Assembly (NCBI GenBank): GCA_017431845.1
Contig: JAFRKG010000066.1
Coordinates: forward strand, 1 to 64,000
DNA from: Methanosphaera sp.
GTDB taxonomy: Archaea; Methanobacteriota; Methanobacteria; Methanobacteriales; Methanobacteriaceae
Length of the DNA stretch: 64,000 bases
Reading direction: 5' to 3'
Shown: piece after piece, positions 1-64,000 of the stretch
Layout of the letters: every line of letters starts with the position of its first letter
Numbering within the stretch: the stretch's first letter is position 1
The notes under the pieces: generated by a model
The model's input: only the letters and a program-made list of their open reading frames with translations
Database searches by the model: none
Told to the model about the DNA's origin: nothing
Position numbers and translations under genes: made by a program

Positions 1-47
1 AAAACTACATAAAAAAAATAGAAAGCCTCCATATCAATAATACCAAG

Positions 48-166
48 TTAAAACTTTAATTACAAAATAACTATAAAACCCCTAATAAGATAGAAACTAA
101 AATTCAAAAAGCACGTATCACCCACATTTTAGTTTCAAAAAAACACAACAATAATTAAAGTTTTAA
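48..166. repeat. Two nested perfect inverted repeats
   Basis: The outer arms are TTAAAACTTTAATTA at 48-62 and its exact reverse complement at 152-166 (15 nt). Inside them lies a second exact pair, GAAACTAAAAT at 93-103 and ATTTTAGTTTC at 126-136 (11 nt), with a loop at 104-125 that is the least AT-rich part of the region. The arrangement would fold as a two-stem structure in RNA from either strand or as a cruciform in DNA. Function is not recognised. Confidence 0.75.
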
Positions 167-295
167 AACTCATTTTTTATTTTTAACTATATAATTATTA
201 TACATGATATCCACATCCCACAACACACCACTAAAAAATATCTTTTTCCCAAAAAATACTCCCAAAATAATAGACAATAATAATAATTAAAAATA

Positions 296-312
296 CCAAA
301 AATATATATAAA
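296..312 (+). promoter_or_regulatory. Candidate BRE/TATA box of the leuCDB operon
   Basis: TATATATAAA at 303-312 is preceded by an A/C-rich BRE-like stretch. Transcription would start near 335, leaving a leader of about 85 nt before the leuC start. Other TATA-like sequences exist in this AT-rich DNA, so the assignment is tentative. Confidence 0.35.
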
Positions 313-421
313 GTGAAATTATCTTTCAACAAAAGATTAAAAAAAATAATATCATATATCTATTCAAAAAAAAGATCACTTTAAAAATAAAAGAATATTA
401 AGAAGGGAGGTAAAAAAAACT

Positions 422-1678
<1,257 letters not shown>

Positions 1679-1700
1679 AAAAAATGGAGGGTAAAAAGTT

Positions 1701-2201
1701 ATGGAAAAAATAATAGAAGGAAGAGCCTTAAAATTAGGAGACGACATAGACACAGACAGCATACTCCCAGGAAGATACCTAACACTAAGCAAACCAGAAG
1801 ACCTAGGAAAACACGTAATGGAAGGATACGACCTACACTACAAAGACAAAATCCAAGAAGGAGACGTAATTGTAGCAGGAGCAAACTTTGGATGTGGATC
1901 AAGCCGTGAACACGCACCAATAGCCCTAAAAGCAGCAGGAATCAAAGCAGTAGTAGCAAAATCATTTGCAAGAATATTCTACCGAAACGCAACAAACATA
2001 GGACTACCCCTAGTAGAAGCACCAAACGGACCAGACGACATAGAAGAAGAAGACATACTCAAAATAGACCTAGAAGAAGGAACATTAAAAAACAAAACAC
2101 AAGACAAAGACTATGACTTCACAAAACTACCAGAATTCATGTTCGAAATAGTGGAAAATGGCGGACTAATAGAATACCTAAACAAAACAAGATTTAATTA
2201 A
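1701..2201 (+). CDS. leuD: 3-isopropylmalate dehydratase / homoaconitase small subunit
   Basis: This is the swivelling small subunit partner of the upstream large subunit. GDDIDTD is at residues 13-19, and the substrate-binding [11 protein letters not shown] block is at 63-73. The 166 residues match the archaeal small subunits. The specificity loop after the first helix reads YLTL (residues 26-29). The loop described for methanogen homoaconitase is YLRT and for isopropylmalate isomerase YLVY, so this protein matches neither. GGAGG lies just upstream of the ATG. Confidence 0.9.
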
Positions 2202-2214
2202 GAGGACAAAAAAC

Positions 2215-3189
2215 ATGTATAACATAGCAGTAATTCCAGGAGACGGAATAGGAGAAGAAGTAGTAAAAGCAACAACAACAGTACTAGACAAACTTGACGT
2301 TGAATTTAACTACACCCATGCAATAGCCGGAGACAAATGTAAAGAAGAAACAGGCGTACCACTCCCAGACGAAACCATACAAATTGCAAAAGAATCAGAT
2401 GCAGTACTATTCGGAGCAGCAGGAGAAACTGCAGCAGACGTAATCGTAAGATTAAGACATGAACTAAGCACATTCGTAAATCTAAGACCAGTAAAATCAT
2501 TACAACCAGAAAAATATGGAAACATAGACTTCATGATTGTAAGAGAAAACACTGAAGACTTATACATAGGAGACGAAGAAGAAACACCAGAAGGTGCAAT
2601 AGCAAGAAAAAAAATAACCAAAGCAGCATCAGACAAAATATGCGAATATGCATTCAAATATGCAAAAGATACTGGAAGAAAAAAAGTAACCGCAGTACAT
2701 AAAGCAAACGTTCTCAAAATATCCGACGGACTATTCAAAAAATGCTTCTATGAAACAGCAGAAAAATATCCTGAAATAGAATCAAATGACTTCTACGTAG
2801 ATGCAACAGCAATGTACCTCATTACAAACCCGCTTGACTTCGAAGTAATTGTAACAAGTAACTTATACGGAGACATATTATCTGATGAAGGAGCAGGACT
2901 TGTTGGTGGCCTCGGAATGATACCATCAGCAAACATTGGAGACGAAAACGGTTTATTTGAACCAGTACACGGATCAGCACCAGACATTGCAGGACAAGGA
3001 ATTGCAAACCCTGTTGCAACAATACTATCAGCATGTATGATGCTTGACTACCTTGGAGAATCAGAATCAGCACGCAGAATAGAAGACATTATTGTTGAAG
3101 TTATCCAGGAAGGAAAAATTGTAACACCAGACCTTGGTGGAACAGCATCAACACAGGAAATGGCAGAATACATTGCAAGCAAAATATAA
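2215..3189 (+). CDS. leuB: 3-isopropylmalate / homoisocitrate dehydrogenase
   Basis: This NAD(P)-dependent oxidative decarboxylase of the isocitrate/isopropylmalate dehydrogenase family completes the reaction series begun by the two preceding genes. The GDGIG motif is at residues 9-13, the substrate-binding RLRHELSTFVNLRP at 79-92, the VRENTED block near 109-115, and the metal-binding NLYGDILSDE and HGSAPDIAG blocks are in the C-terminal half. Length (324) fits archaeal LeuB/AksF proteins. It starts 13 bp after leuD. The family members for leucine and for coenzyme B are close paralogues, so the symbol is provisional. Confidence 0.85.
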   Translation: MYNIAVIPGDGIGEEVVKATTTVLDKLDVEFNYTHAIAGDKCKEETGVPLPDETIQIAKESDAVLFGAAGETAADVIVRLRHELSTFVNLRPVKSLQPEKYGNIDFMIVRENTEDLYIGDEEETPEGAIARKKITKAASDKICEYAFKYAKDTGRKKVTAVHKANVLKISDGLFKKCFYETAEKYPEIESNDFYVDATAMYLITNPLDFEVIVTSNLYGDILSDEGAGLVGGLGMIPSANIGDENGLFEPVHGSAPDIAGQGIANPVATILSACMMLDYLGESESARRIEDIIVEVIQEGKIVTPDLGGTASTQEMAEYIASKI

Positions 3190-3256
3190 AAAAAAGAATA
3201 ATATAACGTAATAAAAAAAATATGATAAACAATAATACACAATGGAGCAAAATAAA

Positions 3257-3388
3257 ATGGCAAAAAATAAAAAACGAACAACTATAGAAAAAATCCGCAG
3301 ATTAAACACAACACAACTAGTTGCACTATTTATTATATTCATTATGGTAGTCAGCTCAGTATCAGCATTCGTATTATACCTAGTTTAA
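3257..3388 (+). CDS. 43-residue basic single-span membrane protein
   Basis: A short frame starts with MAKNKKRTTIEKIRRL and continues into one hydrophobic helix (about residues 20-42) ending at a TAA. GGAG at 3244-3247 is well placed before the ATG. It sits between leuB and ribH on the same strand and may be cotranscribed with them. The basic head followed by one long helix suggests a small inner-membrane protein of N-in topology. No family is recognised. Confidence 0.65.
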   Translation: MAKNKKRTTIEKIRRLNTTQLVALFIIFIMVVSSVSAFVLYLV

Positions 3389-3430
3389 ATAAAAAAAAAT
3401 GTATTATTACACAATAGGAGAATAGATATT

Positions 3431-3835
3431 ATGATAAAAATAGGAGCCGTAGTAGCAGAATTCAATTTTGATATTACAAGCATGATGTTAGAATTAGCAA
3501 AAGAACATGCAAAATTCTTAGATGCAGAAATTACAGAAATAATTGCAGTACCAGGCGTATACGATATGCCTATAGCAATCAAAAAATTATTAGATGATGG
3601 AAATGTAGATGCTGTAATCACACTCGGTGCAGTAATCGAAGGAGACACAGAACACGATGAAATAGTTGTTCAACATGCAGCAAGAAAAATTACAGACCTA
3701 TCACTAGAATACAACAAACCAGTAACCCTAGGAATATCCGGTCCGGGTATGACAAGACTTGAAGCACATCAACGTGTAGAATACGGAAAACGTGCAGTAG
3801 AAGCAGCAGTAAAACTTGTTAAAAGGTTAGCATAA
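3431..3835 (+). CDS. ribH: 6,7-dimethyl-8-ribityllumazine synthase
   Basis: This condenses 5-amino-6-ribitylamino-uracil with dihydroxybutanone phosphate in riboflavin synthesis, feeding FAD and coenzyme F420-type deazaflavin metabolism. AEFNFDIT at the N-terminus binds the pyrimidine; [20 protein letters not shown] (with the catalytic His region) and the C-terminal GKRAVEAA helix follow the family order. At 134 residues it is a normal archaeal form. AGGAG at 3416-3420 supports the ATG. Confidence 0.93.
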
Positions 3836-3900
3836 ACATTAATCCCCTCCCTTTCCTAATATTCTTTTAAACAATAAATTATTAAAGGAACAATGAAAAT

Positions 3901-4848
3901 ATGGAAATTTTAACACCTGAAGAATTAAAAGAAAAATATAATGATCCTTGGATAACACCATACCACGAAATACTAACAGTAACCGATACCGATGAAGAAA
4001 AAATAGAACTCATAGAATACCATCCATGCCCAGTTGGTTCAGATTGGATGATAACACAATACAAACAAACCAGTCCACTCATAACAGATGCAAAACGTGA
4101 TGGAAACAAACACACCTATTATGTTAAAAAAGGTAAAACAGAACTAAGTCTTAAACCAAGTTATCAAGCAGCAGGAATAGAAGAAGCAAGTATTGAAGAA
4201 GATGAAATTAGAATAGTTCATGCAGGACTTGCCGGTGCGGGAGTTGGAGCAGCATTTTGTCGTGGAAAAGCCGAAGGCGTGAAAAGGATCGAATTACTTG
4301 AAAAAGGTGGAGGCTCAAAAGTTGGACGTGCAGCCATCATAACACCAAAACTTAAAAAAGTTATAATAGGCTTAGATGATACTGATATTCCAACAGAAGG
4401 TGCAACTTGGACATTAGCAAACAATATTGCAAACGAAATTCAGGATGAAAAAGGCTACAAATATCTTGAACATATCACTTGCCAACTATATCCAAATAAT
4501 CCTAATAAAACTAAGAATTGTGTTTCAATAATACTGGTATTTGCTGTTAAAGAGGATGAGAAGGAAGATTTAATATCAAGTATTAAATCCAAACTTAAAG
4601 AAAAAACTTTATCAGACAATACTGCTTTTGTAGTATATGAAAAATTAGATATTCCAGAAGCTGTTCAACAATATGGTTTAGAAGCTAAAAAGTCAATGAA
4701 ATATTTTGATGAAGCTGAACGTATTGCAAAAGAAAACAATATTCGGATAGAATATGTTACCGGACAAGGTGGACTGATTGGTGCACTTGCAGCAATAGGA
4801 TTATATAACAACCCAGAAGAATATGCTAAAGTCTATTATGAAGAATAG
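3901..4848 (+). CDS. Methanogenesis marker protein 11 (TiaS-related)
   Basis: This matches the protein known as methanogenesis marker 11, conserved in methanogens with no settled function. The second half contains GLDDTD, the signature shared with TiaS, the tRNA-Ile2 agmatinylcytidine synthetase, so an ATP-dependent RNA- or cofactor-modifying role is conceivable but unproven. A glycine-rich stretch (GLAGAGVGAA) lies mid-protein. The start at 3901 follows AAAGGA; the ATG a few bases upstream is out of frame and closes at once. Codon choice shifts from A/C-ending to T-ending near 4500. Confidence 0.82.
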   Translation: MEILTPEELKEKYNDPWITPYHEILTVTDTDEEKIELIEYHPCPVGSDWMITQYKQTSPLITDAKRDGNKHTYYVKKGKTELSLKPSYQAAGIEEASIEEDEIRIVHAGLAGAGVGAAFCRGKAEGVKRIELLEKGGGSKVGRAAIITPKLKKVIIGLDDTDIPTEGATWTLANNIANEIQDEKGYKYLEHITCQLYPNNPNKTKNCVSIILVFAVKEDEKEDLISSIKSKLKEKTLSDNTAFVVYEKLDIPEAVQQYGLEAKKSMKYFDEAERIAKENNIRIEYVTGQGGLIGALAAIGLYNNPEEYAKVYYEE

Positions 4849-4870
4849 ACTTATATTAAACCTCTTTTTT

Positions 4871-7192
4871 TTAAATGGAATTTTTTTGCCATCCTACAAT
4901 GGCACATTGTCCCATAGATACACTTCCATCTCCTGAACATGTTTGTTCATGTTGTACGAAGACGTAACCTTCCTGTTCAACATATGTTTTAACTACTTCT
5001 GATATGAATTCATTATAGAATACTCCGCCGGTTACTCCAATCACATCAGTACTATGCACTTTTGCAGTTGCTACTGCTAATTGTGCTAATTTTTCGGCCA
5101 GTGCTCTTTGGCATGCACATGCTATTTCTTCTATTAGTACTCCACTATTTATTAAGTCAAGAACATCTACCAGTAATGAGCTTGTATTTATTATATTCCT
5201 ATCATCTGCTAATCTTGATTCAAGGAGTATGTCCAGTACGTCGAATCCTTCTCTTGCTGATGATTCTAGTTTCATGGAACATTCTCCTTCGTATCCCCTG
5301 TTTCTGCTTATTCCTAATAAAACACTTATACTGTCTAATACTCTTCCCATACTACTAGTGTATGCTGTGTTGAAGTTATTTTCTAGTTGTTTTAGGGTTA
5401 TGTCCACTTCTTTTTCTCCATATTTGAAGTATGATGCATAGTTTGTTTTCATTATTCTTCTTAGTTCTTCAGTATCCATTGCATCATAGAGTATTCCCAT
5501 TGCCATCCTTATTGGATATTTTGTGCTTAGATCTCCTCCAGGCATTGGTTGTAATTCTAGTCCTCCATGGTTTATGTAGTGACCTGTATTGTTCAGGTAG
5601 AGTACTTCTCCTCCCCATATGTTTCCGTCTTCACCATAGCCTACTCCATCTGCTGCTATAACTACCATTTCGTCTAGTTTATGTTCTGCCATCAGGCTTG
5701 CTGCGTGTGCATGGTGATGTTGTACTTGTATCATTTCTGCATCGTATTCTTCTGATAGTTCCTTTGCTAGTTTTGTTGTGTTGAATTCTGGGTGCATGTC
5801 TGCAGCGATGTAGTCTATGTTGTCACATCTTGTTAGTTTTAGTAAGTGTTTTATTGCATCTTCCATGAATTCTAGTGTTTCGAATTTTGATGTGTTTCCT
5901 ATGTGTTGTGAGGGGTAGCATTTTCCATCTTTTAGTACTGAAAAGGTCACATCTAATTCTGGTCCTACGGCTAGTATGTTGTCTGTAACGTTTATGTTGG
6001 AGAAGTCAAATGGTTTTGGCACGTATCCTCTTGATCTTCTTATGAATCCTGGTTTTCCGTTTCTGAATCGTATTACACTATCGTCGCATCTGTTTAGTAT
6101 TGTTCTGTTGTGTAGTAGGTAGTAGTCTGCTATGTTATCTAGTTTGTCTACTATTTCTTCATTGTTTATTAGCATTGGGTTTCCTGGCATGTTTGCTGAT
6201 GTCATTACATATGCTGGTTCTATTGTGTATTTGAATAGGAGGTGGTGTAGTCCTGTGTAGGGTAGCATTATTCCCTGGTTGTGCAGTCCTGGTGATAGTT
6301 TTTTGGATAAGCAGTAGTCTTCTGATTTGTTTAGTACTACTATTGGTCTTGCTACTGATTCTAGTATTTTTTTTTCTTCTTCTGTGTAGTCTACGAATAG
6401 TTTGGCTGTTTGCATGTCTGGTGTCATGCATGCGAATGGTTGGGTGTATCTTCCGAGTCTTTCTCTTAGTTTTTCTATTGCATCATCTGTTGATGTTTTG
6501 CATACTAGGTGTGTTCCGCCTATTCCTTTTATTGCCAGTATGTTTCCTTCATCTATTAGTCTGCTTGCTTCTCTTATCGGGTCTCTTGATGGTATTTGTC
6601 CATCTTTGTATAGGTATACTTGTGGTCCGCAGTCTGGACAGCATGTTGCTTCTGCATGGTATCTTCTGTTTAGTGGGTCTGTGTATTCCTGGTTGCAGAA
6701 TGAGCATAATGGGAAATCGTCCATTGTTGTGTTTTTTCTGTCATAGGGTACTTCATCTATTAGTGTGAATCTTGGTCCACAGTTTGTGCATGCTGTGAAT
6801 GGATAGTAATAATGGTGGTCTTTTGTGTTTAGTATTTCGTTTAGGCATTCGTCACATATGCTCATGTCTGGTGGTATTACTGCTGATCCGGATAGTTTGT
6901 TGCTGCTGGTGATTATTGTGAAGTCTGTGTATTTGTTTTCTTGTGTGACTTCTTCTTTGATTTCTACTTTTATATCATTTATTTCTGAACGTACTGGCTT
7001 ATATTCTTGTAGTTCGTCTACGAATAGGTTTATGTCATCTATTGTTCCTTGTATTATTATTTCAACTATGTTTCCCATGTTACGTACGTATCCGTTTAGG
7101 TTCATTACTTTTGCTAGTCGGTATACTGTTGGTCTGAAACCTACTCCTTGTACTATTCCATCTACTAATAAGTGTGCAGTATATTCTTTCAT
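4871..7192 (-). CDS. hypF: Carbamoyltransferase HypF, [NiFe]-hydrogenase maturation
   Basis: HypF uses carbamoyl phosphate and ATP to carbamoylate HypE, the source of the CN ligands of [NiFe] hydrogenases. The domains appear in the expected order: acylphosphatase (residues about 1-90, with GIVQGVGFRP at 12-21), two paired zinc-binding segments (CDEC/CTNC and CSFC/CPDC, about 108-190), a YrdC-like adenylylation domain, and a Kae1-like C-terminal domain with HHHAHAAS. The length of 773 is full size. It is transcribed away from larB across a 127-bp gap. The coding strand is strongly A/C-rich at silent sites. Confidence 0.95.
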   Translation of the reverse strand: MKEYTAHLLVDGIVQGVGFRPTVYRLAKVMNLNGYVRNMGNIVEIIIQGTIDDINLFVDELQEYKPVRSEINDIKVEIKEEVTQENKYTDFTIITSSNKLSGSAVIPPDMSICDECLNEILNTKDHHYYYPFTACTNCGPRFTLIDEVPYDRKNTTMDDFPLCSFCNQEYTDPLNRRYHAEATCCPDCGPQVYLYKDGQIPSRDPIREASRLIDEGNILAIKGIGGTHLVCKTSTDDAIEKLRERLGRYTQPFACMTPDMQTAKLFVDYTEEEKKILESVARPIVVLNKSEDYCLSKKLSPGLHNQGIMLPYTGLHHLLFKYTIEPAYVMTSANMPGNPMLINNEEIVDKLDNIADYYLLHNRTILNRCDDSVIRFRNGKPGFIRRSRGYVPKPFDFSNINVTDNILAVGPELDVTFSVLKDGKCYPSQHIGNTSKFETLEFMEDAIKHLLKLTRCDNIDYIAADMHPEFNTTKLAKELSEEYDAEMIQVQHHHAHAASLMAEHKLDEMVVIAADGVGYGEDGNIWGGEVLYLNNTGHYINHGGLELQPMPGGDLSTKYPIRMAMGILYDAMDTEELRRIMKTNYASYFKYGEKEVDITLKQLENNFNTAYTSSMGRVLDSISVLLGISRNRGYEGECSMKLESSAREGFDVLDILLESRLADDRNIINTSSLLVDVLDLINSGVLIEEIACACQRALAEKLAQLAVATAKVHSTDVIGVTGGVFYNEFISEVVKTYVEQEGYVFVQHEQTCSGDGSVSMGQCAIVGWQKNSI

Positions 7193-7319
7193 GATATCCC
7201 ATTACTTGTTTTTAATGTATTAGTGTATCTTTTTTTAAATATTAATATAGATAGGTTTAAATAGAATTGTAGACTATGAAAAAGTATATGAATTAATTTG
7301 TTATTATGAGGAGTTTTTT

Positions 7320-8099
7320 ATGAGAGATATTTTGATGAAATTGATTAATGGTGAGATTAGTATTGAAAGTGCTGAAAATGAGCTTAAGATTATGCAGATT
7401 CATGAGATTGGTGATAATATTAAGTTTGATTCTACTCGTGAGAATAGGGTTGGTGTTCCTGAGGCTGTTTATTCTCAGGGAAAAAGTGATGAAGACTTGC
7501 TGAAAATAATCAACAATATCAATTTTATAGACAATTTAATGATAACAAGACTCCCTGAAGACAGGTTTAATTCCATTAAGAATAAAATAAATGAAGATGT
7601 TCTGGAAAAATCAACTTATTATAATAACGCATCTATATTAACCATTAACAAAAAAGAGCCGAAAAAATGTAAAGGAAAAGTAGGCATAATAACAGCAGGA
7701 ACAGCAGACATACCCATAGCAGAAGAATCAAGAATAACCCTACAACAAGCAGGATACAAAGTAGTAACAACATACGACGTTGGAGTAGCAGGAATACACA
7801 GACTAATAGATAAAATAGCATACATACTAGAAGAAAAAGTCGATATCATAATAACCCTTGCAGGAATGGAAGGAGCCTTACCATCAGTAGTAGCAGGAAT
7901 AGTAGACATGCCAGTAATAGCCGTACCAACATCCACAGGATACGGAGTTGGAGAAAAAGGATTCACAGCACTATTTGCAATGCTACAATCATGCGCCCCC
8001 GGTATTGCAACAATGAACATTGACAACGGATACGGAGCAGCAGTATATGCAATAACAATACTAAAACAAATAGAAAAAAGAGTAAACGAAGGATACTAA
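7320..8099 (+). CDS. larB: LarB-type nickel-pincer cofactor carboxylase
   Basis: LarB carboxylates and hydrolyses nicotinic acid adenine dinucleotide to pyridinium-3,5-biscarboxylate mononucleotide, first step to the nickel-pincer nucleotide. The PurE-like core starts at about residue 118 with ITAGTADIPIAEES; AGMEGALPSVVAG, PVIAVPTSTGYG and APGIATMNIDNGYGA follow. GAGGAG at 7308-7313 precedes the ATG. The first 60 codons use T/G-rich synonyms and the rest A/C-rich ones, with an abrupt change near 7490. No larC or larE lies in the window. A TnpB element is inserted directly after the stop codon. Confidence 0.9.
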   Translation: MRDILMKLINGEISIESAENELKIMQIHEIGDNIKFDSTRENRVGVPEAVYSQGKSDEDLLKIINNINFIDNLMITRLPEDRFNSIKNKINEDVLEKSTYYNNASILTINKKEPKKCKGKVGIITAGTADIPIAEESRITLQQAGYKVVTTYDVGVAGIHRLIDKIAYILEEKVDIIITLAGMEGALPSVVAGIVDMPVIAVPTSTGYGVGEKGFTALFAMLQSCAPGIATMNIDNGYGAAVYAITILKQIEKRVNEGY

Positions 8100-8100
8100 T

Positions 8101-8143
8101 GAGTACTTGACAAAATTATTTTTGATAGAAAAAAAGTAATACT
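8101..8143 (+). repeat. Left terminal inverted repeat of TnpB element
   Basis: GAGTACTTGACAAAA (8101-8115) opens the repeat and AGTAATACT closes it at 8135-8143; both blocks recur inverted at 9821-9863. The 14-nt string AAAAAAGTAATACT (8130-8143) also occurs at 19868-19881, just before the decayed DDE transposase. Confidence 0.75.
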
Positions 8144-8231
8144 CTCAAGGAATAATTCTCTTTTTTATCTTATGAAAATAACATGATTGTCTTTGTTCAA
8201 ATCAAACTAACAAATATTTTACAAAAATAAT

Positions 8232-8248
8232 TTATGATTTAATCATAA
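8232..8248. repeat. Perfect hairpin downstream of tnpB
   Basis: TTATGATT and AATCATAA flank a single T, giving eight paired bases followed by a T-run on the + strand. It lies just past the 3' end of tnpB, where the scaffold of a TnpB guide RNA or an IS605-type end hairpin would be expected. It could alternatively act as a terminator for transcription coming from larB. Confidence 0.4.
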
Positions 8249-8267
8249 TTTTTTTTGGTAATATGTT

Positions 8268-9575
8268 TTAAAGAGGTTTGATTTTACTTGGAGCGTACTG
8301 GACCCACTTATACAGTCGTTCAAAATTGAATTTCTGCTTACTTTTACGTATAATATTGGCAGCAGCATTTACATCTGCATTTAACAATTTTCCACCAAAT
8401 GTTTTATATAATCCTCTTTTAATTCGTTTACCTTTAAACTCATATTCCTTTTCCTGTCCATTATTTGAGTCGTATACAGGTAGTATGTCATTATCGAGGA
8501 AGCTGCTTTTGCTAGTGTAGGATTCTTCTTGAATTATTAGTGTTAAGTCATGTATCTTACATTTATTTTCTAATTTTTCTTTGAATTTTTTGAATGCAAT
8601 ATGAGTAAATATTTGATTTTGCTTTTTTCCTATATTACTCTTGTATTGGAAGTTTTTGTTGTATCCAAGTATTATGGTGCCAATATCTTGATCTTTACAG
8701 GCATTTATTATTGTTTTTGTAACGTGGTTTAGGTAGTTGTTTTGTATTTGTTTGAATTTGGTATTTATCTTTTTTATTCTTCGGGATTTTTTTAAGCCCG
8801 TTTTGTTTAGTATTGATTGGTAATGTGCTACTTTTTTGCATTTAAATGCTATCTGATTTTTTAGAAATTTCCCGTCCACTATAAATGGAGTCTCTTCAGT
8901 TGTAACAACTGTTGCAAAATTATTAACACCCAAATCAATACCCATAACATTATCTTTATCTAAACCGAGTGGTTCTTTTTCTGCCTGATAGGTGAAATTT
9001 GCCTTAAACATTCTACCATTGTCTATTGGTATAATTTCTACTTGAATAATCTTTTTATCTCGTATATCTTCTGGAATTTTAATTCGTGGCCTAACATTAA
9101 CATCCACCAATTCTTTTTTATATTGCCTGCTAAGGGGTAATTCAATATAACCCTCCCTTAATTTCTTTTTGGAAGAGGTTATAGACTCTTTTGGTATAAT
9201 TATATTGTGTAAACGATTATAATGCTTTTTAGGACTATGAACGTCCCGATTAAATTCATTGTCAATTTTCTTATTTAATAATGTAACATACCCATTAAAA
9301 GAATCCACATGCTTTTTAATAGCGGCATTTGCCAAATGAGTTTGAACTAAAGAATACTCATTAAATTCAGATTTAACATCGGAAATGATTGATTTATAAT
9401 TTATTTTCTTATAATGTTTATCATCACTTTTCTTGATTAAATATGTTGTTTCTACAGCACAATTTCTTAAATTGTTAAGTTTCAATGAAATATCCACTAA
9501 AACATCATATTGCTTCTTAGAAAGCCCACGAACAAGAATACTCTTAGTCAAATACACAACATCATCACATAACAT
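8268..9575 (-). CDS. tnpB: TnpB-family RuvC-like RNA-guided nuclease, no zinc ribbon
   Basis: TnpB proteins are RNA-guided DNA nucleases of IS200/IS605-type elements, ancestors of Cas12. The three RuvC blocks are intact: Asp in GIDLGVNNFATV (about residue 215), Glu in IIQEESYTSK (about 350), and Asp in NADVNAAANII near the C-terminus. The CxxC-CxxC zinc ribbon usually found between the last two blocks is absent, replaced by a cysteine-free SSFLDNDILPVYDS segment, as in a recognised TnpB-like subgroup. The protein is 435 residues, undamaged and probably expressed. No tnpA (Y1 transposase) is nearby. A guide RNA would be expected from the 3' end of the gene towards 8230. Confidence 0.88.
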   Translation of the reverse strand: MLCDDVVYLTKSILVRGLSKKQYDVLVDISLKLNNLRNCAVETTYLIKKSDDKHYKKINYKSIISDVKSEFNEYSLVQTHLANAAIKKHVDSFNGYVTLLNKKIDNEFNRDVHSPKKHYNRLHNIIIPKESITSSKKKLREGYIELPLSRQYKKELVDVNVRPRIKIPEDIRDKKIIQVEIIPIDNGRMFKANFTYQAEKEPLGLDKDNVMGIDLGVNNFATVVTTEETPFIVDGKFLKNQIAFKCKKVAHYQSILNKTGLKKSRRIKKINTKFKQIQNNYLNHVTKTIINACKDQDIGTIILGYNKNFQYKSNIGKKQNQIFTHIAFKKFKEKLENKCKIHDLTLIIQEESYTSKSSFLDNDILPVYDSNNGQEKEYEFKGKRIKRGLYKTFGGKLLNADVNAAANIIRKSKQKFNFERLYKWVQYAPSKIKPL

Positions 9576-9820
9576 AATAATATCTACTAAAAAAACTCAC
9601 TCCTATACCATATAATATAAAACCATGATATTAAACAATAACTTTAAATATAAAATGTACATAAAATTTAATAAGTTAATGAATAATCATATGATTCATA
9701 TAATAATATTCTATACAAACTAATATATAAATGTAACATTAGCATAATAATAGATCAAAATTATATGTTGAGAACTACTACAAAAAATTATTAAATAATT
9801 ATTAAAATAAACAAAAAAAA

Positions 9821-9863
9821 AGTATTACAAAAAGACAAAAAAAGATATTTTTGTCAAGTACTC
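9821..9863 (-). repeat. Right terminal inverted repeat of TnpB element
   Basis: AGTATTAC at the inner side and TTTTGTCAAGTACTC at the outer side match the inverted left end exactly, with equal spacing between the two blocks. CTAAT follows at 9864. Confidence 0.75.
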
Positions 9864-9891
9864 CTAATATAAAAAAAAGAGTTGATAAAAA

Positions 9892-10140
9892 ATGATAATA
9901 GAAATCATATTCATGATAGGGCTAATAGTTGTTGCAGGAATAATCTTAAACCTCATACTCGACATAGGAAGTACCCTGCTAAAAATTGTAGCACACATCA
10001 TATCAGGATGGATACTACTAACACTAGTGAACTTAGTACCTGGAATATACATTCCAATAAATACACTTACAGTACTAATATCAGGATTTGGAGGAGTAGT
10101 AGGTACAGTACTACTAGCATTCCTATACCTAATATTCTAA
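9892..10140 (+). CDS. BofA-family small membrane protein
   Basis: The 82 residues are almost entirely hydrophobic, with two predicted spans and a C-terminal segment (WILLTLVNLVPGIYIPINTLTV) like the BofA family, named after the Bacillus pro-sigma-K processing inhibitor; the archaeal role is unknown. The ATG at 9892 follows a GAGTTGAT ribosome-binding site. Without the TnpB element the start would lie about 30 bp after the larB stop, so it was probably the second gene of a larB operon. Its last 4 bp overlap the convergent nnr gene. Confidence 0.65.
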   Translation: MIIEIIFMIGLIVVAGIILNLILDIGSTLLKIVAHIISGWILLTLVNLVPGIYIPINTLTVLISGFGGVVGTVLLAFLYLIF

Positions 10141-11609
10141 TCTTTTAATTTTTTTAAAATATCCCCCACACCATAACCAAAACCTTTTTCAGCCAATACA
10201 CTATCCGCAGCACGACCCAAAATGAATGATGCAATATAAGCTGCATCAAATGGTGAAACTTGTGTTGCTAAAGCAACAGTTAATCCTGCGAGAAGATCAC
10301 CTGTTCCTCCAATAGTCATACCCTGATTTCCAGTTTTATTTAATTTATAATCATCCACTGATGATATTATATCAACAACATCCTTCAACAATATTGTAAC
10401 ATTATATTCCACGGATAACTGTGTTAATAACCTAATTTTATCATCTAATTTTTTAGGAATATCCCTGCCAAACAAGCCCGTAAACTCGTGTTTATGGGGA
10501 GTTAACACCATATTATCTTTTAACAAGTCCCTGTCAATTAATTTTAAAGCATCCGCATCAATAACCAATGGTTTATCAATACTGGATAATATTTTATTGA
10601 ATAATATTCCTGTTTCCTTTTCAATCCCACTACCTGATCCAATAAGTACTGCATCAACCCGTTCAGATAATTCCATTACCGTGTCAAATGCGTCCATAGT
10701 CAATATTTTACCTTCAACACCTCGAACAATAAACTCTGGATTATACTGTTTAATTATGTTAGCAGAAGATTCGGGTGCAACAATATACACCAAATCCACA
10801 AGTTGTGTCAGACAACTATTAGCAGCAAAGACCACTGCCCCAATATAATCAGGATTTGAACCAACTATCAACACGGACCCGTTTTGTCCTTTATGAGAAT
10901 CAGTACCGGGAGTTTTAAGTTTTAGAAGGTCGCCTTCTCCAACATATTCCTCTGAAACTCTTGGTATTCCTATATCTAACACTTCTATTTCACCAGTATA
11001 AGACTTTTGAGCCTTAAGTAATCCTGTTTTCATCTTATGTAATGTTAGTGTAGTGTGAGCTACCACTGTCTTATCCACTACCTGTCCATTATCAGGGTTT
11101 AATCCTGAAGGAACATCTACAGACAGTACGATTGCCGGCGAGTAGTTTATTGTATCCACTGCACTTGAAATTGGTTGTCTGAGTTTTCCATTAACTCCGG
11201 TTCCCAGTATTGCATCCACTATAATATCAGAATTATCTGGTTGTATCTGTGTAGAATCTGTAATAATATTTAATTTAAGGTTTTTATCTGTTTGAGCTAT
11301 TATTTTTATTGATTCATAGTTTGTTCTGGAATCTGGATTTTTTATATTTTCTGGACGTGCCAATAGGAATAAATGTACTTTATATCCATGATTCAGGAGG
11401 TGTCTTGCTATAACAAAGCCGTCTCCACCATTTCCGCCAGTCCCTGAATATATTGATACCTTTTTTTTATTGGGGTATGTGTTTACAATATAATCTGCTA
11501 TCCTTGTTCCTGCATTTTCCATTAATACCAGTGTAGGTATATGATTATATTCAGTGTTTTTATCTGTTGCCCTCATTTCTAATGGTGTTAGTATGTCTTT
11601 CACTTTCAC
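10137..11609 (-). CDS. nnr: Bifunctional NAD(P)H-hydrate epimerase/dehydratase
   Basis: This repairs hydrated NAD(P)H: the N-terminal YjeF_N domain (about 1-215, YSGTGGNGGDGF) epimerises and the C-terminal ribokinase-like domain (about 230-490, with the GTGDLLAG nucleotide motif) dehydrates using ADP or ATP. The 490-residue fusion is the normal size. Translation starts at GTG (11609-11607), preceded by GAGGAGGGG; a second GTG two codons later is possible. The gene follows ftr with a 25-bp gap on the same strand. Strand composition changes near 11000. Confidence 0.92.
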   Translation of the reverse strand: MKVKDILTPLEMRATDKNTEYNHIPTLVLMENAGTRIADYIVNTYPNKKKVSIYSGTGGNGGDGFVIARHLLNHGYKVHLFLLARPENIKNPDSRTNYESIKIIAQTDKNLKLNIITDSTQIQPDNSDIIVDAILGTGVNGKLRQPISSAVDTINYSPAIVLSVDVPSGLNPDNGQVVDKTVVAHTTLTLHKMKTGLLKAQKSYTGEIEVLDIGIPRVSEEYVGEGDLLKLKTPGTDSHKGQNGSVLIVGSNPDYIGAVVFAANSCLTQLVDLVYIVAPESSANIIKQYNPEFIVRGVEGKILTMDAFDTVMELSERVDAVLIGSGSGIEKETGILFNKILSSIDKPLVIDADALKLIDRDLLKDNMVLTPHKHEFTGLFGRDIPKKLDDKIRLLTQLSVEYNVTILLKDVVDIISSVDDYKLNKTGNQGMTIGGTGDLLAGLTVALATQVSPFDAAYIASFILGRAADSVLAEKGFGYGVGDILKKLKD

Positions 11610-11634
11610 ATCCCCTCCTCAAAAATCTATTTCT

Positions 11635-12516
11635 TTATTCTATTAGGTTTATCTTATATTTTCCCAGGTTGCCACCATAGTTTCCTGCAGAAATTTTAAC
11701 AACATCAGGTACTGATTTTATTGCATTAATTGCATTTTGTGTAGCTTTTTTAACACTTTCTTCTGTGAGTCCGTCAAATACTATTTCATATACTCCGTTA
11801 ACTTCTTCGGGCAGTTTTGTTGTTTCTACGGTGTCTTTGAGTGTTGGACAATATTCTTCATTTGTTGTTGCGTGCATGAATTTATATTTTTTAGATCCTA
11901 CTTTTGAACCTGATGCAACTATCCCACCAGGAAATGGAGTTATAACTCCAGGAACATCTTTTATTGCATTAACTGCTGCTTCTGCTGCTATTAGTGCTGA
12001 TGCTTGTGTTTTTGCCATTATGAATAGGTTTCCACCGGCTACTGCATTTACTATTCCGAAGTTTTCTTCTATAAGGAAGTCTCCTGACATTACAGGTATC
12101 TTATACATTTGCTTATCGTATAATTCTACTTTTTCCTGGTATCCATCTGCAAAGAATGCTAATTTAAAGCCTAAGTTTGTCTGTTTTTCACTATCAGGTA
12201 ACAAGTTAAAAACTGCTGTTGTTGGTGCGGTCAATACTGCTTGTCCTATTCGTTCAAGTAATTGTTCTTCTACCTTTTCTGTTTTGTTCTGACATATTAT
12301 TATTGAATAGCCCGGTCTTCCGTCTGGCGTGTTTTCTGGGCCTACATACTGGTCAATACCTGCTTCTGCAGGACATCCTATGAATGATGTTGCAAATCCT
12401 GTTGCTTCTGTTGCAGCTATTTTTGCCAAGTTTTTTGTTGCTGCTGTGATTAATAAATGTGATGCTTTCGTATTGAATGCTTCTGCATATGTGTCTTCTA
12501 TTATTGGTGAATTCAT
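11635..12516 (-). CDS. ftr: Formylmethanofuran:tetrahydromethanopterin formyltransferase
   Basis: Ftr moves the formyl group between methanofuran and tetrahydromethanopterin, the second step of CO2 reduction or, in reverse, of methanol oxidation. The IEDTYAEAF start, [46 protein letters not shown] and the [14 protein letters not shown] end follow the family along its full length (293, usual about 297). Methanobacteriales can carry a second, diverged Ftr-like protein, so this may be either paralogue; motif conservation favours an active enzyme. Confidence 0.92.
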
Positions 12517-12579
12517 AAATAAGTAATCTCCATGAAAATTTTTTATTAAAAAAAAAGAGTTTATAATTAGAGTATTTGA

Positions 12580-13587
12580 CTATTCTACTTGGTCTAATAC
12601 TCCTGTTCCAAAGAATGGTAGTAATATAACTCCTAATATTAAAACCATCCATAATGATATCATACGTTCTATTAATGTTGCTGCAGTACTTACTGATGCT
12701 GATATTCCAGCCATTGAATATAGGAGAATCATAACTCCATCGATTGATCCTAGTCCACCAGGCAGTAATGGTATAATACCTATTAATGATGAAACCAGGA
12801 ATACTGCTGCAATCATTCCTAATGACACGTTAACTCCAAATGCCATGAATACTATGTATACTCTTAGAAGTTCCAAAAACCATACAAGGAATGATATTGC
12901 TGATGCTACAATTAACAATCGTTTATTACTTAACAGGTATTTCAGACTGTTCTGAAAACCAAGTAATGAAGTGAGAGCTGTTTCTTCGTATTTATCCACT
13001 TTATTAGTGAAACGTTTAATTTGTCTAAATACCCATTTAACAGTAGATAATGCAATTGCTTCATTAAAACATAAGAGTATAATGAATAGTAATGCTATTA
13101 TAAACAGTAATAATGATATTAACAATAGTGAAAATAGTGAAGCACTTAAATGCAGATAGAGCATAAGATAAGCTATTGCAAAAATAGCTAATACCATAAA
13201 TGGGAATGTGTCAAATATTTTATCACCCATTACTGATGCAAATGTTCTTTTAAAGTCCTCGTTTGAACTTTTACTAAGCAGATACGCACGTACAGGTTCT
13301 CCACCACTACGTCCACTAGGTGTTAAATCATTTATAGCAAGCCCGATTATTGTCATTGCAAATAGAGGCAGTTGTTTATGTGGTATGTTTAATGATTTAC
13401 ATATTATACTCCAACGAGTATTCCATAAGGCTAAAATAATAATTTGCACAACTATTGCCAATATCACATAATTCATGTTAGCTGTTTGCAGTGCAGATAA
13501 TATTTGGTCGGGTCCTATGAACATTATCATAGCTATTAAAATTATTAGACCTATTGCAAGTAATACTCCTATTTTTTTATAATCCAT
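12580..13587 (-). CDS. Flippase-like integral membrane protein (UPF0104)
   Basis: This is a polytopic protein with about eight hydrophobic spans, of the lysylphosphatidylglycerol-synthetase transmembrane family found in archaeal cell-envelope loci. The LTPSGRSGGEPVRAYLL segment after the third span and LPGGLGSIDGVM near the end are hallmarks. No catalytic soluble domain is attached, so lipid or glycolipid translocation is the likely role (inference). I prefer the ATG at 13587, preceded by GGATGAT; an upstream GTG at 13602 would add five residues. Confidence 0.8.
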   Translation of the reverse strand: MDYKKIGVLLAIGLIILIAMIMFIGPDQILSALQTANMNYVILAIVVQIIILALWNTRWSIICKSLNIPHKQLPLFAMTIIGLAINDLTPSGRSGGEPVRAYLLSKSSNEDFKRTFASVMGDKIFDTFPFMVLAIFAIAYLMLYLHLSASLFSLLLISLLLFIIALLFIILLCFNEAIALSTVKWVFRQIKRFTNKVDKYEETALTSLLGFQNSLKYLLSNKRLLIVASAISFLVWFLELLRVYIVFMAFGVNVSLGMIAAVFLVSSLIGIIPLLPGGLGSIDGVMILLYSMAGISASVSTAATLIERMISLWMVLILGVILLPFFGTGVLDQVE

Positions 13588-13728
13588 AGTATCATCCAAC
13601 ACTTTTAAGAGAAATATGATTCTTTATTATATAAGTATTATGTTAAAAGTAATTAATTAAATTATATATTGGAAAAAAATTATTAATATGTTATAATATA
13701 AGTAGAAGTATTATATGAGGACAAACTT

Positions 13729-14406
13729 ATGATAAATGTTATAATTATTGGTGGGGGAAGAGTCGGATTACACTTGATAGATACCCTTAGAAAACGTCAT
13801 AATTACAGTATTACCCTTATAGAAAATCATAAGTCCATTTATGATATTGTTGATAAAAAATATGATGATGTTAAAATCATAAAGGGAGATGCAACAGATA
13901 GAAAAATATTAATTAAGGCTGGCATCGAAACGGCTGATATTCTGGTTATTGCAACCAGTATTGATGAAGTTAACTTATTAGTGGGTATCATTGCACAAGA
14001 TTATAATTTGAATAAGATTATTGCACGAACTACAAATCCATCACATATGAAAATGTTTAAAAAGTTAGGCTTGAATGAGGTAGTTAGTCCCGAACTTGCA
14101 GCTTGTAGTGATATTGAGAAGAAGATTATTCCACAAAACATTTCCGAAATTGCAGTTACTGGTAAGGGAGATTATGAACTTATGGATGTTACTGTTAAGT
14201 CCAGTAAAGTAATTGGTAAACGTATTGGTGATATTAGTCCTAGTAACGATTTTATAGTTGTAATGTGTCATAAGGATGATAAATTTTTGATTGCTGAAAA
14301 TAATATTGTTTTAGAAAAAGAGGATGTTGTTAGTGTGCTTGTTAGAACTAAAGCAATTAAGAAAACTAAAAAGTATTTTACAAAATCCGGAATTCTGCCT
14401 ATATGA
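13729..14406 (+). CDS. trkA: TrkA potassium-uptake regulatory protein
   Basis: This is the cytoplasmic NAD-binding subunit that gates Trk/Ktr potassium channels. A Rossmann TrkA-N domain with GGGRVG at residues 8-13 and an acidic end at the second strand (IEN) occupies about 1-130. A TrkA-C ligand-binding domain covers about 135-215 (DYELMDVTVKSSKVIGKRIGD). The GAGGACAAACTT leader provides the ribosome site. No membrane subunit is adjacent. Confidence 0.9.
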   Translation: MINVIIIGGGRVGLHLIDTLRKRHNYSITLIENHKSIYDIVDKKYDDVKIIKGDATDRKILIKAGIETADILVIATSIDEVNLLVGIIAQDYNLNKIIARTTNPSHMKMFKKLGLNEVVSPELAACSDIEKKIIPQNISEIAVTGKGDYELMDVTVKSSKVIGKRIGDISPSNDFIVVMCHKDDKFLIAENNIVLEKEDVVSVLVRTKAIKKTKKYFTKSGILPI

Positions 14407-14433
14407 TAAAAAGGGTGGTTATGTTGAAGAGTT

Positions 14434-15066
14434 TCATAATCTGGATGCTATCATAACAGATAAGGATATTTGTTCTGGAACTTGTGATATTGCGTATGGT
14501 CCATGACCTGAGAATAATTGTACTGCATCCAAGTCTGCTATTTTTAATATTGATTCTCTCATTTCCTGAATATTTCCTGTTGGAAGGTCTGTTCTTCCAA
14601 AGTTTCCTCCGGAGAATATTGTATCTCCACTTATCAGACTTTTTCCATCAAATAAGCATATTCCTCCACGTGTATGTCCAGGGGTGTGTATTACTTCGTA
14701 GTCTCCTATTTTGTCGCCTTCGTTTAGTTCTTTGATTTCTAAGTCTGGAACTTCCATTCCGAAGGATGCTGCTACTGTTGCATTTGCATCTTTTTCTTCT
14801 ACTGTTTTTAGGTCTAATGGGTGCATGTATATTTCATATCCGTATTCGTCTTGTAATTGTTTGCATGCTCCGATATGATCAAAGTGGCAGTGTGTGGCTA
14901 CTATTTTTTTTATATCTGTCATGGCTAGTCCTGCTTGGCTGATTTCATTTTTTAGGTATTCTATGTTTTCTCCACTTCCCGGATCTATTAGTGTATCGCC
15001 TATTATGTAAGTGTTTGAATCTCTTCCTTTTCCCATTATGATTATTATATCATCTACTTTATCCAT
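14434..15066 (-). CDS. Metallo-beta-lactamase-fold hydrolase (glyoxalase II-like)
   Basis: A single MBL domain has the dinuclear metal motif THCHFDHIG (about residues 59-67), then the HTPGHTRGG His block, a GDTIFSGGNFGRTD Asp block and the final SGHGP His. The pattern resembles hydroxyacylglutathione hydrolase-like thioesterases of archaea. The substrate is unknown. The gene is convergent with trkA and separated by 27 bp. Confidence 0.85.
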   Translation of the reverse strand: MDKVDDIIIIMGKGRDSNTYIIGDTLIDPGSGENIEYLKNEISQAGLAMTDIKKIVATHCHFDHIGACKQLQDEYGYEIYMHPLDLKTVEEKDANATVAASFGMEVPDLEIKELNEGDKIGDYEVIHTPGHTRGGICLFDGKSLISGDTIFSGGNFGRTDLPTGNIQEMRESILKIADLDAVQLFSGHGPYAISQVPEQISLSVMIASRL

Positions 15067-15220
15067 TATATCACCTGATAGTATAATTATAATTTTGTAT
15101 GTGAAAAAATAATTATGATTTTTTATAATTCTATCGTTATTTTATTTGAAATTTTTTCTGTTATACTAATATCTATGTCGGTGTAAACTTTTTAATATTT
15201 TGTTTAACATAGTTAATCGT

Positions 15221-17011
15221 ATGCAGATAAAGACTATTCTTCTAAATGATATTGACTATATAACCCGTAATGATAGGGCAGTTATAAGATTGTTTGGTAC
15301 TGATCCTGAAAGTAATGAGAATATTATTGCTTATGATAGTACATTTGTTCCTTATATGTATGTATTAGCTTATGATGTGGATAAATGTTTAACTCAGTTA
15401 AGGGAGTTTGGTTTGGATAATCTTGAAGTGGAAAAAAAGATTGATATTGGTGTTGAAAGAGAATTTATTAAGATTACTTTGAATCATCCTCAGGAAGTTC
15501 CAAAGTTAAGGGACAGTATCAGAGACTTGAAAGAGGTTAAGGAAATACGTGAGTATGACATACCATTTTATAGAAGGTACCTTATAGATAAACAGATTAC
15601 GCCGAGAAATATTATTAAACTAAAAGGTCATATTATTAACAAAGAAAACTATGAAACAAGTATAGATGACGATGTCATATTATTTAAAATAGAAGAAGAG
15701 CCTGAAGACACAAACAATACAATAACCAGAAACAAAATACTCAGCTTTGATATTGAAGTATACAACGCTGAAGGTATGCCCTCAGCTGAAAAAGATCCAA
15801 TCATCATGATGAGTCTAAGCGGAAACTATGGCTACAACAAAGTATTATCAACAAAAAAATCAACAAGAGATTTTGTAGAAACACTAGATTCAGAAGAAGA
15901 AATGCTGAAACGTTTTGTAGAAATTATTAAAGAAGAAAATCCTGACCTGCTAGTAGGATACAATTCAGACAACTTTGACCTGCCATACATAAAAAAAAGA
16001 GCAGACACCCTAAAAGTCAAATTAAATCTGGGCATAGACAATAGTAGTGTAAAGTTCATGAAGCGTGGATTTAATAATGCAGGAGTTATAAAAGGAAGAG
16101 TTCATGTTGACTTATACTTACTCATAAGGCAGTACATGCGCTTAGAACGTTACACATTAGAACGTGTTTATGAAGAGTTATTTGATGAAGTGAAAATTGA
16201 CGTTCCTGGAGACAAAATATACAAATACTGGGATTCAGATGATGAAAAATTAGAGGAATTATTTGATTATTCCATGGATGATGCAGTAACCACCACAAAG
16301 ATAGGTGATAAGATTACTCCACTAACTATTGCACAAAGCAGGCTCGTAGGACAACCATTATTTGACATTGCCCGTATGACCACCGGGCAGATGATAGAAT
16401 GGTACCTGATTCTTAAAGCTTATGAACAAAACAATATAGTACCAAACAAGCCGACAAATATGGAGTATAATGAACGCAGATTATCAAAAAGAAATGAAGG
16501 AGGATATGTTAAAGAACCGGAAAAAGGCTTGTTTGAACACATTGCCTATCTTGACTTTAAAAGCCTGTATCCAACAATAATTATTGCACAGAACATATCC
16601 CCTGATACTTTTACTGATGGTGAAGGTTTAAGTGAAGATGAATACTATACATGTCCAGAAATTGGGTATAAATTCAGAAAAGAACCTAAAGGATTCATAC
16701 CATCAATTATAGGATATATATTGGATGAACGACAGAAAATTAAGAAACTGATGAAAGAAGAAACCGTGCCGGAACAGAAAAAGGCTTATGATTTTGAACA
16801 ACAGGGACTGAAAAGATTAGCAAATTCAATGTATGGTGTTTATGGATATTCCAGATTCCGTTGGTATAAAAAAGAATGTGGTGCTTCAATTACTGCATGG
16901 GGACGAGAATATATTCAGGATGCTATGAAAAAATCAGAACAATATGGTTTTAAGCCAATATATGCAGATACTGATGGTTTTTATGCTACTTATATTGGAG
17001 ATTTAAATTAA
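15221..17011 (+). CDS. polB: DNA polymerase B, N-terminal (large) part of split enzyme
   Basis: This holds the 3'-5' exonuclease and most of the polymerase domain of family-B DNA polymerase. Exo I (SFDIEVYNAE), Exo II (GYNSDNFDLPY) and Exo III (YSMDDAV) are followed by polymerase motifs A (DFKSLYPTI), B (LKRLANSMYGVYGY) and C (YADTDGFYATY). It stops 7 residues after motif C, so the thumb must come from a separate small gene. That split is characteristic of Methanobacteriales and is not damage here. The ATG at 15221 is favoured; a TTG at 15200 is in frame but neither has a good Shine-Dalgarno. Synonymous codon choice flips from T/G- to A/C-rich near 15690. Confidence 0.93.
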   Translation: MQIKTILLNDIDYITRNDRAVIRLFGTDPESNENIIAYDSTFVPYMYVLAYDVDKCLTQLREFGLDNLEVEKKIDIGVEREFIKITLNHPQEVPKLRDSIRDLKEVKEIREYDIPFYRRYLIDKQITPRNIIKLKGHIINKENYETSIDDDVILFKIEEEPEDTNNTITRNKILSFDIEVYNAEGMPSAEKDPIIMMSLSGNYGYNKVLSTKKSTRDFVETLDSEEEMLKRFVEIIKEENPDLLVGYNSDNFDLPYIKKRADTLKVKLNLGIDNSSVKFMKRGFNNAGVIKGRVHVDLYLLIRQYMRLERYTLERVYEELFDEVKIDVPGDKIYKYWDSDDEKLEELFDYSMDDAVTTTKIGDKITPLTIAQSRLVGQPLFDIARMTTGQMIEWYLILKAYEQNNIVPNKPTNMEYNERRLSKRNEGGYVKEPEKGLFEHIAYLDFKSLYPTIIIAQNISPDTFTDGEGLSEDEYYTCPEIGYKFRKEPKGFIPSIIGYILDERQKIKKLMKEETVPEQKKAYDFEQQGLKRLANSMYGVYGYSRFRWYKKECGASITAWGREYIQDAMKKSEQYGFKPIYADTDGFYATYIGDLN

Positions 17012-17077
17012 ATTTAAAATAATATATGTATAAAAAAACATATATGTTAATAGAATAAATAAAGGGAACACATTTTT

Positions 17078-17455
17078 ATGAAGTTTACACCATTGCAAAT
17101 GATAGTAATGATTGTTGTATTAGCAGGAATAGTTTATGGTACTTATTCTGCTACAATGGCACAATTACCTGACATTACAGGTACAGTTGTCGGTAATACA
17201 AGTAGTCATAATCAAACAAACATGATTCGTGGAACAATATATGTAGAAGATGATTCACATAACAACATATCGATTATTATCACTAACTCGACTAAGATTT
17301 ACAAGGAAGGTAAGGATGACAAGTTAAGCGATGGAAAAATTAGTCAGTTAAATAAGAATTGTAAGGTAGAAATTCATACTGTTGGAGAAGCTACCAACAC
17401 TATTCCTCCCCAAATTGTTGCTGAAAAAATTATAATTAAAAAGAAAGATAAGTAA
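17078..17455 (+). CDS. Membrane-anchored or secreted small protein, unknown
   Basis: An uncleaved-looking N-terminal helix (about residues 7-28) is followed by a polar domain of about 95 residues with several N-glycosylation sequons (NTS, NQT, NIS, NST). The repeated beta pattern, RGTIYVEDDS through KISQLNKNCKVEIHT to AEKIIIKKK, looks like a small OB-type or DUF5666-like barrel exposed outside the cell. AAGGGAACAC precedes the ATG. It is 66 bp downstream of polB but is probably functionally unrelated. Confidence 0.6.
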   Translation: MKFTPLQMIVMIVVLAGIVYGTYSATMAQLPDITGTVVGNTSSHNQTNMIRGTIYVEDDSHNNISIIITNSTKIYKEGKDDKLSDGKISQLNKNCKVEIHTVGEATNTIPPQIVAEKIIIKKKDK

Positions 17456-17499
17456 TCTTTCTATAATAACTTATTTTGGTTAAGAAAAAAAAATTTAGT

Positions 17500-18084
17500 T
17501 TATTTTTGTAATTCTTTAGGATATCTGTATTCTTTAGATATTATTCCATCAGATATTCTTATTCCCTCATTTTCTAGTAAAAACTCTTTATATTGACCAT
17601 CCGTATTTCCGGCATATCCTCCAACGGTCCAATCTGAACGTACTGTTCTATGGCATGGTATTACTAATGGATAATAATTATTGGATAATACGTTTGCTAC
17701 TGGTCTTGCACTTCTTGGTTTTCCTATTAGTTCTGCTAGTTTTTTGTAAGATGTTACTTTTCCGTATGGTATTTTATTTTGTTGTCTGAGAACATCTTGT
17801 TGGAATTCTGTTAAGTCGCTGAAGTCTAGTTTGTTAATATCGTATTTCACTTTTTTTCCTAAGATAATGTCTTTTATGTCTGACATTGTTTTGTATATGA
17901 ATTCGTTGGGATTTGTTTCTGTTATTACTCCGCTGAAACGTATTCTTCCATAGTTTTGTTTTCTTGTGTTTAATTCGGGTAATAATACTTGTTCTAGAAT
18001 ATCAGTTTTACTATTCCATACTATACCTATTTCACCAATTAAAGAGTTGAAAGATATATATTTATGTATACCTAAATTGGACAC
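17500..18084 (-). CDS. ogt: O6-methylguanine-DNA methyltransferase
   Basis: This suicide enzyme removes O6-alkyl groups from guanine. The acceptor Cys144 lies in PCHR within NYYPLVIPCHRTVRSD; the helix-turn-helix segment IPYGKVTSYKKLAELIGKPRSARPVANVL precedes it, and GGYAGN follows. The N-terminal domain is poorly conserved, as usual. The 194-residue frame opens with GTG at 18084 next to a weak G-rich ribosome site. Confidence 0.9.
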   Translation of the reverse strand: MSNLGIHKYISFNSLIGEIGIVWNSKTDILEQVLLPELNTRKQNYGRIRFSGVITETNPNEFIYKTMSDIKDIILGKKVKYDINKLDFSDLTEFQQDVLRQQNKIPYGKVTSYKKLAELIGKPRSARPVANVLSNNYYPLVIPCHRTVRSDWTVGGYAGNTDGQYKEFLLENEGIRISDGIISKEYRYPKELQK

Positions 18085-18233
18085 CCCCTATTTTATCAAA
18101 AGGATAGTTATGAGTAATTAATATTATATTTCAAGTAACATATAAAAATATCTAGAAAAGAAAAGTAATAAATATTATAATAAAAGTATTAATTAGTTTC
18201 GATAAAAAAAAGAACAAACATCCAATAAGAAAA

Positions 18234-18376
<143 letters not shown>

Positions 18377-18486
18377 AATCATGTAAAAAAGATACTAAGA
18401 CCAAATCTACTAGGATATAATAATATCTATATAACAAAGATATATATAAATTTTTTCATAAAAAAAATAAGAAAGAATAAAAAAAT

Positions 18487-19698
18487 CTAAATTTTTTCAT
18501 CCTCATCAAGAGCAACCCTCATAGTATCAGAATCTTGAGGCATATACCTTAAGAAATCATCAGCTGCCCTTCTCACATCAGAAGAACCAATAATATAACG
18601 GCCAGCAATAATAATATCAGCACCATTATCTAATGCAGTATTAACCTTTTCAGGAGTTACTCCACCAGCAACAGCAATTAAACCTCTTTCATTTAACTTA
18701 GATTTAATATCCCTAATATTACCCCATTCAGATTGTTGCTCATTATCATTATCATTCATTGTTTCAGAATCAATATTTCTATGTAATAATACAATATTAG
18801 GTTTTAATTTAAGTTGTTCAAGTTTTGCCGGAATATCCTGTACATTCATCATGTCAAGAATAGAATAAATTCCCTGTTTAGAACATTCATGAATAGCCTT
18901 TTCAATAGATTCATTAGTACCTAAACCAGAAATTGCAACCGCATCAGCAGTTTCATCAGCAGCCATTTTAACTTCAACTCTTCCAACATCTAATGTTTTT
19001 AAATCAGCAATAATAAAAGCACCAGGTCTTTCTTCCCTAATTTTACTAATAATTTCTACACCAAACTTCTTAACTAGAGGAGTACCAGCTTCGATTAAAA
19101 TTCTTTCACGTTTTGGTAAATCTCTTATAATACTACGCATTTTATCTTCATTATCAAGATCTAATGCAACCTGTAAGTAAGGTGGATTCCACAATTTCAT
19201 AGCCTTGAATCCCATTATTGGATGTGTTCCCCTATCTTTTTCAGCTAATACTTTATCAACAGATGGATATTTATCAAATGCACGTTTAATTGCAAGTTTT
19301 GTAGCACCATAATTATATTGATAAATTTTACGATAATCTTTAGCAGAAGGATCAATGAAAACATTAACCATTAGAACTAAATCTTCAACCATATCTCTTG
19401 GAATAATTTCCTCTTCTACAGCATCAGCCACAGCCCTTCCAACTGCTGTTTGAGCCGGACCAAAAATTTTACTTGCATCATCCAAGTTTTGTACTGTTAC
19501 TTTAGGTACAATAAGTGTTGCAGGTTTTGTTGGTAAGTTAGGTCTTATAACAGATAACAATGGTGTATGTCCAACAGACATGCTTGCCATATTTGTTGCA
19601 AATGCTGTTCCTACAGGACCATTTTTATCTCCAATTATTAAATCGATATGAGCTAATTCAGGCCCATCACCAATTAAAGCTTCTCCTATTTCATACAT
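18487..19698 (-). CDS. fae-hps: Fused formaldehyde-activating enzyme / 3-hexulose-6-phosphate synthase
   Basis: The N-terminal Fae domain (about 1-165, with the catalytic His17 in AHIDLIIG) joins formaldehyde to tetrahydromethanopterin. The C-terminal Hps domain (about 166-390, [35 protein letters not shown]) interconverts ribulose 5-phosphate plus formaldehyde and hexulose 6-phosphate. In methanogens lacking the oxidative pentose pathway this fusion makes ribose phosphate from fructose 6-phosphate. A 7-bp inverted repeat (AATGATC/GATCATT, 19725-19745) lies just upstream and could bind a regulator. Confidence 0.95.
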
Positions 19699-19807
19699 AA
19701 GTTATTCTCCATTATATTTTTGATAATGATCCATTGTAGATCATTAGATATTGGATTAAAATTTTTATTATAATGATAATATATATGTTATTTTTCAATA
19801 ATATAAT

Positions 19808-19848
19808 TGACTATACAAGTGGATGTAGTCAGAATGTGTGGTGATGAA
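19808..19848. repeat. Inverted copy of the transposase 3' end, upstream side
   Basis: This stretch, including AATGTGTGGTGA, matches the reverse complement of 21238-21279 (inside the transposase tail) at roughly 27 of 38 positions. It may be the left terminal repeat of the decayed element, with its partner lying inside the coding end, or a scrap of a second inverted copy. Confidence 0.45.
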
Positions 19849-19899
19849 TTTTCAGTTACTTTTTAGCAAAAAAGTAATACTTTTTTTAATTGTTTTTAA

Positions 19900-21318
19900 A
19901 TGTTAATTTTTACTAGTTTTATTGCCCATTGGGGCGTGTTTTTAAAAATAAGTGATAATGAAGTTTTTATTAGTAAAAATGAGAGATATTATATTATTAA
20001 AGTACAAAATAACTCTCCTATTACTAATTATGTTGGTCATCAACTTAAACTTGACGGTTTTTTTAGTGAACCATTAGTTGATGTTATTAGAAAAGATAAT
20101 ACTGATGATGAATGTGTAAATTTATTATCTTTTGATTGTAAAGATTTAATTGTAGATTATTTGGATAATTATTTTGATGATGATCTTCCAGTTACTTTTG
20201 CTGATGATTATGTGAAATCTAAGCTATCTCAGATTACTAATAATTTGAAAGTTTTTGAAACTAAAGATGGTGTTGTTTTTACTCAATTTAGGAGTTATTG
20301 TCCTCATTGTGGTTCTAAACATGTTGTTGAAGATAGTTATTATCCTAAAAAACTTGTTTTGAATGTTTTTGGTAATTTCAGTGTTTTCAGGCGTATTATG
20401 AAGATAATATAGAATTACTATGCTATTTGTGGTACTCCAGTTCGTAGAATATAGGAAATCATGAAAAGAATTCATAATGTATACTTATCTTACCAGGAAG
20501 TACAAGACATTATAGTCGATTATAGTATTAAATATGAGTCTAATATAGAAAATTATTCTGAATATTATGTATTTGATAGTTTATGGGTTAAAAAAGATGA
20601 AATTAGTGATAATTATGTTTATTTCTTTGCATTATTTGATGTACATCATAGAACATTGATGGATTATAAAATAGTTGAAGAAGAAAACAGTACTGAAGTT
20701 TATAATTTCTTACGTAATGCTACACTTAATCAACCACGTAAAGCAATTACAACTGACTTACATATTGCTTATAGAAAACCAATACAAGATTTAGCATTCA
20801 AACACCAATTCTGTTAATTCCATGCAAAACAAAACATCAATAAATACTTATACAATCATGTAAAAGAGAACAATATCAAAAAAAAGACCCATAAGGAATA
20901 TAAAAATATTTGGAAGAAGTTTATCAAATTTACGAAGCAGAAAATAGATTTGAAGTATTAGATATATTGGATAATATTTTTAGTAGGCGTGAAGAGTTTC
21001 CAGATGTTATTAATGAGATTGTTGATAAAAAGATTCGTCCTTATTCTCGTTATTTAACTATGTTTCTTGAAGATAGTTTTATTGAACGAACTAGTAATTG
21101 GATTGAGCGTATTTTTGGTGATCTTGCACCGAAATCTTTAAAAAATAAATTTAAAACATTACGTGGATTTTTATCTAGACTAAATTTGAAACTTGAAAGA
21201 TGGGATTCTCGAAACGCATTTTTATGATGAAAAAGGTAACTTCACCACACATCTTGACAACACCGATTTCTACAGAGCCAAAAAAATATTAAAATATAAA
21301 TTACAAAGTATAATTTAA
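19900..21318 (+). pseudogene. Decayed DDE transposase
   Basis: One transposase is split by in-frame stops at 20410, 20452 and 20815, a frameshift near 20905 and another near 21223. The pieces read in order as an N-terminal region ending in a CPHCGS zinc motif, a catalytic core with FDSLWVKKD and TTDLHIAYRKP (two acidic positions), and FIERTSNWIERIFGD (third acidic position), with a tail ending near 21318. The order resembles archaeal insertion-sequence transposases of the ISM1-like type (tentative). It cannot make a working enzyme. Confidence 0.8.
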
Positions 21319-21373
21319 CTGCCTATTTTAACAGTACTGGATAATAAGTAATTCAATGCGGGTGGAAGATATT

Positions 21374-22033
21374 ATGAAAATAGATACACATATACATAGT
21401 AAATATTCAAAAGATTCCATAACTCCTTTAGAGGAAATTATTAGATATAGTCAGAAAGTTGGTTTGAATGCAATTGCAATAACAGATCATGATGAAATAG
21501 AGGGAACTTGGGCTATTAGAAAATTAGAACATGATGGTTTAATATTGATACCTGGAGAAGAAGTAAGCAGTACTGAAGGTCATATAGTAGCATTAGGTAT
21601 AACTGATTATATTAAACCAATGCAAACTCCTGCAGAAACAATTGATCAGATTCATGACAATGGGGGAATAGCTATAGCTGCTCATCCATACTGTTTTTAT
21701 AGGAGTGGAATTGGAGATATTGTAAGAAGTTTGGATGTGGATGCTATGGAAACTAAGAATTCACGGTTCATATTGGGTGCATCTAACTATTTGGCAAAGA
21801 AAGTGTCTGAAAAAGATAATATACCAGAAATTGGTGCTAGTGATGCTCATTTTCCTAAGGGTATAGCTCGTTGTTATACTGAGATTCCTGATTGTGATTC
21901 TGTGGATGAAATTATTAAAAATATTAAGAAAGGAAATACTAAGGCTCATGGTGAAAGAACACCTATGAATCTTATAATTAAAGAAGTTATAAGAAAAAAA
22001 GGAAGGAAAACTAAGCCTAAAGTTGTAGATTAA
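21374..22033 (+). CDS. PHP-domain phosphoesterase
   Basis: This is a single polymerase-and-histidinol-phosphatase domain with metal ligands in DTHIHSKYSKD, AITDHDEIEG, PGEEVSS, AAHPYCFYRS and GASDAHFP. That motif set is seen in small archaeal PHP proteins acting on nucleoside or sugar phosphates; the substrate is unknown. The ATG at 21374 is preferred because GGGTGG lies just before it; the ATG at 21356 sits upstream of that site. Its promoter region borders the decayed insertion sequence. Confidence 0.82.
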   Translation: MKIDTHIHSKYSKDSITPLEEIIRYSQKVGLNAIAITDHDEIEGTWAIRKLEHDGLILIPGEEVSSTEGHIVALGITDYIKPMQTPAETIDQIHDNGGIAIAAHPYCFYRSGIGDIVRSLDVDAMETKNSRFILGASNYLAKKVSEKDNIPEIGASDAHFPKGIARCYTEIPDCDSVDEIIKNIKKGNTKAHGERTPMNLIIKEVIRKKGRKTKPKVVD

Positions 22034-22404
22034 CTGCAGAAAGTTAATCTAAACTCATGTTCTTCGATAACTTTTTTTGCACTTATCCTATTTTTATGAT
22101 TTGTAGAATAATTGCTTAGTATTGTCTGATTTGTTGTTAAATCGTCTAGAATATATTCTTTATCTGATAATATATCTGTTACTGTTTTTTTAGATATTGA
22201 ATCGTTTTCTTCTACTTTTAGTAGTATATTTTTGCCGTTTACTGAGTAGGAAGATAATATGTTTAATCTATCAGTTGCTTCATTATTATTTGGCATGAAG
22301 TCTTCTTCTTGATTTAGTACATAAAACATTGCTATTATAACTATAAATATTAGTAATAGCGATAGTAATGCATCATATAATAGAAATTGTCCATTTTCAT
22401 TCAT
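22030..22404 (-). CDS. Pilin-like secreted protein with GQ-x4-D N-terminus
   Basis: The protein opens MNENGQFLLYDALLSL followed by a long hydrophobic helix and about 90 polar residues. This is the layout of archaeal type IV pilin-like (class III signal) proteins, but the usual Q-x-S-x-E is replaced by Q-x4-D. A protein with the same start occurs at 62652-63488. It overlaps the 3' end of the upstream PurM-like gene by 8 bp, so the two are cotranscribed. Its last bases overlap the PHP gene from the other strand by 4 bp. Confidence 0.6.
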   Translation of the reverse strand: MNENGQFLLYDALLSLLLIFIVIIAMFYVLNQEEDFMPNNNEATDRLNILSSYSVNGKNILLKVEENDSISKKTVTDILSDKEYILDDLTTNQTILSNYSTNHKNRISAKKVIEEHEFRLTFCS

Positions 22405-23737
22405 GTTTGTTCTGTATCCACCTCACTATATCTTCTTTTTTTGAGATAACTTCTCTTGTTACTTTATCTATTTCCTGTTTTCCTTCTTCGAAGTTTATAG
22501 TTTTTATTTCATCTACTACTTTTTTTACTGGAGTGTATGCTGCTTCTCTGAATTTGGGAACTAATTCTTGTATTTCTCCCGTGCTTTTTTGTATGGTTGT
22601 TTTTCCTGTGTTGTTGACATAGCCTATTATTCCGGATTTGATGTTTTCTTTTGCTAATGTTTTGATTATTTTATCGGCAGTGTTTTTTGGAGTTATTATC
22701 ATTAGGGAGTCGATTGATACTCCTAATGGGTCTATGTTTAAAGTTTTTAACATTTCGTATACTTTGGGATTTATTAATTCTATTATTTTTTCTTCGTATA
22801 AATGTATTCCGAGTCCTGTTGTTTTATTTATTTCGTTGGCATCTCCATTGATTCCTCCGTTGGTTATATCTGTTAATGCATGGATTTCGTTAATTGGGTT
22901 TAGTAGGTTTGATGCTTTGATAAATTGTACGTTTAGTGTTTCCATGATTACTTGAGGCATGTTGTTGTAGATTGCTGTTGTGGTTATTGTTCCTCCTCCT
23001 GATCCTTCTGTCATTAGTATTATGTCTCCGTTGGTTGATTCGCTTCTTGCTGTGGGCTTTTTTGGTGAGGTTCCTACTGCTCCTACTGCTCCTACTAGTC
23101 TGTCTCCGAGTACCATGTCTCCTCCTACTCTTAGTGTGCTGCCTGATACTAGGGGGACATTGGTTAGTTCACTTACTGCACATATTCCTGCTGTATAATC
23201 TAATATTTTTGCTATGTCTCCGTCATCTGCTAGGTGTATGTCACTTATTAGTGCTACTGGTTTAGCTCCCATTACACATACGTCTCGTAGTGTTGCTCTT
23301 GCCGTATGGAAACCTGCTAAGAAGGGGTAGTCGCCTAGTCTTGAATGTATTCCATCTATTGCTGTGGTAACGTATTGTGTGTTTTTATCTATTTTTACTA
23401 CTCCTCCATCATCTTGTGCTGTGGGGTTGACTATTGATGATGTTTTGGTATTTTTTATTATTTCTGCGATTTTGCTGTGAACATAGAAGTCTCCTTGTCC
23501 GCGTGATCCTACTCCGAATTCTCCCATGTGTATGTTGGTTTTTGGGTATGTTAGTATTTGGTTTTTTTCGAGTTGTTCTGTTATTTGTACTTCTTCGTAT
23601 ACTGCTTGGGATAGTTTTGTTGATTGTGTTTGGTTTATGTTTTTGTAGAATCGGATTATTGTTGAAAGTTTTTCTATTGTTTCTTTTTCGGTTTTTGATT
23701 CGTGTATGCATTTTTTCACGTAATTTTCTATGTCCAT
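22397..23737 (-). CDS. PurM/SelD/HypE-superfamily protein (AIR synthase-related)
   Basis: An archaeal relative of aminoimidazole ribonucleotide synthetase and selenophosphate synthetase, longer (446) because of an N-terminal helical extension of about 90 residues. The core shows GVGSRGQGDFYVH, DDGGVVKID, TAIDGIHSR, the second-domain GGDMVLGDRLVGAV and LTDITNGGINGDANEI. These are ATP-grasping elements of the superfamily, but the substrate of this archaeal group is not known. It is distinct from HypE and ThiL. Confidence 0.75.
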   Translation of the reverse strand: MDIENYVKKCIHESKTEKETIEKLSTIIRFYKNINQTQSTKLSQAVYEEVQITEQLEKNQILTYPKTNIHMGEFGVGSRGQGDFYVHSKIAEIIKNTKTSSIVNPTAQDDGGVVKIDKNTQYVTTAIDGIHSRLGDYPFLAGFHTARATLRDVCVMGAKPVALISDIHLADDGDIAKILDYTAGICAVSELTNVPLVSGSTLRVGGDMVLGDRLVGAVGAVGTSPKKPTARSESTNGDIILMTEGSGGGTITTTAIYNNMPQVIMETLNVQFIKASNLLNPINEIHALTDITNGGINGDANEINKTTGLGIHLYEEKIIELINPKVYEMLKTLNIDPLGVSIDSLMIITPKNTADKIIKTLAKENIKSGIIGYVNNTGKTTIQKSTGEIQELVPKFREAAYTPVKKVVDEIKTINFEEGKQEIDKVTREVISKKEDIVRWIQNKHE

Positions 23738-23820
23738 AAAATCACTTTTTAATACTTTTTATTAAAAAAGTATGATATTATTTTTATCATACCAATATAT
23801 AAAAATTTTCATAAAAAAAG

Positions 23821-24444
23821 TTAATCTATAAGATTAACAAAATTCTTCAAAATATTTAGACCTGCTCTTCCACTCTTTTCAGGATGAAATTGAAGTGCAA
23901 AAAGATTATCCTTACCAATAGCTACTGGAACATCAAAAGCATAATCAGTATATGCAGTAATATATTCCTTATCAGTCGGATTAATATAATAAGAATGAAC
24001 AAAGTACATATACTCATTATCAGCTCCTTCAAGAATACTTAGATTATTATCTGAAGTATCATTGATTTTTATTTGATTCCACCCCATATGAGGAATTTTA
24101 AAATTAGAATCCAAATTAAAACGTTTAACATCACCCCTTAGCAAGCCCAAACCAGGAGTATCAATTGTTTCCTCACTAGATTCAAATAATACCTGTAAAC
24201 CAAGACATATACCCAGTAATGGTTTATCTGAATCCACATGATCCTTAATAATGTCTGCAAAAGGAGAAATATTATTCATAGCAACTCCAAAAGATCCTAC
24301 ACCTGGAATTATAAGAGCCTCAGCATCAGTTAGCACATCTTTATCAGAGGATACTTTTACATTCACACCTATACGGTTAAAAGCATTGTAAATACTGCGT
24401 AGATTACCGCTTCCATAATCTACTATAACAATATCATTAATAAT
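23821..24444 (-). CDS. hisH: Imidazole glycerol phosphate synthase, glutaminase subunit HisH
   Basis: HisH hydrolyses glutamine and channels ammonia to HisF in histidine synthesis. The class-I amidotransferase triad is present: Cys in GICLGLQ, and His and Glu in FHPEKSG. The family's N-terminal strand and DYGSGNL loop are encoded in frame upstream of the first usable start (GTG at 24366), but no ATG, GTG or TTG precedes them. AGGT (24454-24451) lies six bases before an in-frame ATT at 24444, which I take as the probable start; ATT at 24432 is an alternative. The nearby ATG at 24437 is out of frame and stops after four codons. Confidence 0.85.
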   Translation of the reverse strand: MINDIVIVDYGSGNLRSIYNAFNRIGVNVKVSSDKDVLTDAEALIIPGVGSFGVAMNNISPFADIIKDHVDSDKPLLGICLGLQVLFESSEETIDTPGLGLLRGDVKRFNLDSNFKIPHMGWNQIKINDTSDNNLSILEGADNEYMYFVHSYYINPTDKEYITAYTDYAFDVPVAIGKDNLFALQFHPEKSGRAGLNILKNFVNLID

Positions 24445-24474
24445 AACACAACCTAAAAAAAGAGAGAAAGAGAA

Positions 24475-25500
24475 CTATCGGTCACCAGATGGTGTTTGGG
24501 AATCATAGAAATCTTTGATTCTTATTGTGTCATCAAGATCCGGTGTTGATACTTCATGTAATACAGTGTTTTCTATGGCCACGATAGTGTGTGGAGTGTT
24601 TGGTTCTATTCTTACAGTATCTTTTGCTCCGAAGTATTGTTTTGAGTCTTCAAATTCTATGTATCCTTTACCGCTTACTATGTACATTGTTTCATCCTTG
24701 TTTGGATGGTAATGGAAACTTGTCTGATACCCTTCTTTAATGAATAATTCTTTGGTAAGGTATTTTTCTGTGTATATGAGTATTTTTTCGTATCCCCATG
24801 GTTTGTCTTCTCTGTTTTCGTATTCTTCTTGTACTTGTTGTAATTCTTTACTGGTATCTACTGCCATCCAGAATAAACCGTTTTCTTTGTAGCATCCTAA
24901 TTTTTTGTCTTTGGCAAGTTCTGGGAATAATGTTTTTTCTATGTCTCCGGTTTTATAGTTTCCAAAGTCTAATTTTCCTTTTGAGAAGTATATTCCACCA
25001 TTTATATAATAATCTAGTAATGGTTTTTCTTTAAATGAAACAATTTTGTCTCCACTGAGTTCTACTATTCCATATGGTGAAGTCATTTGTGTGATAAATA
25101 TGTTGAAGTCGAATGGACTTTTTTCTCCGTCTTCTATCATTTTTTTAATACTTAGATCAGCTACAACGTCACCATTTCGGATTACACATTGAACTCCGTC
25201 ATCCATATGTTCCATACCTAATCTTATAGCATTAAGTGTTCCTAGTGGTTGTTCTTCTTTAACGTATTCCACTTCAACGCCCATGTAATTGTTTCCATAG
25301 CGTTCTTCTATTTTTTCACCTAAAAATCCAGTTAAAAGTATTACTTTGTTTACTCCTGCACTTTTAAAGTCGAATAATTGTTTGTCTAATATAGTATAAT
25401 CTTCTTTGAGTTCTACGAGTGGTTTTGGTACTGTTTCAGTAACTGGTCTGAGTCTTTTTCCAAAACCTCCACATAAAATCATACCAACTGTTTCATTCAT
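24475..25500 (-). CDS. Sugar nucleotidyltransferase fused to a C-terminal cupin
   Basis: The N-terminal half (about 1-225) is an NDP-sugar pyrophosphorylase with [18 protein letters not shown] and a GDVVADL metal site. The C-terminal half (about 230-340) is a cupin with [18 protein letters not shown] and [11 protein letters not shown], similar to type II phosphomannose isomerase/guanylyltransferase partners and sugar epimerases. It probably makes an activated sugar for cell-surface glycans; the sugar is not deducible. It lies 31 bp upstream of hisH on the same strand, without an obvious functional link. Confidence 0.82.
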
Positions 25501-25592
25501 TTAAATCACTTTTATATTGTTTTGTTTATTAAAATCTTTTTAAGTTAGTTAAATCTTTTTTTTTAATAATAAATAAATTTTGTTAAAAATAT

Positions 25593-26570
25593 TTATAGTG
25601 TGGTAACTTTGCATCCATCTTTTTCTACTATTATTGTATGTTCTGTTTGTGCAACCATTCCGTCTGTTTTTTCTTTTAAAGCAGCGTATGGGTATATTGA
25701 TCTTGATGTAATTAGTGGTCTCATTGCTCTGTTTAGTTTGTGTTCATCGTATCCTTCCATTAGGTGTCTTTGTGCAAACGGGAAGTATGTGAAATCTTCT
25801 CGTATTGTTTTTAGTAATTTTTTTGCATCTGGTTGTCTTAATGGTCTTGTTCTGAGGTAGGAGTATATGTAATGGTGTGGTATGTCATTTACCATTCCTA
25901 CTCCATTTGTTGCAAAAGGTTCTATTGCTACATGATCCCCTTCTTTTAGAATTACTGAACTTTTTTCTGGATAGTTTGGTATGGATAAACCTGCATGTAG
26001 GTTATATTGTTCTAGGCTATGTCCGCTTAGATTTACTATGGGGGTGTATCCTTTGGAATGCATTGTTTCCTGTACTACTCTTCCTATGTCTTCTAAGCTT
26101 ACTCCATCTTTTATGATGCTTATTACATTTTCTAATGCGCTGCTTGATGCATCTTTGATTGCGTGACGTTCTTCTATTTCGTCTTCTGTTACTGTTGGAT
26201 TTCCATCATCCAATCTTCCGGGCATTTTTAGAGGGTTTCCTTCTTCATCTACTGGTTCTGCATTGTCTCCTTCTATTATTACTGTTACTGCTGTATCTGA
26301 TATGTATCCGTCTACTTCTGCTCCCAGATCTATTTTTACTATGTCTCCTTCACATAATAATGTGTCGTCATTTGGTGGTGATGTGTAATGAGCTGCTATT
26401 TGATTTATTGACACATTGCATGGAAATGATAAACCTGCTCCTGTACTTTTTATTTCAGATTCTATCCAGTTAACTAAGTCTATTACTTTCATTCCAGCTG
26501 TTGCTTTTTTTGCTGCTTGTTTTCGAACCTTTGCTGCTATTTTACCAGCTTTTTCATATTTTTCCAACAT
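25593..26570 (-). CDS. map: Methionine aminopeptidase, type II
   Basis: This removes N-terminal methionine using two metal ions. The pita-bread ligands are visible: His in IAAHYTSPPND, Asp in VKIDLGAEVDGYISDTAV, His in NLSGHSLEQY, Glu in AIEPFAT and the last Glu in AQTEHTIIVE. The long helical insertion before FAQRHLMEGYDEH marks type II. An extra acidic-polar segment of about 35 residues (EGDNAEPVDEEGN and following) sits between the second metal strand and HAIKDASS, making it 325 residues against about 300 in relatives. Confidence 0.93.
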   Translation of the reverse strand: MLEKYEKAGKIAAKVRKQAAKKATAGMKVIDLVNWIESEIKSTGAGLSFPCNVSINQIAAHYTSPPNDDTLLCEGDIVKIDLGAEVDGYISDTAVTVIIEGDNAEPVDEEGNPLKMPGRLDDGNPTVTEDEIEERHAIKDASSSALENVISIIKDGVSLEDIGRVVQETMHSKGYTPIVNLSGHSLEQYNLHAGLSIPNYPEKSSVILKEGDHVAIEPFATNGVGMVNDIPHHYIYSYLRTRPLRQPDAKKLLKTIREDFTYFPFAQRHLMEGYDEHKLNRAMRPLITSRSIYPYAALKEKTDGMVAQTEHTIIVEKDGCKVTTL

Positions 26571-26688
26571 TTTACATCACTACTATCATATTTATTTATC
26601 ATAGTATATATTTGAATAGATAAGTTTATATATAAGTTCATACTTAAATTTATATAGCTCTTTACAGAGCAGTTATTTTTATTGCAAT

Positions 26689-26765
<77 letters not shown>

Positions 26766-26791
26766 AATTATATTATTAATCTATTTTTTTT

Positions 26792-27089
26792 GGTAAGCTA
26801 AAGCACAGCTAACGGTAATTATTACTGAGGAAATTCCACACACTATGATTAAAAGACGTGACGCTCTTCATTGACGTACACTGAGAAGTGTGACCCTGTG
26901 ATAGAAACGATACGATAGACTATAATCAAGCAATAATAGATGATACAATTGGGTTGATTAGCTTAACATTAGTAATCGATGAAACGAACAATCCACGTAG
27001 TGCAAAAGTAAACATGTAAAATTATTACAAGGTAACTTGCTAAGATAAATGCTGTGGTATAACATAAAGTGGATTACTCTTAGCATACC
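26792..27089 (+). ncRNA. rnpB: RNase P RNA
   Basis: The ends pair as helix P1 (GGTAAGCTAA with TTAGCATACC, one mismatch), giving 298 nt, the usual archaeal type A size. Conserved blocks appear in order: TGAGGAAATTCC (CR I), GTGATAGAAACGATACGATAGAC (CR II/III region), GATGAAACGAACAATCC (CR IV region) and ACATAAAGTGGATTACTC (CR V, the 3' strand of P4). Together with protein subunits it matures tRNA 5' ends; the initiator tRNA is directly upstream. Confidence 0.85.
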
Positions 27090-27146
27090 AAAAAACTTTA
27101 ATATAATTAATAATAATTTTTTTAAAAAAAAGAGAAGTTTTAATGA

Positions 27147-27614
27147 CTACTTTTTCAATTCTGAAAGTTCATCACTAATTTTATTAACACGTTGCTCTAA
27201 TTCAGACACGCGTGCATCATTACTTTCCTTGTATGATGAAAAATCATCATTTAATGCATCACATCTTTCAATGATTTGATCCAAATCATTATGAGTTGCA
27301 AGATTCCAGTCTTCAATGACTTGTTCACTCTGTTCATCAATAAATTGAGATATCTTCTTAGACATAGCATCTGTTTTTGATATATGTTCTTCATCATCAT
27401 CCTGAACTCTATCCTTGAATTTATCACTGAATCCATTTACTTTTTCAGATATGTTTGCAACATATTCTTCCTGAGCAACACGGTTTGATATTCCTGAAGC
27501 TTGAGCATGAATATTTTGATAAACTGGATTGTTGGTTGATTGTAAATAATAATATAATAATATGAGAATAGCAACGACTAATATTATTATTGCAAGTATT
27601 GTTGCAGGATCCAT
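27147..27614 (-). CDS. Membrane-anchored coiled-coil protein
   Basis: One N-terminal span (about residues 5-24) is followed by roughly 130 charged residues with heptad-like patterns, especially at the end (SELEQRVNKISDELSELKK). No family is recognised. It follows a second protein of the same architecture after an 11-bp gap, suggesting that the pair forms a membrane-bound coiled-coil complex (inference). Confidence 0.6.
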   Translation of the reverse strand: MDPATILAIIILVVAILILLYYYLQSTNNPVYQNIHAQASGISNRVAQEEYVANISEKVNGFSDKFKDRVQDDDEEHISKTDAMSKKISQFIDEQSEQVIEDWNLATHNDLDQIIERCDALNDDFSSYKESNDARVSELEQRVNKISDELSELKK

Positions 27615-27625
27615 AGTTTCAACTC

Positions 27626-28036
27626 CTATTCATTAAGTAAATCATTTAACTCTTTTTCTTTCTTATCTAATTCAACAGATAATTTTTTTAGTTTAACTAG
27701 TTCATTTTTAGCTTCTAACTGTTCTACTCTTTCACTAACCTGAGTACTTAGTAAACCTACTTTAGCAGTTATTTCGGATGTGTTTAATCTAATTTGTTTT
27801 AACTTTTCCTGGTCCTCTTCAGATAAGTCTGCAAAACTTTCTTTTCTCTGCTTACTTTCCAAGTCTTTTTCGACTAATTCAATTTTCTTAAGTTCAGCTT
27901 GTTTTTCTAGCAATCGGATATCATTTTTTGAGACTGTGCTTTTACGCCATTCGATTACTATGACTATTACTGCTATTAGAAAAATTACGGCTAGTATTAG
28001 TATGAATATTTGTTCTGATGTAAATATCATGTCCAT
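27626..28036 (-). CDS. Membrane-anchored coiled-coil protein
   Basis: It has an N-terminal hydrophobic helix (FTSEQIFILILAVIFLIAVI) and then a Lys/Glu-rich coiled coil through the remaining 100 residues, ending in LDKKEKELNDLLNE. I start it at the ATG (28036) preceded by GGATGAT rather than at the ATG nine bases upstream, which overlaps that ribosome site. It shares an operon with the following coiled-coil gene. Function unknown. Confidence 0.6.
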   Translation of the reverse strand: MDMIFTSEQIFILILAVIFLIAVIVIVIEWRKSTVSKNDIRLLEKQAELKKIELVEKDLESKQRKESFADLSEEDQEKLKQIRLNTSEITAKVGLLSTQVSERVEQLEAKNELVKLKKLSVELDKKEKELNDLLNE

Positions 28037-28186
28037 AACTATCATCCTTTTGTTTAAATATAATAAGTAGTATGTTATTTATAAATTATATCTTTTACTA
28101 AGTAAAATTACAAATTTAAAAATATGAATAAAAACACAATATAATATAATGATAAAGTTTAGACAATATATGATGGGGGCAATATA

Positions 28187-29209
28187 ATTAGTCAAAGTAA
28201 AGTAATGATAGTACTGGGAAGTGCATCAGATTATAAGGTAGCTCAAAAGGCTGTGAATGTATTCGAAGAAATGAACATTAACTATGATTTACGTGTAGCA
28301 TCAGCACACAGAACACATCAAAGATTAAAAGAAATAATTGTAAACGAAACAGAAGAAGTAGAAGTTATAATAGCAATTGCCGGATTGGCTGCTCATTTAC
28401 CGGGAGTGGTTGCAGCATACACAACAAAACCGGTTATTGCTGTTCCGGTAGATGTGAAATTAGGTGGTTTAGATTCATTATTATCTTCTACAGAAATGCA
28501 GCTGGGAACACCTATAGCTACTATGGGTATTGACAGAGGAGATAATGCTGCATGGCTGGCATGTCAGATTATTGCATGCAATGATGAAGAAATGAAAAAT
28601 GTACTGAAAGAAAAAAGAAATGCATATAATGCTAAGATGCAGAAATCAGAGGAAGAACTTATTGAAAAAATAGCAGGCAAACATTATAGGAAAACAGCAC
28701 TGGATAAACAGGAAGTTGTATCAATAGATAAAGAATATAATTTAGATGATGATACTAAAGTTGTGATAATTTCTGGAAATTATTCTAATATGGAAACTGT
28801 GCGTAAAATTATTCAGACACTTGAAACTCTTAAAATTAAATGTGAATATAAGGTAATTTCTGCTACTAGAGATCCATATAAACTTGAAAAATATATTGAG
28901 GATATTGATGAAAATGTTGACTTGTATATTGCAGTCAGTAGCTTATCAACAATCCTTACAGGTGCTATTGTTTCATTAACAACCAAGCCAGTTATAGGGG
29001 TTCCATGTACTACAAGATTATCTGGTGTTGATTCATTATTAAGTATGATTGAAATGCCCCCTGGAGTACCTGTTGCTACTATGGGATTAGATGCTGGTGA
29101 AAATGCTGCTTTATTTGTTGCCAGAATATTTTCAATATATGATGATGATATTAGAAATGAATTGTTACAGTTTATGAAAACATTACATAGAAATGTATAC
29201 TATGAATAA
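28187..29209 (+). CDS. purE: Tandem-domain PurE (AIR carboxylase / N5-CAIR mutase)
   Basis: PurE makes CAIR in purine synthesis. Two PurE-like domains are fused. The first (about 1-165) keeps [13 protein letters not shown] and [11 protein letters not shown]. The second (about 185-340) is degenerate: the phosphate loop reads SGNYSNM and SAHR is replaced by SATRD, so it is probably structural, while the PVIGVP and [21 protein letters not shown] surface is kept. The first ATG (28205) removes most of the first strand and has no ribosome site. GGGGG (28175-28179) instead points to an AUU at 28187, which I use here. The UbiD-family gene follows after 14 bp. Confidence 0.88.
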
Positions 29210-29223
29210 AGAGGAGAATAGAT

Positions 29224-30507
29224 ATGTCCCGTTTGATTGATGAAATTAATGATAATATTATAGAAATTGATGATGAAGTTTCCACTGAATATGAAATTAC
29301 TTCTATTTTAAAGAAACATCCTAAGGATACCTTAGTTTTTACTAATGTTAAAGGTTCTGATATGAATATCATATCTGGTATTTGTAATACGAGAGAAAAG
29401 ATTGCTAATTCAATTAATACTAGTGTGGATAAAATTACTGAAAATATTATTGATGCTACAGGTAATCCTACTAAAATTAGTGATGTTAAAAATTTTGATG
29501 ATGTTTATCCAAATAATGAAGATGCTGATCTTAGTAAACTTCCTATCCTGAAACATTATCCTAAGGATAAGGGTAAATATATTACTGCCGGAATTGTTAT
29601 TGCTAAGGATCCGGATACTGGATTGACTAATGCTTCTATTCATAGAATGTTGGTTCATTCAGATACTGAGTTAGGTATTAGGATTGTTCCTAGACAGTTA
29701 TATACTTATTATAAGAGAGCTGAAGAGTTAGGTAAACCTTTGGAGGTTGCTATTGCTATTGGTCTGAATCCTTCTACTTTACTTGCTAGTACTACCAGTA
29801 TTCCTATTTCTGAAAATGAGTTGGAGGTTGCTAATACTTTCCAAGATGGTAATTTAACTTTAGTTAAATGTGAAAGTGTTGATATTGAAGCTCCTGAGTG
29901 TGAGATTTTACTTGAAGGTAGGATTTTGCCTAATGTGAGAAAAAGTGAAGGTCCTTTTGTTGATTTAACTGATACTTATGATAAAATTAGGGATGAACCT
30001 GTTATAGAATTAAGTAGGATGCATTATAAAGATGATCCATATTATCATGCAATTCTTCCTGCGGGTAATGAACATAAGTTGTTACAGGGCTTGCCACAGG
30101 AGCCACGTATTTATAATAGTGTTAAGAATACTTTGCCAACTGTGCAGAATGTTGTTTTAACTGAGGGTGGTTGTTGTTGGTTACATGCTGTGGTATCTAT
30201 TAAGAAACAAACTGAGGGTGATGCTAAAAATGTTATGATGGCTGCATTATCTGCTCATCCTTCATTGAAACATTGTGTTATTGTTGATGAGGATATTAAT
30301 ATTTTTGATCCTGTTGATGTGGAGTATGCTATTAGTACTCGTGTTAAGGGTGATGATGATATTTTCATTATTCCTAAAGCTAGGGGGTCATCATTAGATC
30401 CTGTTGCTGAAATTGATGGTACTACTACAAAAATTGGTGTTGATGCTACCAAATCGTTCCATAATTTAGATGATTATGAAAGAGTGAGTTTTACTCTTGA
30501 TGATTAA
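29224..30507 (+). CDS. UbiD-family prenylated-FMN decarboxylase
   Basis: Full-length (427) UbiD fold: [32 protein letters not shown], the [12 protein letters not shown] segment holding the catalytic acid, and ARGSSLDP near the end. These enzymes need prenylated FMN made by UbiX. In archaea with the modified mevalonate route, a UbiD relative decarboxylates trans-anhydromevalonate 5-phosphate to isopentenyl phosphate. Conserved single-copy archaeal UbiD proteins of this size are candidates, so I infer that role. GAGGAGAATAGAT precedes the ATG. It is in one operon with purE. Confidence 0.82.
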
Positions 30508-30987
30508 GGGTGTAGTGTTTCTTTTTTGTTGTGAAGTTACACTTGCAATATATGTCTGAAATTTTTTATAGAATAGGGGAGTAAGTATCCCTAGTTAAAA
30601 AACATCTAATAATATTACATTAATGGTGATAACAAAACAATTTTCGGGATACTTAACTTTATATGTAATATCATTATTTTTTCCATTTTTCTACTTTTTT
30701 TGAAAATTATTGAACTATTTGAATATATTTAACTAACTACTTTGACTATTTTTAAGAGGTTTTTATGGTATGTTTTTTAACTTAATACAAAAATACAATA
30801 TATGATACAATATTTAAACATTAAAAACAAAAAATACTGAAAAATTAAAAAATGTTTAAAATATTTGTACCATAAACAATAATATACACAACATTATATT
30901 TAAACATTTCTAAAAAAAAATAACTAAAAAATAAAAAATATACAAAAAATAACTAAAAAAATAGAAAACATTAAAAAAAATAGAAAA
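30508..30987. other. 480-bp intergenic stretch between convergent genes
   Basis: No gene is seen. It lies between the 3' ends of the UbiD-family gene and the glycosyltransferase. It holds the first copy of a 24-nt motif (30537-30560), a 10-bp inverted repeat (30582-30591 with 30646-30655), and an A/T-rich tract in which ATATTTAAACATT and its near reverse complement recur. Confidence 0.6.
30537..30560 (+). repeat. Dispersed 24-nt motif, copy 1
   Basis: It begins TTACACTTGCAATATATG and matches 42434-42457 at 22 of 24 positions; both copies are followed by a T-rich run. This copy is 30 bp after the UbiD-family stop codon. Confidence 0.6.
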
Positions 30988-32766
30988 TTAAATATTAATA
31001 TTTAAAAATCTGAACTTGGAAGATGAATCAGCAAACAAATTAGTTGAATTAGCATCAGCACTTTCCACCACAACCTCTACATATTGACCATCACATGTAC
31101 CATTATACAATAAGCCATGACTAGAAGAGTTCAAATCAAAACTATCCACTGTCTCATTATTAACACTGAAAAGATAAGTTCCATTCACAAAAGAACCCGT
31201 TACCTGAGCAACCTTAGTATTATTAACATAAACCGATAAAATCTTAGCAGATCTAGCCTGAGTAGTAATCTGAGAAACAACATTTACACTAGTATTATTA
31301 ATAATATCCAATTTAGTTTGATTACCATCAGCTTCAATATTAGCAACTTCATCATCATGAATATTACGGACAAGATAAGTATTTTCAAACAAACCCCTTA
31401 AATCACTATCCCTCACAACAGTTTCAGTAGCAATATCCAAGACTTTCCTTGGATCCTCAGAAATCCTGATTAAATCATTTTCAGTACCAACAGGCTGTTC
31501 CAACTGATAAGACTTACCATCAATATACATAAAATCACCATAATGCGCCTGTAACGTATTAAGAGCAGAATTTGATAAACGAATAAGATGCTGTTCATTT
31601 TCAAGAGCACTTTCAACAGTATACGGACCCCTTACATCAACACTACTCCTAGGTTGACTAACAGTTGAAATCACAAGATTCTTACTGGCTGGTTCAATAG
31701 AAATTTCATTAGAAGAAATGTTAACAGAACCCAATAATGAAACTACAATAGCAAATAATATAATCACAGATATAACAACCGGAAAATGCATACGCATAAA
31801 CGATTTAAAAATCTGTAACGTAGGAATTTTAGTCTGCTTATACATTCTAAAAGACATTCGAATAATCTTAAAAATATAAAACAATGAAATAAACAATCCT
31901 AACAAAATTACTAGAGCAGAAACAAGAGTACCCATATATTTAATAAAAAATAATCCGAATATACCGAATGTAATAAGAGACAAACCCATTATTTCCATTC
32001 TTATAGCATTACCTAAATCATCAACCAAAGTTAATCTACCATAACTGATAGCACGATCAACAATAGTTCTAACTACCTCATTAGCCATTATATTAAGTTC
32101 TTGAAGGGTTGACATTTCATGAACCATATTACCTATATCAACCTCTTCAATCCTCATACCCTGTGCATCAGCATCCAATACAATACCTATATCTACACCA
32201 TAATCATGCTCTAAGTCAATCTTATCTAAAAAACTTTTTATTGCAGCAAATTGACCACTTAATGGTTGATCAAAATTTAATTCTGGAAAAAAGAATTGTA
32301 ATAAAGGTTTTGCTGTTAATTCTGTTACCCTACCTGCTTCTCGTTTAAATTTTGTTTTAGTGATATCGGCATTACCTTCAAGTATAGGTTTAATTATAGC
32401 TTCAACTTGATACTGATTAATTTCAGATAAATCTGCATCTAAAAAAAGAACTATTTCATTTGTTACTTTTTTAAGTCCTGTTTTCATTGCAGAACCTTTG
32501 CCCTTATTTTTTTCATGCTTCAATAGTATGACATCATTAAATTTAGAAACTATTTTTGATGTGTTATCCGTTGATCCATCATCAACAACTATTATCTGAG
32601 TTATTTCACTTACTTTTTTCACTGTTTCTAAAACATGACCTATTGATTTTTCTTCATTAAATGCAGGGATTACAATAGAAACTGTTTTATTAACATAACT
32701 TTTAGAGTTGTTAAAAAAAAGTAATGAAGCCAAAATAATTATTATAAATGGCAGTATTTGAAACAT
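30988..32766 (-). CDS. Membrane glycosyltransferase family 2 with extracellular C-terminal domain
   Basis: After an N-terminal span, a GT-A domain (about 25-250) shows VSIVIPAFNEEKSIG, VVDDGSTDNT and LDADLSE (metal-binding acidic motif). Spans near 265-285, 290-315 and 345-365 follow, and then about 220 residues rich in N-glycosylation sequons that should lie outside the cell. The GT resembles enzymes that use prenol phosphates or make glucosyl glycerate-type products; the outer domain is not recognised. It is likely to act in envelope glycan assembly. Confidence 0.75.
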   Translation of the reverse strand: MFQILPFIIIILASLLFFNNSKSYVNKTVSIVIPAFNEEKSIGHVLETVKKVSEITQIIVVDDGSTDNTSKIVSKFNDVILLKHEKNKGKGSAMKTGLKKVTNEIVLFLDADLSEINQYQVEAIIKPILEGNADITKTKFKREAGRVTELTAKPLLQFFFPELNFDQPLSGQFAAIKSFLDKIDLEHDYGVDIGIVLDADAQGMRIEEVDIGNMVHEMSTLQELNIMANEVVRTIVDRAISYGRLTLVDDLGNAIRMEIMGLSLITFGIFGLFFIKYMGTLVSALVILLGLFISLFYIFKIIRMSFRMYKQTKIPTLQIFKSFMRMHFPVVISVIILFAIVVSLLGSVNISSNEISIEPASKNLVISTVSQPRSSVDVRGPYTVESALENEQHLIRLSNSALNTLQAHYGDFMYIDGKSYQLEQPVGTENDLIRISEDPRKVLDIATETVVRDSDLRGLFENTYLVRNIHDDEVANIEADGNQTKLDIINNTSVNVVSQITTQARSAKILSVYVNNTKVAQVTGSFVNGTYLFSVNNETVDSFDLNSSSHGLLYNGTCDGQYVEVVVESADANSTNLFADSSSKFRFLNINI

Positions 32767-32985
32767 GAAATCTCCTTAATTTTTTGTAAATTTTTTAACT
32801 ATTATTAAAGTATATAAATTATACTATAAAATAGTTTATCTCCAAATGAAAAAAGTTATCAACAGAATACATATAAATTAAATCCTAAATAAGATATGTT
32901 TAAGAAAGTGAAATCATAGTAGTAACCATAAAGTATAAAAAGGATGAATGCTATACCCTAATCATAGTAACATAAGTTTTATTAG

Positions 32986-33060
32986 GGGCCTGTAGCCTAG
33001 CCTGGATAGGGCGCGGGACTTCTAATCCCGAGGCCGTGGGTTCAACTCCCACCAGGTCCG
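32986..33060 (+). tRNA. tRNA-Arg (TCT)
   Basis: A 75-nt cloverleaf: acceptor GGGCCTG/CAGGTCC with discriminator G, anticodon stem CGGGA/TCCCG, loop CTTCTAA with anticodon TCT at 33021-33023, T-arm GTGGG-TTCAACT-CCCAC. No CCA is encoded. Its 5' half is nearly identical to the next tRNA. Confidence 0.95.
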
Positions 33061-33137
33061 CTCATATTAACTTAATAACTATTTTTAAAAACATAATTTA
33101 CTTAAATTATTATAATTAATATAAATATATTAGATAT

Positions 33138-33212
33138 GGGTTTGTAGCCTAGCCTGGATAGGGCATCAGACTCCTAATCTGAAGATCGGGGGTTCGAATC
33201 CCCCCAAATCCG
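33138..33212 (+). tRNA. tRNA-Arg (CCT)
   Basis: A 75-nt cloverleaf: acceptor GGGTTTG/CAAATCC with discriminator G, anticodon stem TCAGA/TCTGA, loop CTCCTAA with anticodon CCT at 33173-33175, T-arm GGGGG-TTCGAAT-CCCCC. It shares the D-arm region TAGCCTAGCCTGGATAGGGC with the preceding tRNA-Arg, so the pair probably arose by duplication. Confidence 0.95.
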
Positions 33213-33298
33213 TATTAAATAATAAAAGTCTGATAAAAAAAGAATAGCTAATTTTAAAAAGAGATGTTTAAAAAGAGAAAAATATTATTAGAACATAC

Positions 33299-33388
33299 TT
33301 ACTCTATTGAACGTCCTAATAAATGACCGATTAATGTAATTATAATCATTGCAACTATAATTAATGCAACTATTGGTACAAAATCCAT
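33299..33388 (-). CDS. 29-residue membrane microprotein
   Basis: It starts MDFVPIVALIIVAMIIITLI and ends HLLGRSIE. GAGGT lies six bases before the ATG, an unusually good ribosome site for so short a frame. It is a single hydrophobic helix with a short polar tail. No family is recognised. It is on the opposite strand to the tRNA-Arg pair. Confidence 0.6.
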   Translation of the reverse strand: MDFVPIVALIIVAMIIITLIGHLLGRSIE

Positions 33389-33493
33389 AATATTACCTCG
33401 ATTTTATTAAATCCTTGAAAGTTTATAATCAAATATTTAATAATAATAGTATATATTTTTTATTAAATTAAATAAGCGATTTAAACCATTATT

Positions 33494-33529
33494 AAAAAAA
33501 AGGTTTTGAGAAAAAAATTAATCTCAACC
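33494..33529 (-). terminator. Hairpin plus T-run after the Ser-rich surface gene
   Basis: On the minus strand, GGTTGAGA pairs with TCTCAAAACC (two-base bulge) and is followed by seven Ts. It lies about 70 bp past the stop of the Ser-rich gene. A perfect palindrome, TGTCAATTGACA (33534-33545), sits between the two. Confidence 0.4.
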
Positions 33530-33596
33530 ATTTTGTCAATTGACATTTTGTCTTAATTGTCTTATACTTTGTAGTACTACCTAAAATTATACATGA

Positions 33597-34646
33597 TTAA
33601 TTGACCCTACTAGGATCAACATCTTTTCCTTGATAATCCCCATTAACATCAATTAAATACCATTGACCATATTCATCACTGTTTTTATTAATGTTAATAA
33701 ATAAAGTTCCAACCAATGCATTATTATCAGAATTATAAACTTTTACAGAATATAATCCATTTTCATCTACTGAACATGATTCCCTATCAGCATAAATTCC
33801 AAATGCAAAGTTGCTTCGTGCACCTTGAACTACTGAATTAACTTCAGACCAGGTATTATCATCCACAGATGAATCAGTTACAACTTCATCTCCTTCAGGA
33901 CTATCATTTCCAGAAGATGATGAGGAACCGTTAGCGTTTGAATCAGTACCAGTAGAAGAACTACCATTAGTACTTGAATCAGTACCAGTAGAAGAACTAC
34001 CATTAGTACTTGAATCAGTACCAGTAGAAGAACTACCATTAGTACTTGAATCAGCACCTGTAGAAGAACTACCCTCAGTATTTGAATTAGCACCTGTAGA
34101 AGAACTACCATTAGTACTTGAACCACTATTAGCAGAAGAACTATCACTAGTTGAAGTACTGACTGATGAAGCACTTCCAGAATCTGATGATGAGGAACCT
34201 GAATTACCAGCATTATCACTGCTAGAAGAGGAACCTGAATCAGAACTGCTTGAAGCTGATTCACTATTTGTAGCTGAGCTAGGTATAGTTACAGGATTTT
34301 CTGAGTTTACTACGCTACTTTGGGATGTAGCACCTGCTGCTGAACTATCAGGTTGTGTATTCTCAGATTGTTGCTGAGCCTGTTGCTGAGCTTTTGCTTC
34401 ATCTTTAGCTTGTTGAGCCTGAGCTTCTGCTTGAGCTTGTTGTTTAGCTTGAGTGTTAGCATCTGTTTGAGCTTTTTGTTGACTTTCTTCTGGTGCTGTT
34501 AAAACCTCTGTTACTGGTGTATCTTCAGTATTTACACTGGCAAGAGGATTTAATATTTCTTGACCAGGATTGATTTGATAGGTAGCTGCCACAATACCTA
34601 TAAGAGCTACTATTAAGACGGACAATATAATTTTTTTATCCATCAT
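33597..34646 (-). CDS. Ser-rich repeat surface protein
   Basis: A signal or anchor helix (about residues 5-22) is followed by an Ala/Gln-rich, probably helical stretch (about 50-100). Next comes a long low-complexity Ser/Gly/Thr/Asn region containing six 12-residue units of the type SSTNGSSSTGTD, then a folded-looking C-terminal domain of about 95 residues with one Cys. It looks like a stalked cell-surface protein with an exposed C-terminal domain. AGGTGA precedes two adjacent ATGs; either could start it. Confidence 0.7.
   Translation of the reverse strand: MMDKKIILSVLIVALIGIVAATYQINPGQEILNPLASVNTEDTPVTEVLTAPEESQQKAQTDANTQAKQQAQAEAQAQQAKDEAKAQQQAQQQSENTQPDSSAAGATSQSSVVNSENPVTIPSSATNSESASSSSDSGSSSSSDNAGNSGSSSSDSGSASSVSTSTSDSSSANSGSSTNGSSSTGANSNTEGSSSTGADSSTNGSSSTGTDSSTNGSSSTGTDSSTNGSSSTGTDSNANGSSSSSGNDSPEGDEVVTDSSVDDNTWSEVNSVVQGARSNFAFGIYADRESCSVDENGLYSVKVYNSDNNALVGTLFININKNSDEYGQWYLIDVNGDYQGKDVDPSRVN
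33925..34140 (-). repeat. Six tandem 36-bp coding repeats
   Basis: Units begin at 33925, 33961, 33997, 34033, 34069 and 34105; those at 33961 and 33997 are identical. They encode the Ser/Thr/Asn/Gly-rich 12-residue unit of the surface protein. Recent identity suggests that copy number may vary between strains. Confidence 0.85.
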
Positions 34647-34752
34647 TTCACCTTATTGATTATTTGTTAGCAGAACACTATGTGTTAAATAATTGTCTAT
34701 TATATAACGTTTTATAATATATTATATATTATTAGAAAGTATATAAGATTTT

Positions 34753-35259
34753 TTAATCAATTTTATTAAATTCAGGTATTGCTTTAGTTTTCGTAATATC
34801 TGTGATAATAGTTCTAGTTTTATGTTTTTCTGGGTTTTCTACTTGATTAAGTAGTTCTTCAGCATATTTTAGAGCATTTTTATATTTTGTTATTGCGGTT
34901 TTTAAATCATCAATTGCATCTGGATCTCCCATGTATAATCTTTCTTCTATATTGAATAATTCTGTGAATTCTTCACCCATCATATGCATATTGATTGAAT
35001 CGGGTTTGATGAAAATTTTTATTTCAATGTCTTGTGTTATTTCATAGTATTTTCTTGGTCTTCCTCTTTCTATTTTTTGGAATGATGGATATATTAATCC
35101 TAATTCTTCCATTGCTTTAAGATGTCCAATAATTGCTTTTTGTCCTACGTTTAGTTGTTGTGATATTTGACTTACAAATCTTGGTTCTTCTGTTAGTAAT
35201 GCAAGTATATCACGTCGTGTTTTACATCCGATTACATCAAGAACAGCTTCTAAATCCAT
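34753..35259 (-). CDS. ArsR-type winged-helix regulator beside the heat-shock genes
   Basis: A winged helix-turn-helix occupies about residues 1-80 ([48 protein letters not shown], then a basic wing, GRPRKYYEI). The remainder is a helical, probably dimerising domain. It is transcribed away from grpE-dnaK-dnaJ across a 229-bp gap containing a palindrome. I infer that it represses the chaperone genes and itself; related archaeal regulators (HSR1, Phr) do so. Confidence 0.8.
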
Positions 35260-35323
35260 AGTATCACCTTCGATTTTTAATTGAAACTTCTGTATAATAT
35301 TATATTGACTACAATATATAAAT

Positions 35324-35338
35324 GTTACCTAAGGTAAC
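35324..35338. promoter_or_regulatory. Palindromic operator candidate between HTH gene and grpE
   Basis: GTTACCT-A-AGGTAAC is a perfect 7+7 palindrome located between divergent promoters: a TATA-like TATATAAA at 35315-35322 and TTTAAATA at 35354-35361. GTTAAC at 35349-35354 may be a second half-site. Its location suits binding by the adjacent ArsR-type regulator. Confidence 0.5.
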
Positions 35339-35488
35339 TAAAATACCGTTAACTTTAAATACTTAAAAATTTAATCTATAATTAACAAAAAATACTTTTA
35401 TAACTTAGGGTTACTATAATAGTTTAAGCCCTTAAATCTAATAAAATAATAAAAAAAATTATATGATAAAACAAATAAGGGTGAATAA

Positions 35489-36034
35489 ATGAGCGAAGAA
35501 AAAAAAATAGAAAAAGAAGAAATCGAAAAAACAACAGAAAACACCGAAGAACCAACAGAAGAAACACAAGAAGAAACAGAAGAACCAACAGAAGAAGACA
35601 TAATCCAACAACAAGAAGAAACAATACAACAATACAAAGACAAACTACAAAGAATACATGCAGACTTCGAAAACTACAAAAAAAGATCAGAAAAAGAAAG
35701 ATTAGAATTCGTAAAATATGCCAATGAAGGACTAATACTAAAAGTACTGGAGGCCTACGAAGATTTAGAAAGAGCACTAGAAGTCAAAGAAGACAAAAAC
35801 CTAAGAGAAGGCGTAGAACTAATATACAAAAAAATGACCAAAATCTTAGAAGAAGAAGGTGTAGAACCAATAGAAACAGAACACCAAAAATTTGACCCAT
35901 TCAAACACGAAGCTCTAATGACAGAAAACAACGAAAACTACGAAAACAATGAAATAATACAAGACCTACAAAAAGGTTACACTCTAAACTCAAAAGTAAT
36001 ACGTTACTCTAAAGTAAAAGTATGTAAAAAATAA
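35489..36034 (+). CDS. grpE: Nucleotide exchange factor GrpE
   Basis: GrpE releases ADP from DnaK. The 181 residues comprise a very acidic Glu/Thr-rich tail (1-45), a long coiled coil through [30 protein letters not shown], and a C-terminal beta domain ending [19 protein letters not shown], the family signature. GGGTGA precedes the ATG. dnaK follows after about 50 bp. The bacterial DnaK system in archaea is an old lateral acquisition. Confidence 0.95.
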
Positions 36035-36084
36035 TAACAATTACGATAATTAATAATTAAAAAAAAAAATATAAGGTGATATTT

Positions 36085-37944
36085 ATGGCAGAAGAAAAAG
36101 TAATCGGAATAGACTTAGGAACAAGTAACTCAGCAGCAGCTGCACTAATCGGAGGAAAACCAACAATCATACCAAGTGCAGAAGGAGCAACACAATACGG
36201 AAAATCATTCCCAAGTTACGTAGCATTCACAGATGACGGAGAAGTACTAGTAGGAGAACCTGCAAGAAGACAAGCAGTAACAAACCCAGAAAACACCATA
36301 AGTGCAATCAAAAGACACATGGGATCAGACTACAAAGTAAACATCAAAGGAAAAGAATACACACCACAAGAAATATCAGCATTAATCCTACAAAAAATCA
36401 AAAAAGATGCAGAAGCATTCCTCGGAGAACCAGTACAAAAAGCAGTAATCACAGTACCAGCATACTTTGACGACAACCAAAGGACCGCAACAAAAGATGC
36501 AGGAAAAATAGCAGGACTAGAAGTATTAAGATTAGTAAACGAACCTACCGCAGCAAGCCTAGCATACGGATTAGATAAAACTGACGAAGAAGACGTTAAC
36601 ATATTAGTATTCGACTTAGGTGGAGGTACGTTAGACGTAACCATCATGGAATTCGGAGACGGTATCTTTGAAGTAAAATCAACAAGCGGAGACACAAACC
36701 TCGGTGGAACCGACATGGATACAGCTCTAATGAAATACTTAGCAGAAGAATTCAAAAAAGAAAATGGCGTTGACTTATTAAACGATGACCAAGCAGCACA
36801 AAGACTTAGAGAAGCAGCAGAAAAAGCAAAAATTGAATTATCAACAACACTAACAACAGACATTAACTTACCATTCATTACAGCAACACAAGCAGGACCA
36901 TTACACTTAAACATGACCCTAACCAGAGCAAAACTAGAAGAATTAGTAGACGGCATTGTACAAAAATGTGGAGCACCAATCAAACAAGCAATAAGCGATG
37001 CAAAAATGGCAAACGGAGACATTGACAAAATCATCCTAGTAGGTGGACCTACAAGAATGCCAATCATCCAAAAATACGTAGAAGACTTTGTTGGTCAAAA
37101 AGTAGAAAGAGGAATTGACCCAATGGAATGTGTAGCATCCGGAGCATCCATCCAAGGAGGAGTATTAGCAGGAGAAATCGATGACCTCGTATTATTAGAT
37201 GTAACACCACTATCCCTAGGTATTGAAACCATGGGAGGAGTAGCAACAAAACTCATCGAAAGAAACACAACCATACCAACCAAAAAAAGTCAAATATTCA
37301 CAACAGCAGCAGATGGCCAGACAAGCGTAGACATACATGTTGTACAAGGGGAAAGACCAATGGCAAACGACAACACAACCCTTGGCAGATTCCAACTAGT
37401 AGGTATTCCATCAGCACCAAGAGGAACACCACAAATAGAAGTAACATTCGATATTGATGCAAACGGTATAATCAACGTATCTGCAAAAGACAAAGGAACA
37501 GGTAAAGAACAACAAATTACCATCACATCATCCAACAAACTATCCGATGAAGAAATAGAACAAAAAGTAAAAGAAGCAGAAGCACACGCTGAAGAAGACA
37601 AAAAACGTCAAGAAGAAATTGAAATCAGAAACAATGCTGACTCATTAGTATACACTACTGACAAAACTTTAGAAGAACTTAAAGAACAATTATCTGAAGA
37701 CAAACAAAAATTACTCAAAGATCAACAAGCAGAACTTAAAGACGCAATAGAAAAAGATGACATTGATTTAATTAAAGAAAAATCAGAACAATTAGATAAA
37801 ACCATCCAAGAAATTGGAGCAGAAATTTATCAACAAGCTGCTCAAGCTGCTCAAGCTCAACAACAAGCAGAACAAGATAATGCTAACAACCAACAACCAA
37901 CAGATGATGATGACACCATTGATGTTGACTTTGAAAAAAAATAA
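36085..37944 (+). CDS. dnaK: Chaperone DnaK (Hsp70)
   Basis: ATP-driven chaperone. The actin-like ATPase domain opens [16 protein letters not shown] and includes [17 protein letters not shown] and VGGPTRMP. A substrate domain (about 385-500) and a helical lid follow, and a Gln/Ala-rich tail ends in [13 protein letters not shown]. It is about 619 residues, normal size. The ATG at 36085 sits right after AGGTGAT; the GTG nine bases earlier is part of that ribosome site. Codons are uniformly A/C-ending at first, drifting to mixed near the end, as in highly expressed genes here. Confidence 0.97.
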
Positions 37945-38003
37945 ATTAAACAATTAATTAATTAACTACAAAAACAATATATCCAATATAGACGTGAACT
38001 ATT

Positions 38004-38034
38004 ATAGTTAAGGAAAAAAATATTCCTTAACTAT
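38004..38034 (+). terminator. Perfect 12-bp hairpin with T-run between dnaK and dnaJ
   Basis: ATAGTTAAGGAA (38004-38015) and its exact complement (38023-38034) enclose a 7-nt loop and run into TTTTTTT. It resembles an intrinsic terminator and could lower dnaJ transcription relative to dnaK. Confidence 0.6.
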
Positions 38035-38064
38035 TTTTTTTATAAATTAAAAAGGGGAAAATCA

Positions 38065-39225
38065 ATGGCAGATAAACGAGACTATTATGATGTTTTAGGC
38101 GTTGATAAAAACGCTGACAAAAAAACCATTAAAAAAGCTTACAGAAAGCTTGCAATGAAATACCATCCAGATGTTAATAAGGATGACCCTAATGCTGAAG
38201 AAAAATTCAAAGAGTTAAGTGAAGCATACGGAGTATTATCTGATGATGAAAAAAGACAGAGATATGATCAGTTTGGTCACGCAGGAATGGATGGATTTAG
38301 CCAAGAAGACATATTCAACAACATAAACTTTGAAGACATATTCGGTAACTTCAGCTTTGGTGGAGGTCAAGGCGGATTTGGTAGCATTTTTGAAGATTTA
38401 TTCGGATTTGGAGGTGCACCAAACAGAAGAAATGACAGGGGCAGAGACATAGCACATACTATTGATATTACATTAGAAGAAGTTGCTAATAGTGTTTCAA
38501 AAGACTTGGATATTACTCACCTTAAAAGTTGTCCACACTGTCATGGAGAACGTTCAGAACCAGGTACTTCATCAAAAACATGTTCATCATGTAATGGTTC
38601 AGGACAAGTCAGACAAGTCCAGAACACACCCCTAGGACAATTTTCAACAGTATCCCCATGTCCTCAATGTAAAGGTGAAGGTAAAATTATTGAAACTCCT
38701 TGTACTGAATGTCATGGAAAAGGTTTAACCCGTACTACAAACAAGATATCAATACCTATTCCTGCTGGTGTTGAAACAGGCAGTAGGTTAAGAGTTGCAG
38801 GTGAAGGTGATGATGGCCTTAATGGTGCTCCTGCTGGAGATTTATACATTACCATTAATGTTTTACATCATGACTTATTTGAAAGAAATGGTCAGCATTT
38901 ATACTATGATTTAGATATAAGTTATGTGCAGGCTTGTCTGGGATCAGAAGTTGAAGTTCCTACAATAGATGGTGGTACTGCTACCGTTAAAATTCCTGCA
39001 GGTACTCAGACCGAATCAACATTTAAACTTAGAGGAGAAGGTATTAAACACGTGAACTGGTCCGGTAAAGGTAATTTATATGTTAAAGTTCATGTTGTTG
39101 TTCCTAAAAAGTTATCCGATAAACAAAGAGATTTACTTAAAGAATTTGCTGATGTTAGTGGAGAAGAAATTTCTCATGCTAAAACAGGCTTCTTTGATAA
39201 GGTTAAGGAGTCTTTAAATAAATAA
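38065..39225 (+). CDS. dnaJ: Co-chaperone DnaJ (Hsp40)
   Basis: DnaJ delivers substrates to DnaK and stimulates its ATPase. The J domain (1-70) has the HPD motif in KYHPDVNK. A Gly/Phe-rich linker ([20 protein letters not shown]) follows, then four zinc-binding repeats (CPHCHGER, slightly degenerate; [24 protein letters not shown]) and the C-terminal substrate domains. At 386 residues it is a full type I DnaJ. AAAGGGG precedes the ATG. Confidence 0.97.
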
Positions 39226-39283
39226 TTTTCTTTGTTCCCCTTTCTAATTTTCTTTTATTCCTATTTTTCTTGATGTGATTGTT

Positions 39284-39679
39284 ATGATAATTTCTGATGA
39301 CAATGTTTTTTTAGATATTGTAATTGATGATGAAAAGTTTTCATGTTTAAAATTTTCTGAAGTTGAAGAATTATTACATGAATACAAGTATAAAAATAAT
39401 GAAATGTTACCTAAAGAAATGATTAGTATTCCTAATTGTTATGCATATTTTAATAAGGATGACGAAAATAATAGGTTTACTTGTAAAATTTATAAAACAT
39501 TACTTGGTTCAGATAGATGGATAATGTTAATGTATGATGAAAATGAGGGTTATGCATTATACCAAAATCCGGAAAATAAAAAATATCAACTGGCATGGTA
39601 TCATACAAAACTTGAAAAACCACTAAGTCCAAGTGAAGAAAAAAAAATCATGAAATGTTACTGTCCAATAGGAAAATGA
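39284..39679 (+). CDS. Uncharacterised small protein
   Basis: About 131 residues, acidic N-terminal half and a Trp/Tyr-rich C-terminal half ending CYCPIGK. No signal peptide, membrane span or recognised domain. The ATG at 39284 follows GATGTGAT; the GTG nine bases earlier lies within that site. It is placed between dnaJ and the hydrogenase protease gene on the same strand. Confidence 0.5.
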   Translation: MIISDDNVFLDIVIDDEKFSCLKFSEVEELLHEYKYKNNEMLPKEMISIPNCYAYFNKDDENNRFTCKIYKTLLGSDRWIMLMYDENEGYALYQNPENKKYQLAWYHTKLEKPLSPSEEKKIMKCYCPIGK

Positions 39680-39733
39680 TTAAAAAGATTAAAAACTAAA
39701 AATTAATACATAGAAAAAAATGGTGATAATAAA

Positions 39734-40201
39734 ATGGCATACGACGCAGAAATTTTAGTAGTAGGATGTGGAAATGTCCTGTTTAAAGATGATGGATTCG
39801 GTCCGGCAACAATAGATGAAATTGAAAAACACTTAGATGAAAGACCATTACCATCCAATGTAATGACAATAGATGCAGGAACTAGTGCTCCACATTACAT
39901 ATTTTCATTACCAAACCCATTATGGAAAAAAATAGTTATAATAGACATTGCAGACTTCGGAGGACAACCGGGTGATGTTAAAATATTATCTAAAGATGAT
40001 GTTCCTCAAGGAAAATATCAAGACCCACACTCTGTTTCAGTAGCAGATCCTCTTGAAGAGCTACAAGAAGTAGAAATAGTAATCATAGCCTGTCAACCAG
40101 AAAAAGTATCTTCACCATTTGTTGAATACGGATTAACCGACAAAGTTTTAGAAGCAATTCCTAAAGCAATAGACCTTGTTTATGAAGAAGTTAAAATATA
40201 A
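39734..40201 (+). CDS. frhD: FrhD-like [NiFe]-hydrogenase maturation endopeptidase
   Basis: This trims the C-terminal tail of the hydrogenase large subunit once nickel is in place. GCGNVLFKDDGFGPATIDEIEKH is the family N-terminus, and the nickel-sensing residues are visible (Glu in ATIDEIE, Asp in TIDAGTS, His in DPHSVSV). The 155 residues match F420-hydrogenase FrhD. In most methanogens it is the second gene of frhADGB; here no other hydrogenase subunit is adjacent. Confidence 0.85.
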   Translation: MAYDAEILVVGCGNVLFKDDGFGPATIDEIEKHLDERPLPSNVMTIDAGTSAPHYIFSLPNPLWKKIVIIDIADFGGQPGDVKILSKDDVPQGKYQDPHSVSVADPLEELQEVEIVIIACQPEKVSSPFVEYGLTDKVLEAIPKAIDLVYEEVKI

Positions 40202-40222
40202 CTTCAATCCCAAACTTTTTTT

Positions 40223-41377
40223 TTAAATTATTTTAATTTTACCGTATTGTCCTCCACGACCTGCAGTAATTTGTATAGTGTTATCCCTATAAGATTTTAT
40301 TACTTTTGCAAGTGAAGGGTCTGTTTTTCTTATTTGTTCTATATCTGTATCCAGTAATATGTTGATTTCTGTGCCAAATTTTTTAATCAAATTATCATAT
40401 CTTGTTTGAACATATTTTGTTGTTATTCCTTTATCATGTACCATGCTAAGCAGTTCTGATAATGGTAGTATATACTGATAATGTGGCCTGTTTTCTGGGT
40501 GGATTGGCTGTTCATATGTGGATAATTCCCTGATTCTTGAGAGTACTCCTTTTTTTATTTGTCCTCCACATGTGCATTTCATGTTTTGTTCTGATGCTTT
40601 TTCTATAGTATATGATTTATAGCATTTGATACATCCTGTTTCATGGTATTTTCCCATTTTAGGGTTTATTCCATAGTTTTCTATGATTTTTCCTTTCCTT
40701 ATTGATTTTTGTAGTTCTTTGAAGGATAATTTTTTAATTTCTATCTTGTTAAATTCTCGTCCTATTCTATGAGGCCATGGTGAATGGGAATCAGAGTTTG
40801 TTAGGAATGTATAATCTTTAAGTTCCCTTATTGTGTCTGCCAGGTATGTGTCGCTTGATAATCCTAGTTCCACAAAGTCTGGTTTTCGAGTGTAGCAGTC
40901 AGTTATTGAATCATATTGTTTGTATATTCCAGTCCATGGTGTGAATATGTGTGCTGGTCCTATCAGGCAATCATATTCTTGTGTAATATCCATTATTTCT
41001 GATGCGTTCATCCGTAGTTTTGGTCTTCCATCGGCGTCCATATTTTTTACTGTGAATTCTTCTCTCATCTGCCATGCTGTTTCTATTGAGGGTATTAGTA
41101 TTAGGTGGTGTATTCTCTGATTATCTTCTACTTCTGTTGTTATTAGGAAATTTGTGTAATTGTTTTCTTGATGTTTAAGTTCGTATATGCCAGTATATTC
41201 TTTTTCTTGTAGATTTTCTTCTAATGTGTTTAACCATTTGGAGTGAAGTGCGTCTCCTGTTGCTATTAAGTTCAAGCCTTTTTTAGATGATTCTTTAGCC
41301 ATTATTGTTGGAATCATGTTTTTTGATGTTGCCATTGAATATTTGCTATGTACATGTAAATCTGCAGTTATTATCAT
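40223..41377 (-). CDS. Endonuclease Q-like DNA repair nuclease
   Basis: EndoQ cuts DNA 5' to uracil, hypoxanthine and abasic sites. A PHP catalytic domain carries DLHVHSKYSMA, GLNLIATGDALHSKW, GPAHIFTPWTGIY, LGLSSDTYLAD and FLTNSDSHSPWPHRIGREFN. A zinc-binding segment (GCIKCYKSYTI...CTCGG) and a helical domain ending in AGRGGQYGKI follow. The order matches EndoQ of Thermococcales. The enzyme is patchily distributed, and its presence fits the uracil-sensing family-B polymerase of this organism. Confidence 0.85.
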   Translation of the reverse strand: MIITADLHVHSKYSMATSKNMIPTIMAKESSKKGLNLIATGDALHSKWLNTLEENLQEKEYTGIYELKHQENNYTNFLITTEVEDNQRIHHLILIPSIETAWQMREEFTVKNMDADGRPKLRMNASEIMDITQEYDCLIGPAHIFTPWTGIYKQYDSITDCYTRKPDFVELGLSSDTYLADTIRELKDYTFLTNSDSHSPWPHRIGREFNKIEIKKLSFKELQKSIRKGKIIENYGINPKMGKYHETGCIKCYKSYTIEKASEQNMKCTCGGQIKKGVLSRIRELSTYEQPIHPENRPHYQYILPLSELLSMVHDKGITTKYVQTRYDNLIKKFGTEINILLDTDIEQIRKTDPSLAKVIKSYRDNTIQITAGRGGQYGKIKII

Positions 41378-41432
41378 TTTGTATCACGGCGAAAAAATAG
41401 TAATGTGAAATGATGTTGGGGAGAGGATGAGT

Positions 41433-42209
41433 TTATCCGATGTATCTTAGATCATCAGGACTTTGTACTGGTTGTTCCATGCCCATTGGTGGTAGTTTTT
41501 GAGTTGCTGCTATTCTTTTTTGTGTTTCTTCTATTTGTTCTTCTATTTCACTTAAATCTATTTCAAAGTTTAATAATTCAAATAAGACTAGTAGTACTGC
41601 TTTTGCTGCACTTGCATCTATATAAAATCCTGGAGTTTCTCCCATTAGACATAGCCCTGGAATGTCTTTTTCTTCAGCATAGTATAGTAATAGACCTGAT
41701 GCTCCTATTATTGCTCCACCATCTTCTTTTCGTATTTCGGTATTTTCTATTTCTAGAACTTCTTTAATCATTTCTTCGTTGTTTGCTGCAACAAATACTC
41801 TGTTTTTGTCTACGAATTCTCCTGTTCCTAATCCACCTAGTGTGTATATTTTTGTTGCTCCTAGGTCTTCGAAGTAGTCCATTAGTACTTGTGATATTGC
41901 TGTTTGTCCTTCAAAGTCGGATCCTTGTGAATTTCCTGTTAGTAGTATTACGTCCTGATTGTTTTCGCCTAAGTCTTTTATGTAGAAGAATTCATTTTTC
42001 ATGTGTTCTATTAGGCCGTTTTCTTTCATTGTTACTTGTGGTGGGAAGTAATCTGATTTTAGTTCTGCGAATTTTGTTGCGTCTAGTTGTTTTATTATTT
42101 GGTCTACTACAAATTTTCCTACAAATCCTATTCCTGGTAATCCTTCTAGTACTATTGGATTTTCTAATTTTATTTCTTCTGTTTGGGTTATCTTGTTTTT
42201 TTCTACCAT
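41433..42209 (-). CDS. PAC2-family protein (proteasome-assembly chaperone-like)
   Basis: Conserved archaeal member of the PAC2/PbaB family: LEGLPGIGFVGKFVVDQI at the start, LTGNSQGSD, TLGGLGTGE, and GASGLLLYYAEEKDIPGLCLMGETPG in the centre. Its tail is acidic and helical, ending in RYIG, a C-terminal form suggestive of docking to the proteasome (inference). It follows nop10 with one base between stop and start. Confidence 0.82.
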   Translation of the reverse strand: MVEKNKITQTEEIKLENPIVLEGLPGIGFVGKFVVDQIIKQLDATKFAELKSDYFPPQVTMKENGLIEHMKNEFFYIKDLGENNQDVILLTGNSQGSDFEGQTAISQVLMDYFEDLGATKIYTLGGLGTGEFVDKNRVFVAANNEEMIKEVLEIENTEIRKEDGGAIIGASGLLLYYAEEKDIPGLCLMGETPGFYIDASAAKAVLLVLFELLNFEIDLSEIEEQIEETQKRIAATQKLPPMGMEQPVQSPDDLRYIG

Positions 42210-42210
42210 T

Positions 42211-42384
42211 TTAGTCCTCCAAGGCTTCTTGTTGTTTTTTTAGTATTCTTCTATATTTTCCGTATTTGTCTTGTGGAGAATATCTTGCTGGAAATATTAC
42301 TCCTGTTTTTTCATTACAGTCAGGACATTTTTCTTGTAATGTGTATTCCATACATTTGTTGCATCGTCTCATCTGAAATTTCAT
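42211..42384 (-). CDS. nop10: H/ACA ribonucleoprotein Nop10
   Basis: The 57-residue frame contains two CxxC knuckles (Cys8/Cys11 and Cys20/Cys23) and the FPARYSPQDKYGKYRR segment that binds the pseudouridine synthase Cbf5. It activates guide-dependent pseudouridylation. Separated by one base from the PAC2-family gene, as in other archaea. An alternative start at the fifth residue is possible. Confidence 0.93.
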   Translation of the reverse strand: MKFQMRRCNKCMEYTLQEKCPDCNEKTGVIFPARYSPQDKYGKYRRILKKQQEALED

Positions 42385-42433
42385 AATATTATATTAATCG
42401 TATTCTTACTTATAAGTGCTTATTAATTTTTTT

Positions 42434-42457
42434 TTACACTTGCAATGTATGTCTGGA
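42434..42457 (+). repeat. Dispersed 24-nt motif, copy 2
   Basis: TTACACTTGCAATGTATG and the next six bases match 30537-30560 at 22 of 24 positions. This copy lies 8 bp beyond the 3' end of the MetX-like gene and reads opposite to it. Confidence 0.6.
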
Positions 42458-42464
42458 TTTTTTT

Positions 42465-43439
42465 TTATTTGAATTGTTTCATGAATTCTTCTAGTTCATC
42501 TTTTATTTTATTTAGTTGACTTGAGCCAATATGTCCTATGTGTGAATTATATACAACTAGTTTAGAATCATGTATTAGTGAGTGCATAGGTATAGCATCC
42601 AATTCTGGTGGGAAATATTGGTCCTCCTTTATGGCAATTATGAGAGTTGGTGCTATTATATTTGATACCTTGCCTGTTAAGTCATAGTTTATTGTTGCTT
42701 TATTTCTATAATATGCATCATAAACATTTTCTTCAGAATCTTCTTGTGCAAATTCATCCATATAATTATCAATTTCTTCCTTGGTCAAATCCATATAATA
42801 CTGTCTGGATAATCCAAAAGAATACATTGCTTTACTGGATAATTGTAATGATCGTTTCATTTGCTTATCAGGACTTCCAAAATCTGGGTCTGATTCAATA
42901 ATATCATTCATTACTTTTCCAATAATATAATTTTGTCCACCAACCTTATAACTACTGACCAATGATATTACAAAAGCAATATCATTAGGATAATATGCTG
43001 CCCATGTTAAAGCTTCAAAACCTCCCATAGAATTTCCTATAAGTCCTAAGGGATTAATTATATTCAAGGCTTCTTTCAGAAACATTCTGTTAAAATTTAC
43101 CATATCCAATACAGTATATTCAGGATATTCATTGAACATATCTGATGTGCTGGGACTGCTACTTCCAGGTGTTCCAAGAGTAGATAAAGAAACAAAAAAT
43201 AGTTTATTTGTGTCAAATGCTAAATTTTCACCAATAGCCTCTTTGATACGTTTTATTGATGCATAATTTCCACTTGTTCCATGAAAATATATGACTGCAT
43301 TTGTTATATGTCCTTCTTCATCATATTTTGGTGTTCCGAATGTTATATATTCGACTTTTAAATTTTCTAAAGTTGTACCGTTATTAAATGTGAAATTATT
43401 TAGAGTATAATAATCTGGATTAATAGATTCTATTTCCAT
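42465..43439 (-). CDS. MetX-like alpha/beta hydrolase
   Basis: Related to homoserine O-acetyltransferases. A nucleophile Ser lies in GLIGNSMGGFEAL, an Asp in IAIKEDQYFPP and a His in NSHIGHIGSS, a complete triad. The oxyanion segment YFHGTSGNYAS is also visible. The GNSMGG elbow and shorter length (324) suggest a hydrolase or acyltransferase other than classical MetX. It interrupts the usual eIF2-alpha to nop10 order, so it was probably inserted later. Confidence 0.75.
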   Translation of the reverse strand: MEIESINPDYYTLNNFTFNNGTTLENLKVEYITFGTPKYDEEGHITNAVIYFHGTSGNYASIKRIKEAIGENLAFDTNKLFFVSLSTLGTPGSSSPSTSDMFNEYPEYTVLDMVNFNRMFLKEALNIINPLGLIGNSMGGFEALTWAAYYPNDIAFVISLVSSYKVGGQNYIIGKVMNDIIESDPDFGSPDKQMKRSLQLSSKAMYSFGLSRQYYMDLTKEEIDNYMDEFAQEDSEENVYDAYYRNKATINYDLTGKVSNIIAPTLIIAIKEDQYFPPELDAIPMHSLIHDSKLVVYNSHIGHIGSSQLNKIKDELEEFMKQFK

Positions 43440-43502
43440 AAAAAGTCCTCAAAAATAGTTTTAAAAAATAATTATAAAAAAAAGTATGTGAATGGAATAA
43501 AT

Positions 43503-44285
43503 TTAATCATCTAATTCACGATGGAAACTACCTTCTCCATCATTTTCTTCAATCATTCCAATACATTTATCAGCTGACTCTTTTAATATTTTTTCAGCTG
43601 TAGGGTAATCTTGTGCTGTTACCATCACTCTGTATTTAGGTGCTCCCACACATTGAACTTCAACATTATCTGATTCAATAGATTCTAAAGCTTCAATAAT
43701 TATTTCTACACCATTTGGTTTATATGAAGTTATGTCTATGTATCCAGTGATTTGCACTTCTGGAGTTGAAATGTTTTTCTTAGCTACATCAGTTATTATT
43801 TTTGCCCATTCTTCATCGACATCAATTGCTAATAAAACTTCTTCACCCTCATCAGAAGCTAACTCAAATCCTTCATATAAGTCCCCGAATTCTTCCATTA
43901 TCAGATATCCTACTTCATCATAAGCCTCATCCAAGGTTTTATTGATTGATCTTGCAGATATCTCTAATAATTTTTCTGCTTTTTGTTCTATTTTCCATTG
44001 TTGAATTCTACGGGTTCTTTGATCTTCACGAATACGTTTTAATGAAGCATCAACATGACCTTTTTTAGGGTTTACTCTAAGTACACGTGCTACAATTTTT
44101 TGGTTTTCTCGTACATAATCTCTTATGTTTTTTACCCAACCAGAAGATACTTCAGATATGTGAATAAATGCTTCTTTTCCTTCATATTCTTCTAGTTTAG
44201 CGAATGCACCATAACCTAATACTTTATGAACTGTTCCAACAATTAGATCACCTTCTTCAGGCCATTCTTTGTTCATTCTAACCAT
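43503..44285 (-). CDS. eif2a: Translation initiation factor 2, alpha subunit
   Basis: aIF2-alpha joins beta and gamma to deliver initiator tRNA. An S1 RNA-binding domain (about 10-85, [29 protein letters not shown]), a helical middle domain and a C-terminal alpha/beta domain ([10 protein letters not shown] through APKYRVMV) give the full 260 residues. AGGTGAT lies just before the ATG. rps27e is immediately upstream. Confidence 0.95.
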
Positions 44286-44322
44286 ATAATCACCTGGATT
44301 TAGTAATCTTGTTGTGTGTTAT

Positions 44323-44502
44323 TTAGTGGTTTAATACTTCTACAATTTGTGCATAAATTTTAGAACGTCCACCTTTTGGTTCAACTAATGTTTTACCACA
44401 GATAACACATTTTACTGTTGAAGCTGCGTGGTCAAATATAACTTGGTGGTTTTCACAGTCACCACATTTTACTTTTAAGAAATTACTTTGTTGTTTAGCC
44501 AT
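44323..44502 (-). CDS. rps27e: Ribosomal protein S27e
   Basis: A 59-residue zinc ribbon protein: [17 protein letters not shown] and [20 protein letters not shown] contain the four cysteines. I start at the ATG at 44502; an in-frame ATG 15 bases earlier is part of the GGAGG ribosome site. It lies between rpl44e and eif2a. Confidence 0.95.
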
Positions 44503-44531
44503 TAAAAGTTCCTCCATTAATAAATATTTGC

Positions 44532-44813
44532 TTAGTTGGATACAAATTCAACTTTTCCTGCACGGAAACCTGAGCCTTTGATGTGAGATTTTCCACATTC
44601 TTTACATTTGTATCTTAAGTCTAATTTTTTAACAGGTTTACTTCCTGATGGTAAAGGCCTTGGGTAACCTCTGTAACCAGCAGTTACACGTCTGAACTGA
44701 CGTTGACCCCATTTAAGTTCACTTGCTTTTCTTCTTTTTGATGTGTGTACTTCGTGTACTGTGTGTGTTTTACATTTTGGACAGTAAGTCCTTCTTTCTC
44801 GTGGTATTTTCAT
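44532..44813 (-). CDS. rpl44e: Ribosomal protein L44e
   Basis: A 93-residue basic zinc-binding protein with [13 protein letters not shown] and [10 protein letters not shown], plus a conserved basic [24 protein letters not shown]-type core. It is the first gene of a translation operon that continues into S27e and eIF2-alpha. Confidence 0.96.
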
Positions 44814-45148
44814 CTTTTCACCTCGTCATTATGTAAATTAATTAAATGATAATTAATTTTAATAAAGCATGATTATACTTTAATTCGATAAAATATTTGA
44901 ATAAATTAGATAGAATTTATTCTTTAAAAAAATATAATACAATTTCTTGTATCGTATTACACAAACAAATATTTTTATGGTCTACATAACTGATTCTATA
45001 GCCATATATTTGTTTATAAATAGTTTTCCTAATTGTTCGTTAAACTTAGAACAATCAATAATTTATCTATATTATATTATATTAACCATCTATATTTATA
45101 ATTAATTATTTGAAAAAAATAGATTTAAAAAAATTAATAATCAAAATA
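44814..45148. other. 335-bp AT-rich gap upstream of rpl44e
   Basis: No gene is seen. It should carry the promoter for the L44e operon on its left side and the 3' end of the GINS gene on its right. A weak inverted repeat (ATTGTTC and GAACAAT near 45030) is the only notable structure. Confidence 0.5.
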
Positions 45149-46156
45149 TTAATTGATAACATTTATAACATCATTATCGCTTAAAATTTTAACTATTGAT
45201 TCTGGTAATAAAACAATATCATCAACAGAAAAAGGACCATAAGTTTTTTCATTCTCATCAAGAATATCAGTTGGTATATCCTTCTTAAATTCAACCAATT
45301 CTTCAGTATTAAATGTAGTTTCAACAGTTACTTCAGATTCCAATTCCGTATTATTTTTTTCTTCAGAAACTTCTTCAACTATATTTTCCAGATTATCCTC
45401 TGGTTTTGGTTCATTCTGTAATGAAACTGTATCTTCTTCGGGTGGCTTAGGACCTTTAAATGGTGTGGTTATATCTCGTTTTACTGGCTTAACAGGATTA
45501 TTATTTTCATCCAGTAAAATATCATCCGGAGCTTGACCAAACATCATTGCTATTTGACTTTCATCAAGTAGTGGTGCTTTAGGCTTTGAAGTCTTTTTAT
45601 TTTCATTAATTTCTGGTTCTGCAACATCATCGCCAGGAATGCTTATTGTATCTTCAGGTTCAACTTCCTCTTTAGAAGGAACTTCCTCAACCACTGGTTC
45701 TTCTTCAACTTTTCTCTCAGTAGGCTTGAAACCAATCTTTGTTTCATTAGACCTGTTTAAAATAATCTTATCCATCAAATGTTCCCTATGATCCACCAGC
45801 ATATCTACAATTTTCCTATAAAACTCCTCTTCCTCAGGAGTAGTATTATATGGTATCACATCGTACAGGTCAGAATCTTTTTTATGTCCTTTAAAAATAT
45901 CATGACCCTTCTGAACATTAGTTGCTGCAGTACTTACTATTTTAAATTCTCTTCTTTCACAAATTTCTGTTGTAATTCTTTGAGCATCACGTAATTGATA
46001 TGCTTCCAATGATAGAGGATTATTGTTAACCATTTTTAATAATTTTTGAAGGTAATTTGAAGCATCAGTATAAAAAGAATCATCTACCTCAGATAATGTA
46101 CCAGTAGTTCTTTCTTTTTTCTGAATATCCCTTAATTTTTGAAAAAAAGTATCCAA
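45149..46156 (-). CDS. GINS complex subunit (Gins51 type)
   Basis: Component of the archaeal replicative helicase complex with MCM and GINS-associated nuclease. The N-terminal alpha domain (about 1-125, FFQKLRDIQKKERTTGTLSEVDDSFYTDASNYL) and C-terminal beta domain (YGPFSVDDIVLLPESIVKILSDND) are arranged as in Gins51. They are joined by an acidic, proline-rich, probably disordered linker of about 150 residues, longer than usual and the reason for the 335-residue length. It lies next to pcn, as in other archaea. Confidence 0.85.
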   Translation of the reverse strand: MDTFFQKLRDIQKKERTTGTLSEVDDSFYTDASNYLQKLLKMVNNNPLSLEAYQLRDAQRITTEICERREFKIVSTAATNVQKGHDIFKGHKKDSDLYDVIPYNTTPEEEEFYRKIVDMLVDHREHLMDKIILNRSNETKIGFKPTERKVEEEPVVEEVPSKEEVEPEDTISIPGDDVAEPEINENKKTSKPKAPLLDESQIAMMFGQAPDDILLDENNNPVKPVKRDITTPFKGPKPPEEDTVSLQNEPKPEDNLENIVEEVSEEKNNTELESEVTVETTFNTEELVEFKKDIPTDILDENEKTYGPFSVDDIVLLPESIVKILSDNDVINVIN

Positions 46157-46203
46157 TTAAATTCCCCTATTATGAATTATCCTTAAAAAAATATGGAGAG
46201 TAA

Positions 46204-46935
46204 TTAATCTTCTTCTATTCTAGGAGCTAATAAAAATGATAATTCTCCTTCATCGTTCATTAATTCTAAAACTAAAGTTAATGGCATGTCATCTCCAAAT
46301 TGAACATATGTCTTGTCTGCAAATTTTTCTGCTTTGAGCATTTCTTTAATATTTTCTATTGCATAAATTGCTTTAGCTGTTTCTGATAATTGTTCACCAT
46401 GAAGATATTCTACTTTTGCATCAGCAAAATCACCAACAGCTTCTAATGTAAGATTATCTTCATCAACATTAAATGAAACCCTGTCAGCTACTATTTCAAT
46501 GTCTTGTATTGCTTCTTTAAGTGTAGCTATTGGTATTGATATGTTTACAGGATATTCTATTTGTGGTTGTGCTGGCGTATCATATTCTAAATCAATGAGT
46601 TTTACTTTGAAAGTTTTCTTAATTGCTCCTTCAAAGGTTAATATAAGACTTCCTGCATCCACTGTTAATTCCATAACATCATCAGATTTGGATCTTTTAA
46701 GCACTTTCATTAATTCTTCTGTGTCTAAGTTTAGTTTGATTGGTTTATCACATTCATATATATCAAATAAACTTTCTTTTAATTCTAAATGCACGTAAGT
46801 AATGTGACTTCTATCAATAGCATTTAATCTTAGTCCGTCTGAGTCTACTTCTATTTGTACTTCGTCAACGATTGATGATATTGCATCAAAACTTGTTTTA
46901 AAAATACTTGGGTCGCTTAATACTAGTTTGAACAC
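46204..46935 (-). CDS. pcn: Proliferating cell nuclear antigen (sliding clamp)
   Basis: Homotrimeric processivity clamp. [45 protein letters not shown], the interdomain connector [17 protein letters not shown] and the C-terminal [12 protein letters not shown] are all visible. The 243 residues are standard. It is cotranscribed with the GINS gene. Confidence 0.97.
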
Positions 46936-47123
46936 TATGCCATACTCTCCTTAAAAATAATTTTTATAATAATTTTTTTTAATATATTTTAATCTTTGAT
47001 AAACATGGATATTAAATTTTATTCTCCAATGACATAAATTATTATTAAAAATAGATTCAGGTTAAAAAAAATAGTTCAACTATTGGAATGAATAGAGGGT
47101 CATGCGTTAATTATATCGGGAGA

Positions 47124-47999
47124 TTATTTCTTATTTTTCTTATTTCTTGGTTGTGGCTTAGATGATGAATCCATATCATCCATCATATTAGTTAAGTTGT
47201 TTAACCCGGATAATTTCATTATTTCTTTGTAGAATGATAATATAATTAAGATTATACCTAACAATATTAATCCCATAGCTATGGATTCATGTTCTCCGTA
47301 CATAACATGGTCAGATATTTTAACTACATCTTGCATTGCCTGGAATATACCAATCAATGTAATGATTATACCTACTGCTATCATTATTATTTTTGAAAAT
47401 GATATTCTGCGAACGGTAATTTTAGGAAGTGGATTTTTTTCTATTATTTTATCTGTATCAAATTGATTAAGTAATGGTACTCCATCACTATCTACTTTAA
47501 CATTGTCAATGATTTTTGTATCATCATTTAATGATTTTTCCTTATCATCAAATTTATGCACTTGTTTTTTTGGTCTAGCTATAGGTTTTTTATCCTTTTT
47601 ATTTAATCCTAGTTTAGAGGATAAATCAAATTTTTTACCTTTTTTAGGTGTTTTATTTGGTTTTTGTGGCTTAACTTCTTTGTTTAAAACTGTTTCTTCC
47701 TGATTATCTTTTTCAGCATTTACATTATTGAAATCTACCTGTTCTATTTCATCCATCAACTGGAATTTTTCATCTTCAATATTATGATTTTGTTTTTTAG
47801 AACTAGGTTCAGAACCCTTAATGATTTTTCCACTTTCACTATCATATTCGGGAACATTTTCTAAATTTTTTTGTTCAAATTCATCAAAGAAGTCTTTTTC
47901 AGTTTCTATAGTGAAATTATCATCCAATACATTTAATTCTTCTAAAGGATCATAGTTTTCATTACTTCCTTTGTTTGAACTTTTTTTATTGTTAGTCAT
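47124..47999 (-). CDS. Uncharacterised protein with charged N-terminus and two membrane spans
   Basis: About 200 highly charged, probably disordered residues (Asp/Glu/Lys/Asn-rich) precede two helices near residues 203-222 and 240-258, then a Lys-rich tail. No family recognised. It sits between pcn and tfs on the same strand. Confidence 0.6.
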   Translation of the reverse strand: MTNNKKSSNKGSNENYDPLEELNVLDDNFTIETEKDFFDEFEQKNLENVPEYDSESGKIIKGSEPSSKKQNHNIEDEKFQLMDEIEQVDFNNVNAEKDNQEETVLNKEVKPQKPNKTPKKGKKFDLSSKLGLNKKDKKPIARPKKQVHKFDDKEKSLNDDTKIIDNVKVDSDGVPLLNQFDTDKIIEKNPLPKITVRRISFSKIIMIAVGIIITLIGIFQAMQDVVKISDHVMYGEHESIAMGLILLGIILIILSFYKEIMKLSGLNNLTNMMDDMDSSSKPQPRNKKNKK

Positions 48000-48137
48000 G
48001 ATAAATCACTTTAACCAAAATTATTAAAATATTTATGATTATATTTTAATTTTTCAAATAATAAATAATTTACTATTATGTTTTTTTCTTTTAAAAGAAA
48101 ATATGAGAATCTAAAAAAATGTATTACGATTAGTTAT

Positions 48138-48455
48138 CTAATCGTACTCCCTCCATGTATAATCACATTCTGTGCATCTGAAAAATCTTGTTTCTGATTC
48201 ATCTGCACTTCTTGTTTGTTGTAACCACCAAAATGCTATTTTATTATCACATTTTGGACAGATTACTTTAATAGTTGGTAATGTTTTCACATTTCCATCA
48301 GTTACTATGATAGTATCTTCTTTATCTACTTTTTCAGATACTTCATATTGTTTTTTGGATTCCTCAGTAACTACTTTTTCATAACCGCAAGCATCACATG
48401 AGAATTTACCTTCTTTTGGAAATAGTACTTTTCCACAGTCTGGACAAAATTCCAT
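48138..48455 (-). CDS. tfs: Transcription factor S (TFIIS-like)
   Basis: TFS rescues backtracked RNA polymerase by stimulating transcript cleavage. An N-terminal zinc ribbon (Cys4, Cys7, Cys20, Cys23) and a C-terminal ribbon (Cys65, Cys68, Cys93, Cys96) are present. The essential Asp84-Glu85 lies in [15 protein letters not shown]. The 105 residues are standard. Confidence 0.96.
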
Positions 48456-48527
48456 TTATAATCATTTCTCCTACTAATTTGTTTTTTTATTAATAATATG
48501 TTTGTTAATAATATACCATATAATTAT

Positions 48528-48932
48528 TTAAAATATTCCCGAATCTCTTAATATAATATTATGATCAAATGCTAAATTTAAATTCTTTAATTTATTAATT
48601 TCAATAAATTTTGCATCTTTAGCATCTGAATCTGATTTTAATGATCCTCCGATTATTTTTGCTGTGAATGCTACGGTTACCGTATGCCCTCTAGGATCCC
48701 GGTTAGGATCTGAATATACTCCGACTAATTTTGTCAATTCTATGTCTAATCCTGTTTCTTCTTTAGCTTCTCTTACAGCTGCATCTTCAACTTTTTCACC
48801 ATACTCAACAAATCCTCCAGGTATAGCCCAATGATCCATATAAGGATTATTAAGTCTTTTTATTAGTACTACTTGACTGTCTTTAACAATTATAGTATCT
48901 ACTGTTAATGCTGGATTTCTATATTCTGTCAT
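48528..48932 (-). CDS. NUDIX hydrolase (ADP-ribose pyrophosphatase-like)
   Basis: The Nudix box is complete: G-GFVEYGEKVEDAAV-REAKEETGL with the following VGVYSDPNRDPRGHTVTVAF strand typical of ADP-ribose pyrophosphatases. Length 134. It lies between rpoL and tfs on the same strand. Confidence 0.88.
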   Translation of the reverse strand: MTEYRNPALTVDTIIVKDSQVVLIKRLNNPYMDHWAIPGGFVEYGEKVEDAAVREAKEETGLDIELTKLVGVYSDPNRDPRGHTVTVAFTAKIIGGSLKSDSDAKDAKFIEINKLKNLNLAFDHNIILRDSGIF

Positions 48933-49003
48933 GAAAATAAATTTATTAAAAATAGTTAATGAAATTAGTGTTAAAAAGTGTATTAAAAAAAGTTTTAGAA
49001 GAA

Positions 49004-49270
49004 TTATTCATTGAATGCATTATTTAATGCTTCTTTGAATTCTGTTGCTTCTGATTTTACTGTTTCTGAAGCTGTTATTATTGATTCTTGTGGATTAGAA
49101 CTTACTACTTCAAATTCTGGTTGACCAATTAAGGGATGTGTTATATCATATGCTGCTGCACTTACTTCATCCTGTGCCATTAGTCTTTTTCTTAAAATAT
49201 TACATATTGTATGACTTTCACCAGTTATTTCTAAAACTACGTGTTCTGGTTCATTTTTTATATATTTCAC
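49004..49270 (-). CDS. rpoL: DNA-directed RNA polymerase subunit L
   Basis: Rpb11/AC19-like assembly subunit: ESHTICNILRKRLMAQDEVSAAAYDITHPLIGQPEF is the dimerisation block that pairs with subunit D. Length 88 is typical. Its start overlaps closely with the end of csl4 (2-bp gap). Confidence 0.96.
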   Translation of the reverse strand: MKYIKNEPEHVVLEITGESHTICNILRKRLMAQDEVSAAAYDITHPLIGQPEFEVVSSNPQESIITASETVKSEATEFKEALNNAFNE

Positions 49271-49272
49271 CT

Positions 49273-49836
49273 TTAAAAACCTCCATAATTACTTGATATA
49301 TTTCGTGAATCAATTTTACCACATTCACATACTAATTGGTTATTATCAAGTTTCATAAATTTACGACAATCAGTACACATTGCCTTTATAACACCAGTAT
49401 CCTCTTCAGACGTGCTTAAATCTATATATTCTGCTCCGTATATGTTCAATACTTTTGCTTCTACTATATCTCCTATTTTAAACATCTCATGTAATGAGGA
49501 TATGAAATCAGTGTTAGCTTTTGATATATGAATAAATCCCTTATATCCTGTCACTAATTCTCGATTAAATCCTTTTATCATTTTTATTGTTACCAGTGCT
49601 TTATTCTGTTTGACTTCCGTAATATGACCTATAACATAATCTCCTTCTTTAAGAAAACTTGGAGGATTACTTGCTTGTATGGATATTGTTTTTTCATCCT
49701 TATCTATGACAATCCTTCCATTAATACTTGCTTTAACGAATCCATCCTCTATGTATGTCCATTCTGATGGTATGTACTCTTCATAGGTACATAATACTTC
49801 TCCAGGCAGAACGAAGTCATTTTCTTTATGAAACAT
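49273..49836 (-). CDS. csl4: Exosome RNA-binding subunit Csl4
   Basis: Cap protein of the archaeal RNA exosome. An N-terminal domain (VLPGEVLCTYEEYIPSEWTY), a central S1 domain (GDYVIGHITEVKQNKALVTIKMIKG...GFIHISKA) and a C-terminal zinc ribbon (CTDCRKFMKLDNNQLVCECG) are visible. I start at the ATG at 49836; a TTG five codons earlier is in frame. Confidence 0.93.
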   Translation of the reverse strand: MFHKENDFVLPGEVLCTYEEYIPSEWTYIEDGFVKASINGRIVIDKDEKTISIQASNPPSFLKEGDYVIGHITEVKQNKALVTIKMIKGFNRELVTGYKGFIHISKANTDFISSLHEMFKIGDIVEAKVLNIYGAEYIDLSTSEEDTGVIKAMCTDCRKFMKLDNNQLVCECGKIDSRNISSNYGGF

Positions 49837-49908
49837 AATTACATTACTCAAGCTATTATCAGAATTATATAATATATTATTTATTTTCTTTATAAATAAT
49901 AAAAGTAT

Positions 49909-50922
49909 CTATAATTGTTCATCATGGATAATTATTTCATCCATCATGTAATCATCCCAGTCCTTTAAGCCAAGAACTATCTCCAACTCCTGAGGCGTAA
50001 GTACTGGTTTCTTGTACATTGCACTGTCATCTATAGCAATTCTAGGACATGCAGTCATAACAAATGCATCAAGATTGTAAGGTAACAGTAAATCCGGTGA
50101 TATGTAATCCATGTTAAGTATTTGTGCTTCATAACCCTGTTGTCTTATCATTTCCTTAAGCTTTAATGCTAAATCAAACCTTAGTTGACCTTTCTTGGAT
50201 GACATTATAATACCAAATGATTTAGCATCCCTTGCCTTTGTTATTCGGGCAAACCGTACACGTATAATTTTATCAGCAAATTCTTCAATATCACGTGATT
50301 TTCCTATGAATGGATCGGCCACTACCACTTTCTTGTTTGTGAATAGTTTCACTCCCAATGCATGGAAATCTCCACTACCCACATATATTACTACATCCAC
50401 ATCCAGATTTTTTATTGAAGTGAAATTACATCCAAGTACTTGTCCTTTACCAGTTCCCTGTCCATTATCCAGTTTTACATCATATCCTCTGTCCCGGATT
50501 GTTTTTATCATTTCATCTATTTTATGTATGTGTTGGGTTGTAGTTACAAGTCCTACTGTTTTAACATCCTCCTCCAGTTTACTGAGTGCATCAATTATTG
50601 GTGCTTCAACATCAGCCGTAGAATGTGCTTCAATAAATAGTACAGGACAATCTGTCCTGATAGGAAGAGGAGTATGAGCAAAGTGTACAACAAGGTCAAT
50701 ATGCTTATTTACCTTAATATCAGCCAAATCACAAGCTCCAAAACATGGATCAGCATCTATAATTATGTTAACATCTGGTAATTCCTTTTGAATTGTGTTT
50801 GAAACGCTGACTGCATCACTCTTTAATCCTTCAGGAAACTGTAAAATAACATTCGTTGCATCTATTTTTTTTATCTTATCTATTATTACATCAATTTTGT
50901 AATCATAATTAAGAGTAGCCAT
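49909..50922 (-). CDS. dph2: Diphthamide synthase Dph2
   Basis: Radical-SAM-like enzyme that transfers the 3-amino-3-carboxypropyl group to elongation factor 2. The three cluster cysteines, one per repeat, are Cys60 (DADPCFGAC), Cys165 (VLGCNF) and Cys292 (TACPRIAIDD). The 337 residues are normal. It lies 9 bp after hpt. Confidence 0.95.
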   Translation of the reverse strand: MATLNYDYKIDVIIDKIKKIDATNVILQFPEGLKSDAVSVSNTIQKELPDVNIIIDADPCFGACDLADIKVNKHIDLVVHFAHTPLPIRTDCPVLFIEAHSTADVEAPIIDALSKLEEDVKTVGLVTTTQHIHKIDEMIKTIRDRGYDVKLDNGQGTGKGQVLGCNFTSIKNLDVDVVIYVGSGDFHALGVKLFTNKKVVVADPFIGKSRDIEEFADKIIRVRFARITKARDAKSFGIIMSSKKGQLRFDLALKLKEMIRQQGYEAQILNMDYISPDLLLPYNLDAFVMTACPRIAIDDSAMYKKPVLTPQELEIVLGLKDWDDYMMDEIIIHDEQL

Positions 50923-50931
50923 AATAATAAC

Positions 50932-51495
50932 CTAATCTTCAACTATAGTGACTTTTCCATCAACCATCTTAATTTTAACTAATGTGTTGATTTTCTTACC
51001 TGTTGCATCTTCAACTATTATTTTTCCATCATCTTTTTCTATAGGAAGAATTATATGTTCAATATTTACTCCAATTTTATCTAATGCAGATATTACACTT
51101 ATCAGTGTACCACCAGTACTTACAACATCATCAATTAGTAATATATTGTCCTCTTTTTTAATGTTGTTAATGAATAATTCACTTTGACCATACCCTGTTT
51201 CCTGGTGTACTTGTTGTTCTCCTTCTAATCCATAGGATCGTTTCCTTATAACTACGAAGGGAATGCCTGTTTTTAATGATAAGGCAGTAGCTAATGGAAT
51301 ACCCATTGATTCTACTCCTACAATCTTATTAACATTTGATAAATCAAAATTATCCACTATGTAATCCATTATTGAATTTAACAATGAAGTTTCGACCAAT
51401 GGAACCCCATCACTTATAGGATGTACGAAATAGAAATATTCACCCTTTTTAACTACAGGACATTCAACTAATGATTTTTTTAATTCTTCTAACAT
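50932..51495 (-). CDS. hpt: Hypoxanthine/guanine phosphoribosyltransferase
   Basis: Purine salvage enzyme of the archaeal Hpt/GfcR group. The PRPP-binding loop is [18 protein letters not shown], and [30 protein letters not shown] marks the family. Length 187. Divergent from srp54, with 138 bp between starts. Confidence 0.9.
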
Positions 51496-51633
51496 GATAC
51501 TATCCTCAAATTACTTTAATATATAGTAATATATATACTCCGATACAATTGAAATACTTAATTATTAAAGTGATTGAAGATATATTATATAATAATAGAC
51601 AATTAATAATAAAGCACAAGGGGAGGTTAACAG

Positions 51634-52971
51634 ATGCTAGAAGGATTAAGCGATAGTCTAACACAAACTATGAAAAAACTAGCAGGAATGTCAATAATAG
51701 ACAAAAAAACACTGAAAGAAGTAACCAAAGACATTCAACGTGCATTAATACAGTCAGACGTAAACGTTAAAGTAGTTTTCGGATTAACAAAGAAAATAGA
51801 AAAACGAGCACTAGACGAAGAATTACCAAAAGGATTAAGTCCAAAAGAACATGTGATGCGCATAGTTTACCAGGAACTAGTAAACCTTATTGGAGAAAAA
51901 CCAGAAGAACTAAAAATTACACATAAACCCTACAAGATAATGATGTTAGGTTTACAAGGAAGTGGTAAAACAACCACAACAGCAAAACTTGTAAGACACC
52001 TTAAAAAGAAAGGACAAAACTGTGCAATAGTATGTACCGACACATGGAGACCAGCAGCATACGAACAATTAAAACAATTATGTGAACCACTAGACACACC
52101 AGTATTCGGAGACCCACAAAACAAGGACGCCATTGACCTGGCACAAAAAGGATTAGAACAATGTGGAAACAAGTACGACGTGATACTAGTAGATACAGCA
52201 GGTCGTCATAAAGAAGAACAAGACTTACTAGATGAAATGAAAGAACTAAGTACAGTAGTAAAACCAGACGAAGTTATACTAGTAATCGATGGTACCATAG
52301 GTCAACAAGCACGTAACCAAGCAGAATCATTCAAACAAACCACAGATATTGGATCAATAATTGTAAGTAAATTAGATGGTTCAGCAAAAGGAGGGGGTGC
52401 ATTATCTGCAGTAGCAGAAATACATGCTCCAATCAAATTCATAGGTACCGGGGAACGAGTAGATGACTTTGAAGCATTCGACCCAGAAAGATTCATATCA
52501 AGACTACTAGGAATGGGAGACCTTGATACATTAATCGAAAAAGCAGCAGAAGTCACATCAGAAAAATCAGACCAGGAAATGATTGACTCAATCATCAGCG
52601 GTAAATTCACATTAAAAGACATGGAAAACCAATTAAACATGATGAACAAGATGGGACCTATACAGCAAATCATGAAACTAATTCCTGGATTAGGAAACCA
52701 GTTACCAGCAAATGCATCAAAAGTAACTGAAGATAAACTCAACACATACAAAATCCTGATGAACTCCATGACAGACTATGAACTAGAAAATCCGGAAGTA
52801 ATCAAAAAATCCAGAATAACCCGTATAAGCAGAGGAGCAGGATTAACCAATGATGACGTGAAAGACCTCCTGAAATATTATAGTGTAACCAAAAAAGCAC
52901 TAAAAGGAATGGGTAAACGTAACATGGGCGGACCAATGGGTAAACTCATGAGACACATGAATAGACAATAA
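51634..52971 (+). CDS. srp54: Signal recognition particle GTPase SRP54
   Basis: The N domain is followed by a G domain with P-loop [32 protein letters not shown] and [12 protein letters not shown] Met-rich M domain with the [10 protein letters not shown] signal-RNA motif ends the 445-residue protein. GGGGAGG precedes the ATG. Confidence 0.97.
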
Positions 52972-53051
52972 ACCCTGTTTCCACCCCTTTTTTACATCAT
53001 TTTAATAAGAATAACTATTTTTTAATAAAAAAAATTAACAAGGAAAATAAA

Positions 53052-54230
53052 ATGTCAACAAATAATGAATATAAACTATGTTCTAGATGCCTGGCAAGGA
53101 TAAGTAGAAAATTTCAGAAAACAGAAGAAAACGAAAAATGCAGTATCTGCGACAACCTACTCCTACACGAAGACAAGATATACCAACTAATCTATAACAA
53201 GATACATAAATTTGACATAGAATTTAACACATTCTACATAGCATGCCAAGTAACTTATGATAAACTAAACATAGCAGAAAAGAATATTCATAAAGAAGTC
53301 AACTATCAGGGAAACAATGGATTAAAAAAACAGTTACGGAAAGACTTATCCCAGATGCTAGTTGAGAAAATGGGAAAAACAATAGACTATAAAAATCCAG
53401 AAGTAGTTATCAACATAAAAATCAGAAAAAAACCATTCAAACACAACCCATACCCAGAAATAAACAATTTAACAGTATTCATAGACAGCAACCCCCTATT
53501 TATCGAAGGAAAATATCGTAAACTAATCAGAGGAATACCACAAACAAAGTGGCCATGCACAGAATGCAAAGGAAAAGGATGTTCAGCATGTAATGGAACA
53601 GGCCAACAATACCCGGAAACCGTAGAAGGACTAATAGGAAAACATTTACTGCCCATGGCAAAAGGAAAAGAAATAAAATTCCATGGATCAGGACGAGAAG
53701 ACATCGATGTACTTATGCTAGGAGAAGGAAGACCCTTCGTAATAGAAGTAAAATATCCATTCAAGAGAAGTATTGACCTAAAATTCTTAAGAAGAGTGGT
53801 AAACAGTCATAGCGATGGTAAAATAGAGATAAACGACCTGAAATTCGTAGACAATAACAGACGTGCAAGCATTAAAAAAAGTTCTACCGAAAGTTATAAA
53901 GTTTACTCTGCAATAGCAGAATTTGAAAATGGTGTTACAAGTAATGATATTAAAAAAATAGAAAAACTAAACATAATAGAACAAAGAACACCAAAACGAG
54001 TAGAACATCGCAGAGCAGATAAAATTAGAACAAGAAAAATAATGAATCTTAAAGTAGAACGAATAAACAGTAAAAAATTAAGGTTAATCATTAAATGTCA
54101 GGGAGGATTATATATAAAAGAACTAATCTCCGGTGATGAAGGAAGAACCCAACCTAGCGTTAGCAGTGTTTGTAAAAACAAATCAATATGTTCACAATTA
54201 GATGTTTTGAAAGTTCATATTCCACAATAG
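53052..54230 (+). CDS. pus10: tRNA pseudouridine synthase Pus10
   Basis: Makes pseudouridine 54 and 55 in archaeal tRNA. An N-terminal zinc site (Cys10, Cys13, Cys30, Cys33), a THUMP-like domain, a second Cys cluster (WPCTECKGKGCSACNGTG) and the catalytic segment GSGREDIDVLMLGEGRPFVIEV lead to the C-terminal LYIKELISGDEGRTQPSVSS. Length 392 is usual. Confidence 0.93.
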   Translation: MSTNNEYKLCSRCLARISRKFQKTEENEKCSICDNLLLHEDKIYQLIYNKIHKFDIEFNTFYIACQVTYDKLNIAEKNIHKEVNYQGNNGLKKQLRKDLSQMLVEKMGKTIDYKNPEVVINIKIRKKPFKHNPYPEINNLTVFIDSNPLFIEGKYRKLIRGIPQTKWPCTECKGKGCSACNGTGQQYPETVEGLIGKHLLPMAKGKEIKFHGSGREDIDVLMLGEGRPFVIEVKYPFKRSIDLKFLRRVVNSHSDGKIEINDLKFVDNNRRASIKKSSTESYKVYSAIAEFENGVTSNDIKKIEKLNIIEQRTPKRVEHRRADKIRTRKIMNLKVERINSKKLRLIIKCQGGLYIKELISGDEGRTQPSVSSVCKNKSICSQLDVLKVHIPQ

Positions 54231-54411
54231 CATAGTCTTTCTATTGTTCTGCAAGGAAGACATCCTAAGGTTCCTTAATTTAAGATTATGTTAAAACAAT
54301 TAGTAGCTAAATGGTAAAAAAGCCAAAAAAAAGTGAAAATAGGGATAATAAAAAAATAATTTCATTATCACACAAATAATTGGAAATTAATTAATATATA
54401 ATGTTATTATT

Positions 54412-55934
54412 TTATAGTAGTATTTCTTTTAATAACTTTCCACTTCGTATGTATATAGTATTTTTGCCACCAGGTGTGTTGTAAAGTAATTTACAGTTAT
54501 TTAATGTTGTTACTCCCTGTTTAGCATTATAAAGTGCTCCCCCATATTTAGCCTTGTTATTACTTATTGTACAAGAGTTAACAGTCAGTTTTCCAGCATT
54601 CATTATTGCTCCACCTTCTGTTGCTGTATTACCATTTATTGTACATTTATTTATAGTTAGTTTACCTGTATCATAATTACTTATTGCTCCAGTAGCATCT
54701 TCTCTACCAGTAGCTTTATTATTATTTATCTTGGAGTTCGTAAGAGTCATTTGTCCCCAGTTCATTATTGCCTCTGCAAATTCATTTTTGTTATTGTTTA
54801 TCATTGTTTTATTTATAGTCATTATTCCACTGCTTAATATTGCACCTTTATTATTACCGTTAATTGTACAGTTATAAATAACTATCTTATTGTCACCACT
54901 AATTGCTTGTGCCTTGTTATTGCTAACTGTGGATCTTTTCATATTCAGAACTCCTCCATTGTTACTTATTGCCACACATGGTGCAGTGTTACTGTTAATT
55001 TTTGAGTCTGTTATTGTAACTGTTCCACCGTTATTGTTTATTGCTGCACAATAATTTGTGCCTTATTGTAATTTATTGTACTTTTTGTGATTGTCAATTT
55101 ATTACTGTTGCCTATAGCTCCGTCTTTTGATGTGTTGTTGTTTATTTTGCACTGAATTATTGTTGCCTGATTATCATTAGATAATGCTCCCTTGTTATTG
55201 ATGAACACAACGTTTTTCATGTATAGTTTCATCTGATTGTATACTGCTCCTTCCTCTAACGCTTTGTTGTTTTTTAATGTGCTGTTTCCAATGATTAAAT
55301 TTCCTTCATTTTTTATCGCACCACCAATTTCTGTTGCTTTGCTACTAAGTATTGTGGTGTTTTTCATGTATATGTATTCATGATTACTTATTGCTCCGCC
55401 TGACTTGGCAGTGTTGTTATAGAACGTAGAATCTGCAATTATGAGTTTTCCTTCAGAATTTTTTATTGCTCCACCGTATGAAGAGTGACAATTTTTTATT
55501 TTCAGTTTTTTTATTGTGACATTACTTTTTCCGATGTCTAAGAACTGGTACTTGTTAGCACCGTCGATAATCTTATTGTTTCCATTAATGTAATATATTC
55601 GATTATCTCCTATAACAGTATTTGCCTGTAATTTGATATTTGCCCTTAAATTAATTGTTATTTTATCATAATTAGCTGTCAAAGCTTTTTTCAGTGCCTT
55701 GTATGTTGATACATTATATGTTTTTTTTGTAATGGCTGTTTTTCCTATTTTCTTTTCATTTTTTTGTATTATTTTAGTTGATTTTTTTACATTTTTTGTC
55801 GAAACATCATCTGTTATTTTGTTATCATTATCTGTATGTATTGTTTTGTTAACTCCTGTTGCAGAAACAATACCTACCAGCAAAATAATTAATGCTAAAA
55901 GTAAAATAATCTTTTTAGATGATTTATTTATCAT
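54412..55934 (-). pseudogene. Frameshifted right-handed beta-helix adhesin-like protein
   Basis: The gene starts at an ATG (55934) with a signal peptide (MINKSSKKIILLLALIILL) and continues as repeated short strands of the type GGAIKN-EGNLIIGNSTLKNN, the Pmp-like parallel beta-helix typical of the adhesin-like proteins of Methanobacteriales. Near 55060 one frame ends and another continues in register (AINNNGGTVTITDSKIN) down to 54412, so one small indel breaks it. The total of about 500 residues is short for the family and lacks a clear membrane anchor. Confidence 0.75.
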
Positions 55935-56385
55935 TTTTTTCAATTCCACATAACTTTTTTTATAATATTGAGTATCACACAAGCGCAGATTTATATTTTT
56001 GGATAAATATTTTAATTTGATGGTTTTAATGGGTTTTTTAAAATTTTTGGTGGTTGACAATGATAATAGATATACTTATAAACTATGAAGATTATAAATA
56101 TAATACAATATTAAAACATAGGATAAAGTTCTTGATTTTAATATTCAGGAACATATGTTATAATTATATAAAAAAAATAATTTCTTTCTTAGCTCTAAAG
56201 AAATATTTTCGAAGAAAATAACTCATTGAAGGATAATTAGAATTTAGTATTCAAATAATAATTAGTATTACTAATAATTAGCTGTTAGTCAACCTAAGAC
56301 TAGAAAAACCTAAAATTTGTGAAATAAAACCTATAACTCACAAAAAACCTATAAATTCTATTAATTATAAATGAGATGATAAAAG
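55935..56385. other. 450-bp gap between divergent adhesin-like gene and rpl21e
   Basis: No gene is seen. It carries two divergent promoters and several palindromes: TATTTTC-GAA-GAAAATA at 56204-56220 and ATTAGTA-T-TACTAAT at 56261-56275. The latter lies about 110 bp before rpl21e. Confidence 0.5.
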
Positions 56386-56682
56386 ATGAAAAAATCAAAA
56401 GGATTTAAAAGTCGATCAAGGTATAAACTTAAAAAAAGTATCAGACCTAAACGAGCTAACATTATATCTAAAAAAATACAAGTATTTGAAAATGGTCAAA
56501 AAGTACACATAATTACTGATTCAAGTTTCCAAAAAGGACAACCACACCCAAGATTCCATGGAAAAACTGGTGAAGTTGTAGGACAAAAAGGACGAGCATA
56601 CCTCGTTGCTATTAAAGATGGAAACAAAGCAAAAGAATTAATTATTAGACCAGAACATCTTAAATTACAAGCACAAGAGTGA
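56386..56682 (+). CDS. rpl21e: Ribosomal protein L21e
   Basis: 98 residues, strongly basic N-terminus ([17 protein letters not shown]) and the KOW-like [25 protein letters not shown] segment. GAGATGAT precedes the ATG. Its stop overlaps the ribosome site of rpoF. Confidence 0.96.
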
Positions 56683-56684
56683 TT

Positions 56685-57047
56685 ATGATGATTGGAAAAA
56701 AAGTCATTGATACAAAACCTATTACAATATCTGAAGCAAGAGAAATTCTAATGAAAAAAGTAGAAGAAAAAGCTGATGAGAATAACGAAGTCGATGGCCG
56801 CCAATTTACATATGAACAAAACCTTACTATTGATTATGTCAATAAGTTTGCACTTCTTGATGCTGAAGATGCTAAAGAGTTAGTTTCAAAACTTGAAGAG
56901 TACCTTACAACTGTTCAAGCAGTGAAAGTAGTGGATCTGATGCCAGAGGATCTTGATGACTTAAGATTAATCTTTGCAAAAGAAAGGGGAACTTTTGAAA
57001 CAGAAACTTTACAAAATGTTCTAGATTTATTGGATCAATACCGATAA
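56685..57047 (+). CDS. rpoF: RNA polymerase subunit F (Rpb4-like)
   Basis: Forms the polymerase stalk with subunit E. About 120 residues, mostly helical (AREILMKKVEEKADENN, VNKFALLDAEDAKELVSKLEE, ending in ETLQNVLDLLDQYR). The GTG at 56679 is in frame but lies within the GAGTGAT ribosome site, so an ATG at 56685 or 56688 is preferred. It follows rpl21e, the conserved archaeal arrangement. Confidence 0.9.
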   Translation: MMIGKKVIDTKPITISEAREILMKKVEEKADENNEVDGRQFTYEQNLTIDYVNKFALLDAEDAKELVSKLEEYLTTVQAVKVVDLMPEDLDDLRLIFAKERGTFETETLQNVLDLLDQYR

Positions 57048-57125
57048 ATCAATCCCTACTTTAATTCTTCTAACCACCAACATAAAATTTACCTAATTTT
57101 AAAGAAAATAATTGAGATATATATT

Positions 57126-57944
57126 ATGCCTAACAATACTAAGGAAATTTTAAACAAGTATAATATTCGATTAGATAAAAATAAGAGTCAAAATTATCTT
57201 ATTGACAATAATAAACTCGAGAATATTCTTAGAAATGCGGATATTCAATCTGACGAAACAATTCTTGAAATTGGTGCTGGAATCGGAACTATGACAATTC
57301 CCATGGCAAAAAAGGCATTTAAGGTCATTGCTATAGAAAAAGATCCAATTATTGCTGATGTTCTACGTCAAAGAATTGTTAAGGAAAAATTAGATAATGT
57401 TGAGATAATTAATGATGATGCTTTGAAGATAGATTTTCCTGAATTTGATAAGATTGTTTCAAATCTTCCATATCAAATTTCTTCTCCGATAACGTTTAAG
57501 TTTTTGGAATATGATTTTAAAAAGGCTGTTTTAATGTACCAGTTGGAATTTGCTAAGAGGATGAATGCTGAGGTTAATTCTAAGGAGTATTCCAGATTGT
57601 CTGTTGCATTACATTACAGGGCAGATATTAGTATTATAGATACTTTGCCTCCTGAGGCTTTTGTTCCACAGCCGAAGGTTAATAGTGCTGTTGTTGAATT
57701 GATTCCTAAAAATAGTGTGGATTTAAATGATTGTTTTGATGATGTTATAAGAGCATTATTCCAACATAGAAATAAAAAGGCGAGAAAAGCTTTAATTCAG
57801 TCTGCTCATGAGTTACATTATGATAAGAAAGAGTTAAAGGCTTTGTTAAGTGGTGTTGATAATGATTTGTTTGAGGAGAAGGTTTTTAAGCTTAGTCCTG
57901 ATGAAATTTTAGAAATATCTGAGGTTATTGGTGAGTTGTTATGA
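57126..57944 (+). CDS. rsmA: 16S rRNA dimethyladenosine transferase RsmA (KsgA)
   Basis: Dimethylates two adjacent adenosines near the 3' end of 16S rRNA. SAM motif ILEIGAGIGTMT, acidic AIEKD, and the catalytic NLPYQISSP are visible; the C-terminal helical domain is full length (272). The next gene overlaps its stop by 4 bp. Confidence 0.95.
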   Translation: MPNNTKEILNKYNIRLDKNKSQNYLIDNNKLENILRNADIQSDETILEIGAGIGTMTIPMAKKAFKVIAIEKDPIIADVLRQRIVKEKLDNVEIINDDALKIDFPEFDKIVSNLPYQISSPITFKFLEYDFKKAVLMYQLEFAKRMNAEVNSKEYSRLSVALHYRADISIIDTLPPEAFVPQPKVNSAVVELIPKNSVDLNDCFDDVIRALFQHRNKKARKALIQSAHELHYDKKELKALLSGVDNDLFEEKVFKLSPDEILEISEVIGELL

Positions 57945-58528
57945 ATTATGATGGTGTTGAGTTTAATGAGTGTGAGGAGGTTTATCCTCCTGCTGAGGAT
58001 ACTTTTTTGTTAATTGATAATTTGATGGTTCAAAGTGGTTATGATGTTTTGGAGATTGGTACTGGTACTGGTTTGGTTAGTATTTGTGCTTCATTGAAAT
58101 GTAGTAGTGTAACCTCCACGGACATTAACCCATATGCAATTAAATGTGCAGAAGCTAATATTAAATTAAATAATCGTGACAATATTACTGTAATAAAAAG
58201 TGACTTGTTTGATAATATTAATGGCAAGTATGATTTGATATTATTTAACACACCTTATCTACCTGTAACAGATGAAGAACATGTTGATGATGAATATTCA
58301 AAGGCATGGGATGGAGGAGAAAATGGAAGAGAAGTAATTGACAAATTCCTAAAACAAGCCCCACTATACCTTAAAGAAAACGGAACAATACAGTTAGTAC
58401 AATCCTCATTATCAGATAATGAAAAAACAATACAAACACTGGAAAAACTAGGATTAAAAGCTGAAATAACTGCTATTGAACACATATTCTTTGAAGATAT
58501 AACACTTATCACAGCTTACAAAGCATGA
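57941..58528 (+). CDS. HemK/Mtq2-like protein N5-glutamine methyltransferase
   Basis: SAM motif VLEIGTGTGLVS and the substrate motif NTPYLP (variant of NPPY) mark the PrmC/Mtq2 group; archaeal members methylate the GGQ glutamine of release factor aRF1. Length 195 is the short archaeal form. Synonymous codons change from T/G- to A/C-rich near 58105. ATGA overlap with rsmA indicates translational coupling. Confidence 0.88.
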   Translation: MNYDGVEFNECEEVYPPAEDTFLLIDNLMVQSGYDVLEIGTGTGLVSICASLKCSSVTSTDINPYAIKCAEANIKLNNRDNITVIKSDLFDNINGKYDLILFNTPYLPVTDEEHVDDEYSKAWDGGENGREVIDKFLKQAPLYLKENGTIQLVQSSLSDNEKTIQTLEKLGLKAEITAIEHIFFEDITLITAYKA

Positions 58529-58539
58529 AAAAAAATTGT

Positions 58540-59418
58540 TTATTCTATAATTTCATACTTCATATTTTCAAGAAATCTTTCAGGCCTTAACTCGATGACA
58601 ATATCAGGATTATACCATTCAATTAGGTCTGTGTTAAAATACCAATGATCCCAATACGCAAACATGCTTTTAAAGAATACATTTAACACATCCATATAAC
58701 GGTTTGCAGCGGAAGACCTTAATAATAAACAGTCCATATCAGATAAACTAAACCTATTACGCATATAAACTGAATCCCTTACCCCAACTTTAGCAAATTC
58801 TTCAGGCATGACAAATGGATTGTCCGCATATTCATACTTATCCGAATATTCTAGGAACATGAAATCATAACGGTCAACTATCTCTTTCTGATCCATACGC
58901 GGATGCTTAAAATGACATAAATCCCCATTTACTGGCACTTTCTTATGAATTGTGTTCTCCTTTATTGCTTCTTTATACATCTGACTACTTACTTCACTTC
59001 GTATGTCATGCATCATTTCTGCAGAATATTTTAATGCACCTTTAAAATTTATATGAGAATCACATTTATAATAATCACTAGGCTCCAACACATCTATAAA
59101 GTCTGGTACCAAGTCCCCTATTAAATCATAATTTCTGTTTATTACCTTAGGAGTGAAGGGAAGATAATCCTTACATACAATTGCTTTATCAGGTATTACA
59201 TAGAACTTATATTCTATCCCCCTCTCCTCACAATACTCTTTTTTGGAGTTATAACTTTCCCTGAATAGTTTTTCATCAAAGTTATTCTCAAATCCTTCAA
59301 CAAAATGTTGTTTTAATTCATAGTTTGTATCATTATTTAGGAACACGTAATTATCTAATCCAACAGTATGTAACTGTATGTATTTTTCATTGAGTAAGTT
59401 CAAATCATCATAAGACAT
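58540..59418 (-). CDS. AlgX/AlgJ-like SGNH-fold protein without signal peptide
   Basis: YKFYVIPDKAIVCKDYLPFT, CDSHINFKGAL (Asp-x-His block), LRSSAANRYMDVLNVFFKSMF and WYNPDIVIELRPERFLENM follow the order of SGNH-like domains that O-acetylate exopolysaccharides. A bacterial DSF is replaced by RSS at the serine block. No signal peptide or membrane span is visible, unusual for the family. It is 9 bp downstream of an Ig-like gene. Acetylation of a surface glycan is only an inference. Confidence 0.55.
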   Translation of the reverse strand: MSYDDLNLLNEKYIQLHTVGLDNYVFLNNDTNYELKQHFVEGFENNFDEKLFRESYNSKKEYCEERGIEYKFYVIPDKAIVCKDYLPFTPKVINRNYDLIGDLVPDFIDVLEPSDYYKCDSHINFKGALKYSAEMMHDIRSEVSSQMYKEAIKENTIHKKVPVNGDLCHFKHPRMDQKEIVDRYDFMFLEYSDKYEYADNPFVMPEEFAKVGVRDSVYMRNRFSLSDMDCLLLRSSAANRYMDVLNVFFKSMFAYWDHWYFNTDLIEWYNPDIVIELRPERFLENMKYEIIE

Positions 59419-59427
59419 AATATGACC

Positions 59428-60162
59428 TCAGAATAGTTTTCTTATTTTATCCGTAAAGCTAGTTTCAGAAGCTGTTTCATGTTTTTCTTGACTATTTTCC
59501 TTTTTTTCTCGGAGTATTTCTCTAATTTCATCCGATACTCCTTTGTTTTCATGATATTCTACTTCAACAGGAGAAGTTCTTGGTTCTAATTGTAGTGTAC
59601 TTGTATTAACAAAGATTCCCTCATTAGTCCCATATTTCCATAGTAATGTATGTTCATCTAAGATCATGTTCGGAATTTTTACTTCAAAATCAGCCCTATT
59701 ATCCACTATTTCTGTATGACTAAGTGATTGTTCATCTAACTTTAACACTGCTTTACCCCTTAACTGAACATTATCCTGAACTTTAATGTAAGACTTAAAC
59801 AGTACTGTTTCTTCTCGTTTACAATAATAATCATCTACTATAATTTCAGCATTAATTTTTTGTTCATAACTTTTGTTAAATAATAATAGTACAGACTTAG
59901 TTTTTTGTTCAGCTTGTATGGAACCACTATAGGAGAAACGTAGCATATATTCGTTTTCAGGTTCTATGTAATCCGGTAATTTAATATTGAATTTTACAGT
60001 ACCACTTGTTACCTCTTTTATATCAAGAAGTATGTTTTTATTTAATATACAGGCTATACGTCCTGTTGTAACTGGTTTAAGGTTGTCCGTTAAACATTCA
60101 ATGTTTATATTAAATTCTCTTGTTGGAGTAAATATAGGATTTTCTACATTTATGATTGTCAT
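59428..60162 (-). CDS. Two-domain Ig-like beta protein, unknown
   Basis: Two beta-rich repeats (about residues 5-105 and 108-200) have the alternating pattern of Ig-like modules seen in methanogen surface proteins. A charged helical tail of about 40 residues (VSDEIREILREKKENSQEKHE) follows. There is no signal peptide, so this looks like an intracellular or tail-anchored partner of the following AlgX-like protein. No specific family recognised. Confidence 0.55.
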   Translation of the reverse strand: MTIINVENPIFTPTREFNINIECLTDNLKPVTTGRIACILNKNILLDIKEVTSGTVKFNIKLPDYIEPENEYMLRFSYSGSIQAEQKTKSVLLLFNKSYEQKINAEIIVDDYYCKREETVLFKSYIKVQDNVQLRGKAVLKLDEQSLSHTEIVDNRADFEVKIPNMILDEHTLLWKYGTNEGIFVNTSTLQLEPRTSPVEVEYHENKGVSDEIREILREKKENSQEKHETASETSFTDKIRKLF

Positions 60163-60435
60163 TGCAAAACTTCCAATAATAACTTTTTATAATCTTTAAT
60201 AATATCTTTAAACTAGTTAATTGTTAAATGTTTCAACGAAATAGGCTGATTATTATAAAAGTATAAATATAACTTGAAACTAATCATAACTAGATGATTA
60301 AAATATTGAAATAACTATTGTATGTTTTGTATAATAGTAATATAATCATCTAAATGAAATTAAATTATAGAAGCCAAGAAATAAAAAATAATTATGAAAA
60401 ATAAGCCTAGAAATAGAATAGTGGAGGGAATTAAT

Positions 60436-61164
60436 ATGAATAAAATTACTCCAATATTAACCTTAATCATTATTGTGACAATAGTATCTGTTTCAGGATG
60501 TATCAGTGTAGTTAACCCTGAAAATACTTCCCAGGAAATAAACAATATTGTTAACAATTCAAACCAAGTACCTGATAGCAGTGAAAACTCTGCTAACATA
60601 AGCGCCCAAAACGTGAATAAAAGTGGTAACATACAAAATACCAGTGCCAACTCTGATAAAATGAACCAATCATCAAAAGCATCAAAAAGTAATGATACTG
60701 GTGATAATCATTCATCAATCGATGGAATCACACCAAAGATTACACCAAATGATGCAAGAAAAATAATGGACAAAGAACTTAAAACAAATTATTCTATAGA
60801 CAATGCAGTATACACAATCTCAGGTTATGTTGAGAACGGAACACCATATTATAACATTAGTATAGAAAAATTTGATGAAAAAACATCAAAAAATACTGTT
60901 ATAGGCAATGCCATAATGAATGCTAATACTGGAGAAATAATTAATAATACTCTAGAAAAAGCTGCTGAAAATAGAAATAATAATGAAAAAGTATATTCAG
61001 TTGATGAGGCAGGAAAATTTGTTGATATAACTTATAAGGGAGAAAAAGTATCTGTAAGAGAAAATTATCCTTATTATAGTCCACAAAATGGTAAAGTTTA
61101 TCATTCACGTGAAGAAGAAGCTGAAGACTTATACCAATTATCAAAAGCTATTAAAAACGAATAA
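60436..61164 (+). CDS. Lipoprotein-like secreted protein
   Basis: MNKITPILTLIIIVTIVSVSGC gives a signal helix and a lipobox-like VSGC. A Ser/Asn-rich spacer follows (about 25-95), then a PepSY-like domain starting ITPNDARKIMDKEL and GYVENGTPYYNISIEKF. GGAGGG before the ATG at 60436 makes this the start; an ATG at 60394 in the same frame would bury the signal. Probably a surface-anchored protein of unknown role. Confidence 0.65.
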   Translation: MNKITPILTLIIIVTIVSVSGCISVVNPENTSQEINNIVNNSNQVPDSSENSANISAQNVNKSGNIQNTSANSDKMNQSSKASKSNDTGDNHSSIDGITPKITPNDARKIMDKELKTNYSIDNAVYTISGYVENGTPYYNISIEKFDEKTSKNTVIGNAIMNANTGEIINNTLEKAAENRNNNEKVYSVDEAGKFVDITYKGEKVSVRENYPYYSPQNGKVYHSREEEAEDLYQLSKAIKNE

Positions 61165-61181
61165 TTTTTATCTCCTTTTTT

Positions 61182-61865
61182 CTAATTTTTTTCAAGTATT
61201 TTACCGATGATTTGTTTGTATCCTCTTACGATGTAACCTACTACTATTCCTGCAAATATTGTGCCTAGACCTATTCCCTTAAATGATCCATATAATAGTA
61301 AGGATAATATTGCACCTATTATTACATTGGACGTGTCAAATCCTGTTTTTAATTTTCCGAAGTCTATGTGTGTTACATGTCTTACTGCTAGGGATACTCC
61401 TTCTCCTGGAAGTACTATTGCATTTGATATTACTTCAAAATATACTCCAAGTGCGATTATAAAACAGCTTATTATGCATAATATCCATTGTGATATGTAG
61501 TTTGTTGGTTCTATTGGTGTTAATATGTATAATGTGTAATCTATGAAGTATCCGAATATTATTGTCACTACTATTTGCATCCATTGTTTTCTCTGGAATT
61601 CTGATTTAAGTATCAGTACTTGGATTATTATTAGTAAGAAGTTAAATATGATTGTTATCATGCCTAATGATAAGGGTACTGCATATTTTAGTACGTTAGG
61701 TATGCATGATATGGGTGTTGTTCCTAAATCGGATTTTACGGATAGTGCTACGCCGAAGGACATTATGAATAATCCGATAAGTAGTATAATATAGTTTTTT
61801 ATTGTTTCTTTCCAATTTATTTCACTTATATGATTGTTTCTCCTTGTTTTGTTTTCTTTTTTCAT
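61182..61865 (-). CDS. YczE/YyaS-type integral membrane protein
   Basis: Five or six hydrophobic spans with GLFIMSFGVALSVKSDLGTTPISCIPNV near the start and LPGEGVSLAVRHVTHIDFGKLKTGFD before the last spans, the signature of the YczE/YitT-like family (function uncertain). Length 227 is typical. It is convergent with the lipoprotein gene. Confidence 0.8.
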   Translation of the reverse strand: MKKENKTRRNNHISEINWKETIKNYIILLIGLFIMSFGVALSVKSDLGTTPISCIPNVLKYAVPLSLGMITIIFNFLLIIIQVLILKSEFQRKQWMQIVVTIIFGYFIDYTLYILTPIEPTNYISQWILCIISCFIIALGVYFEVISNAIVLPGEGVSLAVRHVTHIDFGKLKTGFDTSNVIIGAILSLLLYGSFKGIGLGTIFAGIVVGYIVRGYKQIIGKILEKN

Positions 61866-61968
61866 TTTATCTATTATTATGTTTGTTTTTTAAGATATTT
61901 AAGGGGTTTATTTTATTATTATTCATTATGTTTTGAATGTGTTTAGACTGTTTATTATGGGTGTTGTC

Positions 61969-62655
61969 TTATTTTTCTCCTGCTATTACAAAATATCTGT
62001 AATATTTGTAGTATATGTCCACGTTTTTATATCCTATTTCTTCGTACCATTTGATTGTATCGTGTAGTGTGGCTGGTTTATCTAGTTTTCTTCTGTTTTT
62101 TAGTGTTTGTTTTTCTTTTTCTGGTATGTTTTGTTTGGATAGGTGTGTTTCGTCCTGATTTTTGTATATTTTTTCTGTGTGTTCTGTTGATCCTCTTACT
62201 TGGTCTGCGTTTATGAAAATTCCTTGGGGGTTTAGTGTTTCGTATATTTTAGCGTATAGTGTCTTTTTTTCTTCGTCTGTTAGGTGATGTATTGATAGTG
62301 ATGATACTATTATATCATAGTTTTCTGTGAAGTCATATTCGAGGTAGTCTGCTGTTATGTATTTGAATTTTGTGTTATTGAATTTTGTTTTTGCAACATT
62401 TAGCATGTCAGTTGATAAATCGAGTAGTGTTATGTTACTTTGAGGGTGTTGTTTGTATAATAATTCTGTTAGTATTCCTGTTCCTGCTCCAAGGTCCAGT
62501 ATTTTTGGGTTTTCATAGTTTTCTGTTAGTTTTATTACTGTGTTGTAGTATATGTCCATGTGTGGTATTGCCTGTTTTCTGTATTTATCATAGTCTGTTG
62601 ATGCTTTGTTAAATGCATCTAGTACTTTATTGTTTTCCATTTTATTCTTCCTCAT
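61969..62655 (-). CDS. Class I SAM-dependent methyltransferase
   Basis: SAM motif ILDLGAGTGILTELL (about residues 50-64), acidic LLDLSTDML, TADYLEYDF and VSSLSIHHLTDEEK are the standard order of ubiE-like methyltransferases. Substrate unknown. The start overlaps the stop of the upstream pilin-like gene by 4 bp, so the two are translationally coupled. Confidence 0.85.
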   Translation of the reverse strand: MRKNKMENNKVLDAFNKASTDYDKYRKQAIPHMDIYYNTVIKLTENYENPKILDLGAGTGILTELLYKQHPQSNITLLDLSTDMLNVAKTKFNNTKFKYITADYLEYDFTENYDIIVSSLSIHHLTDEEKKTLYAKIYETLNPQGIFINADQVRGSTEHTEKIYKNQDETHLSKQNIPEKEKQTLKNRRKLDKPATLHDTIKWYEEIGYKNVDIYYKYYRYFVIAGEK

Positions 62656-63488
62656 ATTGCTATTTTCATGTTTAGTATGTATGTTTCTGGTTTTATTACC
62701 TGTTTTAAAAATTCTTCATTGTTATTGTTATCGTATGTTATGTATGTGTGATTTTTGTTGTTTTTTATGTGGATGTGTATTGTTTCGTTTTCTGTTTTTA
62801 GTAGTTGTTCTAGTTGTTTGTTTATTTTTGTTATTCCTTCGCTTTCTTCGGTAATGTTTTCTGAGAATGTGTTGGATAATACATATTCTGTCTTTGAGTT
62901 TGTTATAATATAATATTTACCTTCGTTTAATAAAGTTTTACTTATTGTAAATGCTTTACATGACCAACTACTGTTATGATTATAGTAGCAGGATTCATTA
63001 TTATTGTCTTTGTTGAATGAAGTTGTTTGAAATCCATAATCTAATAGTATGACTTCACTTTTTGATAGTATTTGTTTCTTGTTTGATAAGGGATTTCCTG
63101 AAATTAACATTTTATTATCTGGATTGTTCTTGGGATATAATGTTAATTCATAGCTTACACCACTTGGAAAGTAATCATTTAAGAGTTGGTTATTGTTTTT
63201 TAGTTTCATCAGTTTTTCATAGCTTATTAGATGATTATTTTCTGATTTTAATCCTATTGTTTTCAGATTTTTGAGGTTTGTTTTTTCCCAATTGCTTGGT
63301 GTTCCACTTGTTTTAGTTAGTGTATTCATATTATCTTCTAGGATACTGTTTAGTTGTTTGTTGTTTATTCTTGTTACCTGATTATCATTTAATGTTACTA
63401 TGGTGAATGTTATTAAACTTAATATTACTATTAATATTATTATATAGAGTAGTAAATCCGTTATTATTATTTGTCCTTTATTATTCAT
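62652..63488 (-). CDS. Pilin-like secreted protein with GQ-x4-D N-terminus
   Basis: It starts MNNKGQIIITDLLLYIII with one long hydrophobic helix, then about 240 polar residues with several N-glycosylation sequons and one CYYNHNSSWSC cysteine pair. The start resembles class III signal peptides but has Asp at the sixth position after the cleavage Gln, as in the protein at 22030-22404. It overlaps genes on both sides by 4 bp, forming an operon with the edge gene and a methyltransferase. Confidence 0.6.
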   Translation of the reverse strand: MNNKGQIIITDLLLYIIILIVILSLITFTIVTLNDNQVTRINNKQLNSILEDNMNTLTKTSGTPSNWEKTNLKNLKTIGLKSENNHLISYEKLMKLKNNNQLLNDYFPSGVSYELTLYPKNNPDNKMLISGNPLSNKKQILSKSEVILLDYGFQTTSFNKDNNNESCYYNHNSSWSCKAFTISKTLLNEGKYYIITNSKTEYVLSNTFSENITEESEGITKINKQLEQLLKTENETIHIHIKNNKNHTYITYDNNNNEEFLKQVIKPETYILNMKIAI

Positions 63489-64000
63489 AATCCGTACTTT
63501 GTTTTATGTCCATTGTCAAGGTATAATACTGTTTGGTTATTGATTTTTATTATGTTTCCTTCATATTGTGTATTTTTATCATTTAGTAATACATGGTCTA
63601 TTGATGCTGGTGCTTTTTCATAGATATGTGTTGGTTGTATGAATGTTTCAAATCCGTAGTGATTGCAATGTGTCTTGTTTTCTAATCTGCATAGTATGCA
63701 CATTCCGTCATGGCTGTTATGATAGTAATGATTTTTTAGGCAGTTTGTTATTGTTTGGTTGTTGTTTCCATGGTGTGAATATTCTTCGTATGGGCATTTT
63801 TTTATGATTATTGGTGTTGTTATGTTTTGGTATGCATTGCTATTTTCTATGTTTATGTATTGTTCTAGTTTATCTTGGTAGTGTATTTGATTGTTTTTGT
63901 ATTCTGCTCCTGTTTTTAGTGTTGGCAGTGGGTCATATACTGGGTATTTGTTATCTGTTATGTCTATTAGTTTGGTTTCGTCCTTGTTTATTTGTATGTT
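63485..64000 (-). CDS. C-terminal part of a His/Cys-containing protein, cut by the window edge
   Basis: The reading frame is open from the stop at 63485 to base 64000 (172 codons) with no break, so the true start lies beyond the window; an internal ATG at 63703 is not the start. The visible part contains KKCPYEEYSHHGN, NCLKNHYYHNSHDGMCILCR and THCNHYGF, a concentration of Cys and His that could bind metal. Codons match the downstream pilin-like gene, which overlaps it by 4 bp. No family recognised. Confidence 0.6.
   Translation of the reverse strand, partial: NIQINKDETKLIDITDNKYPVYDPLPTLKTGAEYKNNQIHYQDKLEQYINIENSNAYQNITTPIIIKKCPYEEYSHHGNNNQTITNCLKNHYYHNSHDGMCILCRLENKTHCNHYGFETFIQPTHIYEKAPASIDHVLLNDKNTQYEGNIIKINNQTVLYLDNGHKTKYGL

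What the first reader, a model, noticed from the sequence alone, without database searches (positions are those of the whole stretch)
8101..9863. TnpB nuclease carried in a unit with 43-bp inverted ends and a 5-bp target duplication
IS200/IS605-type TnpB carriers normally lack terminal inverted repeats and make no target duplication. Here the ends match in inverted orientation (15 outer plus 8 inner identical bases at equal spacing) and CTAAT is duplicated exactly outside them. That is the footprint of a DDE transposase. The simplest reading is that tnpB was captured by, or rides as cargo in, a non-autonomous DDE-type element, giving an RNA-guided nuclease a second route of movement. The inner string AAAAAAGTAATACT recurs at 19868-19881 beside a decayed DDE transposase, a possible former source of mobility.
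Basis: partly seen in the sequence, partly recalled or inferred. Interest (0 to 1): 0.75.

Follow-up and report, generated by a model that had tools for sequence, protein, structure and literature searches.

The report
RNA-guided nuclease riding a cut-and-paste transposon
In the methane-making gut archaeon Methanosphaera, genes for the RNA-guided DNA cutter TnpB sit inside small transposons that carry the end repeats and leave the 5-base target duplications of an ordinary DDE (IS1182-type) transposase; the prokaryotic literature I could read says TnpB occurs only in two other transposon families.

Summary
Window 8101-9863 is a mobile unit with exact 15/15-bp outer inverted repeats and a CTAAT duplication. 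A same-species genome carries the empty site with a single 5-bp copy. Of 24 paired tnpB units and short derivatives (three families, several Methanosphaera genomes), 20 have a 5-bp duplication (18 exact, 2 with one mismatch) and 2 a 6-bp one; eight further insertions have clean empty sites. The ends match IS1182-family DDE elements of the genus (46/48 bp for one family, 41/47 for this unit's 5' end). Twice an IS1182 element and a tnpB unit moved together as one composite. Y1 transposase is all but absent (one fragment in 20 genomes). TnpB keeps its catalytic D/E/D and is under purifying selection.

New point: a TTTTTWW motif precedes the duplication on the 5' side of tnpB (36/37 ends against 4/46 on the 3' side), where a TnpB TAM should be, so a guide read out of the 3' end would match the empty site. 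Autonomous IS1182 copies use the motif in either orientation. RNA-guided cutting and the omegaRNA are inferred. The suggested link to the decayed transposase at 19.9 kb fails.

The parts
8096..8100 (.). target-site duplication copy 1 (CTAAT), abutting the unit's tnpB-3' end; overlaps the larB stop codon
   Evidence: single copy in the empty allele of G041
8101..8143 (+). terminal inverted repeat at the 3' side of tnpB (outer GAGTACTTGACAAAA, inner AGTAATACT)
   Evidence: same end bounds the relatives at different loci
8124..8166 (-). predicted hairpin (A-run / variable stem / T-run) just inside the 3' end; stem changes on both sides between families; part of the candidate omegaRNA, could also be a terminator
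   Evidence: z -1.8 in this copy, to -5.1 in relatives; not seen in family F3
8188..8206 (-). 19-nt non-coding motif TTTGATTTGAACAAAGACA, kept in all three tnpB families and most short derivatives
8101..8375 (-). candidate omegaRNA region (end of tnpB ORF plus 3' non-coding region up to the TIR); retained in tnpB-less derivatives
   Evidence: inferred, no transcript data; no Rfam match
8268..9575 (-). tnpB, 435 aa, RNA-guided endonuclease family; catalytic D214, E350/E351, D401 invariant; no zinc-ribbon cysteines
   Evidence: purifying selection
9576..9820 (-). 5' leader between the 5' inverted repeat and tnpB
9821..9863 (-). terminal inverted repeat at the 5' side of tnpB; 41/47 identical to an IS1182-family end (IS_a)
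9864..9868 (.). target-site duplication copy 2 (CTAAT)
9869..9875 (-). TTTTTAT (in tnpB sense): target motif directly outside the duplication, in the place of a TAM
   Evidence: TTTTTWW at -7 to -1 in nearly all tnpB 5' ends
8081..8100 (-). predicted guide (in tnpB sense ATTAGTATCCTTCGTTTACT): duplication plus flank read out of the 3' end; matches the empty site
   Evidence: inference from positions

Best explanation
The unit is a non-autonomous transposon that carries tnpB between the ends of an IS1182-family DDE element and is moved by an IS1182-type transposase encoded elsewhere in the genome. Shown from sequence: defined ends, 5-bp target duplications, empty alleles, ends shared with IS1182 elements, co-movement with an IS1182 copy as one composite, and purifying selection on TnpB. 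Inferred: the transposase inserts next to TTTTTWW; the 3' end of the unit is read into the flank to give an omegaRNA whose guide begins with the 5-bp duplication; TTTTTWW serves as the TAM; TnpB therefore cuts alleles that lack the insertion (after excision, or an incoming empty copy), and repair from a copy that has it restores or spreads it. That would explain why tnpB units always lie with their 5' end next to the T-tract. Short derivatives that lost tnpB but keep the 3' RNA region would use TnpB in trans. Confidence by step: about 0.95 for TIR/TSD-type DDE movement, about 0.85 for IS1182 as the mover, about 0.6 for the RNA-guided part.
For: Empty sites: the window unit's in G041, eight G041 insertions empty in the window's own genome. 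Duplications: of 24 paired units, 18 exact 5-bp, 2 with 4/5, 2 exact 6-bp, 2 none; 4.8% expected by chance for at least 4/5. Of the two without, L159's flank lost about 90 bp that the empty allele still has. IS1182 elements of the genus make 5-bp duplications, 5 of 6 copies of the c/d and e/f types, with GAGTAT...GACAAAA ends, and score as IS1182 (NF033551, E 1e-71 to 1e-73, just under the curated cut-off) with Pfam DDE domains. tnpB 5' ends match IS1182 ends: 46/48, 41/47, 37/39. Composites IS1182 + 28 bp + tnpB unit in G003 have outer duplications TGACA and ATGAA and none around the parts. T-run on the 5' side of tnpB in 36/37 ends against 4/46 on the 3' side, Fisher 7.6e-18; among five duplication-bearing IS1182 copies the T-tract is on the transposase 5' side in 3 and 3' side in 2. 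D/E/D invariant; dN/dS mostly 0.15-0.35. Y1 transposase: one 31-position fragment in 20 genus genomes. Conserved 3' non-coding motif and short derivatives keeping it.
Against: No transcript or cleavage data. The 3' end contains a hairpin followed by a T-run about 30 nt inside the unit, which could terminate transcription before any guide is made. The orientation contrast with IS1182 rests on only five IS1182 copies (Fisher p = 0.025), and the two ends of a tnpB unit differ in sequence, so transposase polarity alone could fix orientation. The IS1182 copies with the closest ends to family F3 (L281-L283) show no duplication and T-tracts on both sides. G006 and G001 have tnpB units but no IS1182 match; both are draft genomes. 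No Rfam match for the candidate RNA. The AlphaFold model was too poor to use (mean pLDDT 57).
Confidence: 0.8

Rival explanations
1. TnpB is a passenger. An IS1182-type transposase moves the unit and its end polarity alone sets the orientation toward the T-tract; TnpB cuts little or acts on something else.
For: The two unit ends differ: the 5' end is IS-like over ~48 bp, the 3' end only over the outer ~20 bp, so a polar transpososome is possible. Short derivatives without a tnpB ORF have the same orientation (L060, L165, L224).
Against: TnpB is under purifying selection across three families and keeps its catalytic residues. The short derivatives retain the 3' RNA region, not just the ends. 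IS1182 copies insert both ways round.
Confidence: 0.3
2. The unit is an ordinary IS200/IS605 or IS1341-type solo tnpB and the inverted repeats and duplication are coincidence.
For: TnpB family membership; IS1341-type solo tnpB elements are common in archaea (general knowledge; PMC9956272 describes the bacterial ones).
Against: Empty sites with a single 5-bp copy, duplications in 22 of 24 units, shared IS1182 ends, composite movement. Only a fragment of a Y1 transposase in the genus.
Confidence: 0.02
3. The unit moves by a DDE transposase, but of a family other than IS1182 that was not recognised here.
For: G006 and G001 carry tnpB units without a detected IS1182 transposase; the window itself holds another kind of DDE element.
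Against: End identity up to 46/48 with IS1182 elements, the same target motif and 5-bp duplication, and two composites in which an IS1182 end and a tnpB-unit end acted as a pair.
Confidence: 0.13

Closest known systems
IS200/IS605 and IS607 elements with tnpB (e.g. ISDra2; PMC8612924)
   Same: TnpB nuclease with RuvC D/E/D; T-rich motif 5' of the insertion where the TAM lies; flank beyond the 3' end would be the guide
   Different: Those move by Y1 or serine recombinases; ISDra2 inserts without target duplication (PMC8612924) and TnpB-only relatives are said to lack TIRs and TSDs (PMC3627910). Here TIRs, 5-bp duplications and an IS1182-type DDE transposase
Fanzor-bearing DDE transposons of eukaryotes and their viruses (PMC3627910, PMC10711439)
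   Same: A TnpB homologue carried alone in a non-autonomous cut-and-paste element with TIRs and short duplications
   Different: Prokaryotic TnpB, not a Fanzor; archaeal host; IS1182-type ends; the capture should be independent, because PMC10711439 derives Fanzors from IS607 TnpBs of cyanobacteria
IS1182-family insertion sequences
   Same: TIRs, T-tract target preference, 5-bp duplications, DDE transposase relatives in the same genomes
   Different: The unit encodes TnpB instead of a transposase; fixed orientation to the T-tract
MITEs
   Same: Non-autonomous, TIR-bounded, internal deletion derivatives shared between loci
   Different: These keep a conserved 3' RNA-like region as well as the ends

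Membership tests
TnpB RNA-guided endonuclease | profile match to TnpB models | tested here: met
   NF040570 117.7 bits over cut-off 100; PF01385, PF07282 over cut-off
TnpB RNA-guided endonuclease | RuvC catalytic D, E, D | tested here: met
   D214, E350/E351, D401 invariant in 11 copies; assignment by motif
TnpB RNA-guided endonuclease | C4 zinc ribbon | tested here: not met
   no CxxC pairs in the TNB segment; the whole-protein model NF040570 is still over its cut-off, so I do not treat the ribbon as strictly required
TnpB RNA-guided endonuclease | omegaRNA-guided, TAM-dependent DNA cleavage | not testable with these tools
   needs RNA-seq and cleavage assay
IS200/IS605 element | no terminal inverted repeats and no target duplication | tested here: not met
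   TIRs and 5-bp duplications, empty sites
IS200/IS605 element | Y1 transposase in cis or in the genome | tested here: not met
   PF01797: one 31-position fragment in 20 genus genomes
IS607 element | serine recombinase partner | tested here: not met
   PF00239 in 1 of 20 genus genomes, on another contig of the window's genome and absent from G041 and G003, which hold the most tnpB copies
non-autonomous derivative of IS1182-family DDE elements | ends like those of an IS1182 element | tested here: met
   5' ends 46/48, 41/47, 37/39; 3' ends like them only in the outer ~20 bp
non-autonomous derivative of IS1182-family DDE elements | same target motif and duplication length as the IS | tested here: met
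   T-tract plus 5-bp duplication in 5 IS1182 copies and 20 of 24 tnpB units; the F3-type IS1182 copies show none
non-autonomous derivative of IS1182-family DDE elements | mobilised by the IS1182 transposase | tested here: inconclusive
   two composites with outer duplications imply it; no direct assay

The most novel reading that the evidence does not exclude
A prokaryotic TnpB system adapted to a DDE cut-and-paste transposon: the transposase's target motif doubles as the TAM, the target duplication is the first part of the guide, and TnpB cuts empty alleles so that the insertion is restored or copied in; omegaRNA-only derivatives use the nuclease in trans. It would be the archaeal counterpart, reached independently, of Fanzor capture by eukaryotic transposons.
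Probability: 0.5. Interest if true: 0.87.

Novelty: new variant of a known kind. Interest (0 to 1): 0.77.

Why it matters
[quoted passage not shown] These units are a counterexample in an archaeon, with many recent insertions and allelic empty sites, so the question becomes testable: does RNA-guided cutting of the empty site help a DDE transposon persist, and must the target motif serve as the TAM? The consistent orientation relative to the motif is a natural readout of that selection.

Tried and rejected
Rejected: link to the decayed DDE element at 19.8-21.3 kb (different inverted ends). Rejected: ordinary IS200/IS605 or IS607 element. Rejected: terminator-specific insertion as the reason for the orientation in this copy; here the T-tract lies upstream of a + strand gene, not at the end of a - strand gene. 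Led nowhere: Rfam scan, AlphaFold model (pLDDT 57; fold search therefore not run), relatives in viral contigs, single-sequence PDB search (the profile search gave only E 3.5e-5 to an IS605 OrfB structure). RNAalifold over all three families gave no common structure because family F3 misaligned; only the hairpin near the 3' end was examined by itself. Papers of subscription journals were not in the library, so absence of earlier reports is not proven. The dN/dS ratios are pairwise Nei-Gojobori values, not model-based.

Full report
What is in the window. The window is contig C172 (1-64000) of a draft Methanosphaera genome (named relatives). At 8101-9863 a 435-aa tnpB on the - strand (8268-9575) lies between inverted ends with 15/15 outer bases, an 8/8 inner block and 31/43 identity overall, flanked by CTAAT on both sides. 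Pfam and NCBIfam place the protein in the TnpB family above their cut-offs. The unit lies between larB (7320-8099, AIRC domain) and a small + strand gene. Randomised flanks never gave such ends with a duplication.

Empty site. In G041, a near-complete genome classed as the same species, window 7300-8100 (100% identical) is joined directly to 9864-10600 (98%), overlapping by the 5 bases of the duplication, CTGAT there.

The same thing many times. G041, G003 and others hold more tnpB units. Three families can be told apart by their ends: F1 (this unit; 5' end GAGTATCTGACAAAATTATC..., 3' end GAGTACTTGACAAAATTATTTTTGATAG...), F2 (5' GAGTGTTGGCATAAATTCG..., 3' GAGACTTGGCATAAATTAG...) and F3 (5' GAGTGTTGGCATAAATTATG..., 3' GAGACTTGGCCAAAAG...). 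Of 24 units with both ends known (short derivatives and the two composites included), 18 have an exact 5-bp duplication, 2 have 4/5, 2 an exact 6-bp one (TCTCAT, GAGTAT), 2 none. One of the latter (L159) lost about 90 bp of flank that the empty allele in the window's genome still has. A query built from the joined flanks of G041 insertions found eight clean single-copy empty sites in the window's own genome. So at least nine insertions differ between two genomes of one species: the family has been active recently.

Which transposase. Two DDE remnants beside tnpB units in G003 carry the same kind of ends and belong to the IS1182 family. Intact IS1182-type transposases (about 495 aa; NF033551 E 1e-71 to 1e-73, just below that model's strict cut-off, with Pfam DDE domains) occur in G003 (three copies), G012 and G041, with GAGTAT.. 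ends and 5-bp duplications TGTTT, ACAAT, TTATT, ACAGT, CACTT. A further IS1182 copy in the window's genome (L087) has the ends but no duplication. The 5' ends of tnpB units align to IS1182 ends at 46/48 (F3 against end B of the G003 element), 41/47 (this window against IS_a) and 37/39 (F2 against end B); the 3' ends resemble them only in the outer ~20 bp. In two G003 loci an IS1182 element, 28 bp of old flank and an F3 tnpB unit are flanked as a whole by TGACA and by ATGAA, with no duplication around the parts: an IS1182 end and a tnpB-unit end acted as the two ends of one transposon. Y1 transposases, needed for IS200/IS605 movement, are missing from the genus but for one short fragment, and a serine recombinase is found in 1 of 20 genomes.

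The target motif and its orientation. In tnpB sense, the seven bases before the duplication read TTTTTWW with few exceptions: T at -7 and -5 in 37/37, at -6 in 36/37, at -4 and -3 in 32/37 each. A run of at least five T within 17 nt outside the duplication is found at 36/37 tnpB-5' ends and 4/46 tnpB-3' ends (Fisher 7.6e-18). The five duplication-bearing IS1182 copies use the same T-tract but with the transposase 5' end towards it in three and the 3' end in two (24:0 against 3:2, p = 0.025). A TnpB guide is the flank beyond the 3' end, and its TAM lies directly before the matching target (for ISDra2, TTGAT; PMC8612924). With the unit removed, TTTTTWW would stand directly before the duplication and flank that the guide would match. 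So the observed orientation is the one in which the empty site is a TnpB target and the filled site is not. This step is inference. The alternative, polarity of the transposase at two unlike ends, is not excluded.

Is TnpB functional? The catalytic residues D214, E350/E351 and D401 are invariant in 11 copies, but the zinc-ribbon cysteines are missing. Pairwise dN/dS is mostly 0.15-0.35 within and between families (extremes 0.12 and 0.49). In G007 the copies found are pseudogenes with many stops. Downstream of the stop codon a 19-nt motif TTTGATTTGAACAAAGRCA is kept in all three families, and a hairpin with changes on both stem sides lies near the 3' end in F1, F2 and short derivatives. Short derivatives with the same internal deletion at different loci (L060/L062 in G001; L165/L224 in G041) have lost most of tnpB but keep the 3' region. 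I read the 3' region as an omegaRNA. The T-run after the hairpin could instead be a terminator; RNA data are needed.

Distribution. With a TnpB profile, only Methanosphaera among 20 genera of the phylum has it (family search). The nearest outside relatives by tblastn are Bacillota plasmid TnpBs at 36-38% identity; four Bacillota loci that I read (32-37% identical) show no such TIR with duplication, apart from one A/T-only chance match. Capture of tnpB by the IS1182-type element thus probably happened in or near this genus.

Relation to what is known. In the papers I could read, TnpBs are said to be associated only with IS200/IS605 and IS607, in contrast to Fanzors (PMC10711439), and Fanzor1 is reported in Mariner, Sola, IS4-like, Helitron and MuDr elements (PMC3627910). 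Fanzor RNAs take the TIR and duplication into the RNA scaffold (PMC10711439); whether that happens here, so that the guide would start after the duplication, is open. IS1182-family IS1272 is reported to replace palindromes on insertion (PMC5678879); the F3-type IS1182 copies here, with T-tracts on both sides and no duplication, may do something similar. The library lacks most subscription journals, so I cannot exclude an earlier report.

Verdict. It is a new variant of a known kind: TnpB on a DDE chassis in a prokaryote, with an orientation pattern that suggests RNA-guided cutting of the empty site.

Noticed in passing
window 19811-21275: A decayed DDE element with its own imperfect 34-nt inverted ends (76%, ATGTGTGGTGA core); ORFs give only sub-threshold matches to IS256/IS1595/IS3 models. 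It also carries AGTAATACT a few tens of bases inside its end, as the IS1182 elements do.
   Followed up: partly
L281 592-2374, L282 1867-3649, L283 1215-2992: IS1182-type copies with T-tracts outside both ends and no target duplication, unlike the c/d and e/f types; possibly a replacement-type insertion as reported for IS1272.
   Followed up: partly
L092, L097, L102, L105, L106 (G003): A second IS1182-family element, five copies with 503-aa transposase frames, ends GGGTGTYCGCCAAAA and possibly 4-bp duplications (AAAT, TGAG).
   Followed up: no
L060, L062, L165, L224: Short (about 0.5 kb) derivatives that lost most of tnpB but keep the 3' RNA-like region; same internal deletion at different loci.
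   Followed up: partly
L077 1472-1604 and L078 (G015): A roughly 130-bp MITE with related ends and a TTACA(T) duplication in a genome without detected tnpB.
   Followed up: no
L068, L072, L074, L079 (G015): Several contigs end about 75-255 bp inside a unit with 5' end GAGTGTCCGACAAAATTATC and T-tract flank: a collapsed multi-copy repeat, probably another tnpB-type family missing from the assembly.
   Followed up: no
G000:C163:25762-26178 (L329): The only serine recombinase (Resolvase domain, 470-aa frame) found in 20 Methanosphaera genomes.
   Followed up: no
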